This document shows, one piece after another, positions 1 through 41,698 of a DNA stretch of 41,698 nt (its first letter is position 1; every line of letters begins with the position of its first letter). The notes beneath the pieces were generated by a model. That model saw only the letters and a program-made list of their open reading frames with translations, was not told where the DNA came from and did not search any database. The position numbers were made by a program, and so were the translations under genes. Origin of the DNA: Planctomycetia bacterium. Lineage in GTDB: Bacteria; Planctomycetota; Planctomycetia; Pirellulales; Thermoguttaceae. Where the stretch lies: contig JAPLNP010000451.1 of the NCBI GenBank assembly GCA_026401055.1, positions 1 through 41,698 on the forward strand. Reading direction: 5' to 3'.

Positions 1-22
1 CGCGCAGTTCGACCGTATCCAT
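1..22 (-). CDS. possible start of a further gene, cut by the window edge
   Basis: On the minus strand an ATG at 22-20 is followed by six sense codons (Asp-Thr-Val-Glu-Leu-Arg) before the window ends. It is preceded by GGAGGACTTTATC, a near-ideal ribosome binding site at normal spacing. The helicase frame upstream stays open across this point, so the two would overlap. Nothing can be said about the product from seven codons. The call rests only on the binding site and start codon. Confidence 0.35.
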
Positions 23-908
23 GATAAAGTCCTCCAAAAGACTTCCATGACACGCCGAACCGGCCAGTTCGATTCACCATCCCTCCTGTATGCCTCAAAC
101 CGCGAAAACCTCCAATAGCAAAATGATGTTGTAGAACTAGGAAGTCGTCTGTGAAACGGAGGATGAACTCCGGCGTAGCGCCTCGGAAACCATAAATGCT
201 TTGGGCGTCATCCCCTACAACAAAAAGGCCGTCGAGGGTCTCCCGGCTTAGCAACTCAATCAGCCTGAATTGAGCGGCGTTGATGTCCTGATACTCATCA
301 ACCAGCAAGTGCCGACACTCGGTTCTGTACTTCGCGAGAATCGCCGCGTCTTCCTCGAGAATTTGGCACGCGAAGAGCACTTGGTCGTCGAAGTCAAGGC
401 AGTTGCACTTCGACATGATGTCCCTGTAAGCATGGCAGACGGAGCACCTATTCTCGCTCTCGCTCTGCCTACAGTCACCACGTGCCTTGCACAAACGGGC
501 GGCGCCCCCATCCGCTTCGGCAAGCCCGGCGCTCAACGCCGCATCTCTGAACAGGAGTGCCGTTACCAAGGAATCCGGCTGAACGCGCAGGTTCGTCTTG
601 CGTAGGCCGACGGCCTTCGGCTTGGCGTTCACAATTTCGAAGCCGAGCGAATGCAAAGTCGAGACACGCGGGAGTTGGTTGTACTCTAGCCCGAACCCGT
701 GTTTGGGATCGAGCAACTTGTTCCGCATGTTCTGGCTTGCATCCTTGGCGAAAGTGAGCAGAGTGATAGCGCCGTGGTCCACCCCAGCATCGAGCAGTCG
801 CTTGACTCGATCGCCGAGAAGATACGTCTTGCCCGCGCCAGGACCCGCCAGAACGAGAGTCGGGCGCGTCATCTCTGCGACGATGTGCTCGTAGGAGATG
901 GTGGGCAT
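1..908 (-). CDS. UvrD/Rep-like superfamily 1 helicase, N-terminal half (partial at window edge)
   Basis: Reading leftwards from ATG 908 gives an open frame of about 302 codons that leaves the window without a stop. The superfamily 1A helicase motifs appear in order: Walker A GPGAGKT (residues 23-29), a motif Ia-like LLTFAKDAS (51-59), Walker B VDEYQD (about 203-208) and motif III GDDAQSIYGFRGA (about 231-243). Between Walker A and Walker B lies a Cys-rich stretch (roughly residues 140-180, CxxC-like pairs) leading into CLDFDDQVLFACQIL, an arrangement I recall from some environmental UvrD-like helicases. The family unwinds DNA 3'-5' in repair or recombination. After RFTDDF (about residue 256) the sequence stops resembling the family: the expected NYR motif IV is absent and the translation becomes Gly/Arg-rich. 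The gene may be truncated or frameshifted, which the window edge prevents deciding. Confidence 0.75.
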   Translation of the reverse strand, partial: MPTISYEHIVAEMTRPTLVLAGPGAGKTYLLGDRVKRLLDAGVDHGAITLLTFAKDASQNMRNKLLDPKHGFGLEYNQLPRVSTLHSLGFEIVNAKPKAVGLRKTNLRVQPDSLVTALLFRDAALSAGLAEADGGAARLCKARGDCRQSESENRCSVCHAYRDIMSKCNCLDFDDQVLFACQILEEDAAILAKYRTECRHLLVDEYQDINAAQFRLIELLSRETLDGLFVVGDDAQSIYGFRGATPEFILRFTDDFLVLQHHFAIGGFRGLRHTGGMVNRTGRFGVSWKSFGGLYHGYGRTA

Positions 909-1345
909 CGGAGGTTCCCGCCGTTCCGTCCTTCACCGGGATCAGAACCACCCGGCTTATCCGTTAATTCAATTTCCACTTCCGCTATTGTAGGCGCCAG
1001 AATACTACTCCACAAGCGGGGTGCGACCGGCTCTTTTGCCGGTGTTCCCGCCCCCTCCCGACTTGAGAACTCCAACTCCATAGGTTTCCGAAAAGTTGGA
1101 CAGCCGTCGCGTAGATCGCCGGGTTTCAACCCGACCTGCTTGCGTGCCCGCGAGAGCGCCAAAAGAAAATGGCCCGGAGCCGTGCCGATCAAAGCGTTTT
1201 TAGGTGGGATGCGCGAAAAGAGATGGGGAGGGGAAACTTGCGGGAAGGACGCGCCACGCGGCCGCGGGAATGGCCCGGCACGCCCTGTCTTCTTCTACCT
1301 TTCCCTCGATCGGCACGGATGCTCCGGGACCGACAACATTAAGGG
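909..1345. other. intergenic region without a recognised gene
   Basis: These 437 bases separate the 3' end of lpxI from the start of the helicase; both genes read leftwards. Open frames here are short and show no family motif. The stretch holds an imperfect inverted repeat (1173-1328) and, near 1119, a short CGGGTTTCAACCCG-type palindrome that resembles one after 11133. No clear terminator with a T-run was seen. Confidence 0.6.
1173..1328. repeat. imperfect long-range inverted repeat
   Basis: The arm at 1173-1190 (CCCGGAGCCGTGCCGATC) is complementary to 1308-1328 except for a 3-base insertion in the right arm. About 117 bases lie between the arms. It lies just downstream of the lpxI stop and could fold in the transcript. 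Function unknown. Confidence 0.5.
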
Positions 1346-2350
1346 TCACCTCCTTGTGTCTGGGACTTGCGATGGGGAAACCATCGCCGGGGACCGCGGG
1401 AGGTCGACCGGCGACTCCGATTGCACGGTTTCGCGCCGCGGGGAAGGCACCACGTCGGGCCTTACCAACGATACGAGGATCAGCTTGTTTCGGTTCGCGA
1501 ATTCGATCACGTCGGGCTGTTGCAGCAGGATCGTCCGGGCGGCCTCGATCGCCAGAACCTTGCCCCCGGCGCCGAGCATGGTTTCGAGCGTGCGGAGTCC
1601 GACCGTGGGCACGTCGAACCGCATGTCCTGCCGCGGCTTGGCCACTTTGACCACGGTGAAACCGCCGGCCCCGCAGAGCGTGCCGGCGCGTAGAATGCAC
1701 AGGTCCGTGCCCTCGACCGCCTCGACGGCCATCACGGCCTGGTCCTTCACACAAACGCTCTGGCCTATGTCCAGCCGGCCCATCCGCTTGGCCATCTCCC
1801 AGCCGAACTCGATGTCGCGCCACTGGGCGGCCGAAGGGCCGCGCTCGGTCAGTTGGCCTTCCTCGGCCAGGAGGCCCGGCGCGTAGTCGGTGGCCGGGCC
1901 GAAGCGGATGCCCTCGGCGGCGAACGCCTCGACGACCGCGCCCAAGAGGGTGTCGTCGCGGCAGTCCTTGCGCCGGGTGAAAAAATGCGGGAGGAAGATG
2001 CGGATCGTCGCGAGGTCGGGCAGATGCTTGAGCCAGCGCCACGGCTGGTAGAGGACGACTTTGTGGATCTTGCCGACCATGGTGACTTCGCTGACACCGT
2101 GCCGCTTGAAGTAGCGGATCGCCCGGCCGATCTTGCACAGTCCGATCCAGCCGAACGCATCGCAGACTTCTTCGAGCCCCGGCTCGGCATGGCCGCTGAC
2201 GCCGAGGCAATAGACCTCGACGCCCTGGCGGCGGAGGCTTTCGGCGATCACAAACGGATAGCGTCCCCAGCCGGCCAGAATGCCCACCCTCCGCGGCGGC
2301 CGTCCATGACCGGCGTCGATGCGCGTCGTTCTGTCAGCCCCCGCATTCAC
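1346..2350 (-). CDS. lpxI: LpxI, UDP-2,3-diacylglucosamine diphosphatase
   Basis: LpxI hydrolyses UDP-2,3-diacylglucosamine to lipid X and UMP in lipid A synthesis, replacing LpxH in many bacteria. The 334-residue protein has the family's N-terminal nucleotide-binding segment (VGILAGWGRYPF, residues 22-33), the central DDTLLGAVVEAF segment (132-143) and the C-terminal DUF1009 signature KVAKPRQDMRFDVPTVG (235-251), which carries the conserved acidic residues of the active site. The start is a GTG at 2350-2348 with a GGAG about nine bases upstream. The last 30 or so residues, rich in Pro/Ser/Arg, go beyond the conserved core. lpxD lies 133 bases upstream on the same strand, which supports the pathway call. 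The spacer between them holds a perfect palindromic element. Confidence 0.9.
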   Translation of the reverse strand: MNAGADRTTRIDAGHGRPPRRVGILAGWGRYPFVIAESLRRQGVEVYCLGVSGHAEPGLEEVCDAFGWIGLCKIGRAIRYFKRHGVSEVTMVGKIHKVVLYQPWRWLKHLPDLATIRIFLPHFFTRRKDCRDDTLLGAVVEAFAAEGIRFGPATDYAPGLLAEEGQLTERGPSAAQWRDIEFGWEMAKRMGRLDIGQSVCVKDQAVMAVEAVEGTDLCILRAGTLCGAGGFTVVKVAKPRQDMRFDVPTVGLRTLETMLGAGGKVLAIEAARTILLQQPDVIEFANRNKLILVSLVRPDVVPSPRRETVQSESPVDLPRSPAMVSPSQVPDTRR

Positions 2351-2365
2351 GCAACGTCACTCCAT

Positions 2366-2447
2366 TGTCGCCTTTCGCTCCGCGAAAGTAGCGTTGGTTC
2401 GTTGAACGAGAGGCGAAATCGCTACTTTCGCGGAGCGAAAGGCGACA
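2366..2447. repeat. palindromic repeat, family A (perfect 27-base arms)
   Basis: The arms 2366-2392 and 2421-2447 are perfect reverse complements with a 28-base loop; each contains GTCGCCTTTCGCTCCGCGAA or its complement. The element lies in the lpxD-lpxI spacer, so it would form a strong hairpin in a shared transcript. A second copy with the same outer 23 bases but a different loop is at 18442-18494. There is no T-run, so it is not a standard terminator. Confidence 0.9.
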
Positions 2448-2483
2448 CTCGTTTCCGCGCCAATCCTAACCACTGACCACTTC

Positions 2484-3575
2484 TTACGCCACCGCCCGGC
2501 GGCCAGGCGGGCAGTCCTTCCGAGTATCCTGCGGCGGGGCTTCGCCCAACTGCCGGCTAAGCTGCTCGACGGCCGCGCGGAGTTTCTTGAATTCGCGGCG
2601 CATTTCGGGCAGCTTGGCGAAGGCGGCTTGTTTGACTTTTTGTTCTCGCTCGGGCGTGGCGGGGACGCCGATCATGACGCACCCGTCGGGCACGTTGTTA
2701 ATCACGCCCGCCATGGCCCCCAGCACCGCCCGATTGCCGATGTGAACGTGGTCGCGCACTCCCACCTGGCCGGCCATGACGACGTAGTCGCCAGTGGTCG
2801 TGCTGCCGGCGATGCCGACCTGGGAGCAGAGCATGTTGTGTTTTCCGATGCGGCAGTTGTGGGCGATCATCACGAGGTCGTCGATCTTGGTGCCCTCGCC
2901 GATGCTCGTCGGCCCGTAGGTCCCCCGGTCGATCGTCGTGCCGGCGCCGATCTCGACGTCGTCGCCGAGGATGACGTTGCCCAACTGGGCCGAAAGGACG
3001 TGCCGCCCGTCGACCAGCGAGTAGCCGAAGCCGTACGCTCCGAGGACCGCGCCGGCGTGAAGGATGCACCGGTCGCCGACCACCGTGTTTTCGTAGAGCA
3101 CGGCGTTGGGAAAGACCGTCGCGTCGCGGCCGATCACGGAGCCGGCCATGATCCGCACGCCCGAGTGAATCGTCGTGCCCGAGCCGATCCGGACGTCGTC
3201 GCCCACGGTCGCGAGGGGTTGGACGTCGACGTCGTCGGCCAAGATCGCGGTGGGGCTGACGACGGCCAGCGGGCTGACCCCGGTGCGGCGTTGGCTCCGC
3301 GGCGGGTCGAAGTACCGGATGATCGCCGCAAACGCCGCGTGGACCTCGTCGACCACAATCGCCGGAATCCCACCCGGCACGGCGGACTGGGAGATCAAGA
3401 CCGCCGAAATCCGGGTCGGGTCCAGTCGCGCCAGACGGTCAACGCAGCCGTCCAGCAGCGTGATCTGGCCGGGCCGGGCATTGCACAGTGGAACGGCCCC
3501 CTGGATTACCAGGTTACCGTCCCCCACCAGACGGCCGTCGACCAACACCGCAAGCTCCGCGAGTGTGGCTTGCAT
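2484..3575 (-). CDS. lpxD: LpxD, UDP-3-O-acylglucosamine N-acyltransferase
   Basis: LpxD transfers a 3-hydroxyacyl chain from acyl-ACP to the 2-amino group of UDP-3-O-acylglucosamine, the third committed step of lipid A synthesis. The 363-residue protein begins with the small uridine-binding domain (about 1-100), followed by a left-handed beta-helix of hexapeptide repeats (about 105-310, with repeats such as [14 protein letters not shown]). Next comes a charged C-terminal helix (about 315-345). The catalytic histidine lies in MIAHNCRIG at residue 239, and GAYGFGY (179-185) matches the family's substrate loop. The ATG at 3575 has AAAGGA about ten bases upstream. The gene follows argS by 131 bases on the same strand and precedes lpxI. 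The last 15 residues ([17 protein letters not shown]) look like an unconserved tail. Confidence 0.95.
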
Positions 3576-3706
3576 CAGATCGGAATCCTTTCCGTGACGA
3601 GTCGTTCCCCGACCAGGTCCGCACGCCAGATTCCCCCACCCGAGTGGGATGGGAATCCGAGTCGCCCCATGCTATCCCATCCGCCAAAACCACACAAGAG
3701 CAGTCG

Positions 3707-5722
3707 CTACATCTTCTCGACCACCTCGATGCCCAAGATCTCCAGGCCCTTGTGGAGCACCCGGGCGGTCAGATCGCACAGCAAGAGACGGCTTGTGCGC
3801 AGCGCGTCGGTCTCGGCTTTGAGCACGGGGCAGTTCTCGAAGAACGTCGAGTAGCAGCCGGCCAACTCGAAGAGATAGGCGGTCAACTGGTTCGGGCGAT
3901 AGTCCAACAGGGCCAGATCGAGCGCTTCGCCGAACCGCAGCACCTCGAGCCCCAACGCCCGTTCCGCCGGCGTGCCCAACAGGATCGCCGCGCCCGACGC
4001 TCGCAGGGCTTCGACGTCGACGTTGCCTTTGGCAAAGATGCTTCTCACCCGGGCGTAGGCGTATTGCATGTACGTCGCCGTGTTGCCGTTCATCGCCAGC
4101 ATCTTGTCGTAGCTGAAAACGTAGTCGCTCGTGCGATTCTGCGAGAGATCGGCGTACTTCAGCGCGGCGATGCCGACTCGTTCGGCGATTCGCACGCGCT
4201 CGTCGGGGGAAAGCTCGGGGCCGCCGGGCTTGGCGTCGTCGTTGTCGGCGACGATCCTGCCCGCGCGGCAGACCGCCTCGTCCAAAAGCCCCTCCAGGCC
4301 GACGGTATCGCCCGATCGGGTCCGAAACGGTCGCCCGTCGCTACCCAGCACGGTGCCGAAGCTGACGTGCTGGAGTTCGACGTCCGTGATGCCCATCCGC
4401 CGCACCGTGGCGAACAGATGCTCGAAGTGCATGCTCTGGCGATGATCGACCACGTAGAGAATTGCGTCGGGGCGCCACGTTTCGAGCCGGTACTCGATCG
4501 TGGCCAGGTCGGTCGTGGCGTAGAGGAACGCGCCGTCCTGCTTGCGGACGAGCATGGGGGCCGGCTGCCCTTCGAGGAAGACGCAGACCGCCCCTTGGCT
4601 TTCCTGGGCGATGCCGCGGTCGATCAGGTCCTGGACCGTGGCGGCGAGTCGATCCTGATAGAAGCTCTCGCCGAGCGTGTGGTCGAACGTGACGTTGAGC
4701 CGGGCGTAGACCCGCTGGATCTCGTCGCGACAGTGGGGCGAAAACTCGCGCCACAGCCGCCGGCTGTCTTCGTCGCCCGCGTGAAGCTTCGCCGTCTCGG
4801 CCAACACGGCGGCGCCGACGTCGGCATGGTCGGCCGCCAGCGTGGAAAACTGTGGATCGGCATCCACGGCCGCAAGCGAGGCTTCGAGCGATTCGATCTC
4901 GTCGCGCGTCTGGGCAAGATCGCCTTCGGCGCGGCGGAGGTTCTTGGCGGCTTTCTTGGGAGCGGCGGAAGAAGGCCCCCTCACCCCGGCCCTCTCCCCA
5001 ACGGGGAGAGGGAGATTGTCGCCCGCCGCGGCACGCTCGACCGCCAGGGCATCCTCTTGCTGACGCAGCTTCTCGCGGAGCCCGGGCAGTCGGGCCTTGC
5101 CGTCGTGGTAGTCCATCAACCGGCGGACCAGCCGGTACAGCCGGGCGAGTTCCTCGACGGGGGCCTTCTGGTAGGCCGCGTCGTCGCGGAAATTGCGGTA
5201 GCCGTGGAGAATCATCCCGAACTGGGTGCCCCAGTCGCCGATGTGGTTGTCGCTCGTGACCGCATGGCCGAGAAATCGAAGCATCCGGCACAAAGCGTCG
5301 CCGATCACCGTCGAGCGGATGTGCCCGACGTGCATCGGCTTCGCCACATTGGGAGCGGAATAGTCGACCACGTGCGTCCTGGGCGTCTCGACACTGGGGA
5401 CGCCAAGCCGCGGATCAGTCACGGCGGCGGACAGTCGCTCGGCAAGCCACTCGTCCTTGAGCGTGAGGTTGATGAAGCCCGGCCCGTCGACCTTCACCAC
5501 CTCGCAAGAATCCTTGAGGTCGAGTTGCGTGACAACATCGAGGGCGATTTCGCGCGGCGACCGACCGAGCCGCTTGCCCAAGGGCATGGCGAAATTCGCC
5601 TGGTAGTCGCCGAACTTCGAGTCCTGGCTCCGGCGGACCATCTCCAACAGCGGTTCCGGCTGTTTGTCCAGTTTGGCCAAGGGGCCACGGAGACGGTCTT
5701 TGAGTTCCGAGAGAATGCTCAT
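3707..5722 (-). CDS. argS: ArgS, arginyl-tRNA synthetase, with an unusual internal insertion
   Basis: This class I synthetase charges tRNA-Arg. The 671-residue protein has the N-terminal Add1 domain (1-110), the HIGH-type motif HVGH (131-134) inside NVAKPMHVGHIRSTVIGDA, and the IGDWGTQFGM signature (161-170). It also has a DALR anticodon-binding C-terminus containing SDYVFSYDKMLAMNGNTA and ending near LEILGIEVVEKM. The KMSKS position is degenerate (GSDGRPFRTRSGD), which is common for ArgS. At about residues 212-300 a charged, coiled-coil-like insertion is present, and within it residues 236-250 (NLPLPVGERAGVRGP) are the in-frame translation of a dispersed repeat. The start overlaps the rsfS stop by four bases (ATGA), so the two genes are translationally coupled. 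Confidence 0.96.
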   Translation of the reverse strand: MSILSELKDRLRGPLAKLDKQPEPLLEMVRRSQDSKFGDYQANFAMPLGKRLGRSPREIALDVVTQLDLKDSCEVVKVDGPGFINLTLKDEWLAERLSAAVTDPRLGVPSVETPRTHVVDYSAPNVAKPMHVGHIRSTVIGDALCRMLRFLGHAVTSDNHIGDWGTQFGMILHGYRNFRDDAAYQKAPVEELARLYRLVRRLMDYHDGKARLPGLREKLRQQEDALAVERAAAGDNLPLPVGERAGVRGPSSAAPKKAAKNLRRAEGDLAQTRDEIESLEASLAAVDADPQFSTLAADHADVGAAVLAETAKLHAGDEDSRRLWREFSPHCRDEIQRVYARLNVTFDHTLGESFYQDRLAATVQDLIDRGIAQESQGAVCVFLEGQPAPMLVRKQDGAFLYATTDLATIEYRLETWRPDAILYVVDHRQSMHFEHLFATVRRMGITDVELQHVSFGTVLGSDGRPFRTRSGDTVGLEGLLDEAVCRAGRIVADNDDAKPGGPELSPDERVRIAERVGIAALKYADLSQNRTSDYVFSYDKMLAMNGNTATYMQYAYARVRSIFAKGNVDVEALRASGAAILLGTPAERALGLEVLRFGEALDLALLDYRPNQLTAYLFELAGCYSTFFENCPVLKAETDALRTSRLLLCDLTARVLHKGLEILGIEVVEKM
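4976..5015. repeat. dispersed GC hairpin repeat inserted in frame in argS
   Basis: CCCTCTCCCC (4990-4999) and GGGGAGAGGG (5003-5012) form a tight hairpin with a three-base loop, next to CCCCCTCACCCC. On the argS strand the element reads LPLPVGERAGVRG, a translation I recall as a common signature of an intergenic repeat of many bacterial genomes. It adds residues to the synthetase without breaking the frame. Confidence 0.75.
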
Positions 5723-6123
5723 ACCGGCTTCGGCTCGAACGGCACGCGTTTGGCGTGGGCCCAGAGTTCCTCCAGGGCGTAGTACTCGCGAGTTTCCGGC
5801 TCGAAGAGGTGGATGACGATGTCGCCGTAGTCCAGGAGGATCCAGCGGCTTTCGATGTAGCCTTCGATGCCCAGCCGCTTGTCACCCAGCCCCTCTTCCA
5901 AGGCGTGGTCGATCTCCTCGCTCATCGCGTGCAACTGCCGCCGACTCGAGCCGGTGGCCAGAACGAAGTAGTCGAACATGGGCGTGATCGCCCGCATGTC
6001 CAGAACGGCGATATCCCGACCCCGGTTGGCTTCCGCGGTCCGGGCGGCGACCATGGCCCGCTCGAGAGCCCGATTGCCGCTTTCCACCGCGGGCGACCGA
6101 GGCCGGGCGTTTATCTCTTCCAC
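5719..6123 (-). CDS. rsfS: RsfS, ribosome silencing factor
   Basis: RsfS (formerly Iojap/YbeB) binds ribosomal protein uL14 on the large subunit and blocks joining with the small subunit when nutrients are low. The 134-residue protein carries the family signatures DYFVLATGSSRRQLHAMSEEI (about 51-71, minus a few variable residues), the EGYIESRWILLDYGD block and the C-terminal VIHLFEPETREYYALEELW block. The start is a GTG at 6123-6121 with GAGGG six bases upstream. Its stop overlaps the argS start by four bases. It stands divergent from the bcp gene, with a palindromic repeat in the gap. Confidence 0.94.
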   Translation of the reverse strand: MEEINARPRSPAVESGNRALERAMVAARTAEANRGRDIAVLDMRAITPMFDYFVLATGSSRRQLHAMSEEIDHALEEGLGDKRLGIEGYIESRWILLDYGDIVIHLFEPETREYYALEELWAHAKRVPFEPKPV

Positions 6124-6169
6124 ATTAACCCTCTTGGGGGGACTTCTTACTGGAGACGTTTCTGGTGTT

Positions 6170-6239
6170 TGTAGGAGGTGACTCCGTTGCCGACGGATCC
6201 CTGGGTTGCTGGCAGTCGGCGAAAGAGTCGCCTCCTACA
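6170..6239. repeat. imperfect palindromic repeat between rsfS and bcp
   Basis: The left arm 6170-6195 begins TGTAGGAGGTGACTC and the right arm 6214-6239 ends GAGTCGCCTCCTACA. About 22 of 26 positions pair. It sits in the divergent intergenic region, upstream of both genes. Confidence 0.75.
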
Positions 6240-6295
6240 TTGCCCTCCCATTGTACCCGGCGGGGGTTGGGGAGGAAGTGTGCCGGCCGGGTTTC

Positions 6296-6325
6296 TTGGG
6301 CTTCTTCCCCCCGGGTGCGTATAAT
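6296..6325 (+). promoter_or_regulatory. candidate sigma-70-type promoter for bcp
   Basis: TATAAT at 6320-6325 is a perfect -10 box. TTGGGC at 6296-6301 is a weak -35 with an 18-base spacer. The bcp ATG begins 42 bases after the -10 box. Inferred from sequence only. Confidence 0.5.
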
Positions 6326-6367
6326 TCCACGCTTGGACAAATCACACCCCCTCGACGGAGGTTGCGC

Positions 6368-6841
6368 ATGAGCGACTGGATCGAACCCGGCCAGAAGGCC
6401 CCCGGATTCACGCTCGCCGACACCGACGGCAACCCGGTGACGCTGAGCGTGCTGCGGGGATCGCCCGTGGTGCTGTATTTCTATCCCAAGGACGACACGC
6501 CCGGCTGTACGAAGGAGGCGTGTTCGTTCCGCGACCGCAAGGACGACTTGGCCCGATTGGGGGCGACGCTCCTTGGCGTCAGCCCGGACACGGTCGACAG
6601 CCACGTCCGATTCCGCGACAAGTTCGCTCTGAACTTCCCCCTGCTGGCCGACCCGGAGCACGAGGTGGCCGAGCGGTACGGCGCGTGGCGCGAAAAGACC
6701 CGCTTTGGCAAGACGTCGATGGGCATCCAGCGTTCGACGTACCTGATCGACGCCGAGGGCACCGTCCGCAAAGTCTGGAAGAACGTCCAGGTGGACGACC
6801 ACGATCGGCGTGTCCTCGCGGCGCTGGACGAGTTGGGTTAG
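6368..6841 (+). CDS. bcp: Bcp/PrxQ-type thioredoxin-dependent peroxiredoxin
   Basis: The enzyme reduces hydrogen peroxide and organic peroxides in the cytoplasm using thioredoxin. The 157-residue protein has the peroxiredoxin signature YPKDDTPGCTKEACSFRD, with the peroxidatic Cys47 and a resolving Cys52 five residues later. That spacing is the atypical 2-Cys arrangement of the Bcp alpha group. YGAWREK, TYLIDAEGTVRKVW and the usual C-terminus also match the family. The ATG at 6368 is chosen because GGAGG stands eight bases upstream and the protein then starts at the conserved MSDWIEPGQKAPGF; longer in-frame starts upstream would cross the promoter. The gene converges on hppA, with a repeat and a hairpin terminator between. 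Confidence 0.94.
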   Translation: MSDWIEPGQKAPGFTLADTDGNPVTLSVLRGSPVVLYFYPKDDTPGCTKEACSFRDRKDDLARLGATLLGVSPDTVDSHVRFRDKFALNFPLLADPEHEVAERYGAWREKTRFGKTSMGIQRSTYLIDAEGTVRKVWKNVQVDDHDRRVLAALDELG

Positions 6842-6846
6842 GGTTT

Positions 6847-6928
6847 GGGTGGCACGGCCCTGAGCGCAGCGAAGGGCGTGGTTTGCACGTCTGCCACGCC
6901 CTTCGCTGCGCTCAGGGACGTGCCACCC
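6847..6928. repeat. palindromic repeat, family C (35-base arms)
   Basis: Arms 6847-6881 and 6894-6928 pair at 34 of 35 positions around a 12-base loop; the inner part reads GAGCGCAGCGAAGGGCGTGG. It begins six bases after the bcp stop. A long hairpin without a T-run, distinct from the terminator that follows. Confidence 0.9.
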
Positions 6929-6950
6929 TTGCAGGCCGGTCGGCACGAAA

Positions 6951-6980
6951 AGAGCCCACGGGCCGAAGCCCATGGGCTCT
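6951..6980. terminator. bidirectional hairpin terminator between bcp and hppA
   Basis: AGAGCCCACGGGC (6951-6963) pairs with GCCCATGGGCTCT (6968-6980) around a CGAA loop (TTCG on the other strand). It is followed by a short T-run in the hppA direction (CTCTTTT) and by CTCTTTG in the bcp direction. Its place between convergent genes fits a shared Rho-independent terminator. Confidence 0.8.
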
Positions 6981-7026
6981 TTGATTATCCGCGACCGGGT
7001 TTGTCCGGGCAGGACCAGCCGGCACG

Positions 7027-9669
<2,643 letters not shown>

Positions 9670-9836
9670 GGGGAAGACTCCTGGGAAAAAAGTGGGGACG
9701 CACTGTCATCCGACAGTTCGGGTGCAAAAAACTCCGCCGCTACGAAACGCTCCGGTTCGACTTCACCCAGCTTGGCCGGGGATCGCGCCCGTGACGCTCA
9801 CAGGGAGCCTCGAACCGGCGATTCACAAAATTGTAG

Positions 9837-9866
9837 AGTTTACCGAATCGCTCTTCCGGCTGTCAA
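9837..9866 (-). promoter_or_regulatory. candidate sigma-70-type promoter for hppA
   Basis: On the minus strand a perfect TTGACA (-35, plus-strand 9861-9866) is followed 18 bases later by TAAACT (-10, 9837-9842, four of six consensus bases). It lies about 170 bases upstream of the hppA start. A second -10-like TACAAT lies slightly further downstream. Prediction only. Confidence 0.4.
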
Positions 9867-10155
9867 CCGTAGCACGCGGGCGGCTGCCGTGGGGGGGCAG
9901 CGGCGCGCAATCACCCCGCAAGATCGCTCGCCAGACGCCGCAAAGGCGGATTAACCCGATCCCGATCCCCCGAAGGTCGCTCTTTCGCCGACTACCATGG
10001 CGGGTGGTCATGTACCACCGAATGAGACTGGCCGGTTCTACGGCGACGGTGCCGAAAGTCCTGTTTTTTTGCTTGGATTTCCCCGCCGGATGGATTACCC
10101 TAAAGGGATACTCAGGTGCCGTATCGCCACACAAAGGGTATTCTCGCGTCTGGCT

Positions 10156-10229
10156 GGGGACCGGTCCCTTTTTCGGCGACGAGACGTGTTTTGTCCAGAA
10201 GACGTCGGCCGAAAAAGGGACCTGTCCCC
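10156..10229. repeat. palindromic repeat, family D (GGGGAC-ended arms)
   Basis: Left arm 10156-10177 (GGGGACCGGTCCCTTTTTCG...) and right arm 10208-10229 (ending GGGACCTGTCCCC) pair at 21 of 22 positions around a 30-base loop. It sits about 50 bases upstream of the next gene. Related GGGGACAG-type ends occur at 26216, 35944 and 41221. Confidence 0.88.
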
Positions 10230-10281
10230 TTCCGCGTTGCAAAGGGATAGTCGAAACAGAGAACCGCTTGGGAGGGTTTGG

Positions 10282-11133
10282 ATGATGTCGCGTATTCATG
10301 GAATTCCGCGTGGGTCGTGGCTGGCATGGGCCGTGGTCGCGATGGTGCTACCGACCCTTGCCACGGCCGCCCCGCGGCAGAAGAAGCTCAAGCCCGGCGA
10401 ATACAATCCGTCGGACCGGTCGGTCGAGATGTTCCAGGCCATGGATACCGGGGACATCGAGGTCAAGGTGATTCCCAAGGATTCGACGGAGTGTCGCGTC
10501 TTGATCACGAACAAGACGGACAAGCCGCTGAACGTCAAGTTGCCCGAGACGTTCGCCGCCGTGCCCGTCCTGGCGCAGTTCGGCGGTGGCGGCATGGGCG
10601 GCATGGGCGGCATGGCTGGCGGCGGCATGGGCGGCAACCGTGGCGGCGGCGGCATGGGCGGTGGAGGAAGCCAAGGCATGGGCGGTGGCATGGGCGGCAT
10701 GGGTGGCATGGGCGGCGGCGGCATGGGCGGCGGCGGGATGTTCAACGTCGCGCCGGAGAAAGTCGGCGACTTGACGGCCACCGCCGTCTGCCTCGAACAT
10801 GGCAAGGACGAGCCGAAGCCCAAGATCCCCTACGTCATCAAGCCGATCGAGACGTTGACCACCAAGGCCGATGTCCGCGAGTTGTGCCGGATGCTCGGAA
10901 CCGGACAGCTCGACCAACGCGCCGCGCAGGCGGCCGCGTGGCATCTGAACAACGGCATGAGTTGGGAAGAGTTGACCGCCAAACGCGTGCGATACGCCAA
11001 CGGCGCCAGCCGTCCCTACTTCAGCCCCCAAGAGCTTCGAGCCGCCGTCCAGATCACCGCGACCGCCGTGAACCAGGCGAAACAGCGTGAAACCACCTCG
11101 CCCGGCAAAAGCGACTCGCTGAGCCAACAGTAG
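10282..11133 (+). CDS. secreted protein with Gly/Met-rich linker, paralogue 1 (unknown function)
   Basis: The 283-residue protein has a cleavable-type signal peptide (MMSRIHGIPRGSWLAWAVVAM..., ending near TAAP). A conserved N-terminal segment follows (residues 35-95, with MDTGDIEVKVIPKDSTECRV and NKTDKPLNVKLPETFAAVPVLAQF). Then comes about 55 residues made almost only of Gly and Met (GGMGGMGGMAGGGMGG-like). A conserved C-terminal segment has VGDLTATAVCLEHGKDEPKPK, IPYVIKPIE and a helical QRAAQAAAWHLNNGMSWEEL. Domain order and many residues match the next gene, so the pair arose by duplication. GGGAGGG lies five to eight bases upstream of the tandem ATGs at 10282 and 10285. Function unknown; the fold may be a beta-sandwich with a helical tail. 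Confidence 0.82.
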   Translation: MMSRIHGIPRGSWLAWAVVAMVLPTLATAAPRQKKLKPGEYNPSDRSVEMFQAMDTGDIEVKVIPKDSTECRVLITNKTDKPLNVKLPETFAAVPVLAQFGGGGMGGMGGMAGGGMGGNRGGGGMGGGGSQGMGGGMGGMGGMGGGGMGGGGMFNVAPEKVGDLTATAVCLEHGKDEPKPKIPYVIKPIETLTTKADVRELCRMLGTGQLDQRAAQAAAWHLNNGMSWEELTAKRVRYANGASRPYFSPQELRAAVQITATAVNQAKQRETTSPGKSDSLSQQ

Positions 11134-11171
11134 ACCGGGTTTCAACCGGCCTACGCGCCCGTCGCCAAGTC

Positions 11172-11250
11172 AAACCGAGCCGCGCCCGTAAGGAAGCGAC
11201 CTGACGGGCGACTTTCTCACCCCACTCCCTCACGGTCGCGGCTCGGCTTT
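11172..11250. repeat. palindromic repeat, family B, degenerate copy
   Basis: The left arm 11172-11198 (AAACCGAGCCGCGCCCGTAA...) and right arm 11227-11250 (ending CGGTCGCGGCTCGGCTTT) are imperfect complements and match the perfect family B element at 19917-19994. It fills much of the gap between the two paralogous secreted proteins, just after a short CGGGTTTCAACCGG palindrome at 11138. Confidence 0.8.
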
Positions 11251-11381
11251 GGCTGAAGCACGCGGACTGTTTTCTTGCCGACTGCTTGCTCTTTCGGCGC
11301 AAACTGCTACCCTGCATGATGGTGGGGCTTGGGCCCCGTCGTGTCTTGGCAACACAACAACCGGAACGGGAGGTACCAGTC

Positions 11382-12212
11382 ATGCTTGGGAACTGTCTGA
11401 GTCGCTGGTGGTTGGCGGTGGCATTGGCTCCAGGGGTCTTGACCGCCGCGCAAGGAGCCGAGGGGGTCGCCCGGCTTGGGAAACCCGACCCCAAGTTCGA
11501 GACCGTCGAGTTGTTCGCCGCCATCGAAGGCGGAAAGATCGAGGCGCGGCTGATCCCGAGGGACTCGAAGCATTGTCGCGTGCTGGTGGAGAACAAGACG
11601 GATCGGCCGCTGAACGTGCAATTCCCGGCGGCGTTTGCCGGCGTGCCCGTCCTGGCGCAGTTCGTTCCGCCGAACCCGATGGACGGCCAGCAGCCGCCCC
11701 AAGACGGCCAGAAGCCGCAGCCGATCGGCGGCCCGTTCACGAACCCGCAGATGAATCCGCGGATGAACCCGGGCAACCAGGGGCCGATGTTCAATCCGCG
11801 CGGCAACGGCCCGCTGTTTAGCGTCTCGCCCGAGAAGGTCGGCGAACTCAAGCTCGCCACCATTTGTCTTGAGTACGGCAAGCCGGAACCCAAGGCGAAG
11901 ATCCCCTACCAGATCAAGCCGATCGAGGAGGTCACCGACAAGCCGGGTGTGCTGGAACTGTGCTGTCTGATGGCCCGGTCCGACGTCACTCAGCAGGCGG
12001 CGCAGGTGGCGGCCTGGCATCTGAACAACGCGAAGACGTGGGAGGAACTGCGCGACATGAAGACGAGTTCCCTGGTTCCCGTCACGCCGATGTTCACGCG
12101 GGAGGAAATCGAGGCCGGCAAGAAGCTGGCCGAAGAAGCCCTTCGCCTGGCCAAGGAGCACCCCGAGAAATCGTCGGTAGGGCGGGCCGAGCGGAGCGAG
12201 TCCGGCCAATAG
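11382..12212 (+). CDS. secreted protein with Pro/Asn/Gln-rich linker, paralogue 2 (unknown function)
   Basis: The 276-residue product has a signal peptide (MLGNCLSRWWLAVALAPGVLTAAQGAE, minus variable ends) and a conserved half with FETVELFAAIEGGKIEARLIPRDSK. NKTDRPLNVQFPAAFAGVPVLAQF follows, then a linker rich in Pro, Asn, Gln and Met (about residues 100-148). A conserved second half has VGELKLATICLEYGKPEPKAK, IPYQIKPIEEVTDKPGV and QQAAQVAAWHLNNAKTWEEL. It is clearly homologous to the upstream gene outside the linker. The ATG at 11382 has GGGAGG eight bases upstream. Its stop is only ten bases from the stop of the convergent coiled-coil gene. Function is not known. Confidence 0.82.
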   Translation: MLGNCLSRWWLAVALAPGVLTAAQGAEGVARLGKPDPKFETVELFAAIEGGKIEARLIPRDSKHCRVLVENKTDRPLNVQFPAAFAGVPVLAQFVPPNPMDGQQPPQDGQKPQPIGGPFTNPQMNPRMNPGNQGPMFNPRGNGPLFSVSPEKVGELKLATICLEYGKPEPKAKIPYQIKPIEEVTDKPGVLELCCLMARSDVTQQAAQVAAWHLNNAKTWEELRDMKTSSLVPVTPMFTREEIEAGKKLAEEALRLAKEHPEKSSVGRAERSESGQ

Positions 12213-12222
12213 CCCGTCGACC

Positions 12223-13404
12223 CTACTTCATTTGCCCGACTTCGGAGGCCGTTTGCCTCTCCAAGCGTAGGCGGCGAATCTCCTGCTGGAAACCGAGCCG
12301 GTCGACCTGCCACTGTTCGGCTTGCCGTCGCAACTCCGACTCCTGGCGATCGAGTTCCTGTTCCCGCGCGACCAGCCGGGAGGCTTGCGACTGAACTTCC
12401 TGCTCGCGCCGGACGGCCCATTGCTCCAGCCGGCGCTTCTCGTCGGCCAAGCTCTCGTGCTGACGGCAGAGCTCCAATCGCAGCGCCGCGAGTTCCTGCT
12501 TCCGCTCGGCCAACTCCGTGTTGGCCAGCCGATAATCGTCGGCAAGCCGGGCGCGGATCTGCCCAAGCGACCGCGTCAGGGCGGCCGGCGGCGCCGCGCC
12601 GGCCAATTGCATCCAGAGTTCCTCGGTGGCAAGGCGGATCTCCAACGTCGCGCGGTGCGTCCGCAGCAGTTCCGCCCGAAGTTGCTCCAAGGCCACCCGG
12701 CCTTGATCGACCTGTTCGGCCCGCCGGGCCAACGCCGCGCGCCGCTCGGCCAACTCGGCCTGCTCGCGGCGGTGCTCGGCGGCGAGCCGCTGCTCTTGGT
12801 CGCGGGCGCGGCGATCCAGTTCGCGGCGGTCCTCGAGGAGTTTCTCGCGCAGCCGGTCGGCCTCGCGACGCGCCTCGTCCAGTTGGAGTCCCGCCTCGCG
12901 ACCCTCTTGTTGCCGACGGCAAATCGCTTCAGCCGACTCGCGAGGGTCGTCAGCCTGCCGACGACGACGCTCGGCCGCGTTCTCGGCGGCGGCCAATCGC
13001 GCCAGACATCGCTGGATTTCCGCCTCCTGCCGGGCGAACTCCGCGTGTCGCTCGTCCAGCTCGGCCTGCCGTTCGGCAAGCCACAGCCGGGAACCTCGGG
13101 CGTCACTGTCCAGTTGGGCGGCCCGGGTGTTCAGTTGGGCCTCGCGATGGTCCAGGTCTCGCTGCCGCGCGCGCAAATGATCCGCCAGTTGCGCGGCCTG
13201 CGCCCGGAGCTGTTGTGCCGTGGCGACGCCCTCGGCCGCCAACTCGCCCGACACAGCCGCGGCGGAGACCCTGGCCGGCTGCGACTCGCGGCATGACGGT
13301 CTGGCCGCCACCGCGTGCGGCGGGTCGATCCGGGTCTCGACCACCGGCTCTTCGTCGGTCGAGGAGGATTCGGCCGTCGCGCGGTTCGGATCGGGTTCGG
13401 ACAT
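12223..13404 (-). CDS. long coiled-coil protein of unknown function
   Basis: The 393-residue protein has no signal peptide and no membrane segment. After a disordered acidic N-terminus (1-55), nearly the whole chain (about 60-385) consists of heptad-like runs of Leu, Glu, Arg, Gln and Ala, for example LAERQAELDERHAEFARQEA and LREKLLEDRRELDRRARDQE. Near residue 265 lies a short less charged break (MQLAGAAPPAALTRSLGQI). It is probably a cytoplasmic rod or scaffold. The ATG at 13404 has GGAGG ten bases upstream. No catalytic motif is visible, and coiled-coil similarity alone would not identify a family. Confidence 0.75.
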   Translation of the reverse strand: MSEPDPNRATAESSSTDEEPVVETRIDPPHAVAARPSCRESQPARVSAAAVSGELAAEGVATAQQLRAQAAQLADHLRARQRDLDHREAQLNTRAAQLDSDARGSRLWLAERQAELDERHAEFARQEAEIQRCLARLAAAENAAERRRRQADDPRESAEAICRRQQEGREAGLQLDEARREADRLREKLLEDRRELDRRARDQEQRLAAEHRREQAELAERRAALARRAEQVDQGRVALEQLRAELLRTHRATLEIRLATEELWMQLAGAAPPAALTRSLGQIRARLADDYRLANTELAERKQELAALRLELCRQHESLADEKRRLEQWAVRREQEVQSQASRLVAREQELDRQESELRRQAEQWQVDRLGFQQEIRRLRLERQTASEVGQMK

Positions 13405-13905
13405 ATTCGAGACACCTCCGGGCGACTAGGGTGTCGGTACACTCGGCGCAATCGGCAAAGTCTGCCCAGTATCCTTAATCGGCACGGATGACGTTCAAGT
13501 TGACGCCAAATCGCCCGAGCGTTCGCTGCGGCGTTTATTCACCCCCCCCCCCCATGGGCTATGGGTAGTGGCTCGTGCCGACGCTGCCGTCCACGACAAG
13601 GGACAGAGGTTGGCTGCCGGGTCACGACCTGGCCTACCGGCGAACCGCGCAATAGCGGGCCGCGTATCGAGTGATGGTATAATGGAGGAATCGTCGTCGC
13701 CGGATCGCTGGTTCCGGGGCAGGGCTCCTTCTGACTCGGCTCATCCCCCCTGGATCTGCCGCATCGGCCTTGCTCCGCAAGAGGTAGAAGGATAGTATTT
13801 GGTCAAGTTTAACGGTTAGGGCTGGAAGAGCCGAGTTCATTCACGGGTTTTGTGGCTTTAATCAGGGTTTCCGCTGTTCCAAAACGACAGGACAAGAGGT
13901 GTTGC
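13405..13905. other. 501-base divergent intergenic region with a C12 run
   Basis: The region lies between the coiled-coil gene (minus) and the S41 protease (plus). It contains a run of 12 cytosines at 13542-13553 and an extended -10 promoter candidate at 13675-13683. Short open frames here lack a good ribosome binding site and show no family features. Confidence 0.6.
13675..13683 (+). promoter_or_regulatory. candidate extended -10 promoter for the S41 protease gene
   Basis: TGGTATAAT at 13675-13683 is a perfect extended -10 (TGnTATAAT). No convincing -35 is present, as is usual for this class. It would give a leader of roughly 215 bases before the ATG at 13906. Confidence 0.4.
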
Positions 13906-15957
13906 ATGATTCGTCCGACCGCTTCGACCCGGCCACGATGGGCCGGTTTCCTGGGTCTGCTGGCGTTGGTGGCGTGGAGTTTGGGTTCGGCGTCCTGGGC
14001 GGATCCGGTGGGCCCCACGCCGATGGATCGCAACGTCACGAGGACCGTCACCCTTCTGTTGAAGCAGCAACACCTCTCGAAGCATCCGCTGGACGACGAG
14101 ATTTCCGAGCGCTGCCTGAAGTCGTTCCTGAAGATGCTCGACCCGATGAAGGTCTATTTCTACCAGTCGGACATCGACGAGTTCAACAAGTCGTCCAAGC
14201 TGTTGGACGACATGGCCCGCGCGGGCGACATCAGCTTCGGCTACAAGGTCTTTCAGGTCTTCCTGAAGCGGGTGGACGAGCGCATGGCGTCGGTTGAGAA
14301 AGCGTTGGCCATGAAGCACGACTTCACGGTCGACGAAGAGATGGTGATCGACCGCGACGCCGCGCAGTATCCCAAGACTCCGGAGGAGGCCTGGGACCGC
14401 TGGCGCATGCGGATCAAGTACGACTTGCTCGCGCTCAAGACGGAGGAGGAGGTGCTCGAGGGCGATAAGGCGGTCGAGAAGCTCGGTCGCCGATACCACA
14501 GCTTCGCCAAACGGATGCACCAAACCGACAGCGAGGACCTGTTGGAGATGTACCTCACGTCGTTGACCACCGCCTACGACCCGCACACCAGCTACATGTC
14601 GCCCGGCACGTACGAAAACTTCGAGATTGCGATGCGTCTGGAGCTTGAGGGCATCGGGGCGGAGTTGCAGTCCGAGGACGGCGCGACCATCGTTCGCCGC
14701 GTCGTGCCCGGCGGCGCCGCCGACAAGGACGGCCGGTTGAAGGACAAGGACAAGATCGTCGGCGCGGGCGAAGGCGCCGAGGGCGAAATCGTCGACGTGG
14801 TCGACATGAAACTCGACGACGTGGTCAAGCTGATACGCGGCCAGGCCGGTACCGTCGTCCGCCTCCAAGTGGTCGACGCGGAGAGCGCGAAGCAGAAGAT
14901 CATCAACATCACCCGGGCAAAGATCGAGTTGAAGGACGAGGAGGCGCAAGGGGAGGTGTTCGAGGTGGGACGGAAGTCCGACGGCAAGCCGTACAAGCTC
15001 GGCGTGATCGCGCTGCCCAGCTTCTACATGGACATGGAGGGCGCCCGGCGCGGCCTGACCGAGTTCAAGAGCACCACCCGCGACGTCCGCCGGCTACTGG
15101 AGAAATTCACCGCCGAGGGGGTCGACGCCGTGATTCTCGACCTGCGGCGCAACGGCGGCGGGTCGCTGACCGAGGCGATCAACTTGACGGGCCTGTTCAT
15201 CGACGAGGGGCCGGTCGTCCAGGTCAAGGGGCCGGACGGCAAGATCAGCGCCTATCCCGACACCGAGCCCGGCACCGCCTGGAGCGGCCCGTTGGTCGTC
15301 CTGACCAGCAAGTTCAGCGCCAGCGCCAGCGAGATCCTCGCCGGGGCGATCCAGGACTACGGTCGCGGGCTGATCGTCGGCGATCATGCCACGCACGGCA
15401 AGGGCACCGTGCAGAGCCTGATGAACCTGGCGCGGCAGTTGTTCGGCTCCGGCCAGCTCGGCGCGTTGAAGATCACGATGCAGCAGTTTTATCGTCCCAA
15501 CGGCGATAGCACGCAAAATCGCGGCGTTCTGGCCGACGTCGAGTTGCCGAGCCTCACCACGCACCTGGACGTCGGCGAGTCCGACCTCGACTATCCGGTC
15601 GCGTTCGACAAGGTGGACTCCGCGGCGTTCCATCGCCTCGGGCTGGTGAGCAAGCCGATCTGCGACCGCCTGAAGGATCTCTCCGCCCAGCGCTGTCAGG
15701 ACTCCGAGGACTTCAAGAAAGTCGCCCGGAACATCCAACGCTACGAGGAGCAGAAACAGCGAAAGGTCGTCACGCTCAACGAGAAGAAGTTTCTCGAGGA
15801 GCGAGCGGAACTCAACGCCGACAAGGAAGAGCAGAAGAAACTCGAGGAACTCAACAGCCGCAACCACAAGGCCATCGAGCGCGACTACTATCTGAACGAA
15901 GCGCTGGCCGTCACCCTGGATTACATCCAGTTGATGCACGTCGCCCAGGCAAACTGA
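13906..15957 (+). CDS. Prc/Tsp-like S41 carboxy-terminal processing protease
   Basis: Exported serine protease that cuts proteins from unstructured C-termini in the periplasm. The 683-residue protein begins with a signal peptide (MIRPTASTRPRWAGFLGLLALVAWSLG..., cleavage near SWA-D). It then has the Prc N-terminal helical domain (about 35-210), a PDZ domain (about 225-330, with GIGAELQSEDGATIVRRVVPG) and the S41 catalytic domain. The catalytic Ser lies in FSASASE (470-476) and the Lys in HGKGTVQ (Lys499). The C-terminal DUF3340-type region is highly charged and ends with IERDYYLNEALAVTLDYI. The chosen ATG has an AGAGGT upstream and gives a proper signal peptide; an ATG 18 codons earlier is possible but less likely. 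Confidence 0.92.
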   Translation: MIRPTASTRPRWAGFLGLLALVAWSLGSASWADPVGPTPMDRNVTRTVTLLLKQQHLSKHPLDDEISERCLKSFLKMLDPMKVYFYQSDIDEFNKSSKLLDDMARAGDISFGYKVFQVFLKRVDERMASVEKALAMKHDFTVDEEMVIDRDAAQYPKTPEEAWDRWRMRIKYDLLALKTEEEVLEGDKAVEKLGRRYHSFAKRMHQTDSEDLLEMYLTSLTTAYDPHTSYMSPGTYENFEIAMRLELEGIGAELQSEDGATIVRRVVPGGAADKDGRLKDKDKIVGAGEGAEGEIVDVVDMKLDDVVKLIRGQAGTVVRLQVVDAESAKQKIINITRAKIELKDEEAQGEVFEVGRKSDGKPYKLGVIALPSFYMDMEGARRGLTEFKSTTRDVRRLLEKFTAEGVDAVILDLRRNGGGSLTEAINLTGLFIDEGPVVQVKGPDGKISAYPDTEPGTAWSGPLVVLTSKFSASASEILAGAIQDYGRGLIVGDHATHGKGTVQSLMNLARQLFGSGQLGALKITMQQFYRPNGDSTQNRGVLADVELPSLTTHLDVGESDLDYPVAFDKVDSAAFHRLGLVSKPICDRLKDLSAQRCQDSEDFKKVARNIQRYEEQKQRKVVTLNEKKFLEERAELNADKEEQKKLEELNSRNHKAIERDYYLNEALAVTLDYIQLMHVAQAN

Positions 15958-15987
15958 ATCGGATGCGTGGCACGGATGTGTAGCGGG

Positions 15988-16056
15988 GATGTGTGGCTCA
16001 GCCGCCCTCGGCTGTGTTGGACGATTCTGTGCAGCCGAGGGCGGCTGGGCCACATC
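15988..16056. repeat. palindromic repeat between convergent genes
   Basis: Arms 15988-16014 (with CAGCCGCCCTCGGCTG) and 16032-16056 (with CAGCCGAGGGCGGCTG) pair except for a two-base indel. It lies between the stops of the S41 protease and the PEP-CTERM gene and may also act as a transcript end, though no T-run follows. Confidence 0.82.
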
Positions 16057-16077
16057 GAGCCCGACGACCGCCGAGGT

Positions 16078-17031
16078 TCAACCCGCCCTATGGCAACGGC
16101 GGCGCGGTCGGGCGAGCCATGCCGTGGCGGCGCCGAGCAGGAGAACGGGCGCGGACGGCTCCGGCACTGTGCCGTTTCCCTCGCCGGGGTCGAAGGTCCA
16201 ATGCATGGCGAGGATCGCCGCGTCCTTGTCGTCGACGGCGTGGTCGTTGTTGAAGTCGCCGTCTTCCCAGTTGGCGCCGGACGTTTGATGCCAGTGGGCC
16301 CCGAGAATCGAGGCGTCCGCGTCGTCCACCACGCCATCGTCATTCGCGTCGCCCAACCCGGGCGGCAGGGAAACGACGAGGCTGTCGTAGTACAGGCTCG
16401 CCGGCTCGGACGAGATGTATTCATCGCAAAAGACGTCCAGTTGGGCTAGGCTGCTGGCGGCAGTCATGGCCTCGTTCTCGGCGATCAGGTTCTCATCGAC
16501 GTAAACGTCGAAGGTTGCGCTGGAGTAATCGAGCGCGAACTTCACATTGTACCACAATCCCGCCTCCCAATTGGCGCCGGTGTCGCGCCCGCTTTCTCCG
16601 GCCCCGACCAGGATGTTGCCCTCGTAGGTGAACCACACGAGGACGGAGTTCTTGGTCTCGTCCCACAGCACCAGCAGCCAGTCGGCCTCGTTGACGTGCG
16701 TGATCATGATGCGCTGGCTGACGATGACCTCCGGTTCGCTCGTGGCGACGGCCGGAGTGCCCATCTTCCAAGAGACATAGCCTTCCCGGTACGAGCCGTT
16801 CGCGGTGGCTTGCACGGCCTGGACGCCGTCATACGCTTGGCCCGCTTCGACCACCGTGGGCGACGCGACCGGGCCGAACCATCCTCCCTGCCCGTTCAAG
16901 TTGCCCGGGGCGAAACCCTCGCTTGGCTCGAATCCACAGGTGTAAATCGGGGCGGCCCCGGCCGACGCCGCCAGGATCAGACCAACCGTCAAGACAGCCA
17001 CGACTGCAATCGTCCCGGACAATCGGTTCAT
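16078..17031 (-). CDS. PEP-CTERM sorted surface protein with dockerin-like repeats
   Basis: The 317-residue protein starts with a signal peptide (MNRLSGTIAVVAVLTVGLILAASAGA). It continues with a beta-rich, probably jelly-roll (LamG/concanavalin-like) domain of about 190 residues. Then come two calcium-loop dockerin-type segments (GDANDDGVVDDADASILGAHW and GDFNNDHAVDDKDAAILAMHW, one residue apart from each other in length). It ends with the sorting signal VPEPSAPVLLLGAATAWLARPRRR: a PEP motif, a membrane span and Arg cluster. In known systems an exosortase cleaves this signal and the protein goes to the cell surface or matrix. The ATG at 17031 has GGGAG upstream; longer frames lack a signal peptide at the N-terminus. 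No exosortase gene is in the window. Confidence 0.88.
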   Translation of the reverse strand: MNRLSGTIAVVAVLTVGLILAASAGAAPIYTCGFEPSEGFAPGNLNGQGGWFGPVASPTVVEAGQAYDGVQAVQATANGSYREGYVSWKMGTPAVATSEPEVIVSQRIMITHVNEADWLLVLWDETKNSVLVWFTYEGNILVGAGESGRDTGANWEAGLWYNVKFALDYSSATFDVYVDENLIAENEAMTAASSLAQLDVFCDEYISSEPASLYYDSLVVSLPPGLGDANDDGVVDDADASILGAHWHQTSGANWEDGDFNNDHAVDDKDAAILAMHWTFDPGEGNGTVPEPSAPVLLLGAATAWLARPRRRCHRAG

Positions 17032-17315
17032 GGCAATGCTCCCTTTGCTGGCGCCAGTGAGGAAGGACAGCGGCGGCGCGCCCCGCGGATGCCGCGTGAA
17101 TCGAGACGACGACGATTCTCGACGACACCCACTTATCCTAGCCAACCCGTTGCCCATGTCAACGCTTTTGAGGGGAAAACTCCCCTTTTTCAGCCGGGAA
17201 CGGGGAACGCCACCCGCAAAAGGGCTTTGCCCGCGTGGTCCGCGTGAGTTATCATGGCCCAGGCGGCAGGCGCTTCGGCTGACGGCGACTCAACCACAAC
17301 CCTAGGGAGCGGATC

Positions 17316-18422
17316 ATGCAGCAGCCAAGTCAACCTGTTCGGGGAACCGCAAGCGAAGCCGTCGGGTCGCGCCGTGATTTTCTCCGGGCGTCGACGGCGG
17401 CGGCCGGCGTGGCGGTGGCCGCCGGTTTGGCGACCGCGGCGGAGAACGACACCCCGAAGCCACCGGCGGCCCCGCGGCGCGCGGCCAAGGCGACGCTCGA
17501 TTTGTCGCGAGGTTGCCCGGCGGAAATTCGCGCGGCCTTCGCCGGCCCGTGGCCTTCGATCCGCACGCCGTTTACCAAGGATGGCCGGATCGACGACGCG
17601 GCCCTGCGCGGGCAGCTCGATTTCGCCATCGAGGCGAAGGCCAAGGCGGTCGTGCTCACCTGGGGCGACAGCCTATTTTCGCTCCTAACCGACGACGAGA
17701 TCGCCGGGGTGACCAAAACGGTGGTCGAGCACGTGAACCATCGGGCGCTGGTCGTCGCGGCGACGGATCGTTGGTGGACCGGCAAGGCCGCCGAGTTCGC
17801 GGCGTACTGCGCCGAGCTTGGGGCCGACGTGGTGATGGGGCTTCCGCCGGACTGGGCCGCGTCCACCACGGTCGACATGCTCGTGCCCTACTACGGCGCG
17901 TTGGCCGAGCATCTGCCGGTGATGATCGTCACGAACTACCTCGGCAGCCGCGGGACGCCGTTCGCGTTGGACCTTTGCCGGCGGCTCTTGAAGGAGGTGC
18001 CCGGCGTGATCGCGGTGAAGGACGATCTCTGCGACGATACGATCCTCAAGATTTGTCTGTTGACGCACGACCGTTGGGCGTTGTCGGCGGGCGGGCAGAA
18101 GAAGAACCACTTGTTCATGCTCCCCTACGGCGTCGACGGCTACCTCTCGACGTTCATCACGTTCAAGCCCGAGATCGCGTGGCGCTACTGGGACGCCGTC
18201 GAGGCCAACGATCTGGACGCCGCCACCAAGGTGATTCGCGATTTCGACATCCCGTTTTTCGACCACATCCTCGGATACGAAGGCGGTTTCGACGCGGCGA
18301 TCCACGGCATCGACGAGATCCGCGGCCGGGGCCAGCGCTATCGCCGGCCGCCCTACCACTCGCTCGGCGACAAACAACTCGAAGGACTCGCCGAATTCCT
18401 CAAGACGCACGGGATGCTCTGA
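17316..18422 (+). CDS. Tat-exported dihydrodipicolinate synthase-like (DapA family) lyase
   Basis: The 368-residue protein begins with a twin-arginine signal (SRRDFLRASTAAAGVAVAAG, residues 18-37), then an Ala/Pro linker, then a TIM-barrel of the DHDPS/N-acetylneuraminate lyase superfamily. WPSIRTPFTKDGRIDDAALR (about 79-98) is the typical first strand, and Lys235 in GVIAVKDD is placed like the Schiff-base lysine. The usual YNxP-type segment is replaced by TNYLGSRGTPF, so the substrate is unlikely to be that of DapA. Aldol cleavage or formation on a pyruvate-like substrate outside the cytoplasm is inferred. GGGAG precedes the ATG. The gene is followed by a family A palindrome and the acetate kinase gene. 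Confidence 0.82.
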   Translation: MQQPSQPVRGTASEAVGSRRDFLRASTAAAGVAVAAGLATAAENDTPKPPAAPRRAAKATLDLSRGCPAEIRAAFAGPWPSIRTPFTKDGRIDDAALRGQLDFAIEAKAKAVVLTWGDSLFSLLTDDEIAGVTKTVVEHVNHRALVVAATDRWWTGKAAEFAAYCAELGADVVMGLPPDWAASTTVDMLVPYYGALAEHLPVMIVTNYLGSRGTPFALDLCRRLLKEVPGVIAVKDDLCDDTILKICLLTHDRWALSAGGQKKNHLFMLPYGVDGYLSTFITFKPEIAWRYWDAVEANDLDAATKVIRDFDIPFFDHILGYEGGFDAAIHGIDEIRGRGQRYRRPPYHSLGDKQLEGLAEFLKTHGML

Positions 18423-18441
18423 GGACCGGCGAGGAAACAAG

Positions 18442-18494
18442 TGTCGCCTTTCGCTCCGCGAAAGAACGCCACTTTCGCGGAGCGAAAGGCGACA
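18442..18494. repeat. palindromic repeat, family A, short-loop copy
   Basis: Arms 18442-18464 and 18472-18494 are perfect 23-base complements (containing GTCGCCTTTCGCTCCGCGAA) around a seven-base loop. The arms are identical to the outer 23 bases of the copy at 2366-2447. It begins 19 bases after the stop of the DapA-family gene. Confidence 0.92.
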
Positions 18495-18670
18495 GCACGA
18501 CAGTTGTTGATTCGCCGACCCGAAGGGCTCTCGGTAGACTGGTTCATCCGGGTCGCTCACGTCGTCAATCTCCTTGAGAGAAGCGTTCGCCACGGAACCG
18601 GGAGCTTCACTCAGCGGCCCGGTTCCACATATTGTCTCCCGTGACGCGACCCCTTCCGTGGTGGAAACCC

Positions 18671-19870
18671 ATGAGCATTCTTGTAATCAATGCGGGCTCG
18701 AGCAGCGTGAAGTTCGGGCTGTTCGACGAGGAGACGCTCGCGCCGGTCGCCCGGGGGCTGCTGGATTGGGCCGGCGAGGCGCGCCGGGCAACGATCACGT
18801 TGCACGCGGGCGATGGGGAGGAGATTCGCAAACAACTTGACGTGCCGGACTATCGCTCCGGCGTCGTCGAGGCGCTGAAGCTCCTCGGAAGCCTGCCCGG
18901 CGCCGGGGCGGGCTTGGAGATCCGCGCGGTCGGCCACCGTCTGATCCACGGAGGCGAAGAAATCCGCCGGCCCGTGCGAATCGACGACGAAATGAAACGC
19001 AAGATCGCCAAGGTCGCCCATCTCGCGCCGCTGCACATTCCGGCGGGGCTCGAAGCGATCGAAGCCGTCGAGGCCGCGTTGCCGGGCGTGCCGCAGGTCG
19101 GCCTGTTCGACACCGCCTTCTTCGGCGACATTCCGCCCTGCGCGTACCTCTATCCCGTGCCGTACCGGTGGTACGAAGAGTGGGGCATCCGACGCTTCGG
19201 TTTCCACGGGACCAGCCACGCCTACTGCACCCAACGGGCGGCCGAAATGCTCGGCCGCGATCGGAACGGCCCGCGGTTGGTGATCTGCCATCTCGGCCAG
19301 GGCGGCTCCGCCACGGCGGTTCGCGGCGGCGTCGCCGTCACGAACACGATGGGATTCACCCCCTTGGAAGGCTTTATGATGGGCACGCGCAGCGGCACGC
19401 TCGACCCGGGCTTGCTGCTTTACGTCCTGCGCGAGCACGGCCTCTCGGTCGACCAACTCGACCACATCCTGCACCACGAGTCCGGTTTGCTGGGTCTCTC
19501 GGGCGTCTCGTCCGATTTTCGCCAGGTCGAAGCCGCCGCGGCCGAGGGACATCAGCGGTCGAAGTTGGCCCTGGACGTCTACGCCTACCGCGTTCGCGCG
19601 ATGGTCGGCGCGCTGGCCGTGACGATCGGCGGGCTGGACGCGTTGGTCTTCACCGGCGGGATCGGCGAGAACTCGCCTTGGCTGCGGTCCGAAGTCTGCA
19701 CCGGCCTGGAGTGTCTCGGGGTCGAGTTGGACGCCTCGCGCAACGCCGATTGCCACCCCGACCAGGACATCGCGACACCGGGCTCTCCCGCCCGGGTGCT
19801 GGTGATCCACACGCGCGAGGATTTCATGATCGCCCGGGAAACCCGGCGGTTGGTGTTCGGTTCGATTTAG
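18671..19870 (+). CDS. ackA: acetate/propionate kinase family protein
   Basis: The family interconverts acetyl phosphate + ADP and acetate + ATP. The 399-residue protein has the N-terminal phosphate loop VINAGSSSVKFGLFDEE, VGHRLIHGGEE, FDTAFFGDIPP and FGFHGTSHAYC (with the catalytic-site His). It also has LEGFMMGTRSGTLDPG (with the essential Arg) and VFTGGIGENS, all in family order. One family block usually read as HLGNG is HLGQG here, a change in the acetate/phosphate site region that could alter preference. The ATG at 18671 is chosen because the protein then starts directly at the conserved MSILVINAGSS; the binding site upstream is weak. No phosphotransacetylase gene is adjacent. Confidence 0.9.
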   Translation: MSILVINAGSSSVKFGLFDEETLAPVARGLLDWAGEARRATITLHAGDGEEIRKQLDVPDYRSGVVEALKLLGSLPGAGAGLEIRAVGHRLIHGGEEIRRPVRIDDEMKRKIAKVAHLAPLHIPAGLEAIEAVEAALPGVPQVGLFDTAFFGDIPPCAYLYPVPYRWYEEWGIRRFGFHGTSHAYCTQRAAEMLGRDRNGPRLVICHLGQGGSATAVRGGVAVTNTMGFTPLEGFMMGTRSGTLDPGLLLYVLREHGLSVDQLDHILHHESGLLGLSGVSSDFRQVEAAAAEGHQRSKLALDVYAYRVRAMVGALAVTIGGLDALVFTGGIGENSPWLRSEVCTGLECLGVELDASRNADCHPDQDIATPGSPARVLVIHTREDFMIARETRRLVFGSI

Positions 19871-19916
19871 CCGAAATTGGAAAATCGTCGGCAGGCTGCG
19901 GCGCCAGGAGGATACA

Positions 19917-19994
19917 AAACCGAGCCGCGACCGTAAGGGAGCGGTGTTGCGGACATCCCCGTCGCACCGCTCCCTTACGGTCGCGGCTCGGTTT
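19917..19994. repeat. palindromic repeat, family B (perfect 30-base arms)
   Basis: Arms 19917-19946 (AAACCGAGCCGCGACCGTAA...) and 19965-19994 are perfect reverse complements with an 18-base loop. It lies between the convergent ackA and permease genes. A degenerate copy is at 11172-11250. Confidence 0.93.
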
Positions 19995-20008
19995 CCGTCG
20001 GACGCACC

Positions 20009-21349
20009 CTACTGCCGAGATATCCTTCGGTCGATTGCGTAGATGGGCAGGCCAAGTAGGAAGATGGCCAGGGCGCCCAACGCGATCCAGGGCTGGTAGT
20101 GGACGGCACTGTAGATCAAGAAGCCGCAAGTGCCGCAGAACAGGATCGTGGGGCGAGCGACCCCGGGCTCTCGGTACCGCAGGACGATCACCGCTAGACT
20201 GGTCGCCAGATAGAACGTGTAGACGGCCGCGGCAGTGTAGAGGATCGCGTTGACGAACGAGCCCAGCAGCAGGACCAGCGCGATGGCGATCGCGCCCTGC
20301 ACGAGCAGGGCCCGGACAGGCGTGCCGGTTCGCGGATGCCATTGGCCGAGGGGTCGGAAGACGGGGTGTTCGGCGCCGACGGCGTAGGAGATTCGCGCCC
20401 CGGCGAAGATGAGCCCGTTGGCCGCGCCCAGTGCGGAAATGCACACCAGCGCGGCGATCATCGCGGCGCCGATGGTGGGAAACACGGTCGAGACGGCGTC
20501 GGTGGCGACGGCTTTGGAGCCGGCGATGCCGCCAAGGCCCAACGTGTGGAGGAACGCCCAGGCGACCAGCAGGTAGACGAGCGACACGGCCGCCGTACCC
20601 AGCACCAGCGCGCGGACGATGTTGCGGTCGGGGTTCTTCACCTCCGCGGCCACGTAGGCCATCTCGTTCCACCCGCCGAAGGTGAACAGCACGAAGATCA
20701 GCGCGAGACTCAGCGACGCGAGACTCAACGGCGCGGGCTCGGCGACGACCGGCCCGGACGGACTGGCCGGCGAAAACACCGCGACCGCGACGATTGCCAG
20801 AAGCCCCAGAATCTTGAGCGTCGTGAGCACGTTCTGCGTCCACTTGCCCTGGCTCACGCCGATGACGTTGATCGCCGTGAGGACGACGACGGCCGCCACG
20901 GCGTAGAGCACCTGGCTCAGCGGGACGGCCTCGGCGGCCAGCCCCTCGCCGAACCACCGGTCGTAGGGAACCGTCACGCCAGCGAAGGGATCGTAGAGCG
21001 CTCGTCCGTAGTGGGCGAAGATGAAGACCATCCCGGCGATATCCCCGGGCCGGACGACGACAAGCTGCATCCAGCCGAACAGGAAGCCCGCCCAAGGGCC
21101 ATACGCTCGGGTCAGGTAAACGTAGTCGCCGCCTTCGCGGGGATAGGCGGTGGCCAGTTCGGCGTAGCCCAGCGCGCCGCAGAGTGAGAGGAATCCGCCG
21201 AGCAGCCAGATCGCCAGAAACGCCCACCACGTGCCCGTGCCCTTGGCCACCGTCGGCACCACCTCGTAGATGCCTGCGCCGATAATGATCCCCACGATCA
21301 GGCACGTGGAATCGAACAGCGAGAGGGCTTTCTTGGGCGTGGCTTGCAC
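20009..21349 (-). CDS. APC superfamily amino-acid permease (LAT-like)
   Basis: The 446-residue protein has about 12 membrane segments. It begins with the APC first-helix signature (SLFDSTCLIVGIIIGAGIYE, residues 10-29), with the unwound GAGIY at the substrate site. It continues with GYAELATAYPREGGDYVYL, FTFGGWNEMAYVAAEVKNPDRN and an ISALGAANGLIFAGARISYA segment, as in L-type amino-acid transporters and exchangers. The likely role is amino-acid uptake or exchange. The start is a GTG at 21349-21347 with AGGAG about seven bases upstream. The gene begins 10 bases after the stop of the methyltransferase gene on the same strand, so the two are probably co-transcribed. Substrate cannot be named. Confidence 0.88.
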   Translation of the reverse strand: MQATPKKALSLFDSTCLIVGIIIGAGIYEVVPTVAKGTGTWWAFLAIWLLGGFLSLCGALGYAELATAYPREGGDYVYLTRAYGPWAGFLFGWMQLVVVRPGDIAGMVFIFAHYGRALYDPFAGVTVPYDRWFGEGLAAEAVPLSQVLYAVAAVVVLTAINVIGVSQGKWTQNVLTTLKILGLLAIVAVAVFSPASPSGPVVAEPAPLSLASLSLALIFVLFTFGGWNEMAYVAAEVKNPDRNIVRALVLGTAAVSLVYLLVAWAFLHTLGLGGIAGSKAVATDAVSTVFPTIGAAMIAALVCISALGAANGLIFAGARISYAVGAEHPVFRPLGQWHPRTGTPVRALLVQGAIAIALVLLLGSFVNAILYTAAAVYTFYLATSLAVIVLRYREPGVARPTILFCGTCGFLIYSAVHYQPWIALGALAIFLLGLPIYAIDRRISRQ

Positions 21350-21359
21350 GGGCAGTCTC

Positions 21360-22310
21360 CTACCGCTTCTTCATCGAGATACTCATCCCGCCGCCCTCGA
21401 GGTAGAAGAGCGTCTCCAACTCGGGATTCTTGGTGATCGCCTCGACGAACCGCTCATCGGCCATCCGGGGGTTCATGTTGTGGGCCAAAATCAGCCCGCC
21501 GGGACGCACCAGCGGCAACAGCTTCTCAAGATAATCCAAATACCCTTGCTTGTCAGCATCAATGAACACCAAATCGATCGGCCCGGCGAGCTTCGAGACC
21601 GTCTCGTGGGCGTTGCCCTCGACGACGGTGACGACGTCGGCCACGCCGGCTTTTTCAAAATTCTTTCGGGCCAACGCGACGGTGTCGGGATCGATTTCGT
21701 AGGTGACAAGTTTCCCGTCGGTCTTCCGTAGGGCCATGGCCATCCAAATGGCGGAGATCCCGTTGGAGGTGCCGATCTCGACCACGTTCTTGGCGCCCAT
21801 CGCCTCGCTGAACAGACGCAGCAACCGCCCATCGGCATCGGGCACGTTCATCCTGCGACCTTGCTCTTGCTGGATTTCCGCAAGCGCCGCGAGGGCCTTC
21901 TTCTCGGCGTCGTCCTTGGGGAGCGTCGTGCTGTCGAACGACGAGGCCAGGTCGGCGCCGCGCCGGCCGGTTCGACTTGGGGGTCCGCCCGGTCCGTCGG
22001 GGCTGCCAGGGCCGCGCCGTCCGGCAAACCGGGGCCGGAGTTCGTCGCCCGAAAGCTTCCCGTCGCCGTTGGCGTCCAGTTTCTTCAGTGCGGCCGTGGC
22101 GTCCTGGATTTCGGCCGCCGAGATTTCACCGTTCTGATCCTTGTCCAGGGCGGTCATCAGGGGGATGGCGGGCGGCCGGAAGTCGCCGCTGGGTCGGGGG
22201 GGTTCGGCTTGTCGACCGCCGCCGGCCGGCACCGGCGCTTGCGCCGGCGCAAGACACGCCAGGAATTCGAGTACGATCACCGCGATTGCCGCTACGATGA
22301 GTTTTTGCAT
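21360..22310 (-). CDS. secreted EF-hand / class I O-methyltransferase fusion
   Basis: The 316-residue protein has a hydrophobic N-terminal signal (MQKLIVAAIAVIVLEFLACL; the Cys19 in LACL could be a lipobox). Two EF-hand calcium loops follow (DKDQNGEISAAE, 56-67; DANGDGKLSGDE, 79-90), then a Gly/Pro-rich linker. A catechol/caffeoyl-CoA-type O-methyltransferase domain comes last, with SAM motif I VVEIGTSNG (176-184), YEIDPD, FIDADKQGYLDYL and GGLILAHNM. The ATG at 22310 has GGGAGA upstream. The odd point is the export signal on an SAM-dependent enzyme, since SAM is cytosolic; either the signal is a membrane anchor with the enzyme inside, or the domain is not catalytic. Probably co-transcribed with the permease. 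Confidence 0.85.
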   Translation of the reverse strand: MQKLIVAAIAVIVLEFLACLAPAQAPVPAGGGRQAEPPRPSGDFRPPAIPLMTALDKDQNGEISAAEIQDATAALKKLDANGDGKLSGDELRPRFAGRRGPGSPDGPGGPPSRTGRRGADLASSFDSTTLPKDDAEKKALAALAEIQQEQGRRMNVPDADGRLLRLFSEAMGAKNVVEIGTSNGISAIWMAMALRKTDGKLVTYEIDPDTVALARKNFEKAGVADVVTVVEGNAHETVSKLAGPIDLVFIDADKQGYLDYLEKLLPLVRPGGLILAHNMNPRMADERFVEAITKNPELETLFYLEGGGMSISMKKR

Positions 22311-22466
22311 CGAGACTCTCCCTTTTGCTGGGGTGTGTGGAACCTCCGTCCAGGGACGGCGGTTGTCCTTGTTTTCTACCTGTTTTGGATCCCCGTCGCT
22401 TCGTGGTCGGGTCGATCCATGGGAGGAGGTGTTCAACGCGGCCACGCGCCGGCGGGGTTGCCCGAT

Positions 22467-22994
22467 TCACTCCGGCAACCGGCCTCCCGCGAGGAATTCC
22501 CGTCCCTCAAAAACATGTCCCAGGATCTCCATGCCGTGTACGCCGTTCTCGGCCGCGATTTCGCGGAGCGTTTGGCGACCGTCGCGGACGCGAATGCCCC
22601 GGGCTTCGAGCTTCTCGATAAGCGACTCCGGGCTTGCATTCGCGACTTGGGCCACGACGTCCAACGGCGCAAGTTCCAGGGCCGCGGAGGCCTGCATCAT
22701 GGGAGGGCCGCCATGCCCGCCCGACGGAAAGAACGACGTTGCGCCGAGCACTACGAGGACGCTCACGATGGCGACGGCCGACGGTTTGCGAAAATAGCCG
22801 ACGAAGGGCTTCCAGTTGACGGCGACGTGGGCGATGCCGCCAACGACCAGAAGCAAGCCGATCCACTCGTGGGCGAGCTTGACCAGGCCGGCGTTCATGT
22901 GGAAGAGCATCAGAACACCGGTCACCGCGACGACGCCGAACGACCCTATAGTGAGGGGGCCTGCCCAACTCTTGAGATGAAGTACCCTACTCAT
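22467..22994 (-). CDS. DUF4405 membrane protein
   Basis: The 175-residue protein has three predicted membrane segments (about 12-32, 44-60 and 72-90). It contains the family pattern FHMNAGLVKLAHEWIGLLLV followed by AHVAVNWKPFVGYFRK, with histidines placed as in DUF4405 and cytochrome b-like membrane proteins. The soluble C-terminus (about 115-170) carries SPESLIEKLEARGIRV and QTLREIAAENGVHGMEILG, a small helical module I recall in this family. Possible haem binding or electron transfer is inferred. The ATG at 22994 has an AAAGG upstream. It lies 156 bases upstream of the methyltransferase gene on the same strand. Confidence 0.8.
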   Translation of the reverse strand: MSRVLHLKSWAGPLTIGSFGVVAVTGVLMLFHMNAGLVKLAHEWIGLLLVVGGIAHVAVNWKPFVGYFRKPSAVAIVSVLVVLGATSFFPSGGHGGPPMMQASAALELAPLDVVAQVANASPESLIEKLEARGIRVRDGRQTLREIAAENGVHGMEILGHVFEGREFLAGGRLPE

Positions 22995-23185
22995 GATTCT
23001 GCCTTTCGCATCTTCTCCAGGTTTCCGAGACGGGGGACATCCGCCCCATGCGGGTGCCCACCTGTTGCGGCGAAGACGTCCTTCTCCGCGGCGAGATTGT
23101 TCACGCCACAAGATTGAACCCGGATCCCGGCGAATGGTTCCGGTCCGCATTGCGGCCGTCAGGGGGAACAGCCCTCGATGAACGA

Positions 23186-24295
23186 TTACCGGCCCAACCA
23201 GCCGCGACGACGGAAGAACAACAGTTGCGCCACGGCGACCGCCGTCATCAACGCCAGCGCCCAGGGATAGCCGAATCGCCACAGCAGTTCCGGCATGTTC
23301 CACGGGGAGACGCTGGGGTCGAAATTCATGCCATACAGCCCGGCAATGAACGTCAACGGCATGAAAATCGTCGCGATCACGGTCAGCACCTTCATGATCT
23401 CGCTCATGCGGTTGTTGACCGCGGAAAGGTAGAAATCGCGCAAATCGGAGCACATCTCGCGGCAGGTTTCGATCAGATCGATGATTTGAACCGTGTGGTC
23501 CTGACAGTCCCGCAGATACACCCGCGTCTTGTCGGCGACGAACTCGCCGGGGTGGCTCGCCAACAGGTTCAGGGCATCGCGAAGCGGCCAGATCGCGCGG
23601 CGCAGCGTCAAGAGTTCCCTGCGGAGGTCGCGGACCTCCACCATCGTGTTGGGCGTCGGACGCAACGACAACTCGTCGTCGATCTCGTCGAGCCGCTCGC
23701 CGCACTGCTCCAGGACGGGAAAGTAGCCGTCCACCGCCGCATCCAGCAAGGCGTAGGCCAAGTGGTCCGCGCCGGCGCCGCGAATACTACATTGGGCCAG
23801 CCGGATGCGCTTGAGGATCGGATCGAACACCTCACACGGCTTCTCCTGAAACGTGACCACGAAATCCTTGCCCAGGAACATACTGATCTGTTCGGTCTGG
23901 AGTTGGCCGTTGGGCACGGGAATGCGAGCGACGACGAACAGGTGGTTGCCGTAGTCCTCGACCTTGGCGCGTTGGTGCGTGTTGACGACGTCCTCCAGGG
24001 CCAGCGAATGGAAGGAGAAAAGCTCTCCAAGCCGGTGAATCGTCTGGGCGTCCCCGAGCCCCTGGACGTCGACCCAGGTCACCCGGCGGCGGCCGACAAA
24101 CTCCGCCAGATGATCGAGATTGGTGACGACCTCTTCGGCCAAATCGTCCGGCCCGTAGCTGACCACCCGGACGACGGGGTGCGGCGCCCCCGGATCGACG
24201 ACGACGGCGCCGGGCGCGTTGCCCGGCGCCGTGCGGCGGCGGAATCGAAGGTTGGAACCGCGACGCTTGCCGTGTTTTGATTGCCGGTTCGACAT
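23186..24295 (-). CDS. corA: CorA family divalent metal transporter
   Basis: CorA pentamers move Mg2+ (or Co2+) across the inner membrane. The 369-residue protein has the soluble N-terminal funnel (about 40-305, with TWVDVQGLGD, LALEDVVN and QISMFLGKDFVVTFQE). It ends with two membrane helices: IMKVLTVIATIFMPLTFIAG leading to the YGMNF signature, and WALALMTAVAVAQLLFF. Its FDPSVSPWNMPELLW loop resembles the TmCorA-like subgroup. The N-terminus is basic (MSNRQSKHGKRRG). The ATG is at 24295. The gene stands divergent from the porin, with a 383-base gap. Confidence 0.93.
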   Translation of the reverse strand: MSNRQSKHGKRRGSNLRFRRRTAPGNAPGAVVVDPGAPHPVVRVVSYGPDDLAEEVVTNLDHLAEFVGRRRVTWVDVQGLGDAQTIHRLGELFSFHSLALEDVVNTHQRAKVEDYGNHLFVVARIPVPNGQLQTEQISMFLGKDFVVTFQEKPCEVFDPILKRIRLAQCSIRGAGADHLAYALLDAAVDGYFPVLEQCGERLDEIDDELSLRPTPNTMVEVRDLRRELLTLRRAIWPLRDALNLLASHPGEFVADKTRVYLRDCQDHTVQIIDLIETCREMCSDLRDFYLSAVNNRMSEIMKVLTVIATIFMPLTFIAGLYGMNFDPSVSPWNMPELLWRFGYPWALALMTAVAVAQLLFFRRRGWLGR

Positions 24296-24678
24296 GGTAC
24301 GCCTCCGAGAATCGCTGTCGGCGACGGAGTCGCTTGAGGGGGACAGCCCCTACAAACGGTCGCGCGGTCCCACGGGTTTATCGCAAGAGTCTACGCTTTC
24401 GTCAAGGTTTCCCGCAGCCGGTGCATCGGGGACGGTTTGGGGGGATTCCGCCGCTTTTCAGCCTAATGTCGGCATTTACGCCGACCCGATAGCACTTTTG
24501 CCGACGGGTCGGTTGTCGGTTGTCCGTTGTCGGTTGCCGACTGTCCGTGGTCAGGGTTGGCTTGGCGGCACTGGTGCTTGGTCACCGGTCATTGCCGCTT
24601 TCGGCCCTTTCCACTGGCCGTTTGCCGGCAGCCGCCTTTATGCCCCTCGTACTTCGTAGCGACAAGGAACGTCCTAAA
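24296..24678. other. 383-base divergent intergenic region with GTCGGTT-like iterations
   Basis: Between corA (minus) and the porin (plus) no open frame looks real. At about 24508-24550 the sequence iterates GTCGGTTGTC/GTCCGTTGTC-like units in tandem with variations. Nothing else is recognised. Confidence 0.55.
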
Positions 24679-26166
24679 ATGAGCAAGATGCCACTAATTC
24701 TGTCTCTGTGTCTGGCGGTGGTGCTGTCTTATGGAGCGGCTGTCGTGGCCGACGACGGGTTCCCAAGCCTGCAACAGCCGGCGAGCTCCCGCACCATTTC
24801 GTTCGGCTATCAAGAGCCGGCGGCGAACGCTCCCGCCGCGGCCGCTCCCGCCGCGGATGCCCCGGCGGCGAAGTCCCCCAGCGACGTGGCGCCCCCGGTG
24901 GCGAAGCCGGCGACGGAGCCCGGCTGTGCCACGTGTGCCGAGCCGGTTTGCCCCTCTTGCGGTTGCGGCAAGGACGCGGCTGGCCTCGGTTGTCGATGCG
25001 GCGCCGGCGCGGCGCCATGGACTATCCCGCAGCCGTGCGTCTTGCAGAACATGGGCATCAAGGCGGGCGGATGGCTCCAACAGGGCGTCACCGCCAACAA
25101 CCAATATCCTTTGAGCCACTTCAACGGCCCGGTCGCGCTGAACGATCGCGACGAGTATGAGATGAACCAGGCGTGGTTCTTCCTCGATCGTCCGACCAAC
25201 ACCCGCGGATACGGCTGGGACATCGGCGGCCACCTCGACGTCGTCTACGGCACGGACTGGCGTTTCGGACAAGGATGGGGCCTGGAAAACCACATCAACA
25301 GCGAGGACCAACTCTACGGTTGGGTGCTGCCGCAAATGTACGGCGAAGTGGCGGTCAACAACCTGACGGTCCGCGGCGGACGCATGGCCGGTCTGCTGTG
25401 CTATGAGCAGGTGCCCGCCGTGGCCAACTTCTTCTACTCCCACTCCTACACCATGACCTACACCGAGCCGCAACTGATCACCGGCGTGGTCGGCGACTAC
25501 AAGCTCTCCGACGAGTTGTCCGTGCAGGCGGGCATCCACCAGGGATGGTACATGTGGGAAGACGTCAACGACCACAAGGACTTCATCGGCGGAGTGAATT
25601 GGGCCAGCAGCGACAAGAAAACACAGATCGGCTACCACCTCGACAACGGCTGGCAAAACAATCTCGCGCAGATGGCCCAGATGAAGAACTGGTTCGCCCA
25701 CTCGTTCGTCTTCCAGCAACAACTCTCCGGCGACCTGAAGTACGTCTTCCAGCACAACCTGGGCGCCGCCCAGGACATGGCCCCCGGCGACGAGCCGGGA
25801 ACCTTCAAAGACGCCAGGTGGTACACCATCAACCAGTACCTGTTCTATACGATCAATCCTCGTTGGTCCGCGGGCGCGCGGATCGAGTGGATGCGCGACC
25901 GCGACGGCGTCAAGGTATCCGGCCTGGCCGCGAATCCCGACTTCGCCGGCGTTCGGGCATGGGACGGGTTTGGCTATGCCGGCGACTTCTACGAGTTCAC
26001 CATGGGCTTGAACTACCGCCCGAGCCCCAACTGGGTGATCCGGCCCGAGTGCCGTTGGGACTGGTACAACGGCGCCAGAAGCTGGGCGCTGGACAACCTT
26101 CCGTTCGGCGACGGCACGAGCGACAACCAGTTCACCTTCGCGGTCGACGCCATCGTGACGTTCTGA
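24679..26166 (+). CDS. outer-membrane beta-barrel porin (OmpL-like, BBP2 type) with Cys-rich N-terminal segment
   Basis: The 495-residue protein has a signal peptide (MSKMPLILSLCLAVVLSYGAAVVA). An Ala/Pro-rich linker follows, then a Cys-rich stretch (about 95-118) with eight cysteines in CxxC and CxC spacing. The remaining 370 residues are alternating aromatic strands rich in Trp, Tyr, Gly and Asn, ending in a Phe-terminated strand (FAVDAIVTF) as in outer-membrane barrels. Segments such as GGWLQQGVTANNQYP, EMNQAWFFLDRP and FYEFTMGLNYRPSPNWVIRPE match the planctomycete porins I know as BBP2. The ATG at 24679 has AAGGA ten bases upstream. The cysteine cluster could bind metal or form disulfides; that is inference. 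Confidence 0.85.
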   Translation: MSKMPLILSLCLAVVLSYGAAVVADDGFPSLQQPASSRTISFGYQEPAANAPAAAAPAADAPAAKSPSDVAPPVAKPATEPGCATCAEPVCPSCGCGKDAAGLGCRCGAGAAPWTIPQPCVLQNMGIKAGGWLQQGVTANNQYPLSHFNGPVALNDRDEYEMNQAWFFLDRPTNTRGYGWDIGGHLDVVYGTDWRFGQGWGLENHINSEDQLYGWVLPQMYGEVAVNNLTVRGGRMAGLLCYEQVPAVANFFYSHSYTMTYTEPQLITGVVGDYKLSDELSVQAGIHQGWYMWEDVNDHKDFIGGVNWASSDKKTQIGYHLDNGWQNNLAQMAQMKNWFAHSFVFQQQLSGDLKYVFQHNLGAAQDMAPGDEPGTFKDARWYTINQYLFYTINPRWSAGARIEWMRDRDGVKVSGLAANPDFAGVRAWDGFGYAGDFYEFTMGLNYRPSPNWVIRPECRWDWYNGARSWALDNLPFGDGTSDNQFTFAVDAIVTF

Positions 26167-26587
26167 TCGCCCGGCCCGGCCAGCGGACTCCGAACGCGGC
26201 CGTCCGCCGTATCCGCACTGGGGACAGAGTCTTCCTGTCCCCAGTGGACGGAACCACGAAATACGCGAGCTACCTGAAAGGAAGAGCGTCGGCTCGGCGG
26301 GATCACGACAAGCCGCCTCGCGCGGAGGCGTTGTCGCCCGACGAGCCTGACTCCAAATTTCGTGGTCGGCAATCGGTTCGGCGGCCTTGCCAAGGCAACG
26401 ACACCGGAGCTTCGGGCGTCCCGTTTAAGGGTCGATTGATGACGCATTTGAGTATACGGTTGAGATTTCGCGACAACAACGCGGGATAGCCTACACCGAG
26501 CATGCCGCGGATCTCGCGACTGATAGGGTTGGCCAAGCCATCAGAAAAGTCTCCCAATTACCCAGGGGAATTCTTGCTCGTGCGCAG
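26167..26587. other. 421-base region between porin and BlaR1-like gene
   Basis: The region starts with a hairpin (26216-26246). From about 26300 to 26560 an open minus-strand frame (containing GLANPISREIRGMLGVGYPA) runs for about 85 codons without recognised motifs or a good ribosome binding site. It might be a gene remnant; I cannot support calling it a gene. Confidence 0.5.
26216..26246. terminator. hairpin downstream of the porin gene (terminator-like or repeat)
   Basis: CACTGGGGACAG (26216-26227) pairs perfectly with CTGTCCCCAGTG (26235-26246) around a seven-base loop. It lies 50 bases after the porin stop. No T-run follows, so a Rho-independent terminator is uncertain; the GGGGACAG core links it to the family D repeats. 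Confidence 0.5.
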
Positions 26588-29500
26588 TTATTTGGAAAGC
26601 GGCTTCCGGAGTTTCTTCGGCAGACGCCCGCCGTAGCCAGTCGCGCGTGTGATGCTGGTGTTGGGCAGCGCATCTTCGAGCGCGTCCAACTCGCCATCGT
26701 TGACGTTGCACATCATGAAGGAGAGTTGACGAAGCTGCTTGATCTCCTTGAGACCGATGTAACCACCTCCGGGAAGGTCGAAATTCGTCAAATACAGCGT
26801 GTCCAGCTTAGGAAGGGCTTTCAGTGCCTGCAGACCGGCAATGCTGAAGTTCCTACCGGCTGCGACGCCAGTCTGACCGCTGCCATAAAGGTCCAGCCGC
26901 GTCAGGGTGGGGATCTGAGCCAGATACCGCAGCGATTCGTCCGACACGTCCGTCGCCCGCAGGCTGACGTGCTCAAGCCCCGGATGTGCCCGGAAAGCCT
27001 TGACTCCTTCATCGGTAATGACGCCGCTGCTGATGTCCAATCGACGTAGCTCGGGCAATGTCGCGATCTGTTTCAGGCCGGAGTCGCGAATGCCGCAGTA
27101 CGACAGTATCAGGCTGCGCAGTTGACGGAGTTGACTGACACGAGTGGCCACGGCGTCATCGACCAACGGGTGGCCCAGGCTCAGCGAAGTCAGCTTGGGG
27201 AAGGCGAGCGCGTCGGCCGGCACTTCATGGCCAACCAGCCCCAGGGTTTCCAGCTCTTTCAGCCCGCCGAGACGCCTGATTCCGACGGCCGAGAACCGCA
27301 TGCGTCCCAGTTGCTGCGTGCCGCCATAACTGGTAAGCGACAGCGACTTGAGCCGTGCCAACTTGCCGATCGACTCCAATGCTGCGTCGGTCAGACGACC
27401 TTCCTGGTACAAACTGAGCGTGGTCAGTTGCGGCAGTTGCTCTAACAGCTTGGCGCCGTCATCCGTCATCCCGCATTCAATGATGGACAATTCGCGCAAG
27501 GCCGGCAAACCAACAACGCTGCGAATTGCGGCATCGCCCAGCCGAGGTCCTTCCTCGTTGACCGCGCAGAGCGTGAGCTTTTCCAAGTTTCGCAGTTCGG
27601 CGAGGTGTGCCAGTCCGGCGGGCGTGATTCCCCGGGTGACCTCGATGTCCAACTCGCGCAGCTTCGGCAGCGTCTTGAGACGCTCCAGCAGATCGTCGTT
27701 CATGACGCGGCTGGTAGTCAAGGTTGCCACCTCGTCGTTGTCGTCCAGCGTCGCGAGCAAGCCTTGGTTGTAAAGCGGCTTGATCCACGCGGGCAGGCGC
27801 TCGACAATGCGGGTCTGCCAGGCATCGAGCGTCGTGAATACCAACTTGCCGCGGTGGACCTCGTGCATGACCCCAAAATGCGATTGCCAATCGATCAATT
27901 GACCGAGTGCCTTCGAGAGCGGCACGTTCTGAAAACTCAAGGATACCGGTTTCTCCAGATCCAACCCCACGTGTTTCAGCGCTTCGCTATCGAACTCCAC
28001 CCCCAAGCCGACGTCCGCTGCAACCTTCTCGAGCGCGGTTTTGAGAGGCACGTTCTTCGCCGCCAGGGAGACTTCGCGTTCCAATGGATCATCGGTGACT
28101 GGCGTTGCTCCTGCGCCGGTCGATTCCGCCGCCGGCTTCGGCGCGCCGGGCACGTCGAGCACGGCCGGCAGGGCGTTGAGGATGGACTTGGGCACTTTTT
28201 CGAGATTTGCCGGTTCTCTGAAAGTCGTTTCCTTCACCTGCGCGGGGTCGGTGAAGTCGTAGCTGCGGACCATGCCTTTCTGTTTGATCCACAGCACGCC
28301 CGCGCCGCGCTCCCACGCGATGGCATACGTGAGCAGCCCCTCGGGGAGCGCGATTTCGTAGGGCTTGCCCGGTGGGTCGGCTTTCGGGGCGGAGGAGAAG
28401 AATCGGATCGTTGCCCTATTCGTGCGGCGATTGCCGTTGGGTGTCTGCTCGACCTGCAATCGCTGGTTGTCGCCGAGGATGAAGTAGCCCGGGCCGGTCG
28501 CGACGCGCGGCTTTTTCGCGGCGTCCGGGTCGGCGGCGAGAACGCGGAATTGGATGTCGCCCGGCGGCAGCGTGCCCGTAAACGGCGCCATGCCGGGCCT
28601 GTCCGCGAGGCGTTTCTGCAGCGAGGCCCGCGCTGTGGGCGCATCGTCGGCGACGAACGCAGCTATTTCCTCCGGCGTTGGTGCCTCGCCGAAAAGGTCG
28701 AGCGTCACGCGTCGGATAATCTGCTCGCGTTCGGCTGCTGCGGCTGGAAGCGGCAGTTCGCGTTCGACACGCTCGGCGATGGTCTTTTCCCACAAATCCG
28801 CCGCGTCCTTTGGATCTACGTTCAAAGGACGTCCGTCCATCATCATGGTGCCGACAACGGATGGCGAACAACGCACTTCGACAGCGCCTGGCGAGAAACG
28901 CACTTCGTCGCCCTGTTTCACGTCGATCCACGCGCCGACGCGCACGCTGGCCCAGTCCTCGCCTTCGGTCTTGGCGCCAACGCCGATGCCAGGGGCCGGC
29001 GTTTCGCAGTATTCGCCGGGTGCAAGCCGGTAGGTCATCTTCCGCGCCATGGTCGTCCAATACGTCGAGGAGACATTGATTGCCGTGCCCTTCGCATCGT
29101 GCGCGGTATGGTTGGAGGATTGCTGCCACGACGGCATGATGAAGATCGCCGTCTTCTTGCCCGAGTTGTGGACAAGGATGCGAGACTTGAGCGATGTGCC
29201 GAGCGGATACTCCTTTGCACGCGGCTCCAAAAGCCACGCCACACGCAGGCCGACCGGCCCGGGCTGGCCCCATGCGGCGCCAGCCAGTTCCGCTGGCAGT
29301 GGCTCGCCGGCGCGGATAATGTTCTCCTCGGCAGCTTCCAACGTGGTCCTCAGCGGGATTCTGTGGATGGCGGAGATGTCGTCGAGCAACGCGATGGCAT
29401 CCGACTGCGTCCAGTCGCCCGCTGCATCGAAACGGGGCAGCAGCTTCTCAAACTTCACGGCCAAGTCGTGGCCCGCTCCATCGTCCTTATTGAGCGAGAT

Positions 29501-31327
29501 AAAGTATCTCACCTTCGCGCCTAGCTTCCCAATCAGCGCGCCGGGAATCCTCCCGTCCGTCCGTGCACTGGCCTGCCATTGTCTGAAAATCGCCTGCGCC
29601 TCTTTATCTTTCGGCTGCGGCTTGCCCGCCGCCACTGCTCCGCTTGTCTCGCCGGTGACGAGCTTGCCCGTCCATGCTCCTGCCGGCGCGTTCTCGATCT
29701 GCATCTCCGCGACCATGGTCTGATGCGTGTCTTTAAGCGAGTCCTCCGCGAAGATTGCCCCCGAGGTGCGTCCGTCCCCGCTCTTCCAGTCAGACACGAA
29801 CATAAGCAGGAAAACAACCTCGCGAGGCTGGAGCATGACATCGGTCCCTGTCGGGTCCTTGGACACGACTCCCGCCAGAATTCGAGCGTCGCGTTTGAGA
29901 TACAACTCGCGGAGCTTCGGTGCTGCGGTGTTGTCGCTGAGACGGATCGGTGCATCCGACACATTTTGCACCACCAGGTAGAGATCCGGCAAGTCCCCCG
30001 CCGTCGGCTTGCCAAGAGCAGGGCGGATGACAATCGCCGCCCGCAGCCCATTCACCGGTTCGCCCCACCGCAGCTTCTCCTCCGTACCGGAATTGAGCTT
30101 CTCGCCGCCTTTCGGCTTCATGTCGGTGGTCGTGGGTTTCGGTTTTTCGCCGGGCTTTTCATCCGCCGCACGGAGCATCGTGATCGGCACGGCGATACCA
30201 ACAGTCATTGCCAGGGCGATTGCGGCGAGGGCCACCGACACCCCGCGACGGTTGAGCTTTTCACTGAGGACGGCGTGGAGGCGGCCTTCGAGTGAGGACT
30301 TGCGCGCCATGGCCAGGCCGCAGGCGGACGTCCAACGTGCGGGTGAAAGCTTCGTCGCTATGTTAAGCAGATGCTCCGCATAGGCTGATGCTCGCACACC
30401 ATTGGCGAGCACCAGATCGTCGCACGCTCGTTCACCTTCCACACCAAGACGCCAGGCCGCGAACCACACCACGGGATTGAACCAGTGCAGAGCACATGCG
30501 ATCTGCGCCAGCGGTTGAGCCATCGTGTCGCGACGCTTGATGTGGGCGAGTTCGTGCAACAGAACAGATCGCAGTTGCTCGCCACTCCAATGCCTCGCCG
30601 CTGCGGGAAGCAACAGACGACATCGAAGAATGCCCCAGACCACGGGAATCGTCTTGTCCGGGCGAATCAACAGGGTGACAGGGCGACAGATCCCGAGTTG
30701 CAGACATACGGCTTCAAGGGCCGTTACAATGGGATCATAACTTGCCTTCGCAGGTTGCCTTGACGACCAAATAACCGTCCCCTGTCGCTCGGTATTCCAG
30801 AGCACCAATCGAGCGGCCATCAGCCTCAGGATGAGCACGCAAAAGCCAATTGCCCAAACGAATGGCAATGCGTTAAACCAGTTCCAACTCCAAACCGCCG
30901 ACTCAGGAATGACTTCCGGTGTCACCAACCCGGGCCGTAAATCGGGGAGTCCAGCAGCAGGTTGATACGCAGTTGCGGATGGCCGCTCGACCTCCTCGGG
31001 ATCCGCATTCTGCGGCAATTCAACGGCGCCATCTGCGGGCCTGGCGATTGAGGACGGGCTTCTGTCCACGACGACCGTTTCCGGTGGAACACCCGCCCAC
31101 CCTGGTAGCACTCGCCATTGAGGCAACATCGTCGACAACACCGGCACAACCAGCATCGCGACAATCGCAAGCAACCAGACAAGATGTCGAGTCGCCGCCG
31201 AGTCACGCCTCAGAATCATGGCCGCGACAGCCGCCAACACCAGCAGCGCTGTGCCTTTGACGGCGGAATCCACCAGCACCAGATTCGATGCGCTGAACAG
31301 CGCAGCAGCAAGTAACGTGCGATTCAT
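26588..31327 (-). CDS. giant BlaR1/M56-type membrane metalloprotease with STN-like and leucine-rich repeat modules
   Basis: The 1,579-residue protein has an M56 (BlaR1) N-terminus. Membrane helices flank a cytoplasmic zinc-protease site HELAH (258-262, within LLHELAHIKRRD) with a downstream GERACDD, then a last helix near 370-390. The large outer part has a beta-rich region (about 430-840), a segment like the start of DUF1549 (REQIIRRVTLDLFGEAPTPEE, with a few residues changed) and an STN-like secretin domain (VPLKTALEKVAADVGLGVEF, about 1080-1150). At least a dozen leucine-rich repeats follow (about 1190-1560; for example LPKLRELDIEVTRGI, LRQLRSLILSYCGI). No penicillin-binding sensor is present. 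In BlaR systems a ligand outside triggers proteolysis inside and releases BlaI. The ATG at 31327 is preferred: GAGGG lies eight bases upstream; an ATG five codons earlier lacks one. The gene is adjacent to blaI. Confidence 0.88.
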   Translation of the reverse strand: MNRTLLAAALFSASNLVLVDSAVKGTALLVLAAVAAMILRRDSAATRHLVWLLAIVAMLVVPVLSTMLPQWRVLPGWAGVPPETVVVDRSPSSIARPADGAVELPQNADPEEVERPSATAYQPAAGLPDLRPGLVTPEVIPESAVWSWNWFNALPFVWAIGFCVLILRLMAARLVLWNTERQGTVIWSSRQPAKASYDPIVTALEAVCLQLGICRPVTLLIRPDKTIPVVWGILRCRLLLPAAARHWSGEQLRSVLLHELAHIKRRDTMAQPLAQIACALHWFNPVVWFAAWRLGVEGERACDDLVLANGVRASAYAEHLLNIATKLSPARWTSACGLAMARKSSLEGRLHAVLSEKLNRRGVSVALAAIALAMTVGIAVPITMLRAADEKPGEKPKPTTTDMKPKGGEKLNSGTEEKLRWGEPVNGLRAAIVIRPALGKPTAGDLPDLYLVVQNVSDAPIRLSDNTAAPKLRELYLKRDARILAGVVSKDPTGTDVMLQPREVVFLLMFVSDWKSGDGRTSGAIFAEDSLKDTHQTMVAEMQIENAPAGAWTGKLVTGETSGAVAAGKPQPKDKEAQAIFRQWQASARTDGRIPGALIGKLGAKVRYFISLNKDDGAGHDLAVKFEKLLPRFDAAGDWTQSDAIALLDDISAIHRIPLRTTLEAAEENIIRAGEPLPAELAGAAWGQPGPVGLRVAWLLEPRAKEYPLGTSLKSRILVHNSGKKTAIFIMPSWQQSSNHTAHDAKGTAINVSSTYWTTMARKMTYRLAPGEYCETPAPGIGVGAKTEGEDWASVRVGAWIDVKQGDEVRFSPGAVEVRCSPSVVGTMMMDGRPLNVDPKDAADLWEKTIAERVERELPLPAAAAEREQIIRRVTLDLFGEAPTPEEIAAFVADDAPTARASLQKRLADRPGMAPFTGTLPPGDIQFRVLAADPDAAKKPRVATGPGYFILGDNQRLQVEQTPNGNRRTNRATIRFFSSAPKADPPGKPYEIALPEGLLTYAIAWERGAGVLWIKQKGMVRSYDFTDPAQVKETTFREPANLEKVPKSILNALPAVLDVPGAPKPAAESTGAGATPVTDDPLEREVSLAAKNVPLKTALEKVAADVGLGVEFDSEALKHVGLDLEKPVSLSFQNVPLSKALGQLIDWQSHFGVMHEVHRGKLVFTTLDAWQTRIVERLPAWIKPLYNQGLLATLDDNDEVATLTTSRVMNDDLLERLKTLPKLRELDIEVTRGITPAGLAHLAELRNLEKLTLCAVNEEGPRLGDAAIRSVVGLPALRELSIIECGMTDDGAKLLEQLPQLTTLSLYQEGRLTDAALESIGKLARLKSLSLTSYGGTQQLGRMRFSAVGIRRLGGLKELETLGLVGHEVPADALAFPKLTSLSLGHPLVDDAVATRVSQLRQLRSLILSYCGIRDSGLKQIATLPELRRLDISSGVITDEGVKAFRAHPGLEHVSLRATDVSDESLRYLAQIPTLTRLDLYGSGQTGVAAGRNFSIAGLQALKALPKLDTLYLTNFDLPGGGYIGLKEIKQLRQLSFMMCNVNDGELDALEDALPNTSITRATGYGGRLPKKLRKPLSK

Positions 31328-31328
31328 C

Positions 31329-31712
31329 TCAGCGACCCTCATGATGTGCTTGTTCGATTAGCGCAATCAAGCGCTCACGCTCATCGATCGACACTTGGTC
31401 CTTTCGTGAATGCAAATGCGCGGCAAGTGCTTCTTCCAGAGAGCCGCCAAAGAACGTCTCCAGCACTCGCTCAAATGCGAGGCGTCCGGCCTTGTGTTTG
31501 GCCTGGCGAGGAGCATAGATTACTTCCCGACCGCTCTCCCGTCGTCGAAGATGCCCCTTTTGTTCCAGGATGTGCATCATTCTTCGAACCGCCATCGCCG
31601 TCGGTGGCGAGGGAATGGTTTCGACGACTTTGTTCACAGTCGCCTCCCCGAGCGAAAAGACAGCATCCATGATCTGTCGCTCGCGTCGACTGAGTTCGGC
31701 CGGTTCACGCAT
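31329..31712 (-). CDS. BlaI/MecI family transcriptional repressor
   Basis: The 127-residue protein has the N-terminal winged-helix domain of BlaI (LSRRERQIMDAVFSLGEATV, then AVRRMMHILEQKGHLRRRES, about residues 7-60). A dimerisation tail contains the loop cut in BlaI proteins (AFERVLETFFGGSLEEAL). The partner gene on the same strand begins two bases after its stop, the classic repressor-sensor arrangement. The ATG at 31712 is chosen because AGGAG stands six bases upstream; the ATG one codon earlier would leave only three. It probably represses its own promoter through two operators upstream (31773-31832). No beta-lactamase gene is nearby. Confidence 0.92.
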   Translation of the reverse strand: MREPAELSRRERQIMDAVFSLGEATVNKVVETIPSPPTAMAVRRMMHILEQKGHLRRRESGREVIYAPRQAKHKAGRLAFERVLETFFGGSLEEALAAHLHSRKDQVSIDERERLIALIEQAHHEGR

Positions 31713-31772
31713 CATCAGCTCCTGCAGTGACAGTGTTCCAATACGGCACCCAGAATGAGCGGCACCGCGTAA

Positions 31773-31832
31773 CGTTAATATTTTAACGCTCAGTGGCGCG
31801 AATGCAATGGCTATTCCGTTAAAATTTTAACG
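31773..31832 (-). promoter_or_regulatory. BlaI promoter with two operators, one over the -10 box
   Basis: Two 16-base palindromes occur: CGTTAATATTTTAACG (31773-31788, one mismatched pair) and CGTTAAAATTTTAACG (31817-31832, perfect), 44 bases apart centre to centre, about four helical turns. On the minus strand TTGCAT (-35, 31802-31807) and TAAAAT (-10, 31780-31785) are 16 bases apart. The -10 lies inside the first palindrome and the second lies ten bases upstream of the -35. This fits autorepression by a dimeric BlaI protein; binding itself is inferred. Confidence 0.8.
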
Positions 31833-31885
31833 TGTCGTCGAATTGCAGCCGGCGGGTCCCCTTGAGCACCGGCCGGTGTGTCTCA

Positions 31886-32068
31886 TCAGACGTTCCTTTC
31901 TCGACGCTCGCCCCACGACTCCACGCTACGCTTGAATTCCGCGCCGAACGACTCCGAGATCGCCATCTCGGAAATCGAGACGCCGAGAACCCGTGCGAAC
32001 GATCTCTTTGTGCGGTGCTCTCCATACCCATCGTAACGGTGGGCAAAAATCACCCGTTCGCACCCCAC
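31886..32068 (-). CDS. small open frame, possibly a gene fragment
   Basis: From a GTG at 32068 the frame encodes 60 residues (with VIFAHRYDGYGEHRTKRSFA and FGAEFKRSVESWGERRE). Its composition looks more protein-like than the alternatives, but no ribosome binding site is obvious, an in-frame stop lies six codons upstream and no family is recognised. It could be a degraded gene. Confidence 0.25.
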   Translation of the reverse strand: MGCERVIFAHRYDGYGEHRTKRSFARVLGVSISEMAISESFGAEFKRSVESWGERRERNV

Positions 32069-32309
32069 CTGAGGGTGGAATGGCTAAGACTAACCCAGCG
32101 GTGCTTGCTACGCTGCCGACAGGTATAGCTGACCTTACCGAGCAGATCTGGCCGGAATCTTGCGCCGACGCGATTCTTGTCTTGCCCCCCAGCGGTTGAT
32201 TCGGCACGGCGAACTCCGACAACGCAGCCGGCGATGGCCTCGCGCCTCATCAAAGGGTCGATGATTGAGACGCCCCGGGAAACATGCTGGTCCTGCCCGA
32301 AAAGGTTAC

Positions 32310-32315
32310 TATAAT
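32310..32315 (+). promoter_or_regulatory. candidate -10 box for the Gfo/Idh/MocA gene
   Basis: TATAAT at 32310-32315 is a perfect -10. No good -35 is found 16-18 bases upstream. It lies 61 bases upstream of the chosen GTG start, a plausible leader. Confidence 0.4.
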
Positions 32316-32376
32316 CAGGCTTACTCCGGACCTGGCCCTTCCCCCGCAATCCGCACGTTTTCAAGGAGCAATCACC

Positions 32377-33591
32377 GTGAGCAACTCGACATCGCGACGT
32401 TCATTCCTGCAAGCCGTTGGCCTTGGCACCGCTGCTTTGGGGCTAGGCGGGTCGGCCCTTGCTCAACAGCAGGAGAAGCCGATCCCGGGTTTCGAGAAAG
32501 CCCCCACCGACCCCAACGCCTCGAAGGCGTGGAAGCCCGTCTCCGACCGCAAGATCCGCGTGGGCATTGTCGGATACGGCACCTGCCAATTTGGCGCGGC
32601 GTTCAGCTTCCAGGACCACCCGAACGTCGAGATCGTGGCGGTCAGCGACTTGTTCCCCGATCGGTGCGCGGCGTTGGCGAAGGCGTGTCGCTGCGAGAAA
32701 ACGTATCCGTCCCTCGAAGAACTCGTCAAGGACGACAAGATCGAGGCCGTCTTCGTGGCCACCGACGCTCCGAGCCACCCGCGGCACTGCATCGAGGTCC
32801 TCAAGCACGGCAAGCACGTCGCCTCCGCCGTCCCGGCGGTCTACGGGTCGCTCGAGGACGCCGACCGACTGTTCGAGGCCGTTAAGGCCAGCGGTCTCAA
32901 ATACATGATGTTCGAGACGTCGTGTTTCCACGCCGACTGCTACGCAATGCGGCAGATCTACAAGGCGGGCGGGTTCGGCCGGCTCGTCTACTCCGAGGGC
33001 GAGTACTACCACTTCCACTCCGAGCAGATCGGCTCGTACAAGAACTGGCGCGTCGGCAGCATCCCCTTGTGGTATCCCACGCATTCCACGGCGTACTACG
33101 TCGGCGTCACCGACAAGCCATTCACGTCGGTGTCCTGCACGGGGTCCAGCGCGGCGTCCAACCCGGGCTTCGAGTCGTGGAAGCCCGGCGCCAACCAGTA
33201 CAACAACGTCTTCACGGATCAGATCGCCCTGCTCCAAACCGCCGAGGGCGGCACGTCCCGCATGCTCATGTGCATCGGCGTCCACAGCAAGGGCGGCGAA
33301 ACCGGACGCGTGTTCGGCGAGAAAGGCTGGATGGATGGCATGGAGTACCACGGCGCCATGAAGGACCTGCCCGACCTCTCGCGTCCGCCGCTTCCGCCGG
33401 GCGTGGACGTCGGCGGCCACGGCGGCTCGCACGGGTACTTGATGAACGAGTTCGTCCTCTCCATACTCGAGAACCGCAAACCGCTGGTGGATATTGTTCA
33501 GGCGCTGAGCATGACCGTCTGCGGCGTCGTCGCCAACCAGTCGGCTCTCAAGGACGGCGAACGAATGAAGGTGCCTCAGTACAAGATCTGA
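32377..33591 (+). CDS. Tat-exported Gfo/Idh/MocA family protein lacking the EKP motif
   Basis: The 404-residue protein starts with a twin-arginine signal (SRRSFLQAVGLGTAALGLGG, residues 6-25). A Rossmann domain follows (VGIVGYGTCQFG, about 63-74; AVSDLFPDRCAAL) and then the Gfo/Idh/MocA C-terminal beta-sheet domain. These NAD(P)-dependent proteins usually act on sugars. The position that normally reads CEKP, with the catalytic Lys, reads SAVP here (KHVASAVPAVYG), so classical dehydrogenase chemistry is doubtful. Such exported members are numerous in planctomycetes. The GTG at 32377 is chosen because AAGGAG stands about eight bases upstream and the signal then begins properly; an ATG at 32284 would put 31 residues before it. 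Confidence 0.88.
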   Translation: MSNSTSRRSFLQAVGLGTAALGLGGSALAQQQEKPIPGFEKAPTDPNASKAWKPVSDRKIRVGIVGYGTCQFGAAFSFQDHPNVEIVAVSDLFPDRCAALAKACRCEKTYPSLEELVKDDKIEAVFVATDAPSHPRHCIEVLKHGKHVASAVPAVYGSLEDADRLFEAVKASGLKYMMFETSCFHADCYAMRQIYKAGGFGRLVYSEGEYYHFHSEQIGSYKNWRVGSIPLWYPTHSTAYYVGVTDKPFTSVSCTGSSAASNPGFESWKPGANQYNNVFTDQIALLQTAEGGTSRMLMCIGVHSKGGETGRVFGEKGWMDGMEYHGAMKDLPDLSRPPLPPGVDVGGHGGSHGYLMNEFVLSILENRKPLVDIVQALSMTVCGVVANQSALKDGERMKVPQYKI

Positions 33592-33625
33592 CGAACGGGG
33601 AGCCCGCGCGGCGGTGGGTTTTTCG

Positions 33626-33656
33626 GACACCCCGCCTTTCCTTCTGCTGGGGTGTC
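33626..33656 (+). terminator. weak terminator-like hairpin after the oxidoreductase gene
   Basis: GACACCCC (33626-33633) pairs with GGGGTGTC (33649-33656) around a 15-base loop, followed by TCTTCTTT. It lies 35 bases after the stop. The T-rich tail is interrupted, so the call is tentative. Confidence 0.45.
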
Positions 33657-33708
33657 TCTTCTTTGAGTTTGTCGCGTATCGAGACGCCTCACCGGACCCT
33701 CGCCGCAA

Positions 33709-33726
33709 AGACGCTGGACCCGATCC
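33709..33726 (+). repeat. first copy of an 18-base direct repeat
   Basis: AGACGCTGGACCCGATCC occurs here and again at 34341-34358, immediately before the DUF6485-like start codon. The two copies are about 630 bases apart and flank the Lys-rich gene. An 18-base exact match is unlikely by chance in this length. Confidence 0.7.
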
Positions 33727-33840
33727 CATGCGTGGCCCCGGGCGGTTGCCCGCCCGGAGCCTCCCGGTCCGGAGTTTTGCCCGGAATTCTGTCTAGGCCC
33801 GCGACGGGGGCTTTGGCGGTGCGTCGCGGTGCGCATCTAC

Positions 33841-33951
33841 CTACTGTTTGTTCTTCTTCTCCTTCTTCAATTGTCGCTTTTCCTTTGGCGTATGCTGGGC
33901 CTTCTTCTGTTGTTCCCTTTTGCCTTTATCCTTGCTTCCCTTGTCGCCCAT
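33841..33951 (-). CDS. very small Lys-rich protein (36 residues)
   Basis: The ORF begins at an ATG (33951) with GGAG nine bases upstream and encodes 36 residues. About 14 are Lys, and the motif [18 protein letters not shown] is followed by [16 protein letters not shown] recall very similar small Lys-rich proteins in several planctomycete genomes, of unknown function, so the pattern looks conserved rather than accidental. A highly basic, disordered chain suggests nucleic-acid or ribosome binding, which is inference only. The opposite strand carries a long hydrophobic open frame that is a shadow of this composition. Confidence 0.75.
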
Positions 33952-34359
33952 GTCGCGTTCTCCGTGGTTGAAAATGAATGTTTCTCTCAGACCCGTCAGA
34001 CCGGTTTGACGTTTTCGGCTCTTGGCCCGTTCGGTCCGCGTCCTTCGTTTCCCGGAACGCCCGGAACTTTTCGTTCCCACCAATTTAGCGGGTCTCCGTG
34101 GGGCGTCAAGGTACGTTCCATTTCCTACAGAGACCGTGCTCCGGACAACCGCCGGTCTCGCGGCGGGGTCCCTCCGGATCATGGGTGGGACAAACGCCTC
34201 CGCGGCTGCTACAATGACGGCAATGCGCCGGAGCGGGACGCCGCAAGCGACGGTCTCGCACCACGGACGGCGCTGGGCGGGACGGCGGGTAGCTCTGCGC
34301 GCCACGCCGGAGCCTTGCCGATGGAAATCACTAACCGTAGAGACGCTGGACCCGATCCG
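33952..34359. other. 408-base divergent region without recognised gene
   Basis: The gap lies between the Lys-rich gene (minus) and the DUF6485-like gene (plus). It includes the second copy of the 18-base repeat at 34341-34358. Open frames cross it on both strands but show no conserved features, and no clear promoter was identified. Confidence 0.55.
34341..34358 (+). repeat. second copy of the 18-base direct repeat
   Basis: AGACGCTGGACCCGATCC, identical to 33709-33726, ends one base before the ATG of the DUF6485-like gene. It therefore occupies the position where a ribosome binding site would be expected. Confidence 0.7.
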
Positions 34360-34563
34360 ATGGAATGCAAGAAACCGAGAAACGTCGACGTCTGCAATTG
34401 CAGTTACGAGCCCTGTCCGCGCAAGGGGGTCTGTTGTGATTGCCTTGCGTATCATCTTCGCTCGCGGGAGTTGCCGGCGTGCTGTTTCCCCGACGCCGCC
34501 GAGCGAACCTACGACCGGTCGTTTGCGCATTTCGCGCGACTGGTCAGTGCGAACAAGATCTGA
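34360..34563 (+). CDS. DUF6485-like small Cys-rich protein
   Basis: The 67-residue protein has nine cysteines in its first 42 residues ([21 protein letters not shown], then [18 protein letters not shown]). This pattern I recognise as DUF6485, small proteins that probably bind a metal or an iron-sulfur group. The ATG at 34360 is chosen because family members begin close to MECK; an in-frame ATG 13 codons earlier (34321) is possible. Neither has a clear ribosome binding site, and the upstream bases are the 18-base repeat. Function unknown. Confidence 0.82.
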
Positions 34564-34763
34564 TCCACCCCCTCGCGATGCCGCCAAGGCGTGCCCCGAA
34601 TGGCCGCCAGTCTCGAAAGAAATGCCGTCTCGCCGGCCGGTTCCGCGGGTTCCGCCCGGGCCGCGCGGGATTTCCGCTTCTCCGGCCACCCAACGGCGTA
34701 AAATTCAATAGGCAAGGGTGAATTTCGATCGCACGCCTCGGAAAAACAGAAGGGAGGTGGATT

Positions 34764-34967
34764 ATGGCAACCGCACCGCGGACACCTCACAAGAGCGAGG
34801 TGCCCTCCGGCGATATGCCCCGGAGCAGAGAGCAGCTTCGCCGCGACCGGATCAATCTGACGATCGTCATCGCCGTCTTCGCGGCGGTGGTCGGCCTGAT
34901 GATCTGGCTGGCCACGCTGTCGCCCCCGACGGGCGGAATGAATCTCGGGTACCCGCCGATGCCCTAA
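34764..34967 (+). CDS. small single-span membrane protein
   Basis: The 67-residue protein has a charged N-terminus (SREQLRRDRIN) and one membrane helix (LTIVIAVFAAVVGLMIWLATL, about 32-52), and ends with a short Gly/Pro tail. The ATG at 34764 has GGGAGG six bases upstream, which makes it a convincing gene. Its stop overlaps the stop of the convergent DUF6268-like gene (34964-34967). No family is recognised. Confidence 0.75.
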   Translation: MATAPRTPHKSEVPSGDMPRSREQLRRDRINLTIVIAVFAAVVGLMIWLATLSPPTGGMNLGYPPMP

Positions 34968-35962
34968 AGCATTGACATGTGGCACAGCCGCACCATCACG
35001 GTGCCCGACGGCGTGAACGACGGCGTGGGCGATTCGTATTCGACCTTTCGGGCGAAGACGTAGGCAACCTCGAGCCGGTAATCGACTCCGAAGAGGACTC
35101 TTCGTTCCAGTCCGAGGATCACACGCAGATCGCGGTACGTCAGGACGTCGTTGACGCCGCTCTCGCGCCGGATCGCCCAACTGCCGCCGCCGAGTTCGCC
35201 GGCCAGGTAGAGCCAGTCCTGCACTTCCTCGCCCAGTTCGCCGGTCCAGTAGATTCGCTTGGCGATCATCGGGCGCGGGACCATCAACTCGAGCTTCAGG
35301 TCCGGCGTCGGCTCCCAGATGATGCCGGCGAACGGCAGGATCCGCAGGTCCTCGCGATCGAGATAGGCCACGCCCAGGGCGATCTTCGCCATCGGCGTCC
35401 AGTCCCACATCGCGCCGAAATGGCCCGTGATCCGCAGGGCCTCGTCCGAACTCTGCTCGAAGTCGCTGAACACGCCCGGCGTGACCGACAGATCGGCCGA
35501 CCAGCGGGGCGAGAGCTTGTGCAGCCAGCGAAACTGCACGTAGGTGTCGTAGAGCCGGGCGGGCACGTCGGACACCCGCGGGCCGTCGAGAAAATGCACC
35601 GCGTAGCCAGGCGTAATCAGCAGCGGGTGCCGCTTCGAGGGCAACGGCAGCACGAACGTGCCGCGGATCTCGATCTCGGTGTCGCCGAAACACTCCGGCC
35701 CGCGGCCGTCGGCCAGGTAGGTCGTGTCGAAGTTGAGGTACTGGAAGAAGCCGTTTCGCGCGTCGATCGGCCGATCCCAGATGTTCTCGTCCTCCGGCTC
35801 GACCGTCGGCTCGAGCTTGATGACCGTTTCCGGATGCGACGTGAGCACGCCCGGGTAAGGCTCCCCGGCCGGCATGACCGTCGGCAGGCGAACGACCTCG
35901 TCGCCCAGCGCCGCCGCGCCGACGATGACCGCCAGCAAGAAAGAAAAAGGGGACAGGCGCAT
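34964..35962 (-). CDS. DUF6268-like outer-membrane beta-barrel protein, paralogue 1
   Basis: The 332-residue protein has a signal peptide (MRLSPFSFLLAVIVGAAALG) and a beta-strand-rich body (GFFQYLNFDTTYL, LLITPGYAVHFLDGP, DTYVQFRWLHKLSPRWSADL). It resembles the downstream paralogue strand for strand, as expected of a planctomycete outer-membrane protein of the DUF6268 type. The start codon and first eight residues come from the left arm of an inverted repeat (35944-35965), and there is no ribosome binding site before it. The gene may thus have lost its original start, or the repeat supplied a new one. The neighbouring paralogue on the same strand suggests duplication. Confidence 0.8.
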   Translation of the reverse strand: MRLSPFSFLLAVIVGAAALGDEVVRLPTVMPAGEPYPGVLTSHPETVIKLEPTVEPEDENIWDRPIDARNGFFQYLNFDTTYLADGRGPECFGDTEIEIRGTFVLPLPSKRHPLLITPGYAVHFLDGPRVSDVPARLYDTYVQFRWLHKLSPRWSADLSVTPGVFSDFEQSSDEALRITGHFGAMWDWTPMAKIALGVAYLDREDLRILPFAGIIWEPTPDLKLELMVPRPMIAKRIYWTGELGEEVQDWLYLAGELGGGSWAIRRESGVNDVLTYRDLRVILGLERRVLFGVDYRLEVAYVFARKVEYESPTPSFTPSGTVMVRLCHMSML

Positions 35963-36113
35963 ATAATGGGGATCTGTGGGTGTTTCGGATATTTACGAAG
36001 CGTCCATGTCGGGGCGACCACAACAACCCGGCGCGATTCCTGCAATGCGAGGCATGGCCGAGAGTCTGCTAAGATCCCCTATCCTCGCCAATATATGCGC
36101 CTGTCCCCTTTTT
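35944..36113. repeat. palindromic repeat, family D, long-loop copy overlapping a gene start
   Basis: AAAAAGGGGACAGGCGCATA (from 35944, arm to 35965) pairs perfectly over 22 bases with 36092-36113. GGGGATCT (35968) and AGATCCCC (36072) give a further inner match, and about 120 bases lie between. The left arm contains the start of the DUF6268-like gene (35962) and the right arm ends four bases before the stop of the other paralogue (36118). Confidence 0.9.
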
Positions 36114-36117
36114 TCAC

Positions 36118-37269
36118 TCAATAGACCAGACCGGCTCGGAAATAGAGGGTGGTGCTGGGGGTGTACTTGTCGTGCGTGCTGCGCAGCAGCAACTCGCGCT
36201 CGAACGCCGTGCCGATCTCGATCAGGCCGCCAATGCCCGCGTTCCGGTTGAACTCCAGCCCCACGCCGAATCGAATGTCGTTGTAGTCGATTTGGTCCAT
36301 CGGCCCGGGCGCCTTGTGCGGCGTGACCGTCCACGAGCCGCCGCCGTACTCGCCCCGGGCGTAAAGCCACCACTCGGTGTTGCCCATGGTCGTGAGTCGC
36401 CGGGCGATCTTCGGATCGGGGAAGAGAATGTCGAACCGGACGTCGCTGTTGGGCGTCCAGACGATCCCGCCCGCCGGCAGGATCTTGACGCGAATCCTAT
36501 CCAGGTAGAAGATGCCGGCCTTGACCTTGACGGCGGGGTTAAACGTCAACACGACCAGCCCCCTGCCCGTGTAACGAAGGCTCTCCGTGGTGACCTTGCT
36601 GAAGTCGGAATAGACGCCGACGCGAAAGTCCAACTCGCCCCCGAACCACGGCGTCACCTGGGGATTCCACCTGGTATCGAGATAGGCGTCGTACACCCGG
36701 GGCGGCAGCGCCGCGAAAAGCCCGGTCGGCGGCGAACTGGTCGACGTCGGGCCGTTCCACCAGTGAAACGTGAAGCCGGGCGTGACAAAGACGGACGTGC
36801 CGGTACTGAAAAACGGGAACGCGAACGACGCGCTGAGGTCCAGGTCGTCCGTGCCGAACTTCTTGTCGCCCAGCGGCGAGATGTGATCGTAGTCCAGCCG
36901 CAACTCGTCCAAAAACCGCTGCACCTTCTCCGTCATGCCGCCGAAACTGGGAATGACCGGGGGAGTCGAGGGATACGCGGGATTCGTGGGACTCGCGGGA
37001 TAAGACCCCTGGGGGAACAACGCGGGCGACTGCATGCTGCCCGGCGGAGCGTAGGGGTCCCAATTCGTCGGCGGCGGCTGCACGCCCGAGCCGTAGGGCA
37101 ACGGTCCCGGCACGCTGCCCGGCGTGACCGGCACCGTCTCGGACAGCGCCGGCGCCGCGAGGGTCTCGGCCGGCACCGTCGTGGGAAACCGCTCACGTTG
37201 CGCCATCGCCAGCGAGGGCAACAGCACCACGATCGCGACCGCCGGTCCAATCCGTCGAAGCACGCTCAC
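36118..37269 (-). CDS. DUF6268-like outer-membrane beta-barrel protein, paralogue 2
   Basis: The 383-residue protein has a signal peptide (VSVLRRIGPAVAIVVLLPSLAMAQ, minus the first residue or two), then a Pro/Ser-rich linker (about 30-125). The beta-barrel-like domain shares the strand order and motifs of paralogue 1 (FVTPGFTFHWWNGP, RVYDAYLDTRWNPQVTPW, GELDFRVGVYSDF, AGGIVWTPNSDVRFDILFP, YARGEYGGGSW). The GTG at 37269 is chosen because AAGGA lies about seven bases upstream and gives an intact signal; an ATG at 37380 would add 37 residues with no signal at the start. The extra linker is the main difference from paralogue 1. Confidence 0.8.
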   Translation of the reverse strand: MSVLRRIGPAVAIVVLLPSLAMAQRERFPTTVPAETLAAPALSETVPVTPGSVPGPLPYGSGVQPPPTNWDPYAPPGSMQSPALFPQGSYPASPTNPAYPSTPPVIPSFGGMTEKVQRFLDELRLDYDHISPLGDKKFGTDDLDLSASFAFPFFSTGTSVFVTPGFTFHWWNGPTSTSSPPTGLFAALPPRVYDAYLDTRWNPQVTPWFGGELDFRVGVYSDFSKVTTESLRYTGRGLVVLTFNPAVKVKAGIFYLDRIRVKILPAGGIVWTPNSDVRFDILFPDPKIARRLTTMGNTEWWLYARGEYGGGSWTVTPHKAPGPMDQIDYNDIRFGVGLEFNRNAGIGGLIEIGTAFERELLLRSTHDKYTPSTTLYFRAGLVY

Positions 37270-37686
37270 CGCCGATTCCTTCGCGCGGGTGAAGATGGGC
37301 AATGTGTCCAAACTGGGCACCAACAGAAAAAGCTCCCGCCAAGCGGTGCTTTCAATACCAGTCCCCGCCCGTCCGGTCAAGAGCGGTTCGGGCCGGTGAT
37401 TCCGATGGGGGGACTACGAACGGGCGTGAATCAACGCGAATGGCAGCGAAGCCTTCGACACCGTTCAATGAGGGGTGCTGGAGTGACTTCAGCACGAAAT
37501 ATCGGGCAACGTCTGGATGTTTCACGCAAAGGCGCCAAGGCGCAGAGAGTCTTCTGGCGGGCGGGAACCCCTGGCAGAAGTCGATCAAAGCCCTTCGACC
37601 TTTCAGACTCTCAAGGCCGGCTTTCTTTGCGTCTTGGCGCCTTTGCGTGAGCCCTTCTCCCGATACTCGTCCGCGTTCATCCGCGT
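37270..37686. other. 417-base intergenic region made largely of repeats
   Basis: The gap lies between the two same-strand genes for the kinase and paralogue 2. It holds an inverted repeat (37522-37650) and the outer part of a decamer tandem repeat (37671-37700). No real gene is seen. Confidence 0.6.
37522..37650. repeat. inverted repeat with GGCGCC cores
   Basis: Left arm 37522-37546 (TCACGCAAAGGCGCCAAGGC...) pairs with right arm 37626-37650 (...TTGGCGCCTTTGCGTGA) with one mismatch, around 79 bases. Sequences of this kind recur between genes of many GC-rich bacteria. Confidence 0.85.
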
Positions 37687-37700
37687 TCATTTGCGTTCAT
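37671..37700. repeat. 10-base tandem repeat reaching into the kinase gene
   Basis: Two copies of CCGCGTTCAT, then TTGCGTTCAT and TCGCGGTTCC stand in tandem. The kinase stop codon (37687-37689) and its last residues (NERK) lie inside this array, so the repeat set the protein's C-terminus. Confidence 0.8.
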
Positions 37701-40700
37701 TCGCGGTTCCCTTCCCTCCTTCCCCCGGCTCTTTCTTCGTCGGCGTTTCGATGCCGGCTGCCAGGGCTTTTTGCATCGCCTCGACCTCCGCCATCTCGAA
37801 GTTGCCGGTGATCGCGACCTTGGCGGCGATGGCGGACTTGATCGTCGGGGCCGTGACGACGCGGTCGTCGACCAGAATGGCCATCTGCCGGTCGGGGTGT
37901 TCGCCGGTCAGTTTGGCCAGACGCTTTCCGCCGGCCTCGTCGAGTTCCAGTTGCAGCATCGGCTTACCCCGTTCATCCCGGGCGAGCCCGACGGACGAGA
38001 GCTTCCAGTCCGGCGGGCCGTAGCGTCCCCCGAGCAGCACCTCGTCCGCCTTGGTCGAGAGCAACACGTATCGCCGGCCCTCGTGCTCAGCCGTGACCAG
38101 GTTCTGCCCGACGCCGTCCCGCGTCTCGAACCACGCCAGCCCACTCTCGGGTCGCTTCTGAAGGTCGAACGCCGGTGGCTGGGGCATCGTCTCCCGCGTC
38201 GGCGCAAGCCGGAAATCGAGATGGTCCGCCGGGACCAGCACCACCGGCTTCTCGGCCGGCTTCTTGCGCGAGAGAACCAGTTCGAACTCGTCCTCGCCGA
38301 GTTCCGTGTCGAAGCCGACGGGTCGCGGAGCGCCGGCGTAGTCCACGGTCGTGTGGCTCAGGGCCAGCCGAAGTGTCAGCACGTCTCCGTCGAGTCGGTA
38401 GATCCCTCGTATCGAACACGTGGCGGGCCTTGGCGGCGACCAATACATCAGACCCAGCGCCCCGCGGCTGCTCACGTCGATCGTTGCCGGCTTCGCCGTC
38501 GGGTCGATCGCATACGGCGGCGACACACTTGTTCTCTCGTCCAGTCGGGCCCCACCTATCCCGGGCGCAACGTCCGGGTCGCGAAGGAAAGCGAGGGAAG
38601 ACTTGTCGAACACGACGCCGCTCGTCATGGACAGCCACATCGAGAACGCGAAGGTCTCCCGACCGACCTCGCCACCGAAGGAATTTCGCTCTGTGACGCG
38701 ATAGTGGTCTGAGATCCGATCGGCCGTGATCTTCACGACGTGCCAGTCGCCCAGGATGGCCTTCTCGTCCGGGTGGGTTTCCACGTCGCCGACGCGGCGC
38801 AAGACGAGGAGCACTCGCTGGGAGCCGAACTCGGGCCAGAAGTCGGTCGGGCGGTCCTTTTCGGCGAGGCACAGCGTCAAGCGATCGCCTTCGAGCTTGT
38901 AGATGCCCAGGAGGTTGGTGCGGTCGGCTTTGCCGATGTCAATCCGCTTCGGCTCCGAGCCGGGGTTGATCTGGTACTTGCCCGAGGTCATCCAGACGCC
39001 GCTGCCGCGCAGCGTGAACGTGTCGCCGGTGAAGACGAACCTGGCCACGTCGCCGGTCGCTTGGGCCGGATCGTCGTAGTCTTGCCCGGTCGCCGTCTGA
39101 TGCGGCAGCACGTCCCGCGGAATGAAGTAACTCGCCCCGCCGCCATACGACTGGCTCACCACCGCCCACGTGCCCCGGAGGGACTGCTGGTCGTCGTTGG
39201 CCACGGCGTCGGCGGCGGGCGGGTTGGCCTCGGGCTTGGCGGGGGCGGCCTCCGGAGCGGCGGGTGTGGCCGGCTCGGCCTTCTCGCCCGAAGCGCGAAT
39301 CTCCAGATACGTCTCGGCCTCGGCCCGAATACCATTCGACGCCGTCACGGTCACCTGATGACGGGCCTTGGCCGCCGTTGTCAGGCAACGAAAGTGGATA
39401 TCCAGGCGAGTCGACTTGCCGGCGGGCAGACTGCGAAGCATCCAGGTGAGCTTCTCGTTCTCGATGCGGTACCCCGGCGTCGCCAGGAATGCCTTAAGGG
39501 GCGCGTCATAACGGTCGACAACCTTCAGGTTCTCCAGCGGTTTCGTTCCCGTGTTCGTTACTTCAAAGTTGAACTGCACCTTGTCGCCCACGACGCCATG
39601 TGCGGGGCCGGATATCTTCAGGCGGAGGGGGGACAGCGTTGCCGCGGTCGGCGGCGCGAGAGTTTGGGCTTCGACCGCATGCTCGTCGGCTTTGGCGCGG
39701 CCGACCGTTGAGCCGGCACGAACGGACCGCGCGTCGGGCGGCAGGGTGACGTTCACATTGCCGTCTTCGCCGATGTCGACTCTGGCGCCGTCGGGGACGT
39801 GGACGGCGGTTTGCTGGTCGCCGCGGCGGATCGTGATGAGGACGCCGCAAGCCGTGCCGAGGGCGAAGGAGAAGAGCATCAGGGCGATCACCGTCGTGAT
39901 GAGCTTCCAGCGACGGCCGGCGGGGAGCGTCTGGGGCGTTGCGCGCTCGGCGGCTTGGGGCGACGACTGGGCTTCGGCGCGGCGGAGGAGTTCCACCAGG
40001 TCGTGACCCTTCGAGAACGGGGCCAGCGCCGCAGCTACGGCGGCCGGCGTTTCGGGCCGATCGTCCGGCGATTTCGCGAGCATCCGGTCGACGGCGGCGG
40101 CCAACGCCTCGGGCACGTCGACCATGTCGGCGATTCGCGGGACGGGCCGATCGGTGTGGGCCGCGAGCTTTTCGAGCGTCCCCCCGCAGTCCGTCCCGTC
40201 ATACGGCGCCCGGCCCGACAGGAGCTTGAACAGCGTGCAGCCGAGGCTGTAAATGTCCGCCCGAATATCGACCGTCTGCGGCGCGGCGACCTGCTCCGGC
40301 GCCATGTAGTCGGCCGTGCCCATCGCCTGGCCGGTGTTGGTCAGCACGGACCGTCCGACATGGGATTGTGGTGCAGGCGTCCCGCCTGCATGGCTTTCGG
40401 CAGGCGAGACGCCTGCACCACAAGAAGGTGTCTCCGGGCCGCGCGCGAGCCCCAGGTCCAGGAGCTTCACGTCGCCGGAGCGGGTGAGCATCACGTTTGA
40501 CGGCTTGACGTCGCGGTGGACCAGGCCGTGTTCGTGGGCGTATAGCAGGGCCAGGGCCTTCCGGCGCACGAGCTCGCAGGCGTCGGCCACCGCGATCGGC
40601 CCGTGGCGGCGGACCAGACGGCCGAGGTCCATGCCGTCGACGTATTCCATGACGAGCACCGGCACGCCGTCGATCTCCCGGGCGTCGAAGGCCGCGACGA

Positions 40701-41178
40701 TGCCCGGGTGGTCGAGCTGGCCGATCGCTTTCATTTCGCGCCCGAATCGGGCGACGGCCTGGGGGTCGTTCATCCGCTCTTTGGCGATGACCTTCAGCGC
40801 GACGACGCGGTCGAGCTTGGTGTGCAGGGCCTTGTAGACGGTGCCCATGCCGCCCTGGCCGAGTTTCTCCAACAGGCGATACTCGCCGAGCGTGCCCAGG
40901 GCGAGCGATGCGGCCGAGGCGGCGTCGGGTTCAGTCATACCCTTTGCCCGGGCGAGGGCCGCGTCGCACTGCGACTCGGCGGCGAAGGGGTCGTCGGCCT
41001 CCGGCAGCCGCAGTTGGCCGACCAGGGTGTCGTCCGTGCCGTCGAGCGTGGCCAGCATCGCCTGGCAGTCGGGGTCACTTTCGACGTAAGCGGCCACCCG
41101 CTCGGAGTCGGCGTCCGAGAGCTTTCCAACGGCGTAGGCCAGAAGTTCTTCACGAGTGGGGCGTGCGGAGACGGTCAT
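37687..41178 (-). CDS. membrane Ser/Thr kinase with DUF11-like, TIGR03067-like and SecD-like extracytoplasmic modules
   Basis: The 1,163-residue protein starts with an anti-sigma-like helical segment (TREELLAYAVGKLSDADSER) lacking zinc ligands. A Hanks-type kinase follows with P-loop GQGGMG (107-112), Lys129, HRDVKPSN (221-228), DLG in place of DFG (241-243) and APE (293-295). Residues about 251-274 (CGAGVSPAESHAGGTPAP and neighbours) come from an inserted palindromic repeat in the activation segment. A membrane helix (425-450) leads to a DUF11-like domain (about 515-628), two TIGR03067-like domains (starting LRGTWAVVSQ, about 667, and ILGDWHVVKI, about 808) and a SecD P1-like end. That end has LDEAGGKRLAKLTGEHPD, ILVDDRVVTAPTI and ITGNFEMAEVEAMQ. 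The ATG at 41178 has AGGAACC upstream; an earlier start adds 29 unlike residues. It lies downstream of the ECF sigma gene. Confidence 0.9.
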   Translation of the reverse strand: MTVSARPTREELLAYAVGKLSDADSERVAAYVESDPDCQAMLATLDGTDDTLVGQLRLPEADDPFAAESQCDAALARAKGMTEPDAASAASLALGTLGEYRLLEKLGQGGMGTVYKALHTKLDRVVALKVIAKERMNDPQAVARFGREMKAIGQLDHPGIVAAFDAREIDGVPVLVMEYVDGMDLGRLVRRHGPIAVADACELVRRKALALLYAHEHGLVHRDVKPSNVMLTRSGDVKLLDLGLARGPETPSCGAGVSPAESHAGGTPAPQSHVGRSVLTNTGQAMGTADYMAPEQVAAPQTVDIRADIYSLGCTLFKLLSGRAPYDGTDCGGTLEKLAAHTDRPVPRIADMVDVPEALAAAVDRMLAKSPDDRPETPAAVAAALAPFSKGHDLVELLRRAEAQSSPQAAERATPQTLPAGRRWKLITTVIALMLFSFALGTACGVLITIRRGDQQTAVHVPDGARVDIGEDGNVNVTLPPDARSVRAGSTVGRAKADEHAVEAQTLAPPTAATLSPLRLKISGPAHGVVGDKVQFNFEVTNTGTKPLENLKVVDRYDAPLKAFLATPGYRIENEKLTWMLRSLPAGKSTRLDIHFRCLTTAAKARHQVTVTASNGIRAEAETYLEIRASGEKAEPATPAAPEAAPAKPEANPPAADAVANDDQQSLRGTWAVVSQSYGGGASYFIPRDVLPHQTATGQDYDDPAQATGDVARFVFTGDTFTLRGSGVWMTSGKYQINPGSEPKRIDIGKADRTNLLGIYKLEGDRLTLCLAEKDRPTDFWPEFGSQRVLLVLRRVGDVETHPDEKAILGDWHVVKITADRISDHYRVTERNSFGGEVGRETFAFSMWLSMTSGVVFDKSSLAFLRDPDVAPGIGGARLDERTSVSPPYAIDPTAKPATIDVSSRGALGLMYWSPPRPATCSIRGIYRLDGDVLTLRLALSHTTVDYAGAPRPVGFDTELGEDEFELVLSRKKPAEKPVVLVPADHLDFRLAPTRETMPQPPAFDLQKRPESGLAWFETRDGVGQNLVTAEHEGRRYVLLSTKADEVLLGGRYGPPDWKLSSVGLARDERGKPMLQLELDEAGGKRLAKLTGEHPDRQMAILVDDRVVTAPTIKSAIAAKVAITGNFEMAEVEAMQKALAAGIETPTKKEPGEGGKGTANERK
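40366..40423. repeat. palindromic repeat inserted in frame in the kinase gene
   Basis: Arms 40366-40389 (TTGTGGTGCAGGCGTCCCGC...) and 40400-40423 pair at 23 of 24 positions around a ten-base loop. The element adds about 20 residues between the kinase DLG and APE motifs without breaking the frame. Its translation GAGVSPAESHAGGTPAPQ is one I recall as a signature of such elements. Confidence 0.88.
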
Positions 41179-41488
41179 GGCACGGGTTCCTGCCGGGGTG
41201 GTGAGTAGGCGAGTTGGGCCGGGGACTGTCGCATTTTCGCGGCGGCGAGAACGTCGCCTCGCCAACCGGCGCTATCGCCGCGAAAATGGGGCTGTCCCCC
41301 TCGGGGCCCGCATTCGGTTTCTATTAGATTAACGCGGGCGTCTGACAGGAGTTCTGCGAGCGGGGCGGATCTTGCGGCGATTCTGGTGGGGCTTCGGCCG
41401 CCGTCGAACGGCATTTCCCCGACAGTCGGCAATTCGACGCGAGGTCGGTTTGGAGACCATACCGAGAATACGGTGGCCTCGGCCCACC
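41179..41488. other. 310-base gap between the sigma factor and kinase genes
   Basis: The gap holds an imperfect palindromic repeat at 41221-41299. No convincing open frame is seen. It separates two same-strand genes, so a promoter for the kinase may lie here, but none is clear. Confidence 0.55.
41221..41299. repeat. palindromic repeat, family D, imperfect copy
   Basis: Left arm 41221-41244 (GGGGACTGTCGCATTTTCGC...) and right arm 41276-41299 (ending GGGGCTGTCCCC) pair at about 21 of 24 positions around a 31-base loop. It lies 43 bases upstream of the kinase start. Confidence 0.8.
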
Positions 41489-41698
41489 CTACGGGGTTAA
41501 TCCGCCCAATTCCTGCCGCAGGCGACGCAGCACGCGGGATTTGGCCTGATAGACGGCGGCGACGCTCATGCCGAGGTCCGCGGCGACGTCGGCCGGGGAT
41601 TGACCGTCGACCGTGGTTCGCCAAAAGGCATCCCACGTGCGGGCCTCGAACTCCGAGCGGACCAACTCCAGGACGCGACGCGGGAGCGAACTCTCGGC
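41489..41698 (-). CDS. ECF-type RNA polymerase sigma factor, C-terminal part (partial at window edge)
   Basis: The last 69 residues are inside the window. They contain a region 4 helix-turn-helix: WDAFWRTTVDGQSPADVAAD, then LGMSVAAVYQAKSRVLRRLR, ending QELGGLTP. The WxAFWR and VYQAKSRVLRRLRxE patterns are those of planctomycete ECF sigma factors. The gene ends 310 bases before the membrane kinase on the same strand, a common pairing in this phylum in which the kinase is thought to respond to or control the sigma factor. The N-terminus is outside the window. Confidence 0.85.
   Translation of the reverse strand, partial: AESSLPRRVLELVRSEFEARTWDAFWRTTVDGQSPADVAADLGMSVAAVYQAKSRVLRRLRQELGGLTP

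Follow-up and report, generated by a model that had tools for sequence, protein, structure and literature searches.

The window analyzed here, a 41,698-nucleotide stretch of DNA from a Planctomycetia bacterium, encodes a Ser/Thr kinase whose activation segment is interrupted by a near-perfect palindrome. The locus raises the question of whether this palindrome is an inserted mobile element and, if so, why a kinase gene would keep it in the segment that carries its activation residues.

The kinase reading frame spans 1164 codons, stop included, and its codon use is coding-like. The kinase domain matches Pkinase (PF00069) at 4.9e-46, and the catalytic Lys, HRD, DLG and APE are all present. An AlphaFold2 model built from 43 sequences had a mean pLDDT of 87.7, with most of the core above 90. 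Values below 50 occur only at residues 161-176 and 179-194, and the palindromic element occupies residues 163-182 in the model numbering. The best match to the model among solved structures is M. tuberculosis PknB (5u94), with a TM of 0.91 by target length. The model predicts with confidence that the PknB fold is kept and that disorder is confined to the loop. The catalytic motifs and the predicted fold place the protein among the PknB-type Hanks kinases. The T-loop Thr pair is intact a few residues after the insert and aligns with the TQT of PknB, whose threonines are the known activation sites. The two halves of the kinase share the same nearest relative, so a misassembly or chimera of two kinases at the repeat is unlikely, and a misjoined pair was rejected on this basis. 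The ECF-sigma-like gene upstream of the kinase has a similar counterpart in two other genomes of the set, G035 and G026.

The earlier note on this DNA described a 58-base near-perfect palindrome, in frame between the DLG and APE motifs and read through as about 20 extra residues. This description is borne out, and its motif numbering is that of Table 1. The element is a 58-bp inverted repeat with 24-nt arms that are 96% complementary and spaced 10 nt apart. Its DNA fold energy is -30.1 kcal/mol compared with a shuffle mean of -10.6 (z = -9.6), and none of 200 shuffles equaled it. The fold of the coding strand has z = -10.8, and the RNA fold of the insert is -50.4 kcal/mol (z = -10.4). The element is open in the kinase frame as 19 full codons plus one shared codon and is translated as S-CGAGVSPA-ESH-AGGTPAPQ.

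By the published definition, a REP has a 5' GT(A/G)G head and, behind it, a GC-rich palindrome whose middle is short (PMC2817692). Each arm of the window element (TTGTGGTGCAGGCGTCYCGCCTGC) has the layout TT-GTGG-T-GCAGGCG-TCY-CGCCTGC, in which the GTGG head is followed by the arm's own stem-loop (GCAGGCG-TCY-CGCCTGC). The head and the GC-rich palindrome, with its middle within the 2-4 bases of a REP, are those of a REP with one extra T between head and stem. Two such REPs stand inverted around a spacer, the arrangement of a REPIN, and forms with three REPs are also present. These features identify the window element as a REP doublet, not a simple palindrome. The window holds at least eight more strong palindromes, which belong to several different families and mostly fall between predicted genes. 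One of these families, at window position 19917 (AAACCGAGCCGCGACCGTAAGGGAGCGG), also occurs near a Y1_Tnp match in contig C471.

Table 1. Positions of the kinase gene, its motifs, the palindromic element and related features (window coordinates unless a genome and contig are named).
Feature	Position	Strand	Description
Ser/Thr kinase gene	37687..41178	-	N-terminal region, PknB-type kinase domain, probable TM segment, DUF11, TIGR03067, SecDF_P1_head
ECF-sigma-like gene, 3' end, upstream of kinase	41489..41698	-	identity by sequence resemblance only
DLG motif (residues 241-243)	40450..40458	-	motif
REPIN	40366..40423	.	two inverted GTGG-tagged REP hairpins, 10-nt variable linker; in frame in kinase, ~20 residues
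REP arm 1	40366..40389	+	TTGTGGTGCAGGCGTCCCGCCTGC; GTGG head, 7-bp stem, 3-nt loop
REP arm 2, inverted copy	40400..40423	-	minus-strand sequence TTGTGGTGCAGGCGTCTCGCCTGC
T-loop TNT (residues 280-282)	40333..40341	-	aligned with TQT of M. tuberculosis PknB; just downstream of insert
APE motif (residues 293-295)	40294..40302	-	motif
Further window palindromes	2366-2447, 6847-6928, 10156-10229, 11175-11246, 15992-16054, 18442-18494, 19917-19994, 41232-41288		
99-bp MITE copies, examples (L082, L067, L061)	C593:15068, C214:6634, C96:24126		host G000, 14 places
RAYT-like transposase L336	G058:C113 7350-8729		

Loop length was measured from DLGLA to GTADY (GT.DY) in about 100 kinases of the order. 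The mode in the relatives is 19 residues compared with 41 in the window kinase, and the loops of close relatives are nearly all 18-23 residues long, including those of two kinases from G066. In the alignment, relatives at 50-59% identity are gapped where the extra residues of the element fall; the relatives compared for an empty site all belong to other genera. Because related kinases are without these residues, the window element is an insertion. The earlier note had proposed this alignment and had named, as evidence to the contrary, the same residues in distant orthologues without palindromic DNA; no such orthologue appeared among the kinases compared. The element is 58 bp long and the net gain is a multiple of three, which requires two extra bases, and the TC found on both sides is compatible with this. 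A fixed target-site duplication was rejected, since the flanks of the standalone copies in the host genome show no consistent one.

A census of the host genome (G000) was based on fetched genome stretches and a home-made codon-score gene model. The arm count that had been suggested alongside the alignment gives about 30 places in 6.7 Mb, and the arm is thus not unique. All but two or three of these places are intergenic, often less than 100 bp from a gene end by the codon-score model. The copies in coding frames are the kinase copy, one in contig C593 and perhaps one in contig C140. The many, mostly extragenic copies are those of a REPIN, at a number lower than the more than 100 usual for REPs. 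About 16 of the copies are standalone, and three of these have three hairpins. The arms of the standalone copies are near-identical, and their 9-12 nt linkers are unrelated in sequence; arm identity despite differing linkers hints at homogenization of, or constraint on, the arms. Another 14 or so copies are near-identical, each within a 99-bp element that has terminal inverted repeats (GTGCCTGTCC/GGACAGGCAC) and apparent TNA-like target duplications. This 99-bp element is a MITE that carries a REPIN of the arm family in its middle. One MITE copy lies in frame within a 714-codon reading frame.

Of the 297 genomes of the order, 13 have the exact 24-nt arm pattern; they represent 10 of 123 genera, and the reversed control pattern had no match in the 297 genomes. 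A RAYT-like gene with a Y1_Tnp match above cut-off is surrounded by more than a dozen clustered arm copies on contig C113 of G058. The coding frame of this RAYT-like gene itself holds several in-frame copies of the surrounding REP. The host genome, which is 87% complete, has six Y1_Tnp matches, several with other palindromes nearby; none of the six lies near the window REP, and no RAYT flanked by it was found there. The host RAYT nearest to the G058 protein is encoded on C593; it is 42% identical and has other REPs around it.

Family members also lie in frame in other proteins, among them a PSD1 domain, a sugar ABC ATPase, a GltX anticodon domain and an SNF2 domain. The 5' arm is read in the frame that begins CGAG and is rich in Gly/Ala/Pro in 9 of the 10 readable in-frame copies, the kinase included, and in another frame in the tenth. 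At least 9 of 10 in one frame has P ~4e-4 if the three frames are equally likely (calculated by hand; one contig holds three of the copies). The frame bias suggests selection for a harmless peptide. The presence of copies of the same family in frame in other conserved proteins supports the view that the kinase tolerates its insert.

Loops longer than 40 residues were found in only four of the roughly 100 kinases: the window kinase (41), G035 (46), G026 (101) and G002 (114). Palindromes other than that of the window fill the same loop in sister genera: the G035 loop contains a GGGGACAGCCCCCATTTG...CAAATGGGGACTGTCCCC palindrome, and the G002 loop contains several stacked palindromes, at least four by eye. 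The palindromes of these two loops match many other contigs of G002 and of the host genome and a few of G035. The 101-residue loop belongs to the closest relative of the window kinase (L037, on G026 contig C121) and is Ser/Asp-rich. It was rejected as a further repeat, since it is without a strong inverted repeat and has no second copy in the G026 genome.

A first tree placed the four long-loop kinases in one group (SH-aLRT 91). When the G066 kinases were added, the short-loop L275 and L276 were sister to the pairs window plus G026 and G035 plus G002, with bootstrap/SH-aLRT values of 99/79 and 94/83. The forks around these pairs have moderate support (bootstrap 94-99, SH-aLRT 74-83). Each pair thus has a short-loop kinase as sister, and at least two loop expansions is the simplest count. 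The insert sequences of the two pairs are unrelated. On this count, palindromes colonized the activation loop at least twice independently. A single ancestral insertion may underlie both the G035 and the G002 loop, as their elements are of one broad type. An inverted-repeat scan of 99 kinase domains returned three matches in the activation loop, those of the window, G035 and G002 kinases, one in the beta7-beta8 turn and one weak match, with 1.0 expected by codon shuffling; the kinases were sampled by similarity to the window kinase, so the clustering is descriptive and does not constitute an enrichment test. The match in the turn belongs to the kinase of G076 (L285, contig C94), which carries a palindromic-arm doublet (AGGCACACGCCGTGTGCC...) there in frame.

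The account that very probably holds is that a REPIN inserted into the activation-loop tip of a PknB-type kinase and was kept because it does no harm at that position. A REPIN is a non-autonomous pair of REPs that is normally moved by a RAYT (Y1/HUH) transposase, and here a RAYT acting in trans would have placed it at the loop tip. All three reading frames of the arms are open, so presumably only the length of the insert had to fit, and copies would be preferentially kept in the frame that gives a structureless Gly/Ala/Pro-rich peptide. Few sites in the domain may be able to take up 20 or more additional residues, the segment from DLG to the T-loop threonines being one of them. The insert would lengthen a segment that is already mobile and leave the catalytic and activation residues untouched. 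The kinase with a longer tether from DLG to the phosphothreonine is probably still active, and any effect on autophosphorylation should be mild at most. The best reading of the insert is a passenger at an insertion-permissive site, and passive tolerance is the simplest account of it.

The position of the insertion in a regulatory segment would suit decay, with the insertion as part of the breakdown of a pseudogene. A long open frame with coding-like codon use, the retained catalytic Lys, HRD, DLG and APE, and the confident fold leave next to no probability for a pseudogene, which was rejected. The earlier note's preference for tolerance over decay is upheld by the intact motifs and the confidently folded core. 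GC richness alone might seem to account for a palindrome in coding sequence. Such a chance origin is scarcely conceivable given z-scores near -10, and fold and copy number together rule it out: there are about 30 host places and the exact arm recurs in 13 of 297 genomes against none for the reversed control. The stability of the RNA fold raises the prospect that a coding-region hairpin slows ribosomes or attenuates translation. This effect is quite improbable as the reason for the insert, because any REPIN carries its hairpin wherever it inserts, the hairpin at the loop site is not conserved outside the group and the long G026 loop is without one.

An unlikely reading is that the insert now serves the kinase. 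Its longer loop would alter autophosphorylation, substrate docking or regulation, and the group would repeatedly gain loop inserts because they are useful. All four loops above 40 residues are in one small kinase group and were reached by different routes, the G026 loop being non-palindromic and unrepeated in its genome, and the window insert ends only a few residues before the T-loop threonines. However, the two pairs have inserts of unrelated sequence, which is what a need for space alone would produce, equivalent copies occur in many unrelated proteins and the close G066 kinases are without an insert. The broader proposal that selection for loop extension in this kinase group makes mobile palindromes hit the loop again and again, with mobile DNA furnishing new regulatory segments to a signaling enzyme, is doubtful. 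Passive tolerance of a mobile element remains the preferred explanation, and the loop appears to be a site at which mobile DNA can land in an enzyme without harm.

The related kinases with loops of 19, 41, 46, 101 and 114 residues form a natural insertion experiment on a well-understood switch, with the extra residues supplied mostly by mobile DNA. With this series it can be tested how much length and sequence the stretch between DLG and the T-loop threonines can bear, and whether protein novelty arises from mobile palindromes beyond Rickettsia as well. The literature searched held nothing relevant on REPINs in Pirellulales or on palindromic repeats in the activation loops of planctomycete kinases. 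As far as that literature shows, the family in this order, the kinase site with its repeated occupation and the graded series of loop lengths are new.

The window kinase shares fold, motifs and the T-loop threonine pair with M. tuberculosis PknB-type Hanks kinases and differs in an activation loop 22 residues above the mode of its own relatives. The window family resembles the REPINs and REPs associated with RAYT (TnpA_REP) in its GTGG head, short GC-rich stem-loop, inverted pairing and variable linker. Its copies likewise number in the tens and lie mainly between genes, close to gene 3' ends, and in one relative (G058) they cluster around a RAYT-like gene. It differs from typical REPINs in its modest copy number, the extra T between head and stem, the residence of some copies inside a larger MITE and the lack, in the host genome, of a RAYT flanked by its own REP. 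Rickettsia RPE and intragenic GTAG/CGTC REPs lie in frame in genes of conserved proteins and add about 20-30 residues, and intragenic REPs are known in several phyla, including Verrucomicrobia (PMC3733652). Coding palindromes have also been described in nematomorph mitochondria (PMC6649704). Different REPs occupy about the same recB site in two Xanthomonas species, so the repeated use of one site by palindromes has a direct precedent (PMC3733652). The window family shares with RPE the in-frame palindromic insertion in conserved genes, a likeness of behavior with no claim of membership. It differs from RPE and intragenic REPs in its site, a kinase activation segment, at which sister lineages carry unrelated or stacked palindromes.
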